This document shows positions 1-51,019 of a stretch of 51,019 bases of DNA, piece by piece. Where the stretch lies: positions 1 through 51,019 of IMG/VR virus record IMGVR_UViG_3300037264_001118. One strand, given 5' to 3'. Numbering within the stretch: position 1 is the stretch's first letter; the number at the start of each line of letters is the position of its first letter. Under the pieces are notes generated by a model, which saw only the letters and a list, made by a program, of their open reading frames with translations, was not told the origin of the DNA and did not search any database. A program made the position numbers and the translations under genes. The DNA comes from a virus.

Positions 1-245
1 TTCACGGCGGTTGACACGACCGCCGCGCACGTTACCGCAACGTGGAAAGAGAACCGCGCGGGCAACGCCCGGGGCGCAACCCTGAAGTTGCTTTCTTCCA
101 CCCAAGTTCGGATGGAGTGGGACGGCGCGCTTGTCGCCGCCGAAACCCTTACGGGGGAATTCGAAGTCGTGGAACACAAGCCCCGACGCGGGGCCTTCAT
201 GCGGCTACTGAACGCGACGACCGTTCGCTTGGAATGGGACGGCGC
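1..245. repeat. terminal redundancy of the contig (left copy)
   Basis: These bases recur at 50775-51019 with three mismatches (128, 129 and 134 against 50902, 50903 and 50908). The reading frame of the tail gene is continuous across the join, so the contig most likely represents a circular or circularly permuted map of about 50,774 bp. Whether virion DNA has fixed ends cannot be told from this. Confidence 0.9.
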
Positions 246-600
246 GCTTGTCGCCGGGGAAACCATTGAAGCCCACTACGAAGCCTTTGACCTTGAGAAC
301 TTGGGCGACGACGTGAAGGAAACCCTTTTCCGGCTCCAAAGGATGTTGGCCTACTTGGGCGAAAATCTTTTGCAAGACGTTATCGTTTACGACGACGCGG
401 GCAACATGGTTTCTTACCGCCTTCGCCTGTTCAATTCCAAGGTCAACGCGGAAGCGGCCACGGTCGATACCCCGGGCGGGCTGGAAACGGGCGAGTTGTC
501 GCGGCAAACCGTTACGCAAGATATCAACTTCGCCAAGAACGACCGCCTTTCCCTTATCCGCGTCCTTACTGATTTGCTTGCAACGCCGGGGGTAAATTAA
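1..600 (+). CDS. tail protein downstream of tape measure (3' part, wraps from window end)
   Basis: Frame 1 is open from the first base to the TAA at 598-600. The gene starts at 50565, so the joined product is 269 residues. I recognise no domain. Its position, first gene after the tape measure, is where the distal tail protein of siphoviruses usually sits; that assignment is inference. The protein contains an internal duplication: VRMEWDGALVAAET at codons around 110-150 and VRLEWDGALVAGET at codons around 225-265, with similar DNA. The next gene starts 3 bases after the stop. Confidence 0.8.
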   Translation, partial: FTAVDTTAAHVTATWKENRAGNARGATLKLLSSTQVRMEWDGALVAAETLTGEFEVVEHKPRRGAFMRLLNATTVRLEWDGALVAGETIEAHYEAFDLENLGDDVKETLFRLQRMLAYLGENLLQDVIVYDDAGNMVSYRLRLFNSKVNAEAATVDTPGGLETGELSRQTVTQDINFAKNDRLSLIRVLTDLLATPGVN

Positions 601-603
601 CTT

Positions 604-759
604 GTGCGACTTAGTGAACGGGACTTCCGCCGGGCTGTCCGGTTATTCATGGTCAAATGGCGGCGGGGCTACTTCAACGAACATGAAGGACGGCAATTCG
701 AAGACCAGTTGGAACGGCTGTTCGAACTTTACCACGGCATGAAGTCGAAAAAGGATTGA
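604..759 (+). CDS. small basic/acidic protein of tail operon
   Basis: A 51-residue frame starting with GTG, 3 bases after the previous stop and ending 2 bases before the next ATG. The sequence is charged and helical-looking, with the patches SERDFRRAVRLFMVKWRRGY and FEDQLERLFELYHG, then a KSKKD tail. The tight fit between two real genes and the neighbouring codon style argue that it is translated, probably by coupling. It resembles the small proteins that often lie between distal tail genes, but no family is recognised. A TTG at 602 opens another frame, which I judge less likely. Confidence 0.65.
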   Translation: MRLSERDFRRAVRLFMVKWRRGYFNEHEGRQFEDQLERLFELYHGMKSKKD

Positions 760-761
760 CG

Positions 762-1355
762 ATGGACGAAGCAACGCAAGGTTATACGCCGACATACTGG
801 AACGCGCCTTATGATCCGTTCGGCCCGTGGCATCGGGTCGCGGCTCATAAGAAGGACGCGCGGCTATGCCCTTCGTTTGGCGGCGGTCGCCGGATGCGGC
901 ATCCGTTCTTGGACCCCATCGTTTACCCCCGGACGCCGGATCGTACCTTGAATTATGGCTTCGACCGTTTGCGGAAAGTCCGTAGCGTGGTTATTAAGAC
1001 GATGGATTCTTCGGCGGTCGCCAAGTTCCCCGAAGTCGCGGAAGACGTGATTATCCGCGAACTATGGTTGGCCGACACGCTTTCAACCTTCACGGACCTA
1101 TTCCACCAATTCCATACTTACCTTCGGGAAATCCTCCCGCCGGGAAGGTTCATCGGCTGGCAACCCAAAGACCTTTCGGCCAAGAACTACTTCGTTGAAT
1201 TGTTAGATGTTCAATGCGGGACGCCGGACGATTACCGGATTGAAGAATTGGGCGACGACCGACCGTACTACATGCGCGAACAGCTTTCGATTTCATTTAA
1301 GCTGATTCGGGAAATCCAAGCCCCGGCGGGCGTGGTAAACGTGGTGGGGTTCTAG
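762..1355 (+). CDS. putative distal tail / tail tip protein
   Basis: A 197-residue protein starting at ATG 762 (a TTG at 756 is in frame but has no better ribosome site). It opens with TYWNAPYDPFGPW, has many aromatic residues, and no signal peptide or membrane segment. No family recognised. It lies in an uninterrupted run of structural genes between the tape measure and the holin-like gene, so a tail-tip or baseplate-like role is inferred from order only. Confidence 0.75.
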   Translation: MDEATQGYTPTYWNAPYDPFGPWHRVAAHKKDARLCPSFGGGRRMRHPFLDPIVYPRTPDRTLNYGFDRLRKVRSVVIKTMDSSAVAKFPEVAEDVIIRELWLADTLSTFTDLFHQFHTYLREILPPGRFIGWQPKDLSAKNYFVELLDVQCGTPDDYRIEELGDDRPYYMREQLSISFKLIREIQAPAGVVNVVGF

Positions 1356-1356
1356 T

Positions 1357-2763
1357 ATGGCTTTGCAAAGTCACGGCAACATTCCCGTTCAGGACTTCGA
1401 CCGGGTACACCGTGCGAACGAACCCCGGTTGCGCCAGCCCATCCCGGCTTTGAATGCGTCCTTGGAGAACGCTAACCAAACGCTGGACAAGGTAGTTGCC
1501 ACGCTGAACCGGGCGGGCTCCAACAACCGGAACCCCATCATTGCGGGCCTTGGCGGGCAATTCCAATTCGGCCTTTCGACGCTGGACAACTTGAAGGCGG
1601 CTTTCATCTTTCAGGATAGGGCCAACCTTGGTTCGAATCTGAAGCCCGCGACCGTGGTTCTTGCGCCCGGAATCTACGGACTTAATCACGTATACGGGGC
1701 CGGGCAATCATTGGCCGGAAGCCCGGTCACGGGCGCGCGGAAGAACTTCCTTCGGGTCCAATCCGCTTTCGGCACGATTGAAAAGGAATTTTGGGTCAAG
1801 ACGAAGGACGCCGATATTGTCGCCCTGTCGGGCGTCCCCGTGCTGGACCCTGTTACCTTGCTTCCGGTCGTGCTGGATTACTTCATTGTGGACGCTTCCC
1901 GGCCTTGGCTTCAAATCCCCATAGACTTTTTCGTTTCGTGGAATGACGAATTCCAAGTCCTGCATAATGCCAAGAACCCTTACCTTGACCCGGGGTTCCT
2001 GAAGTCCTACGGCGGGGCCAAGTTCGTTTCGTTCTTCGACACGACCCCGGGAACCGAAGGCGTGGGCGTCGAAGTGAACCCCGTTAACCAAGCCCCCATC
2101 GAAGATAAACACTTGATCGAAATTCAGAATACGGCGGGGTTGAAGGAAGTTACCGTCCGGTTCCGGTCCAAGATGGGTTCGCCCTACTTCGTGGACGTTC
2201 CGCTAATCGTCAACGTGATTCAACCGCCCATCGTGGATTGTAACGTCCCGGTTATGGGACCGCCTGAAACGTGTACGGCGGTCCTTCTCCCGGTCGGAAC
2301 CCCGCTTCCGGCGGGGGCTCCCGCCGTTCCTTCCGTGTCGGGCGTCCCGGTCGTGGCCGGGACCACGGGTTCCCCCATGGCCCAAGACCTTTTGGTTTTG
2401 ACCATTAGGGCGGCGGTAACTTCCGCGTCGTGTACGATCCGGGTTCGGCGTTGGAAATACGTAACGTCCGGCGTGGACCTAGGCGGCGTGTATACCGAAA
2501 TCGTTTCGGAAATCGGCAACTATATTCCGCTTGTGTCCGCATCGGCCACGCCCGCCCCCGGGGGTCCGTACAACCCGGGGAAGAAACTTATGATTGCGAC
2601 GGCGGTTCTTCAGGACAAGGCCGACCTTGTGGCCTACTACACAATTGAAGTTGTGGACGCTGAAGGCTTGGGCGGTCCCCCTATGCTGGTCGTCGGGCCG
2701 ACCGCGCGGGATATCCAATTCACGCCCCCCGGCGGAACGGGCGGGGAAGGACTTTGCTACTAA
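1357..2763 (+). CDS. large tail structural protein
   Basis: A 468-residue protein with the start 1 base after the previous TAG. The N-terminal 60 residues look helical (ANEPRLRQPIPALNASLENA). The remainder is rich in V, G, P and T with alternating hydrophobics, which suggests stacked beta domains. There is a proline/valine-rich linker around residues 290-330. I recognise no enzymatic motif. It overlaps the following glycosyltransferase by one base (TAATG). A baseplate or tail-tip component is likely but unproven. Confidence 0.75.
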   Translation: MALQSHGNIPVQDFDRVHRANEPRLRQPIPALNASLENANQTLDKVVATLNRAGSNNRNPIIAGLGGQFQFGLSTLDNLKAAFIFQDRANLGSNLKPATVVLAPGIYGLNHVYGAGQSLAGSPVTGARKNFLRVQSAFGTIEKEFWVKTKDADIVALSGVPVLDPVTLLPVVLDYFIVDASRPWLQIPIDFFVSWNDEFQVLHNAKNPYLDPGFLKSYGGAKFVSFFDTTPGTEGVGVEVNPVNQAPIEDKHLIEIQNTAGLKEVTVRFRSKMGSPYFVDVPLIVNVIQPPIVDCNVPVMGPPETCTAVLLPVGTPLPAGAPAVPSVSGVPVVAGTTGSPMAQDLLVLTIRAAVTSASCTIRVRRWKYVTSGVDLGGVYTEIVSEIGNYIPLVSASATPAPGGPYNPGKKLMIATAVLQDKADLVAYYTIEVVDAEGLGGPPMLVVGPTARDIQFTPPGGTGGEGLCY

Positions 2764-3476
2764 TGCCGACGAAGCAAGCCCCCTTGGTTTCGGCGGTTAT
2801 GCCGACGTACAACCGACCGGAGTTCGTCCGCCATGCGTTCGGCCAGTTTATTACGCAAACCTATCCTTGCAAGGAACTGGTTATCATAGACGACGGGGAA
2901 ATACCCATCCCCCAATCAATCGCCAAGCATCCTTGGGTTAAATATATTCGGCTTGGCGAACGGCTGTCCCTTGGGGAGAAACACAACATAGGGACGTTGC
3001 AAGCCCAAGGGGAATACATTATCCATTGGGACGACGACGATTGGTTCAACCATCATAGGATTGGCGTTCAAATGGAATCCTTGATGCTTGGGGAAGCGGA
3101 CTTCAGCGGGATTTTGACCCAATATATTTTGTCCGTCCCTGATTGTTCTTTCGTTGCGTGGCGTCGGGGATACCCGAAGGGCGCGCGAGTGGTCCGCTAT
3201 CAAGGCCATGATGGGACAATGGCTTTTCATCGGAAATGGTTTGACCGGGGAATTAGATACCCGGACCTTTTGGTTGCCCAAAAACTTGAATTCATACACT
3301 TAGCCATGGACGCCGGGGCCAAGGTCGTTCCCCTGCCCAACCGGGGAATGTTTGTCTATATCCGCCACGCCACGAACACTTGGAAGTTTCCCCGATTCTG
3401 GTTGGCGGACGTGAAAACCCCTACGTTCTTCCCCCAATCTTCTTTGGAATTTTACCGGGGGTCCGTGCATGTCTAG
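2763..3476 (+). CDS. family 2 glycosyltransferase
   Basis: A 237-residue GT-A fold glycosyltransferase. The N-terminus PLVSAVMPTYNRPEFV is the classic GT2 nucleotide-sugar strand, followed by ELVIIDDGE and, near residues 85-90, the metal-binding run HWDDDDW (DxD motif). ATG 2763 overlaps the preceding stop; the next gene overlaps this one by 8 bases, so it is translated in the middle of the tail operon. The family transfers sugars from activated donors. Within a structural operon the plausible acceptors are virion tail proteins or host surface glycans; DNA-base glycosylation is possible but no base hydroxylase is present. Length is compatible with a single catalytic domain and no membrane anchor. 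Confidence 0.85.
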   Translation: MPTKQAPLVSAVMPTYNRPEFVRHAFGQFITQTYPCKELVIIDDGEIPIPQSIAKHPWVKYIRLGERLSLGEKHNIGTLQAQGEYIIHWDDDDWFNHHRIGVQMESLMLGEADFSGILTQYILSVPDCSFVAWRRGYPKGARVVRYQGHDGTMAFHRKWFDRGIRYPDLLVAQKLEFIHLAMDAGAKVVPLPNRGMFVYIRHATNTWKFPRFWLADVKTPTFFPQSSLEFYRGSVHV

Positions 3477-5130
3477 GTTCATTCTCCCCGGGTCACGTCT
3501 AAACGAAATCGCCGGGTCTTCGATCCGATATCCGGGTTGGAAGGTTTACATTTGGAACCCGCGTTGCGTGACCATGAACCAAGTTGCTTCGGGGAATACG
3601 CCCGAACCGCCGGAAGACCTTACGCCGTTTGTCGAAGCCGTGGATTACAGCGAAAATATCGGCTTTGAAAACGGCGACAACCCGACCACGCCCCAAGCAA
3701 CCTTCAGTTTCAGGAGGAACCCCAACCCCGGGAAGAACATCCGGCGCGGCTGGATTGAAGACGGGGTTATAGTCCAAATCCGCCAAGGGGACTTGAGGAT
3801 TGCCCCGTCCGATTGGATTCCGATTTTTACCGGGACGTTCCGGGGTCGGCCCGGGGACAACCCCGGCGTTCCCTCCGACTTGTCGGAAGGGTTTAACGCC
3901 ACGGCTTACGGGCGCGAAGAACGGTTCTTGAACCTATCCGTAACAACGGACAAGTTCCCGCAAAACGTGGACCTTGGGGACATGCTGGTTGCCATTGCCC
4001 AAAACCATATGGGGTTGGGTCAAAACGAAATCCTGATTGGAAGCCAAGGCTTCGAATCCAAACACCTAACCAATCAGATTGTCGAACACCCCGCCCTTAC
4101 GACCCTTTGGGAACTGCTGTTCCCCGTGGGCAAAAAACCCAAGTTCGATTCGATGGGGCGTCTTGTCGCCGTGGACGTGAACCTTAACAAACCCGCAACC
4201 CGGATTTACACGGACGGCAATACCCTAATCATGTCCAAGGTCAACAACCCCAACGAAGTTGAAGTTAATAATTCCGTGGTCCTCCGGGGGCTGGAACACA
4301 ACCTTAGTAAGTCCATTCAAGAACAACAGTTGCTAACCGAATTCGAAGCCGTTACGGGGTTCTTCGATGAATCTTACGACGAACAGATTTATTACAGCCA
4401 AGACCGTTCGCAACGCGCGGACGATACGTTCCTAGTCACTAAGAAAAAAATTAAGTGGTCGTCCGCCGACTGGTCGGAAACGGACGAATTTTCCGGCCAC
4501 GTTTCCATTGATACGCATTACCTAGCGGACGCCCGAACGATCATCTTTGTAACCTACGTGGTTTCTGAAGTCTTTGTCGCCCTGTTAGATTTCCTTATGC
4601 AAACCTTCGGAACGACGGTTGCGAACTTTGTAATTATTCCCCCGTCAACGACGGTCGCCACGCTCCGCGAAATCATCCACGTTATAGCCGTGCTTGCCAT
4701 GGCTGGCCTGATTTGGGCAATGCAGTTTGTGGGCCGGGGCAAGTACGAAGTCCACGGGAAGCCCTTTGAATACGTTTACCGCGAACTTGTGTCGCGGCAT
4801 CAATTGACCGGGCTTGAACCGGAGCAAGTACGCGAAACGGAATACCGAAACGACTTCGTTTCCGATATGGTCACGCTGGACACGCTGGCCGAAGAACACT
4901 TGCGCCGGGAATTGGTCAAGGACCAGATTGTTACAATTACCCTTGTGGACGATCCGGTTTTGGAAGTGGACGACGTTATAGAAACGGCGGAAGGGGACCG
5001 CTTCTATATCGTGTCCGTGAAGAAGGAACTTCGCCGGGAAGGGCGTCCGACCATGACCCTTTCTTGCTGGCAAATCGCCAGCGGGAAAACCGCCCCGATT
5101 GAAGCGTTGGAACTGGCCCACGAAGGATAA
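3469..5130 (+). CDS. tail hub/baseplate-like protein
   Basis: A 553-residue protein. The N-terminal third describes a beta-rich domain (SIRYPGWKVYIWNP, VEAVDYSENIGFENGDN, ATFSFRRNPNPG) of the kind seen in baseplate hub and late-control proteins. Residues around 330-430 include a hydrophobic stretch (IIHVIAVLAMAGLIWAMQF), and the C-terminus (EEHLRRELVKDQIVTITLVDD, GDRFYIVSVKKELRREG) resembles the end of hub proteins that carry an OB-like domain. Family membership is inference. It overlaps the glycosyltransferase by 8 bases. The internal hydrophobic helix could insert in a membrane during DNA ejection. Confidence 0.7.
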   Translation: MSRFILPGSRLNEIAGSSIRYPGWKVYIWNPRCVTMNQVASGNTPEPPEDLTPFVEAVDYSENIGFENGDNPTTPQATFSFRRNPNPGKNIRRGWIEDGVIVQIRQGDLRIAPSDWIPIFTGTFRGRPGDNPGVPSDLSEGFNATAYGREERFLNLSVTTDKFPQNVDLGDMLVAIAQNHMGLGQNEILIGSQGFESKHLTNQIVEHPALTTLWELLFPVGKKPKFDSMGRLVAVDVNLNKPATRIYTDGNTLIMSKVNNPNEVEVNNSVVLRGLEHNLSKSIQEQQLLTEFEAVTGFFDESYDEQIYYSQDRSQRADDTFLVTKKKIKWSSADWSETDEFSGHVSIDTHYLADARTIIFVTYVVSEVFVALLDFLMQTFGTTVANFVIIPPSTTVATLREIIHVIAVLAMAGLIWAMQFVGRGKYEVHGKPFEYVYRELVSRHQLTGLEPEQVRETEYRNDFVSDMVTLDTLAEEHLRRELVKDQIVTITLVDDPVLEVDDVIETAEGDRFYIVSVKKELRREGRPTMTLSCWQIASGKTAPIEALELAHEG

Positions 5131-5133
5131 AGC

Positions 5134-5829
5134 ATGGCCCGTAATATTGCCGTCTTCAGCCGCCGCGAGTTAGACGCCCAACGCCAGTTCGTTTCAGGGG
5201 TGACGGCCAGTTCCCCCCGATACGAAGCCATTGACGGGGCCGGAAACAAGGAATGGGTCGTTGACGTTTACATTGGTCCCTTGGAAGTCCAAGCCGCCGA
5301 AGGGCTGGCAAACGTTGTTCGGAACGTCCCCGTTGCGCCCTACGCGCGCCAGCGCGTGACGGACATTCGCCAGCCTATTACGATGGAGCGTTCCAAGCAA
5401 GGCAAGTATACGGTCGTCGGAAGGTCCAAGATTCTTCCCGCCGGAACGCAACTTCAAGACGAATCAATTTTCGAACCGACTTACCATGAAGTGAAGCACA
5501 ACCTTTCCGACTTGAAATTGCTTTGGGTTGCCGACCTTGATTTCGAATTAGAACCCCTGCAACTAACCGTTGCGACCCCGCTTCAGGCCAGCCCTACCGA
5601 ACCCCTGCAAGTCGTGAAGGCATACGACGGCTTCGGCAAGCAAGCCTTGGGGCCGGGGGCGAGTTGTGAAAGCGCGGTCCTTTCCCCCGTTGGCGGGTCC
5701 ACGACAACGACCCGGCATATTCGAATTACCCCGGCCAAGTTCGGGCCGAAGGGGGACGCGCTGGCTATGGATTGGGGCGTTGGCCCCCTGCAACCGTTCT
5801 TCCAAGAGATTGTGGAATTGACCGTTTAA
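5134..5829 (+). CDS. tail protein, function unknown
   Basis: A 231-residue protein with its ATG 3 bases after the previous stop. It has no signal peptide, membrane helix or catalytic motif that I recognise. The sequence alternates short beta-like segments (KEWVVDVYIGPLEVQ, KQGKYTVVGRSKIL, TRHIRITPAKFGP), compatible with a fibre-proximal or baseplate subunit. Placement in the distal tail operon is the only functional clue. Confidence 0.7.
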   Translation: MARNIAVFSRRELDAQRQFVSGVTASSPRYEAIDGAGNKEWVVDVYIGPLEVQAAEGLANVVRNVPVAPYARQRVTDIRQPITMERSKQGKYTVVGRSKILPAGTQLQDESIFEPTYHEVKHNLSDLKLLWVADLDFELEPLQLTVATPLQASPTEPLQVVKAYDGFGKQALGPGASCESAVLSPVGGSTTTTRHIRITPAKFGPKGDALAMDWGVGPLQPFFQEIVELTV

Positions 5830-5846
5830 GATGGAGGGTTTAGACC

Positions 5847-6872
5847 ATGCCGCCCCTTAGCCTAACCGACTTCAACGCTTCAGATTTGGATTACGTCCAA
5901 AAGCTGAACAACAACAATACGGCTATCGAAGCCGCAATCAACACGCTTCAAGCCCAAGTCCTAGCGTCCGTGGGCGAAGGCGTGGACTTGATCCTTGATA
6001 CCTACGACCGGGACGGCATCGTTGGTTCCACGTCCTACGTTTTGGACTTGGACAACTACCCCGGCGGTTCCCAAATCACTATCGGGCGGCGTCCGGGTCC
6101 GTCCTTCGTCGGGGAAATCGACAAGTCGATTGCTTGGGGGACTTACTCCGGGGAAAGGTTCCGCGTTTCCATGTCGGGGGATTTGGTCCTTGACGCAATC
6201 TCCATCGTGTCGGGACTTCCCAAAACGATTTACGTTGGCATTCCGTCAAGCGGCGTCCCGCAACTGTTCGAATCGGGAATCGTTATCAACGTCCTTTATG
6301 CCTATAGCATGACTTGGGACGGTTACAGCCTGAAGGACTTTAAGCGGCTGGCCCCCATCCTGCCCGCTTATTCCACCATTCAGGCAATCGCCGGGGCTCC
6401 CCATTTCTTCCCCCTGTTCGATACCGAAACCGACTGGCTTTCGGAAATCGTGGGGTCGTGCGAAATCACGTTGCCCGGCGCGCAAGACGACAACGAAATT
6501 TTGGTTGATGGGTCGGTCGAAGTCTTGGGCTTCTTTATGACGGCTGGCAAGGCCGGGCCGGACGGGTTCGCGGCCAGCGGGGTTACGCCCGAAGACAACT
6601 TGGTTTCGGTCAAGGTCGTTTCGGAACTGGAAGACTGGACCGAAACGCCGTTCGAATTCGACGCTTCGAACGTGCCGGACACGATCTTTAAGAAGATCAA
6701 CCCGGCCTTGGGCGTGAAGAAGTTCATTACCGAAGTTCAACGCTTCACGTTGGAACGGGTCGCGTTGGGGTCGTTCGTCACGTCGGCCCGCGCCTTTACG
6801 TGGGGAATCATCTATCGCCCGTTGATTGGCATTGCCATTCCCAAGGATCAAACCAAAGTGGTTTTGATCTAG
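5847..6872 (+). CDS. tail appendage protein
   Basis: A 341-residue protein preceded by GGAGGG at about 5833-5838. The first 40 residues form a short helical/trimerisation-like segment (LDYVQKLNNNNTAIEAAINTLQAQV), typical of phage fibre or spike proteins that start with an attachment helix, followed by a globular beta-rich body. It is the last structural gene before the lysis-type genes, a common place for receptor-binding or accessory fibre proteins. Specific receptor unknown. Confidence 0.7.
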   Translation: MPPLSLTDFNASDLDYVQKLNNNNTAIEAAINTLQAQVLASVGEGVDLILDTYDRDGIVGSTSYVLDLDNYPGGSQITIGRRPGPSFVGEIDKSIAWGTYSGERFRVSMSGDLVLDAISIVSGLPKTIYVGIPSSGVPQLFESGIVINVLYAYSMTWDGYSLKDFKRLAPILPAYSTIQAIAGAPHFFPLFDTETDWLSEIVGSCEITLPGAQDDNEILVDGSVEVLGFFMTAGKAGPDGFAASGVTPEDNLVSVKVVSELEDWTETPFEFDASNVPDTIFKKINPALGVKKFITEVQRFTLERVALGSFVTSARAFTWGIIYRPLIGIAIPKDQTKVVLI

Positions 6873-6899
6873 GGCCAAAGTCGTTTGGAGGGTTTCAAC

Positions 6900-7208
6900 T
6901 TGGAAGAAGAGTTGCGCGAAGTTTTGGAGTCCATGAAGTCCGCCAACGAACGCGGAATGTCCCGGCTTGAAGGGAAAATGGAAGCCATGGGCGGCGGACT
7001 CCAAGCGCATATGCTGGAATCGGCAACGCGACACGTTGACGTTTCAGCGTCCGTGAAGGCGTCCCATCGTCGCATGGACGAACATGTTGACGACCATAAG
7101 ACCAGTTCCGGCAAGCGTTGGGAATTGACGGTCGCCCTTATCGTGGCCGGGCTGTCCGGCCTTGGAACGCTTGTCATGGTTCTTTATCAGTTAGTGAAGA
7201 AGACCTAG
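6900..7208 (+). CDS. holin-like protein (coiled coil plus C-terminal TM, XhlA-like layout)
   Basis: A 102-residue protein starting at TTG 6900, chosen because GGAGG at 6886-6890 is well spaced; a TTG at 6885 lies on top of that site. Residues 1-70 are highly charged and coiled-coil-like; residues about 74-97 form one membrane helix (ELTVALIVAGLSGLGTLVMVLYQ) ending in KKT. This is the layout of XhlA-type lysis accessory proteins, and the next gene is a lipoprotein. Function in membrane permeabilisation is inferred; an alternative is a membrane-anchored tail or exclusion protein. Confidence 0.65.
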   Translation: MEEELREVLESMKSANERGMSRLEGKMEAMGGGLQAHMLESATRHVDVSASVKASHRRMDEHVDDHKTSSGKRWELTVALIVAGLSGLGTLVMVLYQLVKKT

Positions 7209-7230
7209 CCCTTTTTGGAGGATAGCGAAC

Positions 7231-7887
7231 ATGCGTTGGATTCTCGCGGCGTTCTTGCTGGTCATGTTCACGGGCGCGGGGTGCGCGTCCAAAGATAGGG
7301 TCACGGAAGGGGACCGGGAACTTTCGGACCAAAACGCAAAAGCGGCCAAGGTCATTCAGGGCAAGACCACGGACCCGGCGGTTGTGATTCCGGCAAAGGA
7401 CATTCAGGCGAACAGCGAACAGCAATTGGAGAATTGGGGACCGCCCAAGGAACCGAAGCCGTATAGTCCGGCGGTTTCAAAAGAAACCCGGGACAAGGCC
7501 AAGGAAGAACACAAGGAAAGCCCGTTTTGGCCCATCGTCGGCGGCATCGCGGGCGCGGCCCTGTCGTGGTTCCTGAAGTCAACCGGGTTCGGCGGAATCC
7601 CTTTCATCGGCCAAGCAATCGCGGCCTTGTCGCCCAAGCTGGCGAACGGGGCAAACAAAAACGAAGCGGTTGCGGTCGGGCTCCAAGTCGCGTTGGACTT
7701 GGGCCGGGACAAGCTGGACAAGCTGGCGGCGGAACTGCGGGTCAAGCTGGCCGACAAGCCGGAACTTGCGGCGTTGATTCCGACCGGGCATATGCTGGTC
7801 GATCTTGTCCGAAACACGTTGGGCGACCGTGGATTGCTGGACGCCAACACGCGCCTTTACGACAGGAACAGCACGGGCGTTGCGTAA
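7231..7887 (+). CDS. phage lipoprotein, possible lysis accessory
   Basis: A 218-residue protein with a lipoprotein signal: MRWILAAFLLVMFTGAGC, with Cys18 as the expected acylation site. The mature part starts with a charged low-complexity segment, then a second hydrophobic region near residues 93-130 (FWPIVGGIAGAALSWFL and PFIGQAIAAL) and a helical, lysine-rich C-terminus. GGAGG at about 7217-7221 fits the start. It ends the late transcript just before a strong terminator. A spanin-like or superinfection-exclusion role is possible; it is longer than usual outer-membrane spanins. Confidence 0.65.
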   Translation: MRWILAAFLLVMFTGAGCASKDRVTEGDRELSDQNAKAAKVIQGKTTDPAVVIPAKDIQANSEQQLENWGPPKEPKPYSPAVSKETRDKAKEEHKESPFWPIVGGIAGAALSWFLKSTGFGGIPFIGQAIAALSPKLANGANKNEAVAVGLQVALDLGRDKLDKLAAELRVKLADKPELAALIPTGHMLVDLVRNTLGDRGLLDANTRLYDRNSTGVA

Positions 7888-7955
7888 TCCTTTTCGATAC
7901 TACCCCGGAGCCCTGCCCCGGGATTAGTTAGGTCCGCTCCATCCGGGCCGACTGG

Positions 7956-7986
7956 AAGGCTTCCCGAAAGGGGAGCCTTTCTTTTT
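7956..7986 (+). terminator. intrinsic terminator of the tail/lysis operon
   Basis: A 10-bp stem (7956-7965 with 7970-7979, one G·U) closed by a GAAA tetraloop and followed by a T-rich run at 7980-7986. It separates the late tail genes from the early leader. Confidence 0.9.
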
Positions 7987-7995
7987 GCCCGGGGT

Positions 7996-8131
7996 TCCTG
8001 CATGTCAACGGGAGTACCCCCCAACGGGGGTCGCTTCTTCGTGTAAGTAATATTATTATTATTTATATATTAACTATACCCTTCCCCTTCCCCCTCCCCC
8101 TAGGGGGATACCCCTTTGCCATGGTGTTAAT
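7996..8131 (+). repeat. AT-rich/pyrimidine repeat, left copy
   Basis: It begins TCCTGCATGTCA, passes through GCTTCTTCGTGTA, an AT tract of about 35 bases at 8045-8078 (the most AT-rich DNA nearby), a pyrimidine tract of CCTTCCCC type, CCCCTTTG at 8111-8118 and a final ATGG..TTAAT. The same ordered landmarks recur at 28771-28914. The stretch between 7888 and 8347 holds no gene. It could be a replication origin, a promoter-associated element or a recognition site for packaging. Confidence 0.7.
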
Positions 8132-8149
8132 CGTAATTGTCGATTGTTG

Positions 8150-8178
8150 TTGCTTTCGTGGGTTAGACGCATTACTAT
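8150..8178 (+). promoter_or_regulatory. predicted sigma-70-type early promoter
   Basis: TTGCTT at 8150-8155 and TACTAT at 8173-8178, separated by 17 bases. It lies upstream of a boxA-like site and the DUF6011 gene, and downstream of the AT-rich repeat. No operator of the 23-kb type is seen here. Confidence 0.55.
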
Positions 8179-8193
8179 AGGGGTGTCGTAATC

Positions 8194-8206
8194 GTTCTTT
8201 GAAAAC
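8194..8206 (+). promoter_or_regulatory. boxA-like antitermination signal
   Basis: GTTCTTTGAAAAC, identical to the core of boxA sequences in rRNA leaders of several bacterial groups (for example Bacillus subtilis). It falls about 10-15 nt after the predicted transcription start. Related sites are at 25324 and 42931. Confidence 0.5.
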
Positions 8207-8347
8207 AGGGCCGGGCCAGTACGGACGGGGCGGACCCAAACCCTTCCAGCGTGGGGGGACCGGGCGAAGGATGCGAAGAACCCGGACGCCAAAGGGAACA
8301 GTAACCGAACAAGTGTAAGGATGGATTTTTAAGGAAAGGGAAAGACT

Positions 8348-8785
8348 ATGGCGGACACGATGGAAGTTCGGCTTTCGATCTTCAACGGGAAATACACCAT
8401 TCAGAATCGGGCCACGGGGGAGCATCGGACCTTCTACGTTCGGACCCAAAAGGCCGACGCGAAGTTTGCGCCCGGCGCGCGGGTCGCGGCCCTTCTCACG
8501 GGCTCCGACAACGATTCCGATTCCAGCTATCAGGGCTTCGGGTTCGTGAACAACGACGGTATCCGGGTTTGGAGTTCCAAGCGCGGCACGGTCGCCGGGA
8601 AGAAGTCGTCTTGGGAGTGGTACGCGGAAATGTTGTGGAGTCTCGCCGTTGACGGCGGGGCGTCGGAGTTCGCGGAAAAATATAGCCTTCTCATGGAAGG
8701 CCGTTGCGTGAAGTGCAACCGGACGTTGACGGAGCCCGAAAGCATCCGAACCGGAATCGGCCCGGTTTGCGACGGGCGGAAGTAA
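8348..8785 (+). CDS. DUF6011-domain protein
   Basis: A 145-residue protein preceded by AAGGAAAGGG. The C-terminus carries the DUF6011 signature, two CxxC-type pairs in CVKCNRTLTEPESIRTGIGPVC, a small zinc-binding motif common in phage and actinobacterial proteins. The N-terminal 100 residues (MEVRLSIFNGKYTIQN, FYVRTQKADAKFAPG) look like a small beta domain. It is the first gene after the early promoter and boxA leader. Function unknown; nucleic acid binding is plausible. Confidence 0.8.
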   Translation: MADTMEVRLSIFNGKYTIQNRATGEHRTFYVRTQKADAKFAPGARVAALLTGSDNDSDSSYQGFGFVNNDGIRVWSSKRGTVAGKKSSWEWYAEMLWSLAVDGGASEFAEKYSLLMEGRCVKCNRTLTEPESIRTGIGPVCDGRK

Positions 8786-8798
8786 CCACGGGGACGCC

Positions 8799-8824
8799 CC
8801 CCGGCCCCAATGTCGGGGCCGGGG
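8799..8824 (+). other. GC-rich intergenic hairpin
   Basis: A perfect 10-bp inverted repeat CCCCGGCCCC / GGGGCCGGGG with a 6-base loop and no following T run. It shares its core with hairpins at 9943, 10463 and 16061. It could act as an mRNA stabiliser or a terminator lacking a U tract. Confidence 0.6.
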
Positions 8825-8853
8825 ACTGAAGACGGGTTGGAGGAACAAGGGCA

Positions 8854-9063
8854 ATGCGGATTGTGAAGTTGGAAACGTTGGGCTTGGTTCGGGGCTTGCT
8901 CCGAATGCGGGCCGTGGTGGAGTCGGACACGGAACCCCCCGTCAACGAAGTTGCGACCTTGGCCGGGTATCATCCGGCGGGGTACGGCTGTTACGACGTG
9001 TCGGCCCGGGAGTCCGGCCCGGCGTGGGTCGTGGAGTGGTCGCGCGGTTCGACGTGCGACTAG
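8854..9063 (+). CDS. small hypothetical early protein
   Basis: A 69-residue protein with GGAGGAAC upstream and a GCA-ATG start. The first 30 residues are hydrophobic-basic (MRIVKLETLGLVRGLLRMRAVV); the rest is aromatic- and glycine-rich (YHPAGYGCYDV, WVVEWSRGSTC) with two Cys. No family recognised. It sits between DUF6011 and DUF932 genes in the same direction. Confidence 0.6.
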   Translation: MRIVKLETLGLVRGLLRMRAVVESDTEPPVNEVATLAGYHPAGYGCYDVSARESGPAWVVEWSRGSTCD

Positions 9064-9151
9064 GGGGGACGCATGAAGGGGAAACGGAACGCGGTCCTTG
9101 TGTTGTTGGTTTTGCTGGTCCCAAGTGATTTACTTTTTGGAGGGTTAGCCC

Positions 9152-9922
9152 ATGTTCACTATCACGGAAGGCGCGGCCATTTCGCGGAAAGCCCTTGTCG
9201 GAATCGCGGTCACGCCGCGCGGCAAGGGGGAAGTCACGGAGCGTTGGAAGGGCGTTGCCCATTCGGAGTTGGCGGACACGGTTGTTGACCGCGTGGAAAA
9301 CGCCGGGTTCAAAATCAAGTCGGAGCGTTGGGGAACGGCCATGAACAACGCGGCCCTTTACGGGACGTTGGACCTTCTCCCCCTGCCCGAAATGAAGATC
9401 GAACTTCCCCGGGGCGTCGGGCTGTCCTTGGGGCTCCGTCACTCCAACAACGGACGCCACGCGCTTACGTTCTTCGCCGGGGTCCGGGTCTTCGTTTGCT
9501 CCAACGGGATGATTTCGGAACGCTTCACGCCCGGGGAGCGGAAGCGGCATACCATGAACTTGAACCTTTCCGACACGGTGGACGCCGGGCTTGTCCAGTT
9601 CGCGGACGGCGCGCGGGCCAATCTCGCGGCGGAAATCAAGGCCCTTCAGGGCATGGACTACACGAACGAACTGAAGGTCCACAACGTCCTTTGCAGGACG
9701 GGCGCGGAAGGGCTGGTCCCGTGGTCCCAACTTGGCAAGGTCGAACAGGCGTGGAGAACGCCCCCGCATCCCGAATTCAAGGACCGGAACGGCTGGTCCC
9801 TTTACAATGCCTTTACCGAAGTCGCCAAATCGTTTTCGCCCACGAATCAGGCGCGGGCAATCGGCGGGCTTCGGGGCATCTTTCAGGAAGTCGCCCGGGA
9901 CGCGCGCTTCAAGTCCAACTAG
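9152..9922 (+). CDS. DUF932 family protein
   Basis: A 256-residue protein with GGAGGG before the ATG. The central part (GTLDLLPLPEMKIELPRGVGLSLGLRHSNNGRHALTFFAGVRVFVCSNGMI) matches the DUF932 pattern of an ordered N-terminal beta region leading to VCxNG. This family is frequent in phages and plasmids of diverse bacteria; its biochemical role is unknown. The expected length for the phage versions is 230-300 residues, so the copy looks complete. Confidence 0.75.
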   Translation: MFTITEGAAISRKALVGIAVTPRGKGEVTERWKGVAHSELADTVVDRVENAGFKIKSERWGTAMNNAALYGTLDLLPLPEMKIELPRGVGLSLGLRHSNNGRHALTFFAGVRVFVCSNGMISERFTPGERKRHTMNLNLSDTVDAGLVQFADGARANLAAEIKALQGMDYTNELKVHNVLCRTGAEGLVPWSQLGKVEQAWRTPPHPEFKDRNGWSLYNAFTEVAKSFSPTNQARAIGGLRGIFQEVARDARFKSN

Positions 9923-9942
9923 GAACTAGGCCAGTCGAGCAA

Positions 9943-9970
9943 CCCGGCCCCGCCAGTACGGGGGGCCGGG
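9943..9970 (+). terminator. GC-rich hairpin after DUF932 gene
   Basis: CCCGGCCCC (9943-9951) pairs perfectly with GGGGCCGGG (9962-9970) across a 10-base loop, followed by only CTTTC. A weak terminator or stabiliser. A second small hairpin, CCCGGA/TCCGGG, lies at 10003-10019 just before the next ribosome site. Confidence 0.45.
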
Positions 9971-10035
9971 CTTTCGAAGGGCCTTTACGTCCTTCGGGGT
10001 CGCCCGGAACCGCTCCGGGTTAGAGGGTAACTTCT

Positions 10036-10404
10036 ATGGGTATCACGGCGCGAAAGCTGGCAAACCCCATGCGCGGCGTTTCGGAGTTGTCGCGTTCCAA
10101 GCTGTCCGGCGGCGGTTCGTCGTTCATTACGTGCGTTTGTGGGCGCATCGTGGAACCGACCGAAGCGGGCGTCAAGCCCCACCGTCCCCGCCACGCGGTC
10201 AAGGACGGCGTTCCCATGACCCGCAAGGCGCGTAAGGCGTCGTGGTGCGAAGCCCCGGCCCCGGTCAAGGCGGCGGTCGTGGTCCCGCCCACGGTGACGG
10301 AGCCGCCCACGGAGCCCGCCACGGCCCCGGAGCCGACGACGGAGCCCACGGAGCCCAAGACGGCCCCGGAGCCCGTCACGGAGCCGCCCACGGCGTCCAA
10401 CTAG
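10036..10404 (+). CDS. small Cys protein with Pro/Thr/Glu-rich tail
   Basis: A 122-residue protein. Residues 1-75 are basic and include CVCGR with a further Cys near residue 72 (ASWCEA). From residue 77 the chain becomes low complexity with repeats of the form TEPPTEPAT and EPTTEPTEPKT, encoded by DNA repeats of gagcccacg type. The tail is probably disordered. Role unknown; the repeat makes the length prone to change among relatives. Confidence 0.6.
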   Translation: MGITARKLANPMRGVSELSRSKLSGGGSSFITCVCGRIVEPTEAGVKPHRPRHAVKDGVPMTRKARKASWCEAPAPVKAAVVVPPTVTEPPTEPATAPEPTTEPTEPKTAPEPVTEPPTASN

Positions 10405-10417
10405 GGTTGGAATTCCC

Positions 10418-10445
10418 TTGACTGTATCCCCTGTCGGGGTATAGT
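10418..10445 (+). promoter_or_regulatory. predicted promoter for folded-leader transcript
   Basis: TTGACT (10418-10423), 16-base spacer, TATAGT (10440-10445). This is the closest match to a sigma-70 consensus in the early region. The spacer carries an imperfect palindrome, ATCCCC-TGTC-GGGGTAT, possibly an operator. The predicted transcript starts just before the hairpin at 10463. Confidence 0.65.
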
Positions 10446-10462
10446 TGGAACTTCAAGGCGAA

Positions 10463-10516
10463 GGGCCGGGGTCCGGGCGACCCGTCCGAAAGGGCGGAAA
10501 CGACGGACCCCGGCCC
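10463..10516 (+). ncRNA. folded leader RNA candidate
   Basis: GGGCCGGGGTCCG (10463-10475) pairs perfectly with CGGACCCCGGCCC (10504-10516), 13 bp. Inside, CCGTCC (10482-10487) pairs with GGGCGG (10492-10497) around a GAAA tetraloop, leaving an asymmetric internal loop. It lies 18 nt downstream of a predicted promoter and ~57 nt before the ATG at 10574. There is no T run, so it is not a classical terminator. It may be a structured 5' UTR or a small RNA. Confidence 0.55.
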
Positions 10517-10573
10517 CAAGCCGACCGCGACCGGACGGGATTCCGGCGACTTGTAAATATAGGGATTGCGACC

Positions 10574-10855
10574 ATGCCGAAGCCCAACAACGTTCGGGCG
10601 GCGTTCGACGCCGGGTACTGTTCCGGTAAGTATTGCCGGGACTTGGTAGGGTCCGGCGAAGGAATCCAAGACTACACGGACCCCGAACACCCCAAGCGGT
10701 TTTGCTGGTTTTGTTACCGGAAGTTGGAAGCCGCCAAGGACGCCAGCCCCAAGGCCCCGCCCGCGCCCGCGACGGCCCCGCCGCCGGACGCTACGCCCCC
10801 GACCCTGCCCCCGACCCTGCCCCGCCGCGTCGTCGTCGTGCGGAGGAATACCTAG
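10574..10855 (+). CDS. small Cys-rich protein with Pro/Ala tail
   Basis: A 93-residue protein starting at ATG 10574 after AGGG. The N-terminal half contains YCSGKYCRDL and FCWFCYRKL, i.e. two cysteine pairs that could bind one zinc. The C-terminal half is proline/alanine-rich and ends in RRVVVVRRN. The frame continues upstream into the folded leader, but that part has no ribosome site. Similar small zinc proteins recur elsewhere in this genome. Function unknown. Confidence 0.6.
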   Translation: MPKPNNVRAAFDAGYCSGKYCRDLVGSGEGIQDYTDPEHPKRFCWFCYRKLEAAKDASPKAPPAPATAPPPDATPPTLPPTLPRRVVVVRRNT

Positions 10856-10858
10856 GCC

Positions 10859-12277
10859 ATGCGTTCCGCCCTTCCCCATCAAGTCCAAGGCATCGGTTAC
10901 TGTTCCCGGTTTGAACATCCCGCGTTGTTTATGGAAATGCGGCTTGGGAAAACCTTAGTCACAATCCGCGCCTGTCAACGTTGGGGGGTCAAGGCCGTTT
11001 TGGTCTTGGCCCCCCTTTCTGTTTTAAAGTCGTGGGAAACGGAGTTGCGGGAGGAAGGGCAATCGTGGATCGTGTACCCGGAAACGGATCAACGGGATTT
11101 GGAATGCCCGCCGCCGGGCAAAGTCGTTTGGGTCTTGGTCAACTTCGAAAGGTTAATAGCGTCGTTTAAGTCGTGCGGTAATGCGGACTTCAAGACTTTA
11201 CTAGCACGATTCAAGCGTTGCGATTACCGCGACGACCCGGACCTTGCCGCGTGGACCGCGTGGGCCGACCAGTTCGACGCCGTGATTGTGGATGAGTCAA
11301 GCCGGATTAAAAACCCGAAGGCCATGATTACGAAGCTGGTTACGACCGCGTTTCGTCGGGCCGATCATCGGGCGATTCTGTCCGGCCTTCCCGCCCCCGA
11401 AAGTCCGTTGGACTACGTGGAACAATTCCGGTTCTTGTATGGCCGCTTCATGGGGGCCAAAAACTTTTGGGTTTATCGTTCCCGGTTTTTTCAAGCCGTC
11501 GATTATGAATGGGTTCCCAACCCCGGGACGCGCCAGCAAATCAAAAAGGAAGTCGCGCGGCTGGCGTTCGTCATGTCCCGCCGGGAAGCGGGCATCGGGT
11601 CGAAGAAGGTTTATTCGCGCCGATACATCGAACCGACTACGGCCCAAGTCCGATTGGCCGACGAAGTGGAAGGCGAATTCCGATTGGGCCAAAACGAAAC
11701 GAAGTTTTCGCTTGTAATCCATAACTGGTTGGGTAGGATAGCCGGGGGACATGGCGACGGATGGGCCGTCGTGTCCGACAGGAAGGGAAAGGAAATCGTG
11801 GAGTTGTTGCAGGGGGAATTACGGAACGAACCCGCGTTGGTTTTGTTCCGCTTCAACGCCGAACTTCGGTTGGTCGCGTCCATGCTTCGTCGGGCGCGCA
11901 TCCCCTTTGTTTGGATTACGGGCGAAACCAGCCCCGACGAACGCCACGCCCGCCGACTTCTCTTTCAGAAAGGCCGCGCCCGGGTCGCCCTGTTGCAAAT
12001 CAAAGTTTGCAAATACGGGTTGGACTTCTCCCGGTCGTCCACGTCGATTTATTATTCCAATTCGTTTTCGTTGGACGAACGGAAGCAAAGCGAAGACCGG
12101 ATCATACATCCCCTGAAGAAAGAACCCCTGTTGTATATCGACTTGATAACCCGGGACTCCGTGGACGAATCCGTTTCGGAAGCGTTGCGGGTCAAGGAAG
12201 CCGACGCGCGTTGGTTCTTGCGTAAGTTCTTCCAGCTTGAAAGGGAACGACTTGTCCGCCGTATTCGTAACGCTTGA
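10859..12277 (+). CDS. SNF2/DEAD-like superfamily 2 helicase
   Basis: A 472-residue helicase. Q-like HQVQG at 7-11; Walker A as MRLGKT at residues 27-32; motif Ia LVLAPLSVLKSW at 48-59; Walker B VIVDESSRIKN at 142-152 (DESS replacing DEAH); SAILSGLPAPESP-type motif III near 184; C-terminal RecA domain with ALVLFRF, and motif VI as QSEDRIIHP. This is the compact phage SNF2-like type thought to remodel recombination or replication intermediates. It starts 3 bases after the previous stop and overlaps the resolvase gene. Confidence 0.9.
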   Translation: MRSALPHQVQGIGYCSRFEHPALFMEMRLGKTLVTIRACQRWGVKAVLVLAPLSVLKSWETELREEGQSWIVYPETDQRDLECPPPGKVVWVLVNFERLIASFKSCGNADFKTLLARFKRCDYRDDPDLAAWTAWADQFDAVIVDESSRIKNPKAMITKLVTTAFRRADHRAILSGLPAPESPLDYVEQFRFLYGRFMGAKNFWVYRSRFFQAVDYEWVPNPGTRQQIKKEVARLAFVMSRREAGIGSKKVYSRRYIEPTTAQVRLADEVEGEFRLGQNETKFSLVIHNWLGRIAGGHGDGWAVVSDRKGKEIVELLQGELRNEPALVLFRFNAELRLVASMLRRARIPFVWITGETSPDERHARRLLFQKGRARVALLQIKVCKYGLDFSRSSTSIYYSNSFSLDERKQSEDRIIHPLKKEPLLYIDLITRDSVDESVSEALRVKEADARWFLRKFFQLERERLVRRIRNA

Positions 12278-12752
12278 CCCCGGCCAGCGAACGGGCGTTG
12301 CAGTTTGGGACGCCGACACGTTCAACGAACGGGTCCGCCCGGTTTCGGTTTCCATGTTGACCGTTGGGCCGGGTCGCCGGGAATGGCCGTGGGCGGAACG
12401 TTGCAAGGCCCTAGGGGATAAGTTCGCGGGCCTGTTCAAGTGGCAAACGGTCGTCCGGGTTTATTGCGAACTGCCCGCCTTCTTCGAAGGGGCGACGGGT
12501 CACGCGGCGGCGGCAAAGGGCGACGTTGTAAAGCTGGCGTATTTGGTGGGGGTATATGCCGGAATATGTCACGCCCGGGGGGTAGTATTCTCCCCGGTTC
12601 CCGTAATCGAATGGAAAGGGCAGTTGTCCAAAGAGATTGTCGCGCGCCGGATCGTGAAGAAGATTGGAAGGACGGCGCAAGACGGACAGGAGTTCCACGC
12701 GGATATATGGGACGCCGTGGGAATCGGCCTTTACGTGAAGGGACTTTTTTAA
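12252..12752 (+). CDS. RuvC-like Holliday junction resolvase
   Basis: A 166-residue protein. I chose TTG 12252, which has AAGGGA 5 bases upstream and overlaps the helicase end; a TTG at 12237 is possible. The fold is RNase H/RuvC-like: VTLDPGQRTGVAVWD with the first catalytic Asp at residue 9, CELPAFFEG with Glu73, and EFHADIWDAVGIG with Asp151 and Asp154. Such enzymes cut four-way junctions in recombination or before packaging. It overlaps the uracil-DNA glycosylase gene by one base. Confidence 0.8.
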   Translation: MSAVFVTLDPGQRTGVAVWDADTFNERVRPVSVSMLTVGPGRREWPWAERCKALGDKFAGLFKWQTVVRVYCELPAFFEGATGHAAAAKGDVVKLAYLVGVYAGICHARGVVFSPVPVIEWKGQLSKEIVARRIVKKIGRTAQDGQEFHADIWDAVGIGLYVKGLF

Positions 12753-13300
12753 TGGACGCCCAAAAGGAATTGGCGGACTGGCTTTCGTGCCGGAAGTGCG
12801 CCTTGGGCGAACGCGCCAAGTTGCACGTCCTAGGCCGTGGAGTCCTGCCCGCCCAAGTCCTGTTCATTGGGGAAGCCCCCGGCAAGTCCGAAGACGTGTT
12901 GGGGGAAGCGTTCGTCGGGCGGGCCGGGCGGTTGCTGGACAAGGCCGTTGCCGTCGCCAACAAAAAGGGCGTCCCGGTCTACTTCACGAACTTGGTTGCT
13001 TGCCGCCCGTGCGACAGGATCGGAGCCCCCAACCGCCAGCCCCTAGGCTTGGAAGTCCTGTCATGCCTTCCCCGGTTGCAAAAGACAATCGAACTTTCCG
13101 GCGCGCATGGGATCGTCGTTTGCGGTCGGCTTGCCCAAGTGGTCTTCGCCCGGTACTTGCCCGGCCCCGGGTTGCCTAATCCTATCCGCCTTGAAATTCC
13201 CCAACCCGCTTGGATACTTCGTCGCGGCGGGGAAGCGTCCGCCGACTGGCCCGATTATGTTTGTAAGTTGGTTTCATTTTTTGAAAGGGTCACGACATGA
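12752..13300 (+). CDS. family 4 uracil-DNA glycosylase
   Basis: A 182-residue enzyme. GEAPGKSEDVLGEAFVGRAG at residues 40-59 is the family 4 catalytic/uracil-binding signature. Four Cys at 13, 16, 84 and 105 match the usual iron-sulphur cluster spacing (CxxC ... CRPC..NRQP....C). The second motif region near residues 118-124 reads GIVVCGR. It would remove uracil from DNA. Its start overlaps the stop of the resolvase gene (TAATG), placing it in the recombination/repair cluster. Length is slightly shorter than bacterial homologues. Confidence 0.88.
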   Translation: MDAQKELADWLSCRKCALGERAKLHVLGRGVLPAQVLFIGEAPGKSEDVLGEAFVGRAGRLLDKAVAVANKKGVPVYFTNLVACRPCDRIGAPNRQPLGLEVLSCLPRLQKTIELSGAHGIVVCGRLAQVVFARYLPGPGLPNPIRLEIPQPAWILRRGGEASADWPDYVCKLVSFFERVTT

Positions 13301-14283
13301 ACAAGGCCGCGCCCCCCAAGCCCTACAACATGGCGGAAGACGGCGTTACCCAATCCCTGTTGGGTATGTTCTTCGAATGCCGGAAGAAGGCCGGAACGTA
13401 CCTTGAACGCTGGTCCCCGCTAAAGGTCGGCCAACCTTTGCTTCACGGAATCCTTGTCCACCGTGTCCTTGAAACCGTCCACGAAACCCAACGGAAAACG
13501 AAGAAGACCCCGGGCCGGGAAGCCGTCGTCGCCGTGGTGGAAGCCGTCGTTAAGGCCCACGAAAAGGAAGAAGGCGGGCGTTGGTCCGCCGAAGAAACGG
13601 AGAAGTTCGAAACCGTGACGGCGCAAATGCTGGCGGTCCTGCCTGAATATTTCCAGTATTGGGACCGGAAGCCCCTTGCATGGGTGGACGTGGAAGGCGT
13701 GTTCCGCGTCCCGTTCAAGTTCGGCCCCAACATGTCGAACCGTGTTTCTTCGACGTGGTTAATGGGCCGCATGGACGGCGTTTATAGGTCGTCCAAGACC
13801 AAGACCCTTTGGTTGTTCGACGCCAAGAACAAATCGCAAATCGTGGAAGAACAGCTTGGGGAAACGCTGTTGCGGGATTTCCAAATCAACTTTTACTTGC
13901 TGGCCGTTCGTCTTCTCACGGGCGAAATTCCGGCGGGCTTCCTTTACAACGTGCTTCGTCGCCCCAACCTGAAGGTCGGCAAGGCGGAATCGTTGGCGCA
14001 ATACGCCGACAGGATCAAGGAACATATCAAGGAAGACCCGGAACACTACTTCAAGCGGTACGAAGTTTGCGTTACGAACGAAGACCTTGACCAGTTCGAA
14101 CGCGAGTTGGTCGAAGTCCTTTGGGAGTTCGAAAGCTGGAACAAGGCCGGGCGTCCGGGCCGGATGTTCGGCCAGCCCTGCATTAGCAAATACGGAATGT
14201 GCGCCAACATTCCCATTTGTTACAACGACAACCGCGCGTCGTTTTACCAACGGCCTTCTATCTTCAGGGAGTTGGACGAATAG
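13297..14283 (+). CDS. PD-(D/E)XK nuclease, Cas4/AddB-like
   Basis: A 328-residue protein. LLHGILVHRVLE (48-59) supplies the His-containing motif; GRMDG (157-161) and LFDAKNKS (173-180) give the D...DxK active site; RDFQINFYLLA is motif QxxxY-like. Cys28 plus three C-terminal Cys (C-x6-C-x5-C near residues 303-316) suggest a 4Fe-4S cluster as in Cas4 and AddB. It overlaps the preceding gene by 4 bases and precedes a Sak4-like gene, so it probably works as a recombination exonuclease. Confidence 0.85.
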   Translation: MNKAAPPKPYNMAEDGVTQSLLGMFFECRKKAGTYLERWSPLKVGQPLLHGILVHRVLETVHETQRKTKKTPGREAVVAVVEAVVKAHEKEEGGRWSAEETEKFETVTAQMLAVLPEYFQYWDRKPLAWVDVEGVFRVPFKFGPNMSNRVSSTWLMGRMDGVYRSSKTKTLWLFDAKNKSQIVEEQLGETLLRDFQINFYLLAVRLLTGEIPAGFLYNVLRRPNLKVGKAESLAQYADRIKEHIKEDPEHYFKRYEVCVTNEDLDQFERELVEVLWEFESWNKAGRPGRMFGQPCISKYGMCANIPICYNDNRASFYQRPSIFRELDE

Positions 14284-14309
14284 CGTTTGGATTTGATGGA
14301 GGATTGGCA

Positions 14310-15116
14310 ATGATTGTTAAGCGTAAACCCGCGCCGGAAGGTCCGGTCCTGTCCCTGCCCACGGAGCCTAGCACCCCCGTAACGGACTTGGGCCGTTACT
14401 CCATGCTTCTTTACGGGTTGGAGAAGATCGGCAAAACGACCTTGGCCGCAATGTTCCCCGACGCTTTCTTCCTGTTGTGCGAACCGGGCGGCAAAGCCCT
14501 TTCGATCTACGGGCGGGAAGTGAAGACGTGGGCCGACTTCAAGGGGTACTTGTCTTTGTTGGACCGGAGCCCCGGCAAGTTCAAAACCGTAGTCGTGGAT
14601 ACCGTGGACCTTGCCTTTAAGTTTTGCGAAGAACATATGCTTAGGAAGATGGGCATAACGCACGAATCCGACGAAGAATGGGGCAAGGGGTGGGCCTTGG
14701 TCCGTAACGAATTCGCCTTGGCTATGGCCCGGATCATTAACGGGCCGCGCGGAACGATCTTCATTTCCCATGCGACGGAAAAGAAAACGAAGCGTCGGGA
14801 CGGGGGTTCGTCGGATAGGGTCGTCCCGACCATGCCTTCCCAAGCCCGCGCCGTGTTGGAACCCATGGTCGATATCTGGTCCTATTACCAGTACGACGAA
14901 AAGGGCGGGCGCGTCCTTACGATTCGGGGGGACGAAGACGTTGCCGCCGGGCATCGTTGTAAGGGTCACTTCGTCGGGGTTTCCCAAGTCGATATGGGAA
15001 CTTCCCCGGAACAGGGATATAAAAACTACGTTGCGGCTTTCGAAAAGACCGCGACTTCCCCGGCGACCGGGGAGAAGGGAGGAACGCCGAAGCGCGTTGT
15101 TCGCATCAATCGTTAG
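14310..15116 (+). CDS. Sak4-like RecA-fold ATPase (recombination)
   Basis: A 268-residue protein starting at ATG 14310 after GGAGG. Walker A is GLEKIGKTT (36-44); Walker B is FKTVVVDTVD (91-100); a sensor-type IFISHATEKK follows near residue 150. This is the AAA_24/Sak4 phage ATPase family, which assists single-strand annealing with an SSB partner. The next gene encodes a DUF669 protein, the usual companion. Length matches the family. Confidence 0.85.
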   Translation: MIVKRKPAPEGPVLSLPTEPSTPVTDLGRYSMLLYGLEKIGKTTLAAMFPDAFFLLCEPGGKALSIYGREVKTWADFKGYLSLLDRSPGKFKTVVVDTVDLAFKFCEEHMLRKMGITHESDEEWGKGWALVRNEFALAMARIINGPRGTIFISHATEKKTKRRDGGSSDRVVPTMPSQARAVLEPMVDIWSYYQYDEKGGRVLTIRGDEDVAAGHRCKGHFVGVSQVDMGTSPEQGYKNYVAAFEKTATSPATGEKGGTPKRVVRINR

Positions 15117-15165
15117 TGGTGTTTAAGTTGGAACGACTTTGACTTTCTATTTGAAAGGGCAAGCC

Positions 15166-16050
15166 ATGGGTTCGGAGTTTTCAAACAGGCTGAAGAAGTT
15201 GGGCGGTAACTGGAAGAAGGCGTCGAAGCGCGACCCTTCGGAGTTCGGCGGTTCGGCAATCGAAGACGGGATTTACCGCCTTCGTATCACGGGATGCGAA
15301 TTGACGGAAAGCGTTTCGTCCGGTCGGCTCCAAATCCATTGGGAGTTCACCGTTGCCGAAGGCGAAAGCAAGGGCGAACAAGTCCACGATTACGACGGCT
15401 TGGAGTCGGAAGACAACCTTTTCTTCCTTCAGCGGAAACTTGCCCGCTTGGGCAAGGAAGTTCCCGAAGACGTTTCGACTATCGAAACGGTCTTGCAGGA
15501 AATCGAAAAGGAAAGGCCGTTGATCCGGGCGCGGGTCAAGACCAAGGACGACTTCACGCACGTTTACATTAACAAGATGTTGGACGACGCGGGCAAAGAC
15601 GTTGACATGCCGGAACCGGACGGCGCGGAGCCCGAAGCGGAGGAAGGCGGCGAAGCCCCGGAGGAACCCGCCGTCGAAGAAGCGGCCCCGGAGGAAGTCG
15701 CGCCGGAAGCCGAAGCGGAGCCCGAAGCGGAGCCCGAAGCCGGGGACGCGCTGGAAGAAGGAATGCGCGTCACGTTCAAGAGCAAGGGCGCGGACGTGGA
15801 AGGCGAAATCGTGGAGTTCACGGACAACGACAGTAAGGCGCGCGTGAAGACCGACGCCGGGGTTTACAAGGTCGCCGTTGAAGCCTTGTTCCCCGTGAAG
15901 GGCGAAACGGAGCCCGCCGACGCGGAGCCCGAACCCGAACCGGAGCCCGCCCCGAAGCGTGGCCCCGGGCGTCCGGCCAAGGCCCCGGCGAAGCCCGCCA
16001 CGGCCCCCGCCAAGACCACGGGCAAGGTTTCTAAGGTCAAGCGTACCTAG
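15166..16050 (+). CDS. DUF669-like ssDNA-binding protein with acidic tail
   Basis: A 294-residue protein. The first 140 residues look like the DUF669 OB-like domain (DGIYRLRITGCELTESVSSGRLQIHWEFTVAEG). Then comes a long acidic repeat of A, E, P (residues ~150-205), a small KOW/Tudor-like beta segment (GMRVTFKSKGADVEGEIVEF), and a basic C-terminus with AT-hook-like KRGPGRPAKAPAKPA. ATG 15166 has GAAAGGG upstream. It is likely the phage SSB acting with the Sak4-like ATPase and the polymerase. The acidic-then-basic tail is longer than usual. Confidence 0.75.
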   Translation: MGSEFSNRLKKLGGNWKKASKRDPSEFGGSAIEDGIYRLRITGCELTESVSSGRLQIHWEFTVAEGESKGEQVHDYDGLESEDNLFFLQRKLARLGKEVPEDVSTIETVLQEIEKERPLIRARVKTKDDFTHVYINKMLDDAGKDVDMPEPDGAEPEAEEGGEAPEEPAVEEAAPEEVAPEAEAEPEAEPEAGDALEEGMRVTFKSKGADVEGEIVEFTDNDSKARVKTDAGVYKVAVEALFPVKGETEPADAEPEPEPEPAPKRGPGRPAKAPAKPATAPAKTTGKVSKVKRT

Positions 16051-16060
16051 ACCCTTCTCC

Positions 16061-16097
16061 GGGGCCGGGGCGCGGCCTGTTGTCGCGTCCCGGCCCC
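16061..16097 (+). other. GC-rich hairpin before tRNA-Gln
   Basis: GGGGCCGGGGCGCG (16061-16074) pairs with CGCGTCCCGGCCCC (16084-16097), 14 bp with one G·U, 9-base loop, no T run. It ends 6 bases before the tRNA. It may help define the tRNA 5' processing site or reduce readthrough. Confidence 0.55.
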
Positions 16098-16102
16098 ATC
16101 CT

Positions 16103-16176
16103 TGGCCCGTCGTCTAATGGTAGGACCGGGGACTTTGAATCCCCGTATCTAGGTTCGAATCCTAGCGGGCCAGCCA
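16103..16176 (+). tRNA. tRNA-Gln (anticodon TTG)
   Basis: Cloverleaf with acceptor TGGCCCG/CGGGCCA, D arm GTC..GAC, anticodon arm CGGGG-ACTTTGAA-type loop giving TTG, T arm AGG..CCT region with TTCGAAT, and an encoded CCA end. It would read CAA (and CAG by wobble). It sits between the SSB-like gene and the DNA polymerase gene. Confidence 0.93.
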
Positions 16177-16204
16177 AGCGCGGTTGATGGATGGAGCGTC
16201 GGCC

Positions 16205-18328
16205 ATGGGCGTTTTGCGGCAGTACCTAGCGTCCCTCCCCCCGGCGGTTAAGACCGTCCAAGAGATTGTGGGGGACCACGATACCCTAATTGCTTTGAAG
16301 TCCCCCGTTGCTTGCGACACGGAAACGACCGGGCTTAATCCGTGGTTGGGCGACCGCCCTTATGCCTTTAGTTTTTGTGACGCTGAAGGCCGAAAGGCGT
16401 TCGTCCGTGGCCGGGTTAATCCCGCAACTAGGGAAGTGGAAATACCCAAACGCCCTTGGCGTTCGCTGGTCAACTTCTTCAGCAACGCCAGCGTTACCAA
16501 GGTCTTTCACCATGCCAAGTTCGATATTCGGATGCTTGAATCCATCGGGGCCAGCGTCCGGGGTCGCATCGAAGAAACGATCTTCGCCCTTCACGCGCTA
16601 AACAACATGGAACCTAGTTTCAAGCTGAAGCGGCTTGGGGCCAAGTATGTTGAAATCCCCGACGACGACGAAAAGGAATTGAGGAAGGCCACGTCGAAAG
16701 CCCGGCTTGCGGCGAAGAAGAAGGGTTGGAAGATTGCGGAAAAGTTGTCCAGTAGTGACGACCCTATAGCCGCCGACTATTGGCTTGCGCCGGAAGAGTT
16801 GTTGAAGCGGTACGCGGTCACGGACGCGGAGCGGACCATATTGCTTTGGCTTATGGCCCACGGGGTCATGGACGAAGAAGGCGTCCGCGATACCTACGAA
16901 ATGGAATTGAAGTTATTCCCCCGGACCTACGCCATGGAAACCCGGGGCGTTAAGATCGAACCCGCCGTCGTGGACGCGGAGATTGTCAACCACAACGGCG
17001 CGTTGAAGAAGTCCCTTGCCGAAGTCCAGAAATGGAAGCCGGGCATAAACCTTAATTCCCCTGTCCAGCTTCAGCGGTTTCTATACGGGACCAAGGATTG
17101 CGGCGGGCTTGGGGTTGCCCCTATTTACGACAAGGACACGGGGAACCCGACGACCGACGCCGAAGCCCTGCAATCCATCCAACACCCCTTCGCCCGGCTT
17201 ATCTCCCGGGTCCGCGCGCACGAAAAAGCCTTGTCGTCCTTCTTCGTCAAATACAAAAGGCTTTCGATTCCCGACCCGCTTAACCCGGGCGGGCGGGCGT
17301 TGCATCCCGACTTCCAACAAGTCGGACCCGTAACCGGGCGGTTCGCGTGTCGGACGCCCAACCTTCAGAATGTCGCGGACTCTTCCGGCGCGGGCTTCAC
17401 CACGGAGCCTATCCAAGCCCGAACGCCCTTCGGCCCCCGGCCCGGGTTCGTTTGGTATCACTTCGATTTTTCCCAACTTGAACTTCGTATCTTCGCGGAC
17501 GTGGCCCAAGAACCTAACATGCTTGCCGCCATTCACGAAGGCGGCGACATTCACGGCAACACGGCCCGGAAGATTTGGGGGGACAAGCGGCCCGACGCGG
17601 CAATCAAGGCGGCGGTATCCGCCCTTGGGCTGGACGGCAAGGAAGCGGAGAACACGCCCAAGGCCATTTCGGAAGTCGCCCGGCTCCGTAAACGTGAAGG
17701 CAAGGCCAGCCCGGAAACGCTGGCGACCGCTTGGCTTGATGAACACGGATGGGATATCAATAAAGCCGAATCGTCTATCGACAAAAAGAACAGCCGGAAG
17801 AAGGCGAAGATTATCAACTTCCTAACCATTTACGGCGGTTGGGCGGACGCCGTGGCGTCCAAGCTGGTTTGTTCCAAGCGTGAAGCCGAAGACCTTTTGG
17901 AAGAGTACCACGCGACCTTTAACCGGATTCGGGCCTACTCCGAAGAACTTTCTTCGCTTGTATACCGGGACGGTTTTATCCGAAACCGTTTCAACCGGAA
18001 ACTTTGGGTCGATCCTGATTACGCATACCGGGCCGTTAACTACATGGTCCAAGGGTCGGCGGCGGACTTGCTGAAAGATCGAATGTTGGCCGTGTCCGAC
18101 TACTTAGAAAAGATGCGGGCGCGTGGCGTCGAAGCGTATTTGGTCCTTACCATTCACGACGAAATCGTTATCGAAGTCCGATTGGGCCAAGGGTTCCCTT
18201 GGTTCCTTCGGAGAATCCGGCGCATCATGGAAGACCACGGCGGACGGTTCGGGCTTCCGCTCCCCGTGGACTTGGCGAAGACCGTAACACGATGGAACGA
18301 AAAGAAGGAATTGAAGGACTTTAGATAG
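16205..18328 (+). CDS. family A DNA polymerase with 3'-5' exonuclease
   Basis: A 707-residue polymerase from ATG 16205 (GGAG at the right distance; ATG 16187 is in frame but lacks a site). Exonuclease motifs: DTET at 38-41, FHHAKFD with Asp107, and YAVTD with Tyr203/Asp207, so proofreading looks intact. Polymerase motif A is DFSQLELR (Asp421), motif B RKKAKIINFLTIYG (531-544), motif C HDE (651-653). The stretch between motifs A and B is about 114 residues, roughly 60 longer than in Taq or E. coli Pol I, an insertion before the O helix. No 5' nuclease domain. Confidence 0.95.
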   Translation: MGVLRQYLASLPPAVKTVQEIVGDHDTLIALKSPVACDTETTGLNPWLGDRPYAFSFCDAEGRKAFVRGRVNPATREVEIPKRPWRSLVNFFSNASVTKVFHHAKFDIRMLESIGASVRGRIEETIFALHALNNMEPSFKLKRLGAKYVEIPDDDEKELRKATSKARLAAKKKGWKIAEKLSSSDDPIAADYWLAPEELLKRYAVTDAERTILLWLMAHGVMDEEGVRDTYEMELKLFPRTYAMETRGVKIEPAVVDAEIVNHNGALKKSLAEVQKWKPGINLNSPVQLQRFLYGTKDCGGLGVAPIYDKDTGNPTTDAEALQSIQHPFARLISRVRAHEKALSSFFVKYKRLSIPDPLNPGGRALHPDFQQVGPVTGRFACRTPNLQNVADSSGAGFTTEPIQARTPFGPRPGFVWYHFDFSQLELRIFADVAQEPNMLAAIHEGGDIHGNTARKIWGDKRPDAAIKAAVSALGLDGKEAENTPKAISEVARLRKREGKASPETLATAWLDEHGWDINKAESSIDKKNSRKKAKIINFLTIYGGWADAVASKLVCSKREAEDLLEEYHATFNRIRAYSEELSSLVYRDGFIRNRFNRKLWVDPDYAYRAVNYMVQGSAADLLKDRMLAVSDYLEKMRARGVEAYLVLTIHDEIVIEVRLGQGFPWFLRRIRRIMEDHGGRFGLPLPVDLAKTVTRWNEKKELKDFR

Positions 18329-18343
18329 GGAGAAGGGGCGCGC

Positions 18344-20413
18344 ATGATTACCGAAGAAGCGGCGAAAGCCGTAAGGGGCTTTGTTGTCCACGGCGTCACG
18401 TTCGAAGACATGGCGGGCGACCAAGTAATAGGGGATTGCCCGTTCAGCGGAACACCCAAAAAGTTCTATGTCAACTTCAAGAACAAACTTTGGGATTCCA
18501 AAACGGCGGGCTTGTCCGGCAACTTCCAAAAGTTCTTGGAGATTGTCGCCAAGGAAAACGCCGACGCTTTCCGGGCAACCCCTGAAGCCCAAAAGGTCTT
18601 GGCTATCTCCCGCCAGCTTCCCAAGTCCGCCTTTGAAAAGTGGGGCATCGGCTTTGACGGCGGCAACTTCACCATTCCGGTTCGGAATGAAAAAGGGAAG
18701 ATCGTAGACCTTCGGACGTGGCGACCGAAGCGCAAATCCATGTCCACGCCCGGCGTTCAAACCGGGATGTTCGGGCATGAACAGTTGCACGACCCCGCGC
18801 GGAAATCGGAGCCTGTTTATATTTGTGAAGGCGAGTGGGACGCTATCGCCCTTGATTGGCTGTTGCGTCTTCTTCAGAAACCCGGAATCGTCGTCGGGCT
18901 CCCCGGGGCCAACACGTTGAAAACCGAATGGGTTCCGTCCTTCAATGGCCGGGACGTTCGGGCCATGTACGACGCCGACGACGCCGGGGCGCAAGGCGAA
19001 GCGCGCTGTTATGAACTGTTGTCGGCGGCGGCGAAGTCCCTTCGGTTCGTGGAGTGGCCCCCCGCTTCGCCGGACGGCTTCGACGTGCGGGACTGGATCG
19101 TTGCCGGGGCCGTCAAGGGGAAGAAGCCCCGGGCGTGTCTGTTCGCGCTGGAAGCCATGATCCGGGGGACCAAGCCCCGGACCAAGCAAGGCGCGGGGGC
19201 CGACAAGGAAGAAGAAGGCGGCGAACCCAAGCCCGAATTGAAACCGATTACGCGCCAAGAACTTTTCATGGAATATAAGAAATGGCTTCATATGCGCGAC
19301 GACGAACCCCTTGCGGTCATGTTCGGAACGTGCTTCGCCAACCGTCTTCAGGGCGACCCGCTTTGGTTGTTCTTCGTGGCCCCGCCCGGCGGCATGAAGT
19401 CGGAACTTCTTATGACTCTGAATCTGTCGCCCGAAACCTATTCCGTTTCGACCCTTACGCCCCATGCCCTAGTGTCCGGCGCGTCGTGGGTCGGGGGCGA
19501 AGACCCGTCGTTGATTCCGAAGCTGGACGGAAAGGTTTTGATTATCAAGGACTTTACGACCACGCTTCAAATGAACCCGTTAGCCCGGGATGAAATCTTC
19601 GGGCAGTTGCGGGACGCTTACGACGGCAAGTTCGAAAAGGTTTTCGGTAACGGCATCGTCCGGCGGTACGAATCCACGTTCGGAATCATCGCGGGCGTTA
19701 CGCCGAACATTGACGCTTTCTCTTCGCTCCATTCCGGGTTGGGCGAAAGGTTCTTGAAGTATAGGCTTGAAGGCAATACGGTACACCTTGACGAAAAGGA
19801 AAGAATCTTGCGGGCAATCGGGAACATCAACCAAGAAAACAAGATGCGCGACGGCTTGAAGGACGCCGCCGCCCGGTTCCTTTCCCAAAAAATGCCCGAC
19901 CCGGAACCCAAGGTTTCGCCGGGCATGGCTTCACGGATTGCCGACCTTGCCATGCTTGCCGCACGTATGCGCGGCGTGGTGAACCGGGATAAGTACGACT
20001 ATAGGCTTATGACGAACAAGGCCAGCTTTGAAATCGGAACCCGGTTGGGCAAACAGATTTCCAAACTGGCGATAGGCGTAGCCGTGTATTACGGCGAGAA
20101 AGTCCCAAGCGAAAGGACTTACAAATTGGTGACGCGCGTTACCATGTCCACGGTCCCCGACAAAGTGGAAGAAGTCGTCCACGGGCTTTGGAAGCTATGC
20201 CCCAACCCGAACAGCGCGGCCCCGACGCCCGCCATTAACAAGGCATGTTCCCGCCTTACGCCGTCAACGATCTTCCGAACCCTTCAGGACTTGGCCGTTA
20301 TCGGCATGGTCCACCAAATCGGGAGCGGGAACAAGTACCAATGGCAATTGGACGAATCCATTAAGAACTTAATTAAGGGGGCGAATGCTTATGGCGTGGC
20401 AAGGCTCAATTAA
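18344..20413 (+). CDS. Toprim primase fused to ATPase/helicase domain
   Basis: A 689-residue protein. Toprim motifs: YICEGEWDAIAL with Glu162, and YDADDAG at 209-215. A charged linker near 280-300 leads to an ATPase domain with a variant Walker A, APPGGMKS (346-353), and Walker B-like KVLIIKD (397-403). The N-terminal region that normally holds the CHC2 zinc ribbon has one Cys only (DCPFSGTPKK), so the zinc site is lost or replaced. The C-terminal 120 residues look like a winged-helix region. It should prime and perhaps unwind DNA for the adjacent polymerase. Confidence 0.85.
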   Translation: MITEEAAKAVRGFVVHGVTFEDMAGDQVIGDCPFSGTPKKFYVNFKNKLWDSKTAGLSGNFQKFLEIVAKENADAFRATPEAQKVLAISRQLPKSAFEKWGIGFDGGNFTIPVRNEKGKIVDLRTWRPKRKSMSTPGVQTGMFGHEQLHDPARKSEPVYICEGEWDAIALDWLLRLLQKPGIVVGLPGANTLKTEWVPSFNGRDVRAMYDADDAGAQGEARCYELLSAAAKSLRFVEWPPASPDGFDVRDWIVAGAVKGKKPRACLFALEAMIRGTKPRTKQGAGADKEEEGGEPKPELKPITRQELFMEYKKWLHMRDDEPLAVMFGTCFANRLQGDPLWLFFVAPPGGMKSELLMTLNLSPETYSVSTLTPHALVSGASWVGGEDPSLIPKLDGKVLIIKDFTTTLQMNPLARDEIFGQLRDAYDGKFEKVFGNGIVRRYESTFGIIAGVTPNIDAFSSLHSGLGERFLKYRLEGNTVHLDEKERILRAIGNINQENKMRDGLKDAAARFLSQKMPDPEPKVSPGMASRIADLAMLAARMRGVVNRDKYDYRLMTNKASFEIGTRLGKQISKLAIGVAVYYGEKVPSERTYKLVTRVTMSTVPDKVEEVVHGLWKLCPNPNSAAPTPAINKACSRLTPSTIFRTLQDLAVIGMVHQIGSGNKYQWQLDESIKNLIKGANAYGVARLN

Positions 20414-20696
20414 GATTGGGGCGTCCGAAGGCGGGCGCGTCCTGATTATGTATCGTGGGGAATTCCGGGTCTACGACGTGGGGACCGCCGACGCCGTGGA
20501 CAAGTTGCGCCGTATTGCTTCAACAAGTCACGTTGCCGCAATGCAGTTCGTCGCGCGTTTCCCCCGGGTTCCCGAAGCGGAAAAGGCCCATGTTGAATCC
20601 CTGAAGGCGGGGCAAGCCGCCGAATTCAAGGCCATACTTGAAGCGGTCCAACAGCCTTTGAAGGTCCGGCCCGACAAGAAAGGCAAAGGGAAATGA
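20391..20696 (+). CDS. small hypothetical protein
   Basis: A 101-residue protein; an alternative ATG at 20385 adds two residues. It overlaps the primase gene by about 23 bases. The N-terminal half is beta-like (GRVLIMYRGEFRVYDV), the C-terminal half helical and basic, ending KKGKGK. Coupled to the next gene by an ATGA overlap. No family recognised. Confidence 0.65.
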   Translation: MAWQGSIKIGASEGGRVLIMYRGEFRVYDVGTADAVDKLRRIASTSHVAAMQFVARFPRVPEAEKAHVESLKAGQAAEFKAILEAVQQPLKVRPDKKGKGK

Positions 20697-21040
20697 TGGA
20701 CGACAAGTTGCCCGACCAACTGAACATGGACAAGGCTTCTTCGGCCTTCAAGAACCTTGCCGCCCGCACGTCCTATAAGAAACTCCTGAAGACCTTGGAC
20801 GGTCGGCGGGGCGTGTTCCGTGGCGGGTACAACCCGACCCGGGAAGACGACCGCGACCGCGTGGCCCGGGAGCGGGAACGCGAAGTCGCCCGGCTCCGGT
20901 CGGAAGAATTCGATTGCGAACGGCTGGCCCGGGAGTCCGACAGGGCCGGGGACTTCAAACGCTTTGCCCGCTTTTGGAACCGCATGGACGCGGCCCGGCG
21001 GGACTTGGTACGGCTTGGGGCGGCGGGTCCGGGGGCCTAG
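20693..21040 (+). CDS. highly charged helical protein
   Basis: A 115-residue protein beginning at the ATGA overlap with the previous gene. From residue 45 it is almost entirely charged and helical (EDDRDRVAREREREVARLR), likely a single long helix or coiled coil. No family recognised. It lies just before the HNH gene. Confidence 0.6.
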   Translation: MMDDKLPDQLNMDKASSAFKNLAARTSYKKLLKTLDGRRGVFRGGYNPTREDDRDRVAREREREVARLRSEEFDCERLARESDRAGDFKRFARFWNRMDAARRDLVRLGAAGPGA

Positions 21041-21043
21041 GCC

Positions 21044-21295
21044 GTGGCCCGAAGGGACCGGGTTAGGGCTTACTTCAGGCGATTGGAGTTGGTCAAGACA
21101 CTTGGGGGAAAATGCGTCGATTGTAAAACCAAGGGGACCGTTCGAAACGGACTTCAAATCGACCACGTTAACGGACGTAATTACGACGTGCGAAAAATGG
21201 ACCCTTCTTGGCGCGTTATAAAGTATTGGCAAGAGTACAACGCGGGGGTTCCGTTGGCCGTTCGTTGCAAGAGTTGTAACAGCCGAAAGCATTAG
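21044..21295 (+). CDS. HNH-type nuclease-like protein
   Basis: An 83-residue protein starting at GTG. CVDC at 24-27 and CKSC at 75-78 form the zinc pair; QIDHVNG (38-44) supplies the DH of the HNH motif, and NSRKH ends the protein. It is a compact free-standing HNH domain. In phages such proteins serve in DNA cleavage, packaging or homing. Placement among replication genes rather than next to terminase is compatible with a homing or repair role. Confidence 0.75.
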   Translation: MARRDRVRAYFRRLELVKTLGGKCVDCKTKGTVRNGLQIDHVNGRNYDVRKMDPSWRVIKYWQEYNAGVPLAVRCKSCNSRKH

Positions 21296-21303
21296 GGGGG
21301 ACC

Positions 21304-21594
21304 ATGGAACTAATCCACAAGGAAGGGCCTTTCCATTTCAGCACTAGCAGGGACGGTAAAATCCAAATCGAATTGCCGGACGGCCACGGCCCGGGGTTGA
21401 CTTACGAAGAGTTGAAGCAACTTGCCCACGGAGCCCGCCACGTAACGGGACTGATTACCAACGGGCTTCCGGTCCCGACTCCGATTTGTCGGCATCGTTG
21501 CCGGACGTGCGACGAAGTTTGGTCCCACGACCCGTTGAAGCTGGAATGCGTTTGGGCTTACGATGAACTTTGCGGCGAATGCGCCGGGAAATGA
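21304..21594 (+). CDS. small protein with C-terminal zinc motif
   Basis: A 96-residue protein preceded by AGGGGGG. The N-terminal half is beta-like (EGPFHFSTSRDGKIQIELPDGHG); the C-terminal half contains CRHRCRTC and CGEC, enough for one zinc knuckle. No family recognised. The stop overlaps an ATGA that could start the next frame, though a later ATG has the better ribosome site. Confidence 0.6.
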   Translation: MELIHKEGPFHFSTSRDGKIQIELPDGHGPGLTYEELKQLAHGARHVTGLITNGLPVPTPICRHRCRTCDEVWSHDPLKLECVWAYDELCGECAGK

Positions 21595-21605
21595 AAGGGT
21601 TTAGA

Positions 21606-22037
21606 ATGCGGCATATGTCCGATATGGAATTGGTGGACGCGGAACGCGCGTGGATTCTATACGCGGGGGCCAACAGTATTAAGGTTGATGATACCAAAGT
21701 ATCCGTTAAGCAACGGCGCGCGTTCATGGCCGGACTTGAAATCGCGTTGGGCATGGTGGACGGGGCCAAGGCCCGGGAGCGTTTCCAAACGGAACGGTTC
21801 GCCCGTGCGTTCATGCTGGCCGGACAGCTTTACAAGTTGTTGACCCAATGCCTTATGGTCCTGAACAACATTCGGAAACGGATTGTCGTAGGGCCGGAAG
21901 AGAAGCCCGCCGACACCTTGGGCATTGGGCAAACTATCGAAGTTGTGGCGTCCGCGCTGAAGTCGGCCAAGACCATTCTATTGACGTTGGACGCCGTACA
22001 ACCCGACGCGAACGGGAACCCCACAAATGAACGTTGA
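21606..22037 (+). CDS. helical hypothetical protein
   Basis: A 143-residue protein; ATG 21606 chosen because AAAGG sits 7 bases upstream (ATG 21591 overlaps the prior stop and is an alternative). It is mostly alpha-helical, with a hydrophobic central segment (FMAGLEIALGMVDGA; FMLAGQLYKLLTQCLMVLNNI) that looks amphipathic rather than transmembrane. No family recognised. It overlaps the next gene by 11 bases. Confidence 0.6.
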   Translation: MRHMSDMELVDAERAWILYAGANSIKVDDTKVSVKQRRAFMAGLEIALGMVDGAKARERFQTERFARAFMLAGQLYKLLTQCLMVLNNIRKRIVVGPEEKPADTLGIGQTIEVVASALKSAKTILLTLDAVQPDANGNPTNER

Positions 22038-22302
22038 AGACGAACCCCCTATCATGGTCGTTGCGCGGGGCGCGGTCTATTGGGGGTACGCGGTCGAACG
22101 CCGGGGCAAGCGCGAAGCGTGGTTGCTCCGTTCCCCGACCGGGGGTTTCCGGTATGCGTCCATACACGCGGCTTTGTATCACTACACGCCGGAAGCGTTC
22201 GCCAAGTTGTCCGCGCTGTTCGGCTCCAAGGACAATTCGGACGACACTTTCCAAAGCGATTGGGAAGCCATAGTCGCTTCGCTCAAAGCGTTTACGGGTT
22301 GA
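22027..22302 (+). CDS. small hypothetical protein
   Basis: A 91-residue protein overlapping the previous gene by 11 bases. It has an aromatic beta-like middle (GAVYWGYAVERRGKREAWLL, GGFRYASIHAALYHYTPEAF). No family recognised; the context is a string of small early genes. Confidence 0.6.
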   Translation: MNVEDEPPIMVVARGAVYWGYAVERRGKREAWLLRSPTGGFRYASIHAALYHYTPEAFAKLSALFGSKDNSDDTFQSDWEAIVASLKAFTG

Positions 22303-22328
22303 CATATAGGGGGAACGGGAGTCATTCT

Positions 22329-22610
22329 ATGGACACCATGACGGCGGAAGAGTACCAAGAGAACTTGAAAACGTGCGGACTTGCGGCCATGTTCCTTGAA
22401 AGAGTGGACGTTTCCGACATGCTGGCCCGGATCGAAAAGGCCGACAGCTTGGGGGCCGTGCTGGACCCCACGCTTTACCGGGAGAAGCGCGAAGCCATGA
22501 TGGAAGACAAGGAACTTTTGGAAGCCGCCAAGCCCCTTTGGGATTATGCCCGGAAGGTCCGGGCCTTGCGTATCAATCAGCTTCAGAAAAACCGACAGGA
22601 CGAAACCTAG
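22329..22610 (+). CDS. small helical hypothetical protein
   Basis: A 93-residue acidic-then-basic helical protein (MTAEEYQENLKTCGLAAMFLER ... RALRINQLQKNRQDE). There is GGGGGAACGGG upstream of the ATG. TTGACA at 22303 could be a -35 box but I see no good -10 in register. No family recognised. Confidence 0.6.
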   Translation: MDTMTAEEYQENLKTCGLAAMFLERVDVSDMLARIEKADSLGAVLDPTLYREKREAMMEDKELLEAAKPLWDYARKVRALRINQLQKNRQDET

Positions 22611-22636
22611 TTTTCAACTTCATTGGAGGATTGACC

Positions 22637-22915
22637 ATGGCGCGTAAGTTCCCCGTATTCGAAGTGTTCTTCGGAAACCGTTCGGGCGAATTCCGTTGGC
22701 GGCTCCGATCCAAGAACGGTTTGATTATCGCGTCTTCCGGCGAAGGCTACAAACAGCGCGCCGGAATCGTGAACGCCATTCGAGCGGTCAAGCTGGCCGC
22801 TTCCCGGGGCGTGGTGGAAGCCGTCAAGGTCGTTCCCGCCCGGCTGTTGAAGAAGGCCAAGCCCAAGGCGAAGCCCAAGCCCAAGGCGAAAGCCCCGGCC
22901 AAGGTTCCCGCGTAA
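22637..22915 (+). CDS. DUF1508/YegP-like protein with Lys-Pro-Ala tail
   Basis: A 92-residue protein preceded by GGAGGA. FEVFFGNRSGEFRWRLRSKNGLIIASSGEGY followed by an Ile/Val-rich helix is the DUF1508 pattern (small beta-beta-beta-alpha units, often in pairs; here one unit). The last 25 residues are a KAKPKAKPKPKAK-type basic tail that may contact nucleic acid. It closes the early operon before a strong terminator. Confidence 0.75.
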   Translation: MARKFPVFEVFFGNRSGEFRWRLRSKNGLIIASSGEGYKQRAGIVNAIRAVKLAASRGVVEAVKVVPARLLKKAKPKAKPKPKAKAPAKVPA

Positions 22916-22937
22916 CTGCCTTTTCCTCCCTCTCTCG

Positions 22938-22987
22938 AAAGCCCCCCGGGTCGGTCGCAAAGACTCCCCGGGGGGCTTTTCTTTTTT
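22938..22987 (+). terminator. strong intrinsic terminator
   Basis: A perfect 13-bp stem (22938-22950 with 22967-22979) with a 16-base loop, followed by TTTTCTTTTTT. It isolates the cassette array from the upstream replication operon. Confidence 0.95.
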
Positions 22988-22998
22988 ACGAACGCCTA

Positions 22999-23032
22999 TT
23001 GACTTTATGCCATAAAGTGCGATACTTGAAGC
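22999..23032 (+). promoter_or_regulatory. cassette 1 promoter with palindromic operator
   Basis: TTGACT (22999-23004), 16-base spacer, GATACT (23021-23026). The spacer holds the 17-bp perfect palindrome ACTTTATGCCATAAAGT (23002-23018, one central base). An ATG begins 6 bases after the -10 box, at the expected transcription start. Confidence 0.75.
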
Positions 23033-23347
23033 ATGGAAACCAACGGCGCGGACACTTTGGACGCGCGGGGTATTTCCAGTCGAAAGGGGCAAGCCATGAA
23101 AAAGCGCAACGCGAACACGATCATTCGGGCCGAAATGCTCGCCAACGAACGGGTTTTCTTTTCCATGGTCCGCGAAGCCAACAAAGACGGCAAGCGTTAT
23201 CAGCCTTCGGTATGGCTTAACAAGTCTTCCCACAACGCGCTTACGCGGCTGGAACGCAAGGGCCGAATCGTGTTCATTGCCGGGACCGTGCTTGGCCGTA
23301 AGGGGTGGGCTCCGTCCGGTTATGTCGTCGTGAACAAGGCCAAGTAA
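23033..23347 (+). CDS. cassette 1 protein, winged-helix-like; possible regulator
   Basis: Two in-frame starts exist. ATG 23096 has GAAAGGGG upstream and gives an 83-residue protein. ATG 23033 lies at the predicted +1 and adds a 21-residue leader (ISSRKGQAM at its end) related to those of cassettes 2 and 3. The main protein ends with SSHNALTRLERKGRIVFIAG and GYVVV, which resembles the recognition helix and wing of a winged-helix fold. It could be the repressor of the shared operators, including its own; this is inference. Followed closely by a second gene. Confidence 0.65.
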   Translation: METNGADTLDARGISSRKGQAMKKRNANTIIRAEMLANERVFFSMVREANKDGKRYQPSVWLNKSSHNALTRLERKGRIVFIAGTVLGRKGWAPSGYVVVNKAK

Positions 23348-23374
23348 CCCCAACCCCCATTGAAAGGAACAGCC

Positions 23375-23671
23375 GTGAAGAACACTTGTGAACAGCGCGT
23401 CGGGTCGATAATGACGGGACGCCACGTTTGCGGGAAGCCCGCGACCATGACCCACGAAGACCGGGCCTATTGCGGCATCCATGACCCCGTGAAGCGGAAG
23501 GACAAGGCCGACGCCCGCTATGCGGAAGCCCGCGCCCTTGACCAGCACCGTTTCGAAGTTCAGGAAGCCAAGGGCGACCTTGTGCGGGCCGCGTTGGACG
23601 CCGCCCCGGAGTCCCTGCCCCCCGCCCTTCGGGAAGCGGTCGCGGCCTATCGGTCCATGATCGGCAAATAA
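23375..23671 (+). CDS. small Cys/His zinc-type protein
   Basis: A 98-residue protein from GTG 23375 with GAAAGGAA upstream. CEQRVG...HVCGKPA...YCGIHDP resembles a compact zinc-binding motif seen in phage proteins; a similar C..C..C..H arrangement occurs in the protein at 27389. The remainder is a charged helix. Its stop is followed directly by a run of 14 C residues and a terminator. Confidence 0.6.
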   Translation: MKNTCEQRVGSIMTGRHVCGKPATMTHEDRAYCGIHDPVKRKDKADARYAEARALDQHRFEVQEAKGDLVRAALDAAPESLPPALREAVAAYRSMIGK

Positions 23672-23685
23672 CCCCCCCCCCCCCC
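23672..23685. repeat. poly-C tract (C14)
   Basis: Fourteen consecutive C immediately after the TAA of the preceding gene. The true length may vary between genomes or be miscalled. It is outside coding sequence. Confidence 0.85.
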
Positions 23686-23693
23686 GGTCAAGG

Positions 23694-23733
23694 AAAGGCT
23701 CCCCACCCCCCAAAAGGGGGGCCTTTTTCTTTT
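23694..23733 (+). terminator. cassette 1 terminator
   Basis: CCCCCC/GGGGGG stem with AAAA loop (23706-23721), extended by AAAGG/CCTTT across a 7-base bulge, then TTTTTCTTTT. Ends cassette 1. Confidence 0.85.
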
Positions 23734-23754
23734 CCCCCCATGTCGCTTTGGGCG

Positions 23755-23788
23755 TTGACTTTATGCCATAAAGGGGTATGATTTGGGT
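23755..23788 (+). promoter_or_regulatory. cassette 2 promoter with palindromic operator
   Basis: TTGACT (23755-23760), 16-base spacer, TATGAT (23777-23782). The palindrome TTTATGCCATAAA is at 23760-23772, extended to 15 bp by flanking C/G. ATG 23789 follows the -10 box by 6 bases. Confidence 0.8.
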
Positions 23789-24286
23789 ATGAAGAACAAC
23801 GACGCGGCGACCACTACGGGAGCCGGGGTTTCTTCGAACGGAAAGGGGCTTACCATGGCGGGCAAAATGAAAAAGGGAACCCCGGTTGTGCAAATCAACT
23901 TTTGGAACGGGGGGCTTACTGGCGACACGTTCACGATTAGTACCCGGAAAATGGTTCTCAAGAGCATGGGGGCCAAACAGGGAACGGCAACGGTTGTGTC
24001 TAGCGGGGAAATGGCCCTGCATAGGTTTTACGCGGAACAGATTGGAAAAACGATTTTCGCGGAAAGCGAACTGTCCGAAGCCCGGATTATGGAAATCGCC
24101 AAGGCCATGCAGGACGCCACAATCAAGGCCGAAACGGATACCCTTAATTGGCGCGTGGAGAACTGGGGCGAAGCCGAAGGCCGTTACTACGAAAAGTTCG
24201 TCAACAACGCTAAGAAGCCGCTTCGGGTCGCTTCATACGAAACCCTTTGCGCGGAAGTAAAAACCGAAGTCCAAGGCATGAAGTAG
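23789..24286 (+). CDS. cassette 2 protein, unknown
   Basis: ATG 23855 with GGAAAGGGG upstream gives a 143-residue protein; ATG 23789 at the predicted +1 adds 22 in-frame residues with GVSSNGKGLTM at the end. The body has an N-terminal beta-like half (TPVVQINFWNGGLTGDTFTI, MALHRFYAEQIGK) and a helical C-terminal half rich in E, K and A. No family recognised. It is the only gene of its cassette, between its own promoter and terminator. Confidence 0.65.
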   Translation: MKNNDAATTTGAGVSSNGKGLTMAGKMKKGTPVVQINFWNGGLTGDTFTISTRKMVLKSMGAKQGTATVVSSGEMALHRFYAEQIGKTIFAESELSEARIMEIAKAMQDATIKAETDTLNWRVENWGEAEGRYYEKFVNNAKKPLRVASYETLCAEVKTEVQGMK

Positions 24287-24305
24287 CCCCCGACCCCGGC
24301 CAGTA

Positions 24306-24336
24306 GAAAGGCCCCCGAAAGGGGGCTTTTTTATTT
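24306..24336 (+). terminator. cassette 2 terminator
   Basis: GCCCCC-GAAA-GGGGGC stem-loop (24311-24326) flanked by AAAG and followed by TTTTTTATTT. Confidence 0.9.
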
Positions 24337-24358
24337 GCTTCGAATCGTATTTGGACCG

Positions 24359-24392
24359 TTGACTTTATGCCATAAAAGGATACGATTTAGGT
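24359..24392 (+). promoter_or_regulatory. cassette 3 promoter with palindromic operator
   Basis: TTGACT (24359-24364), 16-base spacer, TACGAT (24381-24386). TTTATGCCATAAA at 24364-24376. ATG 24393 follows the -10 box by 6 bases, as in cassettes 1 and 2. Confidence 0.8.
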
Positions 24393-24785
24393 ATGAAGAA
24401 CCACGCGGCGGGCCTTTCGCGCGCCGGGGTTTCTTCGATGAAGGGTTCCACCATGATGCACGGAAACGAACTTCCCATCCGGCGGACGATCTACGTTAAG
24501 CCCTGCCCCGACTTCGTGGCGGCGGTTGTGAACATGGAAGCCCGCATCAAGCAAGGCGCGAAGACCCCCCGGACTTGCGCCGAAGTCCGCAAGTTCGTGG
24601 GCGAGTTCGGCGGCATCAAGGAATGGACCTTGCGCCGACACCCCACGGGTTACTTTTACGTGACGGGGTACGAAGCGGACGGCAAGCCCTTTTCCACGTC
24701 CAGCATTTGCATTCATGCGCTACGTCAAACCACGTTGGCGGACTGGCGCGAAATCGTGGAACGGAACATCGTGGAAGCCCTTTAG
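24393..24785 (+). CDS. cassette 3 protein, unknown
   Basis: ATG 24453 with GAAGGG upstream gives a 110-residue protein; ATG 24393 at the predicted +1 adds 20 in-frame residues ending GVSSMKGSTM. The main protein is a small alpha/beta protein (IRRTIYVKPCPDFVAAVVNMEA, GYFYVTGYEADGKPFSTS). No family recognised, and it is not related to the cassette 1 or 2 bodies. A second gene follows after 12 bases. Confidence 0.65.
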   Translation: MKNHAAGLSRAGVSSMKGSTMMHGNELPIRRTIYVKPCPDFVAAVVNMEARIKQGAKTPRTCAEVRKFVGEFGGIKEWTLRRHPTGYFYVTGYEADGKPFSTSSICIHALRQTTLADWREIVERNIVEAL

Positions 24786-24797
24786 GGAGGAATGGAC

Positions 24798-25196
24798 ATG
24801 GACAAGATGGAAAAGGGCGGCTTGGTCCGGGTCAAGGCTGGTCGGCTGGCTGGCCGGGAAGCCACGGTCTATTGGGTGTCCGGCGACGGCTCCCGCATCG
24901 GCGCGAAGTTCGGACACGCGACGGCGGCGGACGGCCCCAAGTTCCTTGACACTATGTTTTGGTTCAGCATGGCGGACGTGGAAGCCGTGTCTTGGGGCTA
25001 CGAACGCGACGGCATGGAGGAAGTCCACCGTTGCGCGCGTTGCGCCGGAACGGGCGCGTTCATTACGTGCGTGGTCAACGGCCAGCCGTCCGGCCCCGGC
25101 GGGTCGTGCTTCCGTTGCGGCGGCAAGGGCCGCGTGAACGGGGAAGACCGGGAACGGAATTGGGGCTTTGATATGTTCGGTCGGAGGGTCCGCTAG
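24798..25196 (+). CDS. DnaJ-type zinc finger protein
   Basis: A 132-residue protein; ATG 24798 is 7 bases after GGAGG (ATG 24792 is too close). The N-terminus resembles a KOW/SH3-like barrel (GGLVRVKAGRLAGREATVYWVSGDG). The C-terminus has two CxxCxGxG motifs, CARCAGTG and CFRCGGKG, as in the DnaJ cysteine-rich domain, separated by about 20 residues. One zinc is likely. No J domain is present. Role unknown; last gene of cassette 3, whose downstream end runs into the tandem operator cluster. Confidence 0.7.
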   Translation: MDKMEKGGLVRVKAGRLAGREATVYWVSGDGSRIGAKFGHATAADGPKFLDTMFWFSMADVEAVSWGYERDGMEEVHRCARCAGTGAFITCVVNGQPSGPGGSCFRCGGKGRVNGEDRERNWGFDMFGRRVR

Positions 25197-25198
25197 AC

Positions 25199-25249
25199 TT
25201 TATGCCATAACGTCCCTTTATGCCGTAAAGTGTAAACGCTTTACGTAAA
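25199..25249 (+). promoter_or_regulatory. tandem operator cluster
   Basis: Three operator-like sites in 51 bases: TTTATGCCATAAC (25199-25211), TTTATGCCGTAAA (25217-25229) and TTTACGTAAA (25240-25249), spaced about 18-23 bases apart. They resemble the cassette operators with one or two changes. TAGACT at 25194 could be a relic -35 box, but there is no good -10 box in register. Confidence 0.6.
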
Positions 25250-25282
25250 TTGTCACAACCGAACCCCGATTCCCAATCGGAA

Positions 25283-25310
25283 TTGGCTTGGCATGGCGTT
25301 TGCGTGTAGT
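25283..25310 (+). promoter_or_regulatory. predicted promoter for metalloprotease/tRNA unit
   Basis: TTGGCT (25283-25288), 16-base spacer, TGTAGT (25305-25310). A palindrome CCGATT-CCC-AATCGG (25265-25279) abuts its 5' side. A boxA-like site follows 13 bases after the -10 box. Confidence 0.5.
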
Positions 25311-25323
25311 ACCGTGGTTGTTG

Positions 25324-25334
25324 GTTCTTTGAAA
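25324..25334 (+). promoter_or_regulatory. boxA-like signal
   Basis: GTTCTTTGAAA, shared with 8194-8204, in the predicted leader just upstream of the GGAGGAAAGG ribosome site at 25343. Confidence 0.45.
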
Positions 25335-25356
25335 TTCTGTTTGGAGGAAAGGCGCA

Positions 25357-25875
25357 ATGTCTGATCCACAACGGCGGCGGGTCTACGCGGCGGAAAAGTA
25401 CATCCCCCAAGGGCGCACGTTGGCGGAAGTCCCCGACGTTCAAGCCTACGTTGATAGGCTGGTCCGTGAACCGTGGTTCCGGTATTACTGGAAGCTGAAC
25501 CGAATCACGGTCAAGGACGGGCGGCGGCGGTCTTCGGGCTATGCGAACAGTTGGGGCGACGTTATCGGGCTCCCCCGGTCAACCCGGTTTGAACGGTACG
25601 TCTTGCACGAAGTCGCCCATTTGGTGTCCGTGGGGGACAACCACGGCCCCCGGTACTGTCGGAACTTCGTCCGGCTGGTTGATGGGGTGTTCGGGCGGCA
25701 TACCGCTATGCTGTTGGAAGGGGCCTTCCGTGGGAAGGGGTGCGAATTCGCCCCCGAAACGGTGACGGCCAAGGACGCCGGGGCTAGGCTTCAGGAGCCC
25801 GCCAAGGCGGTTCCTAGGCCCGAAGTCCGGGCGGCTGGCCCCAAGTGCTGTCCGACGTGCAAGCGCGCGTTGTAG
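25357..25875 (+). CDS. zinc metallopeptidase-like protein (HExxH)
   Basis: A 172-residue protein with GGAGGAAAGG upstream. HEVAH at residues 84-88 with His96 in DNHGP gives a HExxH...H zinc site, as in the small putative metallohydrolases found in actinobacteria and their phages (TIGR04338-like) and distantly SprT-like proteins. The N-terminal 80 residues are a small alpha/beta region. A C-terminal tail has CCPTCKRAL. Target unknown; it could cut host or phage proteins. Confidence 0.75.
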   Translation: MSDPQRRRVYAAEKYIPQGRTLAEVPDVQAYVDRLVREPWFRYYWKLNRITVKDGRRRSSGYANSWGDVIGLPRSTRFERYVLHEVAHLVSVGDNHGPRYCRNFVRLVDGVFGRHTAMLLEGAFRGKGCEFAPETVTAKDAGARLQEPAKAVPRPEVRAAGPKCCPTCKRAL

Positions 25876-25903
25876 GGCCTTAGAGGGGGTGGGGAAAGGG
25901 CTA

Positions 25904-25932
25904 GGGGGTTCGACTCCCCTTAGCCCCGGTAA
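25904..25932 (+). other. tRNA T-arm/acceptor minihelix
   Basis: GGGCTA directly followed by a T-arm-like hairpin (GGGGG, loop TTCGACT, CCCCT) and TAGCCC. Together they form a 11-12-bp acceptor-plus-T-arm minihelix without D or anticodon arms. It lies 10-12 bases before the next tRNA-like gene. It may be a degenerate tRNA or a small structured RNA/tRNA mimic. Confidence 0.5.
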
Positions 25933-25941
25933 TATTCGCAA

Positions 25942-26012
25942 GGGCCTAGTTTGGTAGCATCGTCGGGACGTGGAACCCGGCGATTGGGGTTCAATCCCCC
26001 ATAGGTCCACCA
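25942..26012 (+). tRNA. atypical tRNA (anticodon uncertain)
   Basis: Acceptor GGGCCTA/TAGGTCC with A discriminator and encoded CCA; T arm TGGGG-TTCAATC-CCCCA is sound. The anticodon stem TCGGG/CCCGG closes an 8-base loop, ACGTGGAA, instead of 7, and the D arm is about 5 bases shorter than normal though it keeps TTGGTAG. The anticodon could be GTG (His) or GGA (Ser), and neither fits all identity features. It may be degenerate or specialised. Confidence 0.6.
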
Positions 26013-26039
26013 ATCTTATTTGGGTCAATCGGATTTGGA

Positions 26040-26073
26040 TTGACTTTATGGCATGGTGGGATAGAATCCTAGT
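26040..26073 (+). promoter_or_regulatory. divergent cassette-type promoter
   Basis: TTGACT (26040-26045), 16-base spacer, TAGAAT (26062-26067). The spacer begins TTTATGGCATGG, half of the palindrome found in cassettes 1-3. In-frame GTG codons at 26072 and 26075 lie 4 and 7 bases after the -10 box. Confidence 0.65.
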
Positions 26074-26116
26074 GGTGATTGACGAAGGACGGACCCTTTT
26101 TTATGGAGGAAAGCGC

Positions 26117-27049
26117 ATGGAAACCCGGAACGATGTTCACGCGCCAAGCCGGATCAACCCCGCCGATTATGAATACGTCGCGCAAGAGCATGTCAAATCC
26201 GAAGGCTTCGGGGGCTGTTTCTTCATGCTTCAGGAACGTAAGGTCTTCGAAATGCACAAGGCCAAGACGGGCGGCAACTGGTCCCACCACGCCCACGGCG
26301 GCAACTGCATGATTTGCGGATCGGTCAACGCTCTTTACACGGTGATTTATTACCACGCCCCGACCAATTCCTACATTCGCACGGGGCAAGATTGCGCGTC
26401 GAAGTTCGACACGGAACACGCGGACGCTTTCCGCATCTTCCGCGAAGCGTCCTTGGCCGCGACCCACGCGAAGGCGGGCAAGGCCAAGGCCCAAGGGCTG
26501 TTGAACGAACGCGGCTTGGGGGCCGCGTGGACGATTTATACCCTTATGGAAGAACTGAACCCCGAAGGCCCGCGCGTCCCGTGGGAAGAAACCACGATTA
26601 CCAACATTGTTGGGAAGCTGGTCAAGTACGGGTCGGCGTCCGACAAGCAATTTGATTTCGTCGGGGTGCTGTTGGGTAAGATCAACAACCGCGCGGCGTT
26701 GGCGGCGAAGAAGGCGGCGGACACGGCCCATATCAAGGATTGCCCCGAAGGTCGGATCGTCATTCGGGGCCGGGTTCTCACGGTCAAGCATCAAGAATCC
26801 GCTTTCAACGTGGACGGCATTTATAAAATGCTGGTCCAGCACGGGGACGGCTGGAAGGTTTGGGGCTCCGTGCCTAGCGCGCTGAACGTGGGCCGGGGCG
26901 ACGTGGTGGAGTTCAAGGGGACCGTGGAGCGGAGCAAGGACGACCCCAAGTTTGGCTTCTTCAAGCGTCCGGCTTGCGCGTCCGTGGTGGAAGCGGCCCC
27001 GGCTCCGGTTGCGGCGGCGGTTGTGGAAGGGGTGTCCAGCAATGGCTAA
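26117..27049 (+). CDS. conserved-type phage protein with Cys motif and OB-like end
   Basis: A 310-residue protein from ATG 26117 (GGAGGAAAG upstream); GTG 26075 at the predicted +1 is in frame and would add 14 residues. The first half has GGNCMICGS and TGQDCASKF, Cys motifs of the kind seen in phage proteins with a partial zinc site. Residues ~225-290 look like an OB-type beta barrel (GRIVIRGRVLTVKHQES, GWKVWGSVPSALNVGRGDVVEFKGTV). Nucleic-acid binding is plausible. It overlaps the next gene by 8 bases. Confidence 0.7.
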   Translation: METRNDVHAPSRINPADYEYVAQEHVKSEGFGGCFFMLQERKVFEMHKAKTGGNWSHHAHGGNCMICGSVNALYTVIYYHAPTNSYIRTGQDCASKFDTEHADAFRIFREASLAATHAKAGKAKAQGLLNERGLGAAWTIYTLMEELNPEGPRVPWEETTITNIVGKLVKYGSASDKQFDFVGVLLGKINNRAALAAKKAADTAHIKDCPEGRIVIRGRVLTVKHQESAFNVDGIYKMLVQHGDGWKVWGSVPSALNVGRGDVVEFKGTVERSKDDPKFGFFKRPACASVVEAAPAPVAAAVVEGVSSNG

Positions 27050-27392
27050 ATCCCGAATCGAATTCGTGGCGGTCGTGGGGTCCGGCAACTTCCCTTGGGA
27101 CGGGCTCCGGTACGACTTCAGTTCCCCGGCGTCGGAGTTGGACACGCATAACATTATCGGCCCGGAACGCGGGTCGGACGCTTGGCTAGAAACCCGCGTT
27201 GTGGTCGTCAAGCGGATCGTCGCGCGGGACGTTGTGGGCGGGGACTGGACGCCCGCGCGTTGGGAGTCCTTCGGCTGGCGAATGGTTTTCGGCGGAACCA
27301 AAAACGGCTTCGACAACGAACACGACGCGCGCCGGGCGGGGGGTTTTCACGCGACCATGGAAACCATGAAAGCGAAAGGGTCGAAGTCGTGA
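27042..27392 (+). CDS. small hypothetical protein
   Basis: A 116-residue protein overlapping its neighbours on both sides (8 bases upstream, 4 bases downstream). It has a beta-like core (RIEFVAVVGSGNFPWDGLRYDF, TRVVVVKRIVARDVV) and a Gly/Arg-rich C-terminus. No family recognised. Confidence 0.65.
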   Translation: MAKSRIEFVAVVGSGNFPWDGLRYDFSSPASELDTHNIIGPERGSDAWLETRVVVVKRIVARDVVGGDWTPARWESFGWRMVFGGTKNGFDNEHDARRAGGFHATMETMKAKGSKS

Positions 27393-27667
27393 TACCCGAA
27401 GAACTGGAAGCCTTGGTCCAAGGGGCCTTGTACCGCCCGAAACGGCGGTTCGTCGGAGTTCGCGGGAAAGTTTACCGCCACGCTTGCCGCGCGGAGATAT
27501 CCCGCCCCCTGTCGTGGGCCGTGTCCAATCAATGTTCGAACCGGATTACCCACAAGATCGGCGGGCGGGGATTCTGCAAGGTCCATTACGACCAGATTCT
27601 AAACGCTTACAAGGTTTCGCTTGTGCTGTTGGCCGAAGCCTATTCGTCCTTCGAAGTCGATTATTAG
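27389..27667 (+). CDS. small Cys/His protein
   Basis: A 92-residue protein from GTG 27389, a GTGA overlap with the previous stop. CRAE...NQCSN...GFCKVHY could hold one zinc, an arrangement like that of the protein at 23375. The N-terminus is basic (RPKRRFVGVRGKVYRHA). The open frame extends upstream to 27182, but that part is a shadow of the preceding gene. Confidence 0.6.
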   Translation: MIPEELEALVQGALYRPKRRFVGVRGKVYRHACRAEISRPLSWAVSNQCSNRITHKIGGRGFCKVHYDQILNAYKVSLVLLAEAYSSFEVDY

Positions 27668-27679
27668 GGAGCAACCGCC

Positions 27680-27841
27680 ATGCTTTGCGTGAACGTCAAT
27701 TGCACCACGGGCAAGGGCAAGCGGAAGGGGCGGCGGGCTACCTTCAGGAAGGCGAAGCCTTGGGCCAAATACTGTTCGCCCGCTTGCGGGTACGCCGTCC
27801 GGCAACTGGCCTATTATCATCGTGCGGCGAAGAATGGCTAA
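27680..27841 (+). CDS. 53-residue zinc-ribbon-like protein
   Basis: A 53-residue protein: MLCVNVNC near the start and YCSPACGYAV later give four cysteines, with a strongly basic middle (GKGKRKGRRATFRKAKPW) and a helical end YYHRAAKNG. CSxAC followed by a helix resembles small phage zinc ribbons such as those in viral recombination or DUF-type proteins. It overlaps the next gene by 8 bases. Confidence 0.6.
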   Translation: MLCVNVNCTTGKGKRKGRRATFRKAKPWAKYCSPACGYAVRQLAYYHRAAKNG

Positions 27842-28208
27842 GACCCGATACGGCGTCGAAGTCAAGACGACACGCAAGCCCGGGGGCCATGAGTGGTTCA
27901 AATGCCCCGACGTGTCCGGCGAGTCTCACCGTACCCCATGCCGCTTTTGCGACGGGGGCCTTGGTTGGTGTATCCGTTGCGACGGGGCCGAAATCGAATT
28001 GACCAAGACTTGCCCCGGGCGTAAGTTGACACGGGAGGAACGCGCGGCAATCACGGACGGGCGGCTTAACTTCGTCAACGGTCGTTGGATTCGAAAGACT
28101 GTTGGGGCGCGTGGCGGAACGGCATACGCGGCGGTTTCAAAAACCGTTGGGCTTAACGCCCGTGGGGGTTCGAATCCCCCCGCGCCCACCAAACAGAAAA
28201 GGGATTGA
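27834..28208 (+). CDS. Cys-rich protein whose frame runs through tRNA-Leu
   Basis: A 124-residue frame. The believable part is residues 1-90: CPDVSG...CRFCDGG..CIRCDG...CPGRKLT, a zinc-ribbon-like region, then a helix. From codon 91 the frame passes through the tRNA-Leu gene (28105-28191), so the last 30 residues are translated tRNA sequence, with stop TGA at 28206. If RNase P trims the tRNA, this mRNA loses its stop codon. Either the product is normally made before processing or the functional gene has lost its original stop. Confidence 0.6.
   Translation: MAKTRYGVEVKTTRKPGGHEWFKCPDVSGESHRTPCRFCDGGLGWCIRCDGAEIELTKTCPGRKLTREERAAITDGRLNFVNGRWIRKTVGARGGTAYAAVSKTVGLNARGGSNPPAPTKQKRD
28105..28191 (+). 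tRNA. tRNA-Leu (anticodon CAA)
   Basis: Type II tRNA with acceptor GGGCGCG/CGCGCCC, anticodon stem GCGGT/ACCGT with loop TTCAAAA giving CAA, a long variable arm (GGGC..GCCC), T arm GGGGG-TTCGAAT-CCCCC and encoded CCA. It reads TTG, a very common Leu codon in these genes. Confidence 0.93.
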
Positions 28209-28220
28209 TAGTAGGACCAT

Positions 28221-28296
28221 GGCCCCATCGTCTAGTGGACTAGGACGACGGCTTTTCAAGCCGTTAACCGGGGTTCGAATCCCCGTGGGGCTACCA
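28221..28296 (+). tRNA. tRNA-Glu (anticodon TTC)
   Basis: Acceptor GGCCCCA/TGGGGCT-type pairing, anticodon stem ACGGC/GCCGT with loop TTTTCAA giving TTC, T arm CGGGG-TTCGAAT-CCCCG, encoded CCA. It reads GAA, the preferred Glu codon here. Confidence 0.93.
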
Positions 28297-28317
28297 ATTA
28301 TTTTTGGAGGGTAAAGC

Positions 28318-28575
28318 ATGAACGAAGACCAGTTCCGCGCGGAGTTGTTAGCCCGGTTTGATTTGATGATCGAAGGGCTAAAGACGGTCGTTGGGTATCT
28401 CCATTGCATTGATGCGAAGTTGCATGGGGCGATTGTCCCCACCCCGGAACACAAGGACGCGGTTCCGGCCATGGCTGTTCGCGTCGTGCAGGGGAAGGAA
28501 GACAAGGCCCGGCGGTTCGTCGGACACGCCGACCCGCTCCCCGTTCCCGATCCGGGGAAGAAAGGGAAGGGCTAG
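28318..28575 (+). CDS. small hypothetical protein
   Basis: An 85-residue protein with GGAGGG upstream, 22 bases after tRNA-Glu. The first half is helical (NEDQFRAELLARFDLMIEGLKTVVGYLHCIDAKLHG), the rest is Pro/Lys-rich and ends KKGKG. No family recognised. Confidence 0.6.
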   Translation: MNEDQFRAELLARFDLMIEGLKTVVGYLHCIDAKLHGAIVPTPEHKDAVPAMAVRVVQGKEDKARRFVGHADPLPVPDPGKKGKG

Positions 28576-28578
28576 GCC

Positions 28579-28770
28579 GTGGACCTTCCCCCCGTTAATT
28601 GCCCGCTTTGCGGGAAGCGAACAACCGAATACTGTTCGACGCTGGCTTGCCGGGCGTGTCACAAGTCGTTGACCTTGGAGAAATGCCTAGACGACGCGGA
28701 CGCTTATTTCAGAAAGCGGGAACCGGAGTTGTGGGCCTTGAACCAAGCCCGTTTGAAGGGGAAAACCTAG
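28579..28770 (+). CDS. 63-residue zinc-finger-like protein
   Basis: A 63-residue protein from GTG 28579, 3 bases after the previous stop. CPLCGKRTTEYCSTLACRACH shows three Cys pairs, consistent with one zinc site; the C-terminal half is a charged helix. No family recognised. It is the last gene before the second AT-rich repeat. Confidence 0.6.
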   Translation: MDLPPVNCPLCGKRTTEYCSTLACRACHKSLTLEKCLDDADAYFRKREPELWALNQARLKGKT

Positions 28771-28914
28771 TCCTGCATGTCATTAGGGTAAGGGGTGTAT
28801 GGGGGTGGGTTGCTTCGTGTATAAATACATTTATTATTTAATATAATTACTATATTCCTTGACCCTTGATCCACCCCCCTATACCCTCCCCCTTTGTGAC
28901 ATGGGCATTTTAAT
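28771..28914 (+). repeat. AT-rich/pyrimidine repeat, right copy
   Basis: Same landmarks in the same order as 7996-8131: TCCTGCATGTCA, GCTTCGTGTA 46 bases later (45 in the left copy), an AT tract of about 37 bases at 28820-28857, a pyrimidine tract, CCCCCTTTG at 28888-28896 and ATGG..TTTTAAT. No gene lies inside. Confidence 0.7.
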
Positions 28915-28929
28915 AGGAAAGGAAATCGT

Positions 28930-29181
28930 ATGGCCCGGCCCAAAGGTTCTTCTTCGGTAGGGGTTGCCCTGCCTTGCGGTTGTTGCGCGACGGTCAATCC
29001 CAAAACGTATTGGAAGGTTCGTCGTATGCCCGCCGGGGCTAGGTTATGCTTGGTCCATAACCGCGTGTTCGTGTTGACGTGGCGCGAAGTATCGTTCAAG
29101 GACTTGGGGCGCATCGTGGAAGGGGCCAACCGTGGCGAAACCAAAAGGCGGGTCGTCGTGCGTCGGCCCGTTTCGTCTTGA
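28930..29181 (+). CDS. small hypothetical protein
   Basis: An 83-residue protein with AGGAAAGG upstream. It starts MARPKGSSSVGVALPCGCC, with further basic patches (KTYWKVRRM, ETKRRVVVRRP). The CGCC with a later Cys could bind metal. Its 3' end overlaps the next frame by 50 bases. Confidence 0.55.
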   Translation: MARPKGSSSVGVALPCGCCATVNPKTYWKVRRMPAGARLCLVHNRVFVLTWREVSFKDLGRIVEGANRGETKRRVVVRRPVSS

Positions 29182-29365
29182 GTTTATCGCGCACAAGGGC
29201 GGAAGCGACTTTAATACCCTGTTCCGTTGCCTTCAACCCGGATGCGGTAACAGGGTCCAAATCCCTTTGGCCCGGGACACGGGATACCCCACGCCCCCGC
29301 TTGGCCGCATGTACTGGCTACGGATGAAAGGGGACGAACTGGAAATCATGGAAGCCTATACCTAG
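29132..29365 (+). CDS. small hypothetical protein overlapping previous gene
   Basis: A 77-residue frame from GTG 29132, overlapping the preceding gene by 50 bases. It begins MAKPKGGSSCVGPFRLEF, similar in style to its neighbour's start, and has CLQPGCGN. After it lie about 110 bases without a gene before the TerS-like start. Confidence 0.5.
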   Translation: MAKPKGGSSCVGPFRLEFIAHKGGSDFNTLFRCLQPGCGNRVQIPLARDTGYPTPPLGRMYWLRMKGDELEIMEAYT

Positions 29366-29445
29366 TTAATGGCATGGTTGGGCAATCCCGACTAATAACC
29401 ACGGATGGGGGGTCCAAGGCCCTAAATCGCCGGAAATCACTTGCT

Positions 29446-29472
29446 TTGACGCCGACGCGCGCGCCATACTAG
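29446..29472 (+). promoter_or_regulatory. weak promoter candidate before TerS-like gene
   Basis: TTGACG (29446-29451), 15-base spacer, TACTAG (29467-29472). The ATG at 29477 is only 4 bases beyond and has no clear Shine-Dalgarno, so a leaderless message is possible. Weak evidence. Confidence 0.3.
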
Positions 29473-29476
29473 GGAT

Positions 29477-29953
29477 ATGGCTTCGTCCAACGCGGCCCGG
29501 CGGCTTCCTTCAGAGAAGGGGCCTACGGTTGTTGAGCAACCGAAGGAACAATCCCGCATAGCGAACTTGAAGGGGCATGGTTTCAAGCCGGGTCAATCGG
29601 GCAATCCCAACGGTAGACCCAAAGGGAGTACGACCCGGGAACTAATCGTCCGGTCCTTCTTCGATCTACTGCTACAAAAAGCCCACGGCGCGGACGTGCC
29701 TTACCTTGAAGTAATGATGCAAAAGGTAATGCAATCCGAACACTTGCTTTCAAAGTTCTTAGACAAGCTGTTGCCTAGCATGACCACGGACCAAACAAGT
29801 TTGGTTTTCAACAACTTCGAAAGCATATTGGCCCAAGTCAACGCGCAACGGTCGGCCTTGGGCGTCGTGCAATCCCCGCCCCCGCTCCCGGTCGTGGACA
29901 TGACCACGCCCGAACCGGAGTTGGAGCCCCTTACCCGTAAGGGAGGGGGATAG
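29477..29953 (+). CDS. DUF5681-type protein, putative terminase small subunit
   Basis: A 158-residue protein with FKPGQSGNPNGRPKGS at residues ~35-50, the DUF5681 signature often found in phage proteins located just before the terminase large subunit. A helical middle follows, then a Pro/Glu tail ending RKGGG. Placement 6 bases before the large subunit supports a small-subunit role in DNA recognition for packaging. Confidence 0.7.
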   Translation: MASSNAARRLPSEKGPTVVEQPKEQSRIANLKGHGFKPGQSGNPNGRPKGSTTRELIVRSFFDLLLQKAHGADVPYLEVMMQKVMQSEHLLSKFLDKLLPSMTTDQTSLVFNNFESILAQVNAQRSALGVVQSPPPLPVVDMTTPEPELEPLTRKGGG

Positions 29954-29959
29954 CGTTAA

Positions 29960-31717
29960 ATGGAACAGGGGGGAACGGTCAAGCGTCGGGTCGTGGTACG
30001 TCGGGGCGTTCGTCCCATCGTCCCCGCCCCTGTCCCCATCGTTCCACAAATCCGGGGCATGGTGGACCCTAACTTCGTAGAGAACTTGACCCACGAAGGC
30101 AAGTACATAGAGCGTTTACTAATGATCCGTGATAAGCGTGGGTCGGTAATCCAATTCAATTTGAATCCGGTTCAACGCCGGATCATGGAAGTAAGAAAAC
30201 AGATTCGCGCATCCGGTAAACGCATCCGGCTTTTGATTCTCAAGTCCCGGCGACAGGGCGTAACGACTTTGGAGCAAGCCCTATCGTTCAAGGGCGTTGC
30301 GTCGGAGAACAACTATCAAGCCTTGACGCTGGCCCACAACGACAAGGCCACGGAAAAGATTTTCCGAATCGCAAACATGTTTTACGAATTCCTTCGGGAA
30401 GACTATAAGCCCCGTCGCTTGACCGCATCGAACAAGCGCGACCTAAACTTCCCCGACCTTCATTCCCTGTTCAGCATTGGGACGGCTGGCGGTCGTGGTA
30501 CTGGTCGAAGCGAAACCCTAAACAAGTTCCATTGGTCCGAAGTGGCATGGAGCCCGGGGACCAAGGAAGACCAGCGCGAACTACTGGCCGGACTCACGGA
30601 AGCCGCATCCCACGGCGAAGGCACGTTGGAAACGACGGCCAACGGCGTTGGGGATTTGTTCCATGAAAAGTTCGTTGAAGCCATGCGGGGCGGCAACGAA
30701 TGGACGGCCTTGTTTTTCCCGTGGTGGGCCGACCCCACGTACCGGGAGCCCGCCAAGCCCGAAGAATGCGCGTACATCATGGCGAACCTAACCGAAGAAG
30801 AAGCCCGGTTGGTTAGTCGCCATGGCTTAGACGCGCTCCAAATCAAATGGCGTCGGGCTCAAATGCGGGAACTTGGACGGCTGTTCCAACAGGAGTACCC
30901 GGAGGATTGGGAAACCTGTTTCATTGTGTCCGGCCAATCCTTTTTCGAAAAAGCAATCATCAACGACCTATTCCAGTCGGCGCGCGACCCCATCGAAGAA
31001 CGTTGGAACGGCGACCTTCGTATATGGACGCGGCCCATTCCCGGTCGTCGCTATATCATCGGCGCGGACGTGGCCGAAGGCATCAAGGGCGGCAATTGGT
31101 CCATGGCCGGATTCTTGGACGCCGAATCAGGGGAGCAAGTCGCGGCCTTGCGTGGGCATTGGACCCCGGAAGAGTTCGCCCGGCGCATGGTGTTAATCGC
31201 CCATGAGTACAGCGGCGAGAATAACGCCGAATACCCCTTGCTTGCCGTCGAACGAAACAACCACGGCCATTCCTGCCTAAACACTTTGGCGAACACGTAC
31301 AATTACCCCAACCTTTACTATCATCGGGAGTACGACGCCCGGGGCAAGGAAGCCCCCACGCTTGGCTTTCCCACCACGCCCAAGACCCGGCCTATCATGC
31401 TGGACGATCTACGGGAAGCCGTCGAAAAGCGGTACATGGTCGCCCATGATCGGATCATGCTTGACGAATGCCGGACGTTCGGCCCCAACGACCGGGGCAA
31501 GTATGAAGCCCTGAACGACGCCGAAGACGATACGATTTTCGGTTGGGGCATTGCTTGGCAAATCCGGCAAGCGTCCGTCCGCCGTGGGGAAGCGTCAATA
31601 TCCCCGTCCTATGAAGCGTCCATGCAAGCCGCGCAATCCGCGCGGGTCTTCCCGTCCGGGGGGATGGAACCTATGACGGTTGGTTCCCTTAACCAAACGC
31701 CCGGGAGGATTTTCTAA
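29960..31717 (+). CDS. terL: terminase large subunit
   Basis: A 585-residue protein. ATPase: deviant Walker A KSRRQGVTT (95-103), Walker B-like FHWSEVAW (190-197, Glu194), coupling motif LETTANG (223-229). Nuclease: RYIIGADVAEG with Asp370, a later acidic motif in LLAVERNNHG, and AEDDTIFGWGIAW near the C-terminus. It packages DNA into proheads with the portal. Start ATG 29960, 6 bases after TerS-like stop; the portal begins 1 base after its stop. Confidence 0.93.
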   Translation: MEQGGTVKRRVVVRRGVRPIVPAPVPIVPQIRGMVDPNFVENLTHEGKYIERLLMIRDKRGSVIQFNLNPVQRRIMEVRKQIRASGKRIRLLILKSRRQGVTTLEQALSFKGVASENNYQALTLAHNDKATEKIFRIANMFYEFLREDYKPRRLTASNKRDLNFPDLHSLFSIGTAGGRGTGRSETLNKFHWSEVAWSPGTKEDQRELLAGLTEAASHGEGTLETTANGVGDLFHEKFVEAMRGGNEWTALFFPWWADPTYREPAKPEECAYIMANLTEEEARLVSRHGLDALQIKWRRAQMRELGRLFQQEYPEDWETCFIVSGQSFFEKAIINDLFQSARDPIEERWNGDLRIWTRPIPGRRYIIGADVAEGIKGGNWSMAGFLDAESGEQVAALRGHWTPEEFARRMVLIAHEYSGENNAEYPLLAVERNNHGHSCLNTLANTYNYPNLYYHREYDARGKEAPTLGFPTTPKTRPIMLDDLREAVEKRYMVAHDRIMLDECRTFGPNDRGKYEALNDAEDDTIFGWGIAWQIRQASVRRGEASISPSYEASMQAAQSARVFPSGGMEPMTVGSLNQTPGRIF

Positions 31718-31718
31718 G

Positions 31719-33227
31719 ATGGGTCTTCGAAACTGGCTTGGATTTGGTAGCGGTACGGCCCTTGCCCATACGCCGGACGCACTAACCCCCGCCCCCGCCG
31801 AAGGTTCGTTGCTCCATCAATTCTTCGGGGATTCAAAAGTCTTAGGGGACGCAATCAAGTTGTTGGGCGTCTTCAATCCGCGCGAAGTGGGAACGCGGAC
31901 GCGGTTGTTGATGCGTTGTGACCCCGACGTTGCCTTTGGGCTGGCAATCCTCCGGGCTCCGATCATCAACATGAACTATGCCGTTGAATCCAACGACCCG
32001 GAAATTGCGGCGTTCGTCAAGGCCGCGCTTCGTCCCGTCTATCGCAAATTGGCGACGGGTCAAAGCATGTCGTTACACTTCGGACGCCAGCTATCCGAAA
32101 AGGTTTGGGAAACGGGGCCGTTCACCGTCACGGATCAAAGCGACGTGACCGGGGATAAGACGACCAAGACTTACCCGAACGCTTGGACCTATCACGACTT
32201 CAAGGCGATTGATCCGCGTTCCTACGTCCTGTTGATTGACAGGGAAAAGGACCAGTTCGGGGGCGTCCAACAGAATACGCCCAAGGTCGGCGCGGAAGCA
32301 CGTCCCCCGGTCGGGCCGGAAAAGGTCGTCCTATGGTCCTTCCGCAAGGAAGAAGTTTGGGGACACTTGGACGGCTTCCCCATGTCCGATCAATGTTATG
32401 AACCGTGGTGGGGCAAAGCGGCCACGAACCTTTTTTGTAATCGGTACTTCGAACGCAAGGCCGACCCCGCATACAAGGCAATCGCGGATTCCCAAATCCA
32501 ATTGGGTAACGGGCAAAAGGGCGACGGCTTCGCGTTCATCATGCAAGCCATTCTTGGCTTGAAGGGCGGCGGGGTAATCGCGCTTCCCAACAAACGCGAC
32601 CAAGTAGGCAACCTATTGTTTGACGTTCAACCCTTGGCCGACGACAAACGCGGCGACATGTTCCAACAGCGGTTGGACGGCTTTTCCCAACAAATCCTTC
32701 GGGGCCTTTGGATTACGGACAAGGCCGGAACGTCGGACGGGACGGGCTCCCTTGCCATGGCGGAAGTCCACGCCGAAACCATGTCGTCCATGATGCAAGG
32801 CATCCTTAACGAATGGTTGGACGACGTGGTTAACCCGCAAGTCGTCAACCCCTTGGTCCTATACAACTTCGGACCCGAAGCCCTGAAGAACAGCCAAACC
32901 CGGTTGGTTTCCGGCGGGCTGTCGTCCGGTACGAAAGACCTTTTCAAAACCCTGTTGGTTCAGTTGCTCCAATCGGAACAGTTGACGGACGGGGGCGGCA
33001 AGGTCACGTTGGCCGACCGGATCGACGGCGTTTCTTTGCTTCAGGAATTGGGCGTCAAGATGCGTAGCGCGGAAGAACTGGAAGAGATATCCAAGGCGAA
33101 GGCGGCACGGGTTCCCGACATTGACCCGGGCGCGCCCGCGCGCGAGAGTGACGAAGAACCCAACGACGAAGAGATTGCGGACGAACTGATTAAGAAGGGC
33201 GTGATGGAGGGGGACGAAGTGGAATAG
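31719..33227 (+). CDS. portal protein (DUF935/gp29-like)
   Basis: A 502-residue protein with GGGAGG upstream. The pattern TRTRLLMRCDPDVAFGLAILRAPIINMNYAVES, then GRQLSEKVWE, resembles the DUF935/Mu gp29-type portals, and the gene follows the large terminase directly. The acidic C-terminus (EEPNDEEIADELIKKG) is typical of portal tails. A folded RNA candidate begins on the base after its stop codon. Confidence 0.85.
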   Translation: MGLRNWLGFGSGTALAHTPDALTPAPAEGSLLHQFFGDSKVLGDAIKLLGVFNPREVGTRTRLLMRCDPDVAFGLAILRAPIINMNYAVESNDPEIAAFVKAALRPVYRKLATGQSMSLHFGRQLSEKVWETGPFTVTDQSDVTGDKTTKTYPNAWTYHDFKAIDPRSYVLLIDREKDQFGGVQQNTPKVGAEARPPVGPEKVVLWSFRKEEVWGHLDGFPMSDQCYEPWWGKAATNLFCNRYFERKADPAYKAIADSQIQLGNGQKGDGFAFIMQAILGLKGGGVIALPNKRDQVGNLLFDVQPLADDKRGDMFQQRLDGFSQQILRGLWITDKAGTSDGTGSLAMAEVHAETMSSMMQGILNEWLDDVVNPQVVNPLVLYNFGPEALKNSQTRLVSGGLSSGTKDLFKTLLVQLLQSEQLTDGGGKVTLADRIDGVSLLQELGVKMRSAEELEEISKAKAARVPDIDPGAPARESDEEPNDEEIADELIKKGVMEGDEVE

Positions 33228-33403
33228 CGATTCGCTTAGACCCCTGCCCATGTCCCACAATTGGGATACTGCCCTACTTATCCGCCAGCCGGATAGGGCG
33301 TAACAAACATTACGGGACCGGACAGGGGTTTAAGCGGATCGGGCAACCTTCGGCCTTGTGGCCGGAAAGAGTTGCAGTATTAGGGCGAAAGCCCAACGAT
33401 CCG
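33228..33403 (+). ncRNA. structured RNA candidate between portal and next structural gene
   Basis: The element begins directly after the portal TAG. Bases 33228-33246 pair with 33323-33341 as an uninterrupted 19-bp helix (two G·U). Inside are hairpins TCCCA/TGGGA (33253-33266), GCCCTA/TAGGGC plus TCCG/CGGA with a 4-base bulge (33271-33299), and GTAA/TTAC (33300-33313). A second part has GCAAC/GTTGC enclosing TTCGGCC/GGCCGGA (33343-33375) and GGGC-GAAA-GCCC (33383-33394). CGGATCG 33335-33341 can instead pair perfectly with CGATCCG 33397-33403. No T run follows. Function unknown. Confidence 0.6.
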
Positions 33404-33424
33404 ACGATTGGAAAGGCGGCAACC

Positions 33425-34066
33425 ATGGGTCGCGTCAAATTCTTGGGGCTCCGCGCGGTCGGGGCCATTCGCTTGAATGCGAATCCGGCGGACGGCGAAA
33501 CCGTGACCATTGGCCCGGTCCCGGCGGTCGGCGGCGTGACCGGAAAGCGTTTTGAGTTCGACAACAACGCGGCGGTTACGGCTGGCAACATCCTTGTTAC
33601 CATTGGCGGTTCGGCGGCTTTGTCCGCTATCGCCCTTCGGGACAAGATCAACACGAACAAGCCGACCCCCGTTGGCATCACGGCGGAAATCGACCCCGTG
33701 GATACGTCCACGGTTCGCTTGTACGCCGACGCTCCGGGCGCGGGCGGCAATCTCGCGCTGGCGGACACGGGCGCGGCCATTGACGTTTCTTCCGCCGTTA
33801 TGACGGGCGGCGAAGGGTCCGGCAACCAGACGTTGCATCGTGGCGAACACGTCGTTACGGCGTTGGACGTGGCGGCGGGTAACGTGATGATTGACACGGG
33901 CCTTTCGGGTCCGCGATTCCCGCAAGTCGATTGCTTCAGCGCGGCGGGCCTTCAGAAAGCCCTTACGTCGTTGGTTATCGTCGTCGGTTCGAAAATCCAA
34001 CTGGACTTCGACGGGGCCACGAACCCCGTTGCGGGCGACAAGATTTCGTGGGGAGCCTACGAATAA
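33425..34066 (+). CDS. structural protein, possible fibre/decoration domain
   Basis: A 213-residue protein from ATG 33425 with GGAAAGG upstream. It is Ala/Gly/Thr/Val-rich with beta-like stretches (GRVKFLGLRAVGAIRLNANP, AGNILVTIGGSAALSAIALRDKIN, STVRLYADAPGAGGNLALADTG), like the repeating beta domains in fibres or decoration proteins. The DNA frame extends upstream into the folded element but lacks a start site there. It begins the fibre-like module. Confidence 0.7.
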   Translation: MGRVKFLGLRAVGAIRLNANPADGETVTIGPVPAVGGVTGKRFEFDNNAAVTAGNILVTIGGSAALSAIALRDKINTNKPTPVGITAEIDPVDTSTVRLYADAPGAGGNLALADTGAAIDVSSAVMTGGEGSGNQTLHRGEHVVTALDVAAGNVMIDTGLSGPRFPQVDCFSAAGLQKALTSLVIVVGSKIQLDFDGATNPVAGDKISWGAYE

Positions 34067-34081
34067 GGTTTGGGTGGCGCG

Positions 34082-34127
34082 GGGGGCTAACGGCCTAGGC
34101 TTGTTAAACCGAAGGCCGTTGGCCCCC
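34082..34127 (+). other. strong hairpin between structural genes
   Basis: GGGGGCTAACGGCCT (34082-34096) pairs with AGGCCGTTGGCCCCC (34113-34127): 15 bp with one G·U, 16-base loop, no T run. It lies between 34066 and the ATG at 34146 and may stabilise or process the message. Confidence 0.6.
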
Positions 34128-34145
34128 TGTTGTAGGGCTTAAAAC

Positions 34146-34604
34146 ATGGGCCAAGACCAGTCACTTGAACGCGGCGTCGAAAGTGTCGGGGAAATGCGGA
34201 AGGTTTCGTATCCCCAACATAGAGATACCCTGTTTGCCCATTTCAACCAGTTCGTCTATCGGTTCAACGTGGGTTCGAACGGGGCCGACGATGGGGATAC
34301 GGTCGTCAAGCCGGACACAACCCACCCCTTGCAACCCGGACGGTGGGAAAAGACGCCCATTGGGGCGGCTGGCGGGGGAGGGGGCGGAACCTTTGTCGAA
34401 AACGAATTCACGGCAACCGCCGCGCAAACCGTGTTCACTTTGTCGCAAGCCTTCGCGCTTGCGGGTTTGTCCATCTTGTTTATCAACGGCGTAGGGTACG
34501 CGGAGGGTGCGGAGTACACGATTGCCGGGACCACGCTTACTTGGTTGGATGTTCCCTTCGCTTTGGAAGCGGGGGACCGTGTTGTTGTGAAATTCCAAAC
34601 GTAA
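34146..34604 (+). CDS. fibre-associated structural protein
   Basis: A 152-residue protein. N-terminal 65 residues resemble the protein at 36756 (GADDGDTVVKPDTTHPLQPGRWEK against ADDGNLVIKPDNILPAQAGRFVRE), a short domain seen in phage fibre-type proteins. A Gly6 linker follows (AAGGGGGG), then a beta domain (TQVFTLSQAF-like, SILFINGVGYAEGAEYTIAGTTLTWLDVPFALEAGDRVVVKF) typical of tail fibre modules. Confidence 0.7.
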   Translation: MGQDQSLERGVESVGEMRKVSYPQHRDTLFAHFNQFVYRFNVGSNGADDGDTVVKPDTTHPLQPGRWEKTPIGAAGGGGGGTFVENEFTATAAQTVFTLSQAFALAGLSILFINGVGYAEGAEYTIAGTTLTWLDVPFALEAGDRVVVKFQT

Positions 34605-34622
34605 TAGGAAAGGGCTGAACGA

Positions 34623-35924
34623 ATGTCACAAATCAAGGGCAAACAACTTGCCGACGCGCCTAACGGCGTGACTACGGGCAAGATCAACGACCTTGCGGTT
34701 ACGACCGCGAAGATTGCCGACGCCAACGTTACGACCGTCAAGATTCTGGACGCCAATATCACGACCGCGAAGTTGGCGGCGGGCGTCCTTTCGGCGGACG
34801 CGGCGGGACGCGCGAAAATGGCGGCGGGTTATTTCGACTTGGCGCAAGTCGGAACGACTTTCGCGGCGGCGGCTATCGCCCTTTCGAAGCTGGAAGAAGC
34901 CGTCATTCAGGCGGACGGCGGGCAAGCGCACACGGCCAATCAGTCCATGGGCGGATTCAAGTTGACCAACGTTGGGACGCCGACCGTTGGGACCGACGCG
35001 GCCAACAAGGACTATGTGGACAACGCGATTGCGGGGCTGGCGTGGAAGGATTCCGTCCGGGTCGCCACGACCGCGAACACGGCCCTTACGGGATTGCTCA
35101 CGATTGACGGGGTTACGCTGGTCGCCAACGACCGAATCCTTGTCAAGAACAACACGGCCCCGGCGGAAAACGGAATTTGGGTTGCGGCGTCCGGCGCATG
35201 GACGCGGGCGACCGACTTTGACACACAAAACGAAGCCCTTTCGGGAACGGTCTTTGTTGAAGAAGGGTCAACCCAAGCGAACACGTCTTGGACCATGACC
35301 ACGGACGCGCCTATCACGATTGGAACCACGGGTCTTACGTGGGTTCAGTTCGCGGCGTCCGTTGCCCTTGTCGCGGGCGCGGGCTTGCTTGCCACGGGCA
35401 ACACTTGGTCCGTGGAACTGGCCCCCCTTGTTGCTGGACTTGAGTTCGACGCGGGCGGCGACGGTGGAAGGCTGAAGATCAAGATTCCGGCGGTTGCAAG
35501 CGTTCTACTGTTGAACGGCTCCGGGGAAATCACGGTCCAGAAAGACGGAAAGACGATTTCCGGGGCCTCAAACGGAATCCTTCGCGCGGCCCATCCTGTC
35601 GGCTTGAACAAGTTCCAAACCCCTTCGGTTGCGGCTGGCGAAGGTTCAACCACGGGCCTTACGCTTGGCGCATCCCCCGCCGAAGCCGTGGGTTCGGGCG
35701 GACCCATTCCGCACGTTCGGGTATTGGTCAACGGCATCGGTCAACGCTTGGGCAACGGCACGAAGACGGGCGTTGATTGCTACTTCAGCGCGGACGGCGG
35801 CACGACGGCGCGGACGTATACCGCCACGGTTGCCGGGGATACCCTTTATTGGAACGCGACGACGGCGGGTTTCGGGCTGGACGCAACCGACGTTGTGGAC
35901 ATGGATTACAACAGCATTTCCTAA
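34623..35924 (+). CDS. tail fibre protein
   Basis: A 433-residue protein. Residues 15-55 hold four 10-residue repeats (VTTGKINDLA, VTTAKIADAN, VTTVKILDAN, ITTAKLAAGV), a stalk pattern. Then MGGFKLTNVGTPTVGTDAANKDYVD and WKDSVRVATTANTALTG, VTLVANDRILVKNNTAPAENGIW, hallmark phage tail-fibre segments. The C-terminus is a beta-rich receptor-type domain. Found here between portal and capsid genes rather than at the tail end. Confidence 0.85.
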   Translation: MSQIKGKQLADAPNGVTTGKINDLAVTTAKIADANVTTVKILDANITTAKLAAGVLSADAAGRAKMAAGYFDLAQVGTTFAAAAIALSKLEEAVIQADGGQAHTANQSMGGFKLTNVGTPTVGTDAANKDYVDNAIAGLAWKDSVRVATTANTALTGLLTIDGVTLVANDRILVKNNTAPAENGIWVAASGAWTRATDFDTQNEALSGTVFVEEGSTQANTSWTMTTDAPITIGTTGLTWVQFAASVALVAGAGLLATGNTWSVELAPLVAGLEFDAGGDGGRLKIKIPAVASVLLLNGSGEITVQKDGKTISGASNGILRAAHPVGLNKFQTPSVAAGEGSTTGLTLGASPAEAVGSGGPIPHVRVLVNGIGQRLGNGTKTGVDCYFSADGGTTARTYTATVAGDTLYWNATTAGFGLDATDVVDMDYNSIS

Positions 35925-35938
35925 TGGTTTAACCCCGG

Positions 35939-35970
35939 CCCTTCCCGGGAAACCGGGGAGGGTCGTTTTA
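35939..35970 (+). terminator. terminator-like hairpin after fibre gene
   Basis: CCCTTCCCGG (35939-35948) pairs with CCGGGGAGGG (35953-35962) across a GAAA tetraloop; TCGTTTTA follows. The short T run suggests partial termination. Confidence 0.6.
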
Positions 35971-35984
35971 AGGGATTAGGAAAA

Positions 35985-36743
35985 ATGAAGACTAGAGTAA
36001 AGCAACTGGAACCCGGGGCTAACGGGGAATTCCTTCAGACTTCCGGCGGCGTTCCGGTTTGGGGCGCGGCCCCGGGCGGGTCCGGCGTAACCGCCGTGGG
36101 CTCCCCGTCTATCACGAAGATGGAACCGATTTCCCTTACGGGTCCGGCGTCCTACGTGGCGGGCGGATTTACGGCCACGTTCGGCAACCTTGCCGCGCTG
36201 GTCCGGGCCATCGTTTGCCTAGTCTCTTCCGCGACCTATTACCATTTCAAGATAACGGCCAAGTCGTCCAATCAAGTTACGATCAAAGCGTTTCGGAACG
36301 TCAACGCGCATACGCATACGTTCACGGGGACGACGCATACCCATTCGTTGACGATGAACGCGCATACGCATACGTTCACGGGGACCGCGCACGGGCATAC
36401 TTTGACCATGAACGCCCACGGGCATACTTTGGTTGCGACGGGCAACAGCACGGGCGTTCTTACGGCTGGTATGTCCACGACGGGCTTTCATATCCCGGTG
36501 GGCAACCCGACCCGTACCGTTGCGGCGGGTTCCGCGTCGGGCGTCGGGAACACCACGGACACGGGTACGGTTGCGAACACCACGGCGGCGGGAACCAACG
36601 CGAATACGGTTGATACCGGGACCGTGGGTAACACGGTCGCGGCGGGGACCAACGCGAGTACGTCGGCGGACGCGCTGGAAGAACTTGGGGCGGGCGTAAA
36701 CTTGTCGGCTGTTACGTTGGAACTTTTGGGCTTTGGTACTTAA
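35985..36743 (+). CDS. fibre protein with HxH metal-binding repeats
   Basis: A 252-residue protein. Residues 109-153 contain five HxH motifs at exact 9-residue spacing (H109, H118, H127, H136, H145), consecutive units such as HTHTFTGTT and HTHSLTMNA. HxH motifs in trimeric phage fibre needles coordinate iron. A second low-complexity repeat TGTVxNTxAAGTNA lies near residues 185-225. Residues 11-24 (GANGEFLQTSGGVPVW) are a common phage fibre collar segment. Confidence 0.85.
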   Translation: MKTRVKQLEPGANGEFLQTSGGVPVWGAAPGGSGVTAVGSPSITKMEPISLTGPASYVAGGFTATFGNLAALVRAIVCLVSSATYYHFKITAKSSNQVTIKAFRNVNAHTHTFTGTTHTHSLTMNAHTHTFTGTAHGHTLTMNAHGHTLVATGNSTGVLTAGMSTTGFHIPVGNPTRTVAAGSASGVGNTTDTGTVANTTAAGTNANTVDTGTVGNTVAAGTNASTSADALEELGAGVNLSAVTLELLGFGT

Positions 36744-36755
36744 ACGGGGGACCAA

Positions 36756-37475
36756 ATGAGCGAAGCGCATAAGATTGTCGAAACCATTACGGAACTTCGT
36801 AAGGTTTCGGACCACGCGGGGAAAGATCGAATCATGGTTCGGCCTTCCCGCGACTTCTACATTTACGAAGCCAACAACCTTTCGGCGGACGACGGGAACC
36901 TTGTCATAAAGCCCGACAACATCCTACCCGCGCAAGCGGGGCGGTTCGTTCGGGAAGTCCAAGACCCTTCGGACTTGTCGCAACCGCTGGCCCGGCACGT
37001 CGTTTCCGCCGACCAGTTCCTTGACGTGGGGCCGACTGATTGGGCGGTCAACGCCCCGGCTCCCCTGTCGTCGGATTCCATCGTCCCGGCCCTGCCCGTC
37101 CGTCGCTTTGACGACACGGCGGAAGAAGGCGTTGGGTTCTTGACCACGGTTCCCACGGGCGCGGGAAGCGTTCGGATTTCGTTCAAGCATCGCGCGCAAA
37201 CGGCCCCCGGCGGGGCTACGACGGTCGCGCCGAAGGTCTATTCCAGAAATCTCCCCCACAATGCCGCCCCCGGCGCGTGGTCGGCTGGCGTGGCCCTTGC
37301 GACCCTTCCCGTTCCCGCCAACGCTCAAATCCAGTACGGGGCCGCGCAAGTGTTCACGCTTGCGGCCTTGGGGCTGGTCGCCGGGGAACTGGCGTTGCTG
37401 GAAATGACGCGCGTTACCGGGGGGCTGGTTGGGGACTGGACGGTTTCCGAAGTCCTGTTGGAGTTCCTGAACTAA
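36756..37475 (+). CDS. structural protein of fibre module
   Basis: A 239-residue protein. Its N-terminal ~65 residues share the ADDGNLVIKPDNILPAQAGRFV pattern with the protein at 34146, a probable virion-anchoring domain. The C-terminal 110 residues are beta-like (AGSVRISFKHRAQTAPGG, ALGLVAGELALLEMTRVTG). The next gene overlaps its stop by one base. Confidence 0.7.
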   Translation: MSEAHKIVETITELRKVSDHAGKDRIMVRPSRDFYIYEANNLSADDGNLVIKPDNILPAQAGRFVREVQDPSDLSQPLARHVVSADQFLDVGPTDWAVNAPAPLSSDSIVPALPVRRFDDTAEEGVGFLTTVPTGAGSVRISFKHRAQTAPGGATTVAPKVYSRNLPHNAAPGAWSAGVALATLPVPANAQIQYGAAQVFTLAALGLVAGELALLEMTRVTGGLVGDWTVSEVLLEFLN

Positions 37476-38152
37476 TGGCTATGGAATTCGCCAACAACGG
37501 GGGCGCGAACGTCATAGCGTCGGACGCGGCGTTCCTTCCCCCGACCCCGTTTTCGTCCATTTCGTTTTGGGTGAAAATGGTTTCGCTGGTCCCCGCGCTT
37601 CAACGGTTTTTCGGGAACGCGACCAATTGGGAAGTACGGGTCAACAGCGCGGGGGTAGTCGTCACCGACGTATACAATCCTTCGGACGGGGCCGCGTCCG
37701 TGTCGGTTCTAGTCGCGGGCGCGTGGGCGCATGTCGCTTGCAACGCCGAAGACAACGGGGTTGACTCGATTACGGACATGCACTTGAACGGAGTTTTTCA
37801 AGCTGTCCGAACTGTCCCCCGTTCGGCGGTCGCGTCCATTGTCCAAACGATAGGGAACCGAACGGGCATGGCGTCCGCCCAAGGATTGAACGCGGTCCTT
37901 GACGATTTCCGGGTTTATAATCGCAAGCTGTCCGCTTCCGAAATCCAAAGCATTTTCGCGGCCCGTGGCCGGGATTCGATCCGTCAAGGGTTGTTGTCGC
38001 GCGTCCTGTTCAATGGGGGAGCCCCGGGAACTTCGCCCGTGGGCGTGGGCTCCGTCAAGGACCACGGCCCGAACGGGGTTCATTACGGGCCTTCGGGCGC
38101 GCCCGTGTACGCGGAAAAGTTCGTAAGCGGAAGTCGTCGGAGAAGCGCATAG
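37475..38152 (+). CDS. LamG/ConA-like lectin-fold protein (paralogue 1)
   Basis: A 225-residue protein. SISFWVKMVSL, VLVAGAWAHVACNAED and LDDFRVYNRKLSASEIQSIFAARG follow the concanavalin A-like/LamG domain pattern, a sugar-binding or structural sandwich. It ends EKFVSGSRRRSA. The next gene is a diverged copy, so the pair arose by tandem duplication. Likely a fibre-tip or decoration adhesin for a host surface glycan. Confidence 0.8.
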   Translation: MAMEFANNGGANVIASDAAFLPPTPFSSISFWVKMVSLVPALQRFFGNATNWEVRVNSAGVVVTDVYNPSDGAASVSVLVAGAWAHVACNAEDNGVDSITDMHLNGVFQAVRTVPRSAVASIVQTIGNRTGMASAQGLNAVLDDFRVYNRKLSASEIQSIFAARGRDSIRQGLLSRVLFNGGAPGTSPVGVGSVKDHGPNGVHYGPSGAPVYAEKFVSGSRRRSA

Positions 38153-38153
38153 C

Positions 38154-38879
38154 ATGGCCGTTGAATTTGTCGCGGCGTCTTCGCAACGGGCGAACTTGGG
38201 TCTTTCCCTGCCCTTCCTGAACGGTAAGCCGGGCGGCTCCGTTATGGCTTGGGTCAAAATGACTTCGCTTTCGGGAACCCGATCCTTGACCGAACAGGCC
38301 ATAGGCCCGCCCCCGGGGACTAGCGCGACTTCCCGGTTGTTCTTGGGGGTGCTTGGGAGCGGCGTACTTGAGTTGGGAGCCCGTGACGCGGACGGCGGCG
38401 GGTCGTTCGTCAACACGGGTACGCTTTCCATCGGTACGGGGGTTTGGGCGCATGTCGCGGGCGTGGTGGACATTGCCGGGGACGCATCGCATATTTACAT
38501 CAATGGGGCCTTGCATAAAACGCAAGCGTTCGCGTTCCCCAACGCCAGCTTCCCCGCCACGAATTCCAAGAACGGCCATGTTGGGTCCAATGACGACGGC
38601 GGGGCGCAGTTCTTCGACGGGCTGATTTCTGATTTCAGAATGTACGACCGGGCGTTGAAGGCTGAAGAAATCCAAACCATTTTCGCGGCACGGGGTCGGG
38701 ATACGATCATTGCCGGAATGGTCTTGAATCATCGCATGGCGGGCCGTCCGCCCGGGGCTGTCGCGTCCGTGGTCGGGGAATTGAAAGACGTTTCGATTTC
38801 ACAACGTAACGCCGACCCGGTAAATGGTCCGGTCTATCGGGAATCTTTTGTTTCTGGTTATCGGAGAAGGAGCGCATAA
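38154..38879 (+). CDS. LamG/ConA-like lectin-fold protein (paralogue 2)
   Basis: A 241-residue protein starting 1 base after paralogue 1. SVMAWVKMTSLSG, TGVWAHVAGVVDIAGDASHIYINGA and ISDFRMYDRALKAEEIQTIFAARGRDTI align with paralogue 1, and the end ESFVSGYRRRSA is nearly the same. The central loops differ, which would suit different receptor specificities. Confidence 0.82.
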   Translation: MAVEFVAASSQRANLGLSLPFLNGKPGGSVMAWVKMTSLSGTRSLTEQAIGPPPGTSATSRLFLGVLGSGVLELGARDADGGGSFVNTGTLSIGTGVWAHVAGVVDIAGDASHIYINGALHKTQAFAFPNASFPATNSKNGHVGSNDDGGAQFFDGLISDFRMYDRALKAEEIQTIFAARGRDTIIAGMVLNHRMAGRPPGAVASVVGELKDVSISQRNADPVNGPVYRESFVSGYRRRSA

Positions 38880-38880
38880 C

Positions 38881-39402
38881 ATGGCAAACTTTTTCAACAA
38901 TGCGACCAAGGAACTTCGTCTTAGCGGGCATTCCCCCGACTTCGGGGCGGGCTGGACCAAGAACCCGGCGGGGCTGGCCGCGCTGGTTGCGGCTGGCGTC
39001 CCGTCTTCGGAGTGGGTCGAAGCCCCGGCGGGGACCGTCCGCGAAATGACGGCGGCGGAAAAGGACGCCGGGCTTTTGGGCGCGCGGAAGCTGTCCAAAA
39101 TCATTTCGATGAAGAACGCCGTTTCGGTCTACATCGAATCGAAGTACGACCTTCCGCAACAAATCGCCATTCTTTCCCTTTACGCGGAAGGCATCGACAA
39201 GAACAAGAACAACCGAAAGGCGTTGGTCCAAAGCATCGTGGACTGGATGAATTCCGTACTTGGGGAATTCTACACGCGCAAGAACGCCGTCCTTGCCGCT
39301 ACCACGGTCGCGGCGGTCAATGCCCAATCGCACGACTTCACGGCCTTTGATGCGACGGTCCCGGCTACCACGGTCGAACAAATCAAGAACACGGGGAACT
39401 AA
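38881..39402 (+). CDS. structural protein of unknown role
   Basis: A 173-residue protein with AGGAGC upstream of ATG 38881. Mostly helical in the second half (ISMKNAVSVYIESKYDLPQQIAILSLYAEGIDKNKN). It may correspond to a fibre-assembly or head-associated protein. No family recognised. Confidence 0.65.
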   Translation: MANFFNNATKELRLSGHSPDFGAGWTKNPAGLAALVAAGVPSSEWVEAPAGTVREMTAAEKDAGLLGARKLSKIISMKNAVSVYIESKYDLPQQIAILSLYAEGIDKNKNNRKALVQSIVDWMNSVLGEFYTRKNAVLAATTVAAVNAQSHDFTAFDATVPATTVEQIKNTGN

Positions 39403-39403
39403 C

Positions 39404-39748
39404 ATGTTCGAATATACGGCCTTCGTTTCCCGGGTCTTGGACGGCGACACGCTGGAAGTTGAAATCGACTTGGGTTTCAACGTCAACGTTGAAGGCGTCC
39501 GGCTCCGTATTCGTGGCATCAACGCGCCGGAACTGGACAAGGACGGGGAGAAGGCGGCGGGGCAAGAGTCTAAGAAGTTCCTTGCCCTGTTGATCGAAGG
39601 CCAAATCGTTGAAGTGAAGACCTACAAAACCAAGACCGGACGGGACCGAAAGACCTTTGAACGGTACGTCGCGGACGTGTTTGTTGACGGAAAGAGCGTG
39701 GCGGACACCATGGTTGACGCGGGCCACGCGGTTATTGCGAAGGGTTAG
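39404..39748 (+). CDS. staphylococcal nuclease-like (SNase/TNase) protein
   Basis: A 114-residue OB-fold protein. VLDGDTLEVEID starts the calcium loop, RLRIRGINAPELD supplies the first catalytic Arg and the Glu, and RYVADVFVDGKSVADTMVDAGHAV matches the second Arg and final helix. It has no signal peptide, so it would act in the cytoplasm or be packaged. It sits between fibre and head-morphogenesis genes. Shorter than S. aureus nuclease but the core is intact. Confidence 0.82.
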   Translation: MFEYTAFVSRVLDGDTLEVEIDLGFNVNVEGVRLRIRGINAPELDKDGEKAAGQESKKFLALLIEGQIVEVKTYKTKTGRDRKTFERYVADVFVDGKSVADTMVDAGHAVIAKG

Positions 39749-39749
39749 A

Positions 39750-40838
39750 ATGGCGGCGGACAGGGAACTAAGGGGCTTCCTGAACCAAGCCAACGTGGTT
39801 TCGGCTTTGGACGCGCACTATCAGCGCATCCTTGACCGAATCTTGCGGGAGTTGGCGGCGGGAGTCTCACGCCCCGGGGCCGCGCGGACGGCTGAACTTG
39901 TCCGCAATATACGCCAGTTGGTCCGGCAACTGGACCCCAAGCGGGATACGTTCGTCCGTAATTGGATTAGGAAAAACATCCCCCGGGCCTTCGTGCTTGG
40001 GGACCGGGCCGCGACCCGTGACCTTCAACGCCAGTTGCAAGCGGCCACGGAAGACCGGGCGGCGGAAGCTGGCCCCGTTAGAAGCGCGTTTACCGCCGTT
40101 AATCAAACTTCCATGAAGGCCATTACCGCCGCCATGGAAGAAACCCTTGGGCGCGCGGCGGACGAAATGCGGGCCAACCTTGGCTTGTTCATTCGCCGGA
40201 CCCAACAGGTTTTGGTTTCCGAACCCGCAATCCGCAACGTGACGGTTCAAGGAATCATCCGGGGAAGCACGTTCCGCCAGCGCGCGGACGAAATCGCGGC
40301 CCTGTTGTTGGGTAAGAAGGTCACGCCCCAAATCAAAAAGGATTTGGAATCAATCGGCTTCCGGGCCGAACACTTCAACGACTTCGAACGCATCGCGCGC
40401 GGGGAAATGATTACCGCCGGGGCGCGTCGGTTCAACGTCCGCGACTATGCGAACTTGGTAGCCCGGACGCAAACGCGCGAAGCCCACAAGGTCGGGACCG
40501 TGGCCCGGCTTCAGCAAAACAACATTGACCATGTTAGGGTTTCGGTCCACGCCCAAGGCGCATCGTTCCCCGACGAATGTACCCCGTTTGCGGGGCGCGT
40601 CTTCTACGTTGGGCCGTTGGCCGTGGACCCGTTGGGCTTCCCGTCCTTGAAGCGGACGCCGAACGGCGGTCCCCCCTTTCATCCCAATTGCAAGCATTCA
40701 CTCCAACCCTACGTGGTCCCGTTCAAGACCCAAGAGCAATTGGAAAAGGACCGCGTGGAAGCCCAATCAATCCCCAAGGTTCTTTTCGGCAAGACGGGAA
40801 GCGACGTTCGGAAGTTAGTCAATGCGGGGGCCGCATAA
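39750..40838 (+). CDS. minor head protein (SPP1 gp7/Mu F-like)
   Basis: A 362-residue protein from ATG 39750. Long helical N-terminus (RILRELAAGVSRPGAARTAELVRNIRQ). The C-terminal CTPFAGRVFYVG...NGGPPFHPNCKHSLQPY is the Mu F/SPP1 gp7 motif with conserved Cys and HPNC. These proteins sit at the portal and help DNA entry. The following methyltransferase overlaps its stop by one base. Confidence 0.85.
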   Translation: MAADRELRGFLNQANVVSALDAHYQRILDRILRELAAGVSRPGAARTAELVRNIRQLVRQLDPKRDTFVRNWIRKNIPRAFVLGDRAATRDLQRQLQAATEDRAAEAGPVRSAFTAVNQTSMKAITAAMEETLGRAADEMRANLGLFIRRTQQVLVSEPAIRNVTVQGIIRGSTFRQRADEIAALLLGKKVTPQIKKDLESIGFRAEHFNDFERIARGEMITAGARRFNVRDYANLVARTQTREAHKVGTVARLQQNNIDHVRVSVHAQGASFPDECTPFAGRVFYVGPLAVDPLGFPSLKRTPNGGPPFHPNCKHSLQPYVVPFKTQEQLEKDRVEAQSIPKVLFGKTGSDVRKLVNAGAA

Positions 40839-41461
40839 TGACTATTCGCGGAATGATGGAAGACCGGGCGTTCCACGAAGAGATATTACGGAACTTGAAC
40901 CCGGATCATGTCAACGAACGTTGGTCCCAAGTTAGGCATTTGGGCAACGTTGCTTCCGTTGAACTGGAAATCGGGGAACTGTTGTATTCCCTTATCCGGT
41001 CCCTGAAACCCGAAGTCGTTTTGGAAACCGGAACCAATCGGGGCTTCTCCGGGGCCATGATTGCCCAAGCCCTTAGAGCAAACAACCACGGGCATTTGTA
41101 TACGGTGGACGTTAAGGACTACGGGGCGGCGTCCCTGTTTAATCGCTTCAATCTGTCCGGGCGGATTACTTGTCTAACGGGTTGGTCCGTCCCGGCAATC
41201 CAAAAACTAAGGTACAAACTGAAGGCCGTTGACTTCCTTTGGCTGGATTCGGGACACGACGTTGCGACCGTCCTTGGGGAATTCGAAGCGGCATTACCCT
41301 TGCTGAAGCCCGGAAGTTATGTTGCCTTTCACGACGCCGGACATATCGCCACGGAGGAACAAGCCGTTAAGGAAATCCGGCGAAGATATCCCGCTTGGGA
41401 ATACATCCGTTTTTCATCGTCGCGCGGACTGGACCTAATGAGATTTCAACAGGGGGGTTAA
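40838..41461 (+). CDS. SAM-dependent methyltransferase (class I)
   Basis: A 207-residue protein. VVLETGTNRGFSG gives motif I (acidic residue then GxxxG), YTVDVKD motif II, and VDFLWLDSGHD motif IV-like. Resembles small O-methyltransferase types (Methyltransf_24) rather than DNA methylases, as there is no NPPY or DPPY. It sits between the minor head protein and protease genes with a TAATG overlap. Substrate unknown; virion or sugar methylation, possibly connected with the glycosyltransferase at 2763, is speculative. Confidence 0.8.
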   Translation: MTIRGMMEDRAFHEEILRNLNPDHVNERWSQVRHLGNVASVELEIGELLYSLIRSLKPEVVLETGTNRGFSGAMIAQALRANNHGHLYTVDVKDYGAASLFNRFNLSGRITCLTGWSVPAIQKLRYKLKAVDFLWLDSGHDVATVLGEFEAALPLLKPGSYVAFHDAGHIATEEQAVKEIRRRYPAWEYIRFSSSRGLDLMRFQQGG

Positions 41462-42244
41462 ATGCCGAAACATACGGACGCGGAAAAGAAGAAGAAGTTG
41501 GAAGAAGAAGCGCGGAAGCGGCGTAAGGTCGCCATTGTGCATCAAGGCGAAGCGTTCGCTTCGCAAGGCTTGGGCAAGTTCGCTAAGGATGTTGTCCGGG
41601 TCGGGAAGTGGATTCATCCGGCTAACGGGCGGGAAGTCGCGTTCGACCAAGCCCGCCTTCAACGGCTGGCGGAAAACACCCAAAGCTATTTGGCGAACGG
41701 GAACAAAATCCCTTACCCGGACGGGCATTCGTTGAAGGTCAAGGACAACATGGGCTTTTGGCCCGGCCCCTTTATCGTCCATCGGGACGCGCTGGTTGCC
41801 GTCGTGGAGCCCACGGACGAAGACGCAAAGAAGGGAATGTTGGACGGGTCCATTGACGCCGTTTCGGTCTACATAGATACGGACGTTGTGGACCCCAAGG
41901 GGAACAAATACCCCGAAGTTATAACGCACGTTTGCGCGACCAATTACCCCGTCCTTACGGGGCAAGGCGAGTTCTTGAAGCTGGACCAATTGGCGGCGGA
42001 CGCGCTGGAATCCGAAGGAATGGGGCTTGACATATACTTCCCCACGGCCTTAGCATCGAAGATACGCCACCCCAAGGGAGATTCTACGGATAATCCCGAC
42101 CACGGGGCCGCGCTTTCGAAACTGGCCGACGCCGTTTCTTCCTTCAGGAAGACGGCCCCGGCCCTTTCCCTGTCCCGGGAAGAAAACATCGCTTCCGCGT
42201 TTCTTGGCCTATCCCGGGGAATCAAGAAAGGGGGGAACGCTTAG
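41462..42244 (+). CDS. prohead protease-like protein (Mu gpI type)
   Basis: A 260-residue protein starting just after the methyltransferase stop. WIHPANGREVAFDQARLQRLAENTQSYLANGNKIPYPDGHS and LDGSIDAVSVYID resemble the Mu-type capsid protease, with a His in the DGHS region and a Ser in the later block as catalytic candidates. Highly charged N-terminus (KKKKLEEEARKRRKV). It is followed by scaffold, decoration and capsid genes, the expected order. Confidence 0.7.
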   Translation: MPKHTDAEKKKKLEEEARKRRKVAIVHQGEAFASQGLGKFAKDVVRVGKWIHPANGREVAFDQARLQRLAENTQSYLANGNKIPYPDGHSLKVKDNMGFWPGPFIVHRDALVAVVEPTDEDAKKGMLDGSIDAVSVYIDTDVVDPKGNKYPEVITHVCATNYPVLTGQGEFLKLDQLAADALESEGMGLDIYFPTALASKIRHPKGDSTDNPDHGAALSKLADAVSSFRKTAPALSLSREENIASAFLGLSRGIKKGGNA

Positions 42245-42295
42245 AGCGTAACACGTAGCCTAAACGGTTTTAGAATAGTTTTTGGAGGAACAAGC

Positions 42296-42919
42296 ATGGA
42301 CCTTGAGAAGTTGGCGGAAGCCTTGGGGCTTCCGAAGGACAGCCCCGCCGACAAGGTTTATTCGGCGGCGGCGTCCGTTGTGCTGGACGGGAAGAAAGCG
42401 AAGGACAGTCTTTCGGCTTTCTCCGACCAGCTTTCCGGTCACGGCCTGAAGTTGGACCAAGGGAAGTTGGTCAAGGTTGCGGCTTCCACCACGCCCCCGG
42501 CGGACGAACAGCCCCGGGAAAAGGAACTGCGGGAACGGCTGGCGGCAATGGAAGGCGAGTCCGCCCGCGCCAAGCTGTCTTTCGCCAAGGCGGAAGCGGA
42601 ACGCATGGTCAAGGAAGGGCGCGTCCCCCCGGCCTTCGCGGAGAAGCTGTCAAAGGTCTTCGCCACGGTGGGCAAAATGGAAGCGTTGTCCCTGTCGTCG
42701 GACGGTTCCGCCGTTATCAAGCAAGCCGTGGACGGCGTGGAGTTGCTGAAGGAAATTCTTTCGGCCCTTCCCACGATCAAGGACGGCGGGCTTTCCCAAC
42801 TGTCGCCCATGTCGGACGACGTGAAGAAGAAGTCGGAAGCCCTGTCCGCCAAGGGCCGCGAAGTTGCCGCGCGGGTTTCCGGGCGGAAGCCCGAAACCGC
42901 CGGGTCCGAAAAGAAGTAG
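42296..42919 (+). CDS. scaffold protein
   Basis: A 207-residue helical protein with GGAGGAAC upstream. It is rich in A, E, K and S with coiled-coil-like stretches (EKELRERLAAMEGESARAKLSFAKAEAERMVKE). Size, composition and position between protease and capsid genes support scaffold. TAGAAT upstream at 42274 could be a -10 box, but I see no matching -35. Confidence 0.75.
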   Translation: MDLEKLAEALGLPKDSPADKVYSAAASVVLDGKKAKDSLSAFSDQLSGHGLKLDQGKLVKVAASTTPPADEQPREKELRERLAAMEGESARAKLSFAKAEAERMVKEGRVPPAFAEKLSKVFATVGKMEALSLSSDGSAVIKQAVDGVELLKEILSALPTIKDGGLSQLSPMSDDVKKKSEALSAKGREVAARVSGRKPETAGSEKK

Positions 42920-42922
42920 GAC

Positions 42923-42951
42923 GCCGGGATTGTTCTTTGAGCGTTCCCGGC
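42923..42951 (+). promoter_or_regulatory. boxA-like signal presented in a hairpin loop
   Basis: GCCGGGA (42923-42929) and TCCCGGC (42945-42951) form a perfect 7-bp stem whose loop contains TGTTCTTTGA (42931-42940), matching the first 10 bases of the boxA-like sites at 8194 and 25324. It lies between scaffold and decoration genes. Confidence 0.45.
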
Positions 42952-42997
42952 TGTCCCGGGTCGCGTTAGTCGAAAGGTCTTTCGGAGGAATAAAGCC

Positions 42998-43444
42998 ATG
43001 AACGACCATGTTGCATCCCTTCCGGGGATGGGTCCGAAGCGCGAGTTGGAAACGGTCGCGTTTCTGTTGGACAACAACCATTTGATGCGGCGGGGAATTC
43101 GCATCCACAAGGATACCGACGATATCGTTAACGTCGGCAAAGAGTACAAGTTGACGGCGGGCCTTGCGTTGGTCCGCGTCGAAGTCGGCGCGAACAAGGA
43201 CCGTTACGTTGACGCGGGCCATGTGGACGCGCCCGTTGCGGCGTCGGTCGTGGAAGCCGTGTTGCTCATGGAATCCCTGTCGTTGTTCGACGCGGACGCC
43301 GTGCGCGAAGACAAGAACGCTTCCGGTTTGATCCATGGTCGCGTGGACGAATCCAAGGTCCGCTTCGGCACGGGCGACCCGGCGTACATCAACGCGATCA
43401 AGGCCGCGCTGAAGTTGGTGGAGTTCGAAAAGCCCGCCCCCTAG
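42998..43444 (+). CDS. head decoration protein (lambda gpD-like position)
   Basis: A 148-residue protein with GGAGGAA upstream. Beta-rich with KEYKLTAGLALVRVEVG, directly upstream of the major capsid gene, as for lambda D and similar stabilisers. Also upstream is a short hairpin CGAAA/TTTCG at 42972-42985. The assignment rests mainly on order and size. Confidence 0.7.
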   Translation: MNDHVASLPGMGPKRELETVAFLLDNNHLMRRGIRIHKDTDDIVNVGKEYKLTAGLALVRVEVGANKDRYVDAGHVDAPVAASVVEAVLLMESLSLFDADAVREDKNASGLIHGRVDESKVRFGTGDPAYINAIKAALKLVEFEKPAP

Positions 43445-43523
43445 TTCGTAGGGCTTTTCAGGTTTCTAAGATGGGCGTTCCGTGCAGGTTGTTTGAAATG
43501 GTTTTCGGTCGGAGGGACCAACG

Positions 43524-44534
43524 ATGATTGACGTAGAACTGCTGAAGCTGGAATCGTTGATCGGCATGATTAACGATTTCCGGCCCGGCGACCTTCGGCT
43601 TTCGGCTTCGGGCATTTTGCCCGAACAGTCGGGGCCGGGCCAGTCGTTCAATTGGGACATCTTGGGCATTCAACGCGACGTGGACACGTTCGAAGGCCGC
43701 ATGTCCCCGGCGGGTATCCGCAAACTTACCGTCCTGAAGAATCAGTCGGCGGTTTTGGCGCGGACTTTCAAATCCACGTTCGTTCCGGGGGCCGTGCTGA
43801 TCGACCTTCGGAACTTCGGTTCAGAGTCCCGCCAGCGCATCGCGGAAGACACGGTTGGGCGTGAACTTCAGTCGCTTTCGCGGTTGATCGACCGCCAAAA
43901 CGAATTCATGTATTCCCAAGCCCTGCAAGGTTCGCTTGCCATGACGATTGACGGCGTTCCGCATACCGTGAATTACGGTTTCAGCGGTTCGCACGTTCTC
44001 ACGGTCGGCGGCGGCATTCCGGCGTCGTGGGCCTTGCCCGCGTCGGATATCGTCGCGGATATCCGCAACATGAAGGTTCGGATTGCGGAAGACTCCGGGT
44101 TCCAAGCCGCGACGGTTTGGACTTCGACGGAGGTTATCGAATACCTTATCAAAAACGACTTCGTGAATTCCTACTTCGCTTCGACGCCCGCCGGGGTTCA
44201 GGCGTTGACGGAAGGCACGATTGGCCGTTTCATGGGGTTGAACTGGATTGCCTACGACGGCACGTACAAGGACGCGGCGGGGGCCGTGCAACGGTTCATC
44301 CCGAAAAACAAGTTGATCGTGACCCCCGGCCCCGACGCTGAATGGGGCTTCTTCCGCAAGGGTTCGGACGCGGTTCCCACGGACGACGGACGCGACATGC
44401 AGGAAGTCATTGGGCGTTACGCCTATTCCGACTTGTCGAAGAACCCGGCTTCCATCGGGCTTTACGCGGGCGAAGTCCGCTTGCCCATCATTCGCATTCC
44501 CGACGCGCTGGTTGTGGCGACGGTGACGCCGTAA
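43524..44534 (+). CDS. major capsid protein (HK97 fold, lambda gpE-like)
   Basis: A 336-residue protein, close to the length of lambda gpE. It has the expected N-arm, a long helix (QRIAEDTVGRELQSLSRLIDRQNEFMYSQAL), and a C-terminal P-domain-like strand set ending EVRLPIIRIPDALVVATVTP. It follows decoration and scaffold genes and precedes connector genes. A strong hairpin follows the stop. Confidence 0.85.
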   Translation: MIDVELLKLESLIGMINDFRPGDLRLSASGILPEQSGPGQSFNWDILGIQRDVDTFEGRMSPAGIRKLTVLKNQSAVLARTFKSTFVPGAVLIDLRNFGSESRQRIAEDTVGRELQSLSRLIDRQNEFMYSQALQGSLAMTIDGVPHTVNYGFSGSHVLTVGGGIPASWALPASDIVADIRNMKVRIAEDSGFQAATVWTSTEVIEYLIKNDFVNSYFASTPAGVQALTEGTIGRFMGLNWIAYDGTYKDAAGAVQRFIPKNKLIVTPGPDAEWGFFRKGSDAVPTDDGRDMQEVIGRYAYSDLSKNPASIGLYAGEVRLPIIRIPDALVVATVTP

Positions 44535-44558
44535 CGGAGTAGTTCCAACTTCACGGGC

Positions 44559-44586
44559 GGGGCGGGGGTCGAAAGGCCCCCGCCCC
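44559..44586 (+). terminator. GC-rich hairpin after major capsid gene
   Basis: GGGGCGGGGG (44559-44568) pairs perfectly with CCCCCGCCCC (44577-44586), 8-base loop, no T run. It probably stabilises the capsid message or reduces readthrough to the connector genes. Confidence 0.55.
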
Positions 44587-44609
44587 ATCCCCCTTGAAAG
44601 GGAATTCGA

Positions 44610-45104
44610 ATGGTGACGGTCAACGCGACCCCTTCCGACCCGGCGGCGAATTCGTATTTAACGCCGACCGAAGCCGACGCCCTTTTCGAAGGGTTTTCGG
44701 GTCAAGACGCTTGGGACGAACTGGACGAAGATACCCAATGCCAACTTTTGTTGGAGGGTACGCGCCTTGTCGATTCGTACAAGCGTTGGGGTCCGGTTCG
44801 TGTTGAAGGGCAACGGCTGGCGTTCCCCCGGGTCATGGACGCCGAAGCCGTAATCCCCGAACCCGTCCGCCTTGCCCTTGTGGAGTTCCTGAATTACAAA
44901 GTTGACGGCCAGCTTGAACCCTTGAAGAAACTTCAGGCCGAAGGCGTAACGTCGGCTTCCATCTTGGGCCAGTCTTCCAATTTCAAAGAAGACCCTTCGC
45001 GGCTCCCCGCGCCCGCCCGAAACATGTTGGACGAACTTTGGTTTTCCCATTGGCCGAAGTCGGTTGGGAATCGTGACGCGACCGACTGTTCCTTTTTCGG
45101 ATAG
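44610..45104 (+). CDS. head-tail connector (DnaT-like/gp6-type adaptor)
   Basis: A 164-residue helical protein with GAAAGGG upstream. YLTPTEADALFEGFSGQDAWDELDEDTQCQLLLEGTRLVDSYKRWG matches the DnaT-like family used as head-tail adaptors. It is the first gene after the capsid, before the stopper. Confidence 0.8.
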   Translation: MVTVNATPSDPAANSYLTPTEADALFEGFSGQDAWDELDEDTQCQLLLEGTRLVDSYKRWGPVRVEGQRLAFPRVMDAEAVIPEPVRLALVEFLNYKVDGQLEPLKKLQAEGVTSASILGQSSNFKEDPSRLPAPARNMLDELWFSHWPKSVGNRDATDCSFFG

Positions 45105-45107
45105 ACC

Positions 45108-45494
45108 ATGCTTGATGTTACTTTCAACGAATCCGTAACGGTACGGCGGATAAAACCGCAAACCCGTACCGCTACGAATTCAGTTGAATATGAGGAACTG
45201 AAGGACGAAGGCGGGTTCCCCATCCCCGTTCGTTGCCGGATCGAACGGCGCAAGCGGCGGGTCCATGGTCTTGAAGGCGTGGAGTTGGACGCCGACGCGA
45301 CCCTTGTTTATCGCGTTGACAAGTCGCCGGAAATCAAACCGGAAGACCTAATCTATTTGGGCCGGACCAAGGAAGTTTGGCGGGTCTTGACCCACGAAAC
45401 GGCGGACTTGCTTTTCTGTTCCAAGGCCAATTATGGACGGCTGGCGTTGCAGTTCTCGCGCCAAACCGTCCCGGGGGATTGGCCGAATGCCTAA
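45108..45494 (+). CDS. head-tail stopper-like protein
   Basis: A 128-residue beta-rich protein with ATG 3 bases after the previous stop. FNESVTVRRIKPQTRTATN and CRIERRKRRVHGLEG resemble small head-completion/stopper proteins. Order supports the assignment. It overlaps the gp10-like gene by 8 bases. Confidence 0.7.
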   Translation: MLDVTFNESVTVRRIKPQTRTATNSVEYEELKDEGGFPIPVRCRIERRKRRVHGLEGVELDADATLVYRVDKSPEIKPEDLIYLGRTKEVWRVLTHETADLLFCSKANYGRLALQFSRQTVPGDWPNA

Positions 45495-46014
45495 GAAGCC
45501 TTTTATTTCAATCGACGTTGGGCGCGTCAAGGCCGACCTTGTGAAAGCCGGGAAGGTTCTTGAAGGGCTGGACGAATCCATTGAACGGGCTTTGCGGCAA
45601 GCCATGGTCGAATATATGAACGACGTTCAGGCCGACGCCCAACAGAAAGCCCCCATCGGGGATACGGGCGACCTTCGCGCCAGCGCGACCACGACCGACC
45701 CGATAGAAGAAGGAAACGGCGTGGTCGTGTTTACGGCCTTCAACTTGGTTTACGCGGCCCTTCGGGACCAAGGGACCAAGGGCTTACCCGGGGGAGTTAT
45801 TCGCCCGGTTAGGGCCAAGCGGCTATTTATCCCGCTTCGAAAGGGAGTTCGTCCCGGCGACCCGAACTTGATTCGGGGCGTGGACTTCGTGCTTGCCAAG
45901 GAAGTTCGGCAACAGGGCAACGGTTACTTAACGGCGACCTTCAACGAACGTAAGGTTAATGCCGCGCAACTTATCGGGCAACGCATCTTCGAACTTGTAA
46001 GGGCTGGCGCATGA
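45487..46014 (+). CDS. HK97 gp10-like tail completion protein
   Basis: A 175-residue protein. DVQADAQQKAPIGDTGDLRASA followed by VVFTAFNLVYAALRDQGTK is the HK97 gp10 signature. It overlaps the preceding stop by 8 bases and the next gene by 4. Confidence 0.85.
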   Translation: MPKKPFISIDVGRVKADLVKAGKVLEGLDESIERALRQAMVEYMNDVQADAQQKAPIGDTGDLRASATTTDPIEEGNGVVVFTAFNLVYAALRDQGTKGLPGGVIRPVRAKRLFIPLRKGVRPGDPNLIRGVDFVLAKEVRQQGNGYLTATFNERKVNAAQLIGQRIFELVRAGA

Positions 46015-46490
46015 AGACTAATTCGCGCGTCACTCTGTCCGGGTTCGAACTGGCTTTGGTCGATTGGATTTCGTCCAACGTGCTTTGTTCTTGCGGTTCC
46101 CCGGCTCCGGGCCGAAACCTTTTCGTTTCGGATATGCCCGAATCGGAAGACCTAGCGCACGACTTCCCCGACTTCGACAACAACAAAGAAGTTACGTTGG
46201 CGGTCTACACGGACCCCGGCCTTGGGGTCCAGCCCGGCCCGGGTCGCGGCTCCCGCATGGAATGGAACGTCCGGCTTGTTCTCCGGTTCGGCATCGTTCC
46301 CGAAAACGCGAAGCGCGAGTTGGAAGAAGTCATTTCCCAAATCTTGAAGAAGAGTCCCGGTCAAAAAATGGGAGGGTTCATAGCAAAGGGGGTGAACATT
46401 AATTCCCGTCCTACGGTCTTCGCGCGTCAAGGGGACGGCCACGCTTACACGACTTGCGCCTTAAAGTTTTTCGTCGTCACGGTTGGATAA
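46011..46490 (+). CDS. tail terminator-like protein
   Basis: A 159-residue protein starting in an ATGA overlap. Position between gp10-like and major tail genes, and the sequence pattern WNVRLVLRFGIVPENAKRELEEVISQILKK, fit tail terminator/minor tail proteins. No specific motif. Confidence 0.7.
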   Translation: MKTNSRVTLSGFELALVDWISSNVLCSCGSPAPGRNLFVSDMPESEDLAHDFPDFDNNKEVTLAVYTDPGLGVQPGPGRGSRMEWNVRLVLRFGIVPENAKRELEEVISQILKKSPGQKMGGFIAKGVNINSRPTVFARQGDGHAYTTCALKFFVVTVG

Positions 46491-46505
46491 TTTGGAGGAA
46501 TGCCC

Positions 46506-47321
46506 ATGGCGGATCGGAACATCAAGCCTTCGGACCCGCGCAACTATCAGTTGCCCGGTTCCGTTTGTCTCTTCTTCAGGAAGAAGGGGAGTTCGTCCTA
46601 TGCCGATTGGAAGTCGGTTGGCAACATCATTGACCCGGCCATTGCCGCCGAAATCGAACGGTTGGAACACTTCAGCCAACGGCGCGGGCTCCGGGCCAAG
46701 GACCGGGAAGTTGTGTCGGAGCGTTCGGCAACGCTGAACTTCAGCATTGACGAAATCTCCCGCGACACGCTGGAATTTATGTTCGGCACGGAAGACGCCC
46801 ATTCCGATTCAACGGTCAACGTTCCCAACGAAGGTATCTTCACGAACCCGGGCGGCGGTTTTACAATCGACCTTGGGCCGAACGCGGACGGCCTGATTGC
46901 CGCGTCCGTCGTGGTTCGTAGTATCAACCTTGAACCCGCCGCCGGGCCTACGATCTTCGCCACGCCCGCCGCTTACACGATTGACGCCCCTAACGGGGAA
47001 CTGGACATCGTGGCGGCTGGCCCGTTGGACCCCGGCCCGTCCGAAGTCCACGTCTTTTGGGAAAAGACCGTCAATACCCAAAAGTTCGAAATCTTCCCCG
47101 GCTCCAACGTCGAAGGGGAAGCCAAGTTCGGCGTTATGACGCCGGGCGGAATCCAATACATTTTGGAAATGAAGTCCGTTTCTATCACGAACAACGGGGA
47201 TATCACGATTGGCGACGGCACGGCTTTTCAGGAAGTCGCCCTTTCGCTGAACATCCTTGCGGACGTGAACGGCGAACTTGGTACGTTGCATATTGTGGAC
47301 GACGCGGATTCGTTCGCTTAG
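46506..47321 (+). CDS. major tail protein
   Basis: A 271-residue protein with GGAGGAATG upstream of ATG 46506. The N-terminal domain (YQLPGSVCLFFRKKGSSSYADWKSVGNIIDP, SATLNFSIDEISRDTLEFMFG) is typical of siphovirus tube proteins, and the C-terminal half is a beta-rich extension. Directly upstream of the tail chaperone genes. Confidence 0.85.
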   Translation: MADRNIKPSDPRNYQLPGSVCLFFRKKGSSSYADWKSVGNIIDPAIAAEIERLEHFSQRRGLRAKDREVVSERSATLNFSIDEISRDTLEFMFGTEDAHSDSTVNVPNEGIFTNPGGGFTIDLGPNADGLIAASVVVRSINLEPAAGPTIFATPAAYTIDAPNGELDIVAAGPLDPGPSEVHVFWEKTVNTQKFEIFPGSNVEGEAKFGVMTPGGIQYILEMKSVSITNNGDITIGDGTAFQEVALSLNILADVNGELGTLHIVDDADSFA

Positions 47322-47371
47322 TCCGGGGTCTATTGATGGGCAGGGCATAGACAAAGAAAGGGGGGCGTTAG

Positions 47372-47836
47372 ATGGAAACGCCCATGCTAAAAAATGCCGA
47401 AGGCGAAAAGGGACAGGGCTTCGGGCTTTTGCCTGAAGCCCTGTCCAACCGCCGGAAGGTAGTCAAGGCCGGGGAAAGTACGGTTGTTGTTGAAAAGTGG
47501 TCGGCTCAAAAGCTGATCCTTATTATCAACTACGTATCCGGCGCAATCGCGGGCCTTTCGGATTCGACGTTGCGGAGCATCGGCACGGATGCGCGAACCG
47601 CCGCAACGTCCATGATTTCCGTTCTTGGCGAAAAGGTTTTGGGCCTTGTGGAACTGTCCGTCCGGCTGGAAGACCGGGCCAAGATCAAGGACATGGACGG
47701 CGAAGAGTTCTTGGACGTGTTAGAAGCCGTAATGGATTTGAACCTTACGGAGAGTTTCATAAAAAAAGTAAAGGGGCTCATGGCAAAGTTAAAGCCGTTG
47801 TCAACGGGCAACGGGCCGAATACCCAATCGAAGTAG
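47372..47836 (+). CDS. tail assembly chaperone, short product
   Basis: A 154-residue zero-frame product with GGGGGG upstream. Helical (KWSAQKLILIINYVSGAIAGLSDSTLRSIG). The slippery heptamer AAAAAAA at 47761-47767 lies near its end, so a fraction of ribosomes make a longer product. Equivalent to lambda gpG. Confidence 0.85.
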   Translation: METPMLKNAEGEKGQGFGLLPEALSNRRKVVKAGESTVVVEKWSAQKLILIINYVSGAIAGLSDSTLRSIGTDARTAATSMISVLGEKVLGLVELSVRLEDRAKIKDMDGEEFLDVLEAVMDLNLTESFIKKVKGLMAKLKPLSTGNGPNTQSK

Positions 47837-48231
47837 CCATGGGCCTTTTGTGTAAGTCGGGTATCGCTTCGATGGGTGATTTGTTGGACCTTGACGGAGT
47901 TTGGGACGAACAGTTGATGGGCCTTATGCTCCCCGTAGCCATGGAACTTCAAGCGGACGACGCCCAAATACAGTTCGGGGCCGTGTCCGCCGCCGTGTCG
48001 CAACTGGCCGGGGGCAAAGCCGCCCGGGAGTTCAGGGCGGGCCTTGGCCGTATCCGTGACCAAGCCCGTAAGTCCATGCGCGCGGCCCGGGGCTTGGATA
48101 ACACGGACGAACGGATTACGTCCGCCGCCGATTCCATGTTGGAACTTGCGAAGCGGTTAAAGATACGGGTTCCCATCAAGAAAAAGTCCGCCCCGTCCGC
48201 GCCCACTAAAATACATGGGGGGCCTAAATAA
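47372..48231 (+). CDS. tail assembly chaperone, -1 frameshift product
   Basis: Reading 47372-47767 then shifting back one base continues in the -1 frame to the stop at 48229-48231, giving about 286 residues. The slippery site is A_AAA_AAA_G: both zero-frame codons are AAA, so tRNA-Lys can re-pair. The -1 extension (GLLCKSGIASMGDLLDLDGVWDE...) is helical with a basic end. This matches the lambda gpG-T arrangement upstream of the tape measure. Confidence 0.82.
47761..47767 (+). promoter_or_regulatory. -1 ribosomal frameshift slippery site
   Basis: Heptamer A AAA AAA followed by G, in the correct register with codons at 47762 and 47765. Confidence 0.8.
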
Positions 48232-50552
48232 TGGCGGGTCCGCCGTTTGAAGCTGGTTCGATCCTGATTGCCCTTCGTGCAAGCGCGGAGAATTTGCAAA
48301 AGGAAATCGGGAAGGCGAATCAAACCCTTCAACAGTTTGGAAAGGAAGTCCAAACCGTCGCCACAAAGACGGAGCAAACTACTTCCAAGGTCGTTGACGG
48401 TTTCTCCGCGATAGACCGGAAGACCCTTCAGCTTACGGCGAGAATCGCGCAATTCTCCCAAAGGCTGTTGGGTCTTCAGTTTATCCTACAATCGTTCGCG
48501 GCTTCGTCGGGGCAAAGCGGCGAAGGGCTGGACAAGTTCAGGGAGAAGACCCAAGGCGCGGTTGCCGCCCTTACGACGTTCGCGGGAATCGTGACCCTGT
48601 TTCCGAACAAGATTGGTTTGATCGTCGGGGCTATTGCCGCGCTTGCAATCCTGATAGCCGACTTGGTTAAGCAATTCAACCAAGCAAGTGAAGCCGTAAA
48701 GCGCGTGGAGCAAGCCGCCGCCGACATTGACAAATTGCGCGCCGACCGACTTAAAAAACAGTCCGAAGAAGAAATCCGAATCAACCAACTTCGTTTGGCC
48801 GGGGTCAAGGACGCGGGCAACGCGGAGCAACGGCTTACTTCTATCATCGAATCCCAAAAGGCTTTGGCGGAAGAGATAACCAAGACCGAAGCCGCACGAC
48901 TTCAGGCCGTCAAGGACCGGGCGGAAGTTGAAGCCCGCATAACCGAAGACATTAGGCGCAATCCCACGCGGGTTATTTCGGCGGACGAATTCGGCAACGT
49001 GGTTGAAGTGGCCCGCAACTTGGGCGAAGAACTGGCGGACAACAAAGAAATTTCCCGCTTAACTCAAGAGTCCACGAAGCTAGGGGCCGCGCTTGGTAAG
49101 GCGCGCGAAGAATTCATCAAGTTCGGCAAGGAAGCGGAAGACATTCAAAACAAAGTCAAACTTGACGAAAAGTTTGACGACGCCATTAAAGCCTTTATCG
49201 GGTTCGGAAGCCAAGCGGCCCGGGTCAAGGTCCAGCTTGAACAGGGGTTGCTTACCCCGGCGGAAGCGGCGTCGGCACAACTAAGCATTGCCCGCGCGGA
49301 ACTGGAAACGTTTATCGCGCTTGGGGCCAACGCTTCAAAGCGGATCGGCGCAACCCTTATCGACACGAAGCCCGGAGAATCGGCGTTTGACGCCCTTACC
49401 CGAAGGGTTTTGGAGTTGCAAGCGGCGGCTAAGGGAATTGAAATCAAGGCCCTGTCCGAAACGGAGTTGCGGAAATCCATTGAAGCCTTCCGGCAAATTG
49501 GCGTCGAACTGGATAAGGTCGGGCGCGACGTGGGGGCCGGGTTGCTCACGCCCGCGCAAGGCGTAGAAGCCGCGTTGACCAACGCCCGGGACCAATTGCG
49601 GGCGTTCTTGGATGCAACCCAAGACCAGCAATTACAAATTGCCGTGGAAGTCTTGGGCGTGGATTCGGCGGAAGAAGCAATCCAGCGGTTGACCGTTTCC
49701 CTTCAGGAAGCGGAAGAAGCGGCCAAGCAAATTAAGTTGGACGAACAACAAGCGGAGAGTTTCCGCGAGTTCCAACGGGTTGTGGAAGCCACGCCCGAAG
49801 CCTTGGGCGAAGTCGAAGCCCGTTTGAAAAAGGGTTTTATTACACCCCTGCAAGCCGCCGAACAACGCGCCCGGTTGCTGGAAGACGCCATAATCCGGGT
49901 CGGGGAAGCGGCGTCCAAGGTCGAAGGGCCTAGGCTGTCCGAAGCCTTGGAAGAAGCGTCGGTCGAAGTGGACCGCTTGCTTTCGGAGTTGGAGAAGGAC
50001 CGACAGATTATCGCGGACGTACAAATCCGCCAAGACTTCCAAGAATCTTTCGCGGAGCCCTTTAGCGCGGCTGTCGGGGACGCCATTACGCGGGGCATTC
50101 TTGAAGGCCAAGACGCTATGGAAGTATTGGCGAACGTGGGCGAAAACCTGTTCACCAACTTCTTAAATGACGCCGTGGCCGGGTTTCAAAAGGGCATGAC
50201 GGCGGCTTTAACCGCCGTCGCGGGCGCGGGCGGGGAAGCCCTAGGGGGCCTACTTAGCGCGGCGGTCGGCATTGCCGGGTTTTTCCTTTCAGGAAGGGAC
50301 GACCAAGATACCAACCAATCCTTCAACGACGTGAACGGCCAAGTTGAATCAACCCAAGCGGTACGCGGGGTCGTTGCCGGGCCGGAATCGGTTTCAATCG
50401 CGGCGGTCGGGGAAAACTTGCGGCGGGCCATGGTCGGGGTCGAAGCCCGGTTGGACGCGCTTATCCGTGTTTCTGTTCAGATTAGGGACGGTCAAGGGGT
50501 TGGGGGTACGTCGGACGGTACGCCTTACGCCGGGTCCGTTCCGACTTCGTAG
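48231..50552 (+). CDS. tape measure protein
   Basis: A 773-residue protein, predicting a tail of about 115 nm by the usual 0.15 nm per residue rule. Long helical heptad-rich regions, hydrophobic segments near residues 118-145 (FAGIVTLFPNKIGLIVGAIAALAILIADLV) and 655-690 (AVAGAGGEALGGLLSAAVGIAGFFLSG). It has internal repeats of the type GLLTPAEAASAQLSIAR / GLLTPAQGVEAALTNAR / GFITPLQAAEQRARLLE. The start overlaps the chaperone stop. Confidence 0.92.
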   Translation: MAGPPFEAGSILIALRASAENLQKEIGKANQTLQQFGKEVQTVATKTEQTTSKVVDGFSAIDRKTLQLTARIAQFSQRLLGLQFILQSFAASSGQSGEGLDKFREKTQGAVAALTTFAGIVTLFPNKIGLIVGAIAALAILIADLVKQFNQASEAVKRVEQAAADIDKLRADRLKKQSEEEIRINQLRLAGVKDAGNAEQRLTSIIESQKALAEEITKTEAARLQAVKDRAEVEARITEDIRRNPTRVISADEFGNVVEVARNLGEELADNKEISRLTQESTKLGAALGKAREEFIKFGKEAEDIQNKVKLDEKFDDAIKAFIGFGSQAARVKVQLEQGLLTPAEAASAQLSIARAELETFIALGANASKRIGATLIDTKPGESAFDALTRRVLELQAAAKGIEIKALSETELRKSIEAFRQIGVELDKVGRDVGAGLLTPAQGVEAALTNARDQLRAFLDATQDQQLQIAVEVLGVDSAEEAIQRLTVSLQEAEEAAKQIKLDEQQAESFREFQRVVEATPEALGEVEARLKKGFITPLQAAEQRARLLEDAIIRVGEAASKVEGPRLSEALEEASVEVDRLLSELEKDRQIIADVQIRQDFQESFAEPFSAAVGDAITRGILEGQDAMEVLANVGENLFTNFLNDAVAGFQKGMTAALTAVAGAGGEALGGLLSAAVGIAGFFLSGRDDQDTNQSFNDVNGQVESTQAVRGVVAGPESVSIAAVGENLRRAMVGVEARLDALIRVSVQIRDGQGVGGTSDGTPYAGSVPTS

Positions 50553-50564
50553 AAAGGAAAAGCC

Positions 50565-51019
50565 ATGTCGGATTATTCGCTTGTGCAACGTGGCCTAATC
50601 AGCGCGACCAGCGCGGACGGGGCCGGGCCGAAGGACGCAACGCTTGCGTCGGCTGTCAAGCCCGCGTCAACGTTCGTCGTGGGGTTCGTGCGCGACCGTC
50701 GCCGGAACACGTTCGTTCAGCGCGGGCAAATCGCGGCGGCGAACCCCGACGTTTCCCCCAAGGATTCCGCCGCGTTCACGGCGGTTGACACGACCGCCGC
50801 GCACGTTACCGCAACGTGGAAAGAGAACCGCGCGGGCAACGCCCGGGGCGCAACCCTGAAGTTGCTTTCTTCCACCCAAGTTCGGATGGAGTGGGACGGC
50901 GTTCTTGCCGCCGCCGAAACCCTTACGGGGGAATTCGAAGTCGTGGAACACAAGCCCCGACGCGGGGCCTTCATGCGGCTACTGAACGCGACGACCGTTC
51001 GCTTGGAATGGGACGGCGC
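50565..51019 (+). CDS. tail protein after tape measure (5' part)
   Basis: ATG 50565 has GAAAGGAAAAG upstream; the frame is open to the window end and continues in the frame of positions 1-600. In the repeated segment this copy reads GVLAAA where the left end reads GALVAA. See the entry at 1-600 for features. Confidence 0.8.
   Translation, partial: MSDYSLVQRGLISATSADGAGPKDATLASAVKPASTFVVGFVRDRRRNTFVQRGQIAAANPDVSPKDSAAFTAVDTTAAHVTATWKENRAGNARGATLKLLSSTQVRMEWDGVLAAAETLTGEFEVVEHKPRRGAFMRLLNATTVRLEWDG
50775..51019. repeat. terminal redundancy of the contig (right copy)
   Basis: Matches 1-245 except for three bases at 50902, 50903 and 50908, all within 7 bases. Confidence 0.9.

Follow-up and report, generated by a model that had tools for sequence, protein, structure and literature searches.

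In an uncultured phage, an elaborate structured RNA occupies the gap that separates the portal gene from a series of virion-protein-like genes, and we find the same RNA in a related phage, where base changes in the stems preserve their pairing. The window analyzed here is the whole 51,019-nucleotide stretch of IMG/VR record IMGVR_UViG_3300037264_001118. We regard the structure as almost certainly real and conserved, on a comparison of two sequences that is below R-scape-grade power for coevolution.

Searches of IMG/VR with the portal, terminase, and capsid proteins identify a single close relative, IMGVR_UViG_3300006865_000002 (hereafter L121), a colinear and circularly permuted genome of 50,867 bases. 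Its source metagenome, 3300006865, is Larsen N4, a geothermally affected sediment at 33 °C and pH 7.2 (PMC8098120).

Position and extent of the portal-gap RNA

The gap between the portal stop codon (33225 to 33227) and the next ATG at 33425 measures 197 nt, and the structured RNA fills most of it. Arm A begins directly 3′ of the stop, and the 3′ module ends about 20 nt before the start codon. A preliminary description of this DNA had reported a gap of this size, almost filled and lacking a T run, and our analysis agrees. The corresponding gap in L121 is 170 nt long and contains the same RNA, which is present as a single copy in each genome. The features of the region are as follows.

29477 onward: DUF5681 protein gene, upstream of the terminase gene
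29960–31717: large terminase gene (PHROG 2); protein 80% identical in L121
31719–33227, + strand: Mu-type portal gene, the upstream neighbor (Pfam Portal_Mu, 2e-12; PHROG 113); protein 85% identical in L121
33228–33234, + strand: basal 5′ strand of helix A, pairing with 33335–33341 as the alternative to helix B; five of seven pairs kept and two broken in L121
33235–33249, + strand: upper 5′ strand of helix A, pairing with 33320–33334; three compensatory double changes, one pair gained, and one lost in L121
33250–33319, + strand: apex of arm A, variable, with 70 nt here and 43 nt in L121; sequence, length, and fold all unconserved
33320–33334, + strand: upper 3′ strand of helix A, from the pair comparison with L121
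33335–33341, + strand: shared strand CGGATCG, partner of 33228–33234 (helix A base) or of 33397–33403 (helix B)
33343–33375, + strand: hairpin C, whose asymmetric internal loop CUUCGG / CCGGAAAGA is conserved; four compensatory double changes in the stem
33376–33382, + strand: junction strand between hairpins C and D, AGUAUUA (AGUGAUUA in L121)
33383–33394, + strand: hairpin D, GGGC-GAAA-GCCC (GGGG-CGUAAU-CCCC in L121); one compensatory double change, C33386-G33391 to G-C
33397–33403, + strand: 3′ strand of helix B, CGATCCG, closing the three-way junction; identical in L121, with one partner base C to U (C-G to U-G wobble)
33410–33416, + strand: probable RBS of the downstream gene, GGAAAGG, from its sequence and spacing
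33425–34066, + strand: downstream gene, 213 aa, without a PHROG or Pfam family above cut-off; protein 79% identical in L121

Synonymous-site conservation is not elevated at the end of the portal gene or at the start of the downstream gene, indicating that the RNA element is confined to the gap. Coding explanations for the gap were rejected. The portal gene ends with TAG, and a second in-frame stop four codons further on, in both phages, rules out readthrough. An N-terminal extension of the downstream gene across the gap is rejected on the L121 frame, which is open for only 11 codons upstream of the ATG, and indels between the two phages break the frame of any coding sequence within the gap.

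No promoter or terminator match is found in the portal-gap region of the window, and the gap has no T run. An intrinsic terminator was likewise rejected, as the gap lacks a GC-rich hairpin followed by a T run. In the L121 gap region, the only terminator-like match is on the minus strand and at chance level, and there is no promoter match. Thus, the RNA probably lies inside a longer transcript.

Fold of the RNA

Helix A comprises 19 contiguous pairs (33228–33246 with 33323–33341), including the wobbles U33232-G33337 and G33239-U33330, exactly where the preliminary description had placed a 19-bp helix with two G·U pairs. In a search of the whole window for gap-free helices with arms up to 120 nt apart, it has the second-best score; the top score is a match between two tRNA genes. 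Helix A scores 45.0, whereas the best helices in ten Markov-shuffled 51-kb controls, which keep the dinucleotide make-up of the window, score 33 to 40 and span 13 to 16 bp. Positions 33201–33360 form the second strongest fold among 636 tiled 160-nt segments of the record. For a 201-nt fold of the region, the + strand gives z = −5.2 and the − strand z = −6.0; fold energy alone is insufficient to decide the strand of the RNA.

The three hairpins earlier described within helix A are one of several possible folds of the apex; the minimum-energy fold differs, and the apex is unconserved (70 versus 43 nt). The second module is a three-way junction, in which helix B (33335–33341 with 33397–33403) closes hairpins C and D. 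Both hairpins had been recognized from the outset, the second of them as a GAAA hairpin, but the helix that closes the module and competes with the base of helix A had been missed.

Compensatory changes in L121

The two phages are about 77% identical in this region. We compared their structures at 39 pair positions, covering the upper part of arm A, helix B, hairpin C, and hairpin D, with residues mapped by hand along the helices. Twenty-seven pairs are unchanged, and 11 of the 12 changed pairs still pair. Changes on one side account for four pairs, three of which pair in L121. The other eight pairs have changed on both sides, at 33240/33329, 33243/33326, and 33245/33324 in upper helix A and in hairpins C and D as listed above, and all eight still pair in L121. 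The only pair lost among those compared is 33241/33328. One of the three one-sided changes that pair is C33247/A33322, a mismatch in the window that is U-A in L121. Permutation of the 3′ letters among the changed pairs gives P = 5e-4 for 11 of 12 and P = 0.002 for the double changes alone. Compensatory changes with intact flanking genes, as generally sought for a conserved structured RNA, are therefore present in one homologue. The preliminary description had proposed a phage structured RNA or leader and had named homologous stems without compensatory changes as the result that would speak against it; L121 shows the opposite.

Unpaired bases are conserved beside these changing stems. In the second (3′) module, 12 of the 13 mapped unpaired bases are identical between the window and L121, including those of the internal loop of hairpin C. 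Identical unpaired bases beside changing stems are the usual sign of tertiary or ligand contacts. A structure-blind MAFFT alignment also recovers the second module: for helix B and hairpin C, together with two pairs of hairpin D, 100% of cells are paired, compared with 22 to 49% when the 3′ partners are shifted by one to three columns. A shuffle of the MAFFT columns gave 67/500, which is a weak test because there are only two sequences.

The wobble pairs bear on the strand. On the + strand, G-U pairs occur at 33239/33330 and 33350/33365 in the window, and at 33340/33398 and 33240/33329 in L121. These would be A-C on the − strand, and thus the + strand RNA is probably the molecule under selection, as judged from these sequences. 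That the fold arises by chance from GC-rich non-coding DNA, or reflects a DNA-level element such as a cos or pac site or a mobile palindrome, is hardly credible. The late region is GC-rich and contains other inverted repeats, but the compensatory changes include wobble pairs specific to one strand, helix A beats all random controls, and the element is single copy.

Two mutually exclusive pairings

The shared strand CGGATCG can complete the 19-bp helix by pairing with CGATTCG (33228–33234), or form the three-way junction by pairing with CGATCCG (33397–33403). The base of helix A and helix B are thus mutually exclusive, and this holds in both phages. Ensemble energy, calculated without tertiary contacts, favors the full helix over the junction fold by about 6 kcal/mol in the window and about 3 kcal/mol in L121. 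Helix B is near-invariant, its one C to U change being retained as a wobble, whereas the basal 5′ strand of helix A has diverged at four of its seven bases. Evolution therefore speaks more for the junction fold, and energy for the full 19-bp helix.

These competing pairings raise the idea of a switch, riboswitch-like or protein-controlled, in which the partner chosen by 33335–33341 would set downstream translation. We consider this unlikely. In its favor, the two pairings exclude each other in both phages; C33340 has changed to U in L121 with helix A kept through G33229 to A and helix B through the wobble, and the energy gaps between the folds are within the range of ligand or tertiary stabilization. 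Against this, two basal pairs of helix A are broken in L121, and only two of the four changed positions still pair, which is near chance. The predicted cost of opening the RBS differs between folds by −0.3 to 3.5 kcal/mol, a small and inconsistent difference, and so the energy calculation does not support a translation switch. The downstream gene is also not metabolic as far as is known.

Searches for further members

In both genomes, tRNA is the only Rfam family matched at gathering level. At E values up to 10, the gap region yields nothing relevant, with two weak chance matches and no pRNA. No covariance model of a known riboswitch, ribozyme, or group I or II intron matches, and an HDV-like fold was rejected by hand, no strand being able to form P1. 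The earlier view that this RNA matches no terminator, tRNA, or known type of intron is thus supported, and the Rfam covariance check suggested at that time assigns no known family to the gap region. The window's tRNA genes, tRNA-Leu(CAA), tRNA-Glu(TTC), and tRNA-Gln(TTG), lie at 28105–28296 and 16103–16176, and the L121 genome also has three tRNAs.

The short exact pattern ACCCCTGCCCATGT was too unspecific when searched over IMG/VR. Motif scans of IMG/VR and 84,980 GTDB genomes returned, besides L121, only stretches with the forced motif in which the fold is absent. Other terminase matches in IMG/VR are distant (23 to 29% identical) and were rejected; among those inspected, L142 to L144 are from unrelated phages. 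A terminase search of genomes gave no match, and an INPHARED DNA search no real match. Because the consensus derives from two sequences, distant members may have been missed. At the search sensitivity used (IMG/VR, GTDB genomes, and INPHARED), this structured RNA is in no catalogue and belongs to a small group of uncultured phages.

Gene neighborhood and other structured gaps

Downstream of the RNA, positions 33425–38879 (end approximate) hold a virion-protein-like run: the family-less 213-aa protein, for which structure prediction gave no usable model (pLDDT 32), followed by fiber-, decoration-, and collar-like proteins. From 39404 onward come a nuclease, a minor head protein, a methyltransferase-like protein, and later the capsid protein.

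Stem-loops without clear T runs occur in other gaps of the late region (34079–34130, 35936–35965, and 44559–44586, the last behind the major capsid gene), at the same places in the L121 genome with changed stem sequences. Both genomes have a stem in the gap after 34066 (GGGGGGCUAACGGCC.../GGGGGGCUAACCGC...); the gap after 35924 has a stem at the same position in L121 with a different sequence; and in the gap after the capsid gene at 44534, the apex GGUCGAAAGGCC is conserved while the stems have changed. These long stems at matching places suggest that the phage uses RNA structure at gene boundaries, with the portal-gap RNA being the most elaborate case.

Other repeats and hairpins were noted in the window. 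Hairpins with T runs lie at 24302–24335 and 23692–23728. A 16-bp hairpin with one wobble, GGACAGGGCTTCGGGC TTTT GCCTGAAGCCCTGTCC, lies at 47411–47446 within the start of the coding gene 47372–47836, and a 12-bp version is found at G001 48802–48829. Several overlapping inverted repeats (GGTCCGCGTCGA...) occupy 43170–43297 in the coding gene before the capsid gene. Between 22607 and 25443, a "LYGIKS" element recurs in spurious minus-strand open reading frames, representing a repeated sequence between small genes.

The late-gap stems also invite a simpler reading of the portal-gap RNA, as a plain RNase III or exonuclease-stop site in which arm A is either cleaved or shields the ends of the mRNA, everything else being incidental scaffold. 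Arm A is a long, near-perfect stem directly behind a stop codon, with similar stems in other late gaps of both genomes, and in T7, RNase III classically acts on stems between genes. Nevertheless, we think this reading rather doubtful: conservation is strongest in the three-way junction and not in arm A, and the bulges and junction bases are identical in two phages that share about 77% identity in this region.

Possible role as a cis-acting intercistronic RNA

The explanation that we favor, with a probability that we put at about even, is that the RNA is a cis-acting intercistronic leader or processing element before the virion-protein cassette, separating its expression from that of terminase and portal. 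The RNA would be made on the + strand as part of a late mRNA, between the portal gene and the virion-protein cassette, as two joined modules: long arm A, and the three-way junction of helix B, bulged hairpin C, and hairpin D with its GNRA-like loop. Arm A, like the simpler stem-loops of the other late gaps, might mark a boundary of mRNA processing or stability, while the sequence-conserved junction would become the 5′ leader of the downstream segment. The junction may be bound by a putative phage or host protein or by a small ligand, and the outcome would be virion proteins made at a different level than terminase and portal. A pure processing site would not require conserved unpaired junction bases, and this counts against our favored explanation. 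Late gene control had been raised in the preliminary description; the position of the RNA is compatible with it.

Most known late control in tailed phages relies on promoters, terminators, and simple stems, and to our knowledge the late regions of these phages rarely contain elaborate RNAs whose unpaired cores are conserved. If an RNA absent from the catalogues keeps a fixed position ahead of virion genes, this would suggest that particle composition is tuned through RNA. The RNA from these two phages also provides a concrete covariance model for finding relatives.

Comparison with known systems

In phi29, the pRNA forms the interface between the connector and the ATPase gp16 (PMC6765105). The portal-gap RNA is of about the same length, has a three-way junction, and is associated with the portal, here by genomic neighborhood only. 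It differs in that the window phage has a standard large terminase and no pRNA match, and in that the RNA is embedded, without a promoter, in a run of late genes. Since the terminase is an ordinary one, a phi29-type pRNA is not supported; the earlier suggestion of such a packaging role fails on this terminase (PHROG 2), the Mu-type portal (Pfam Portal_Mu), and the missing match to the pRNA family. More broadly, a phage RNA that stands alone and works in trans, or that forms a component of the particle (for example, an analogue of packaging RNA next to the portal), seems quite improbable. Its compactness, its size of about 175 nt, its junction, and its place adjoining the portal gene fit such a molecule, but it has neither promoter nor terminator on its own strand, matches neither pRNA nor other Rfam families, accompanies an ordinary terminase, and lacks, by eye, conserved complementary loops for joining copies. 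As an analogy only, the packaging-RNA idea has a low probability. Very unlikely indeed is a new class of phage RNA, placed next to the portal where the terminase is an ordinary one, that would serve head assembly or packaging as an RNA or ribonucleoprotein component.

T7-type intercistronic stem-loops for RNase III or other processing also lie between virion genes, with no T run and no promoter of their own. The portal-gap RNA is far more complex: it has a three-way junction and an internal loop that are conserved in sequence.

Comparative genomics has yielded orphan motifs of structured RNA, with covarying stems and conserved unpaired bases and with no known ligand or function (for example, PMC2864571). 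The portal-gap RNA differs from these in having two members only, both from uncultured phages, in its place before virion genes, and in belonging to no Rfam family. Like them, it combines covarying stems with conserved unpaired bases.
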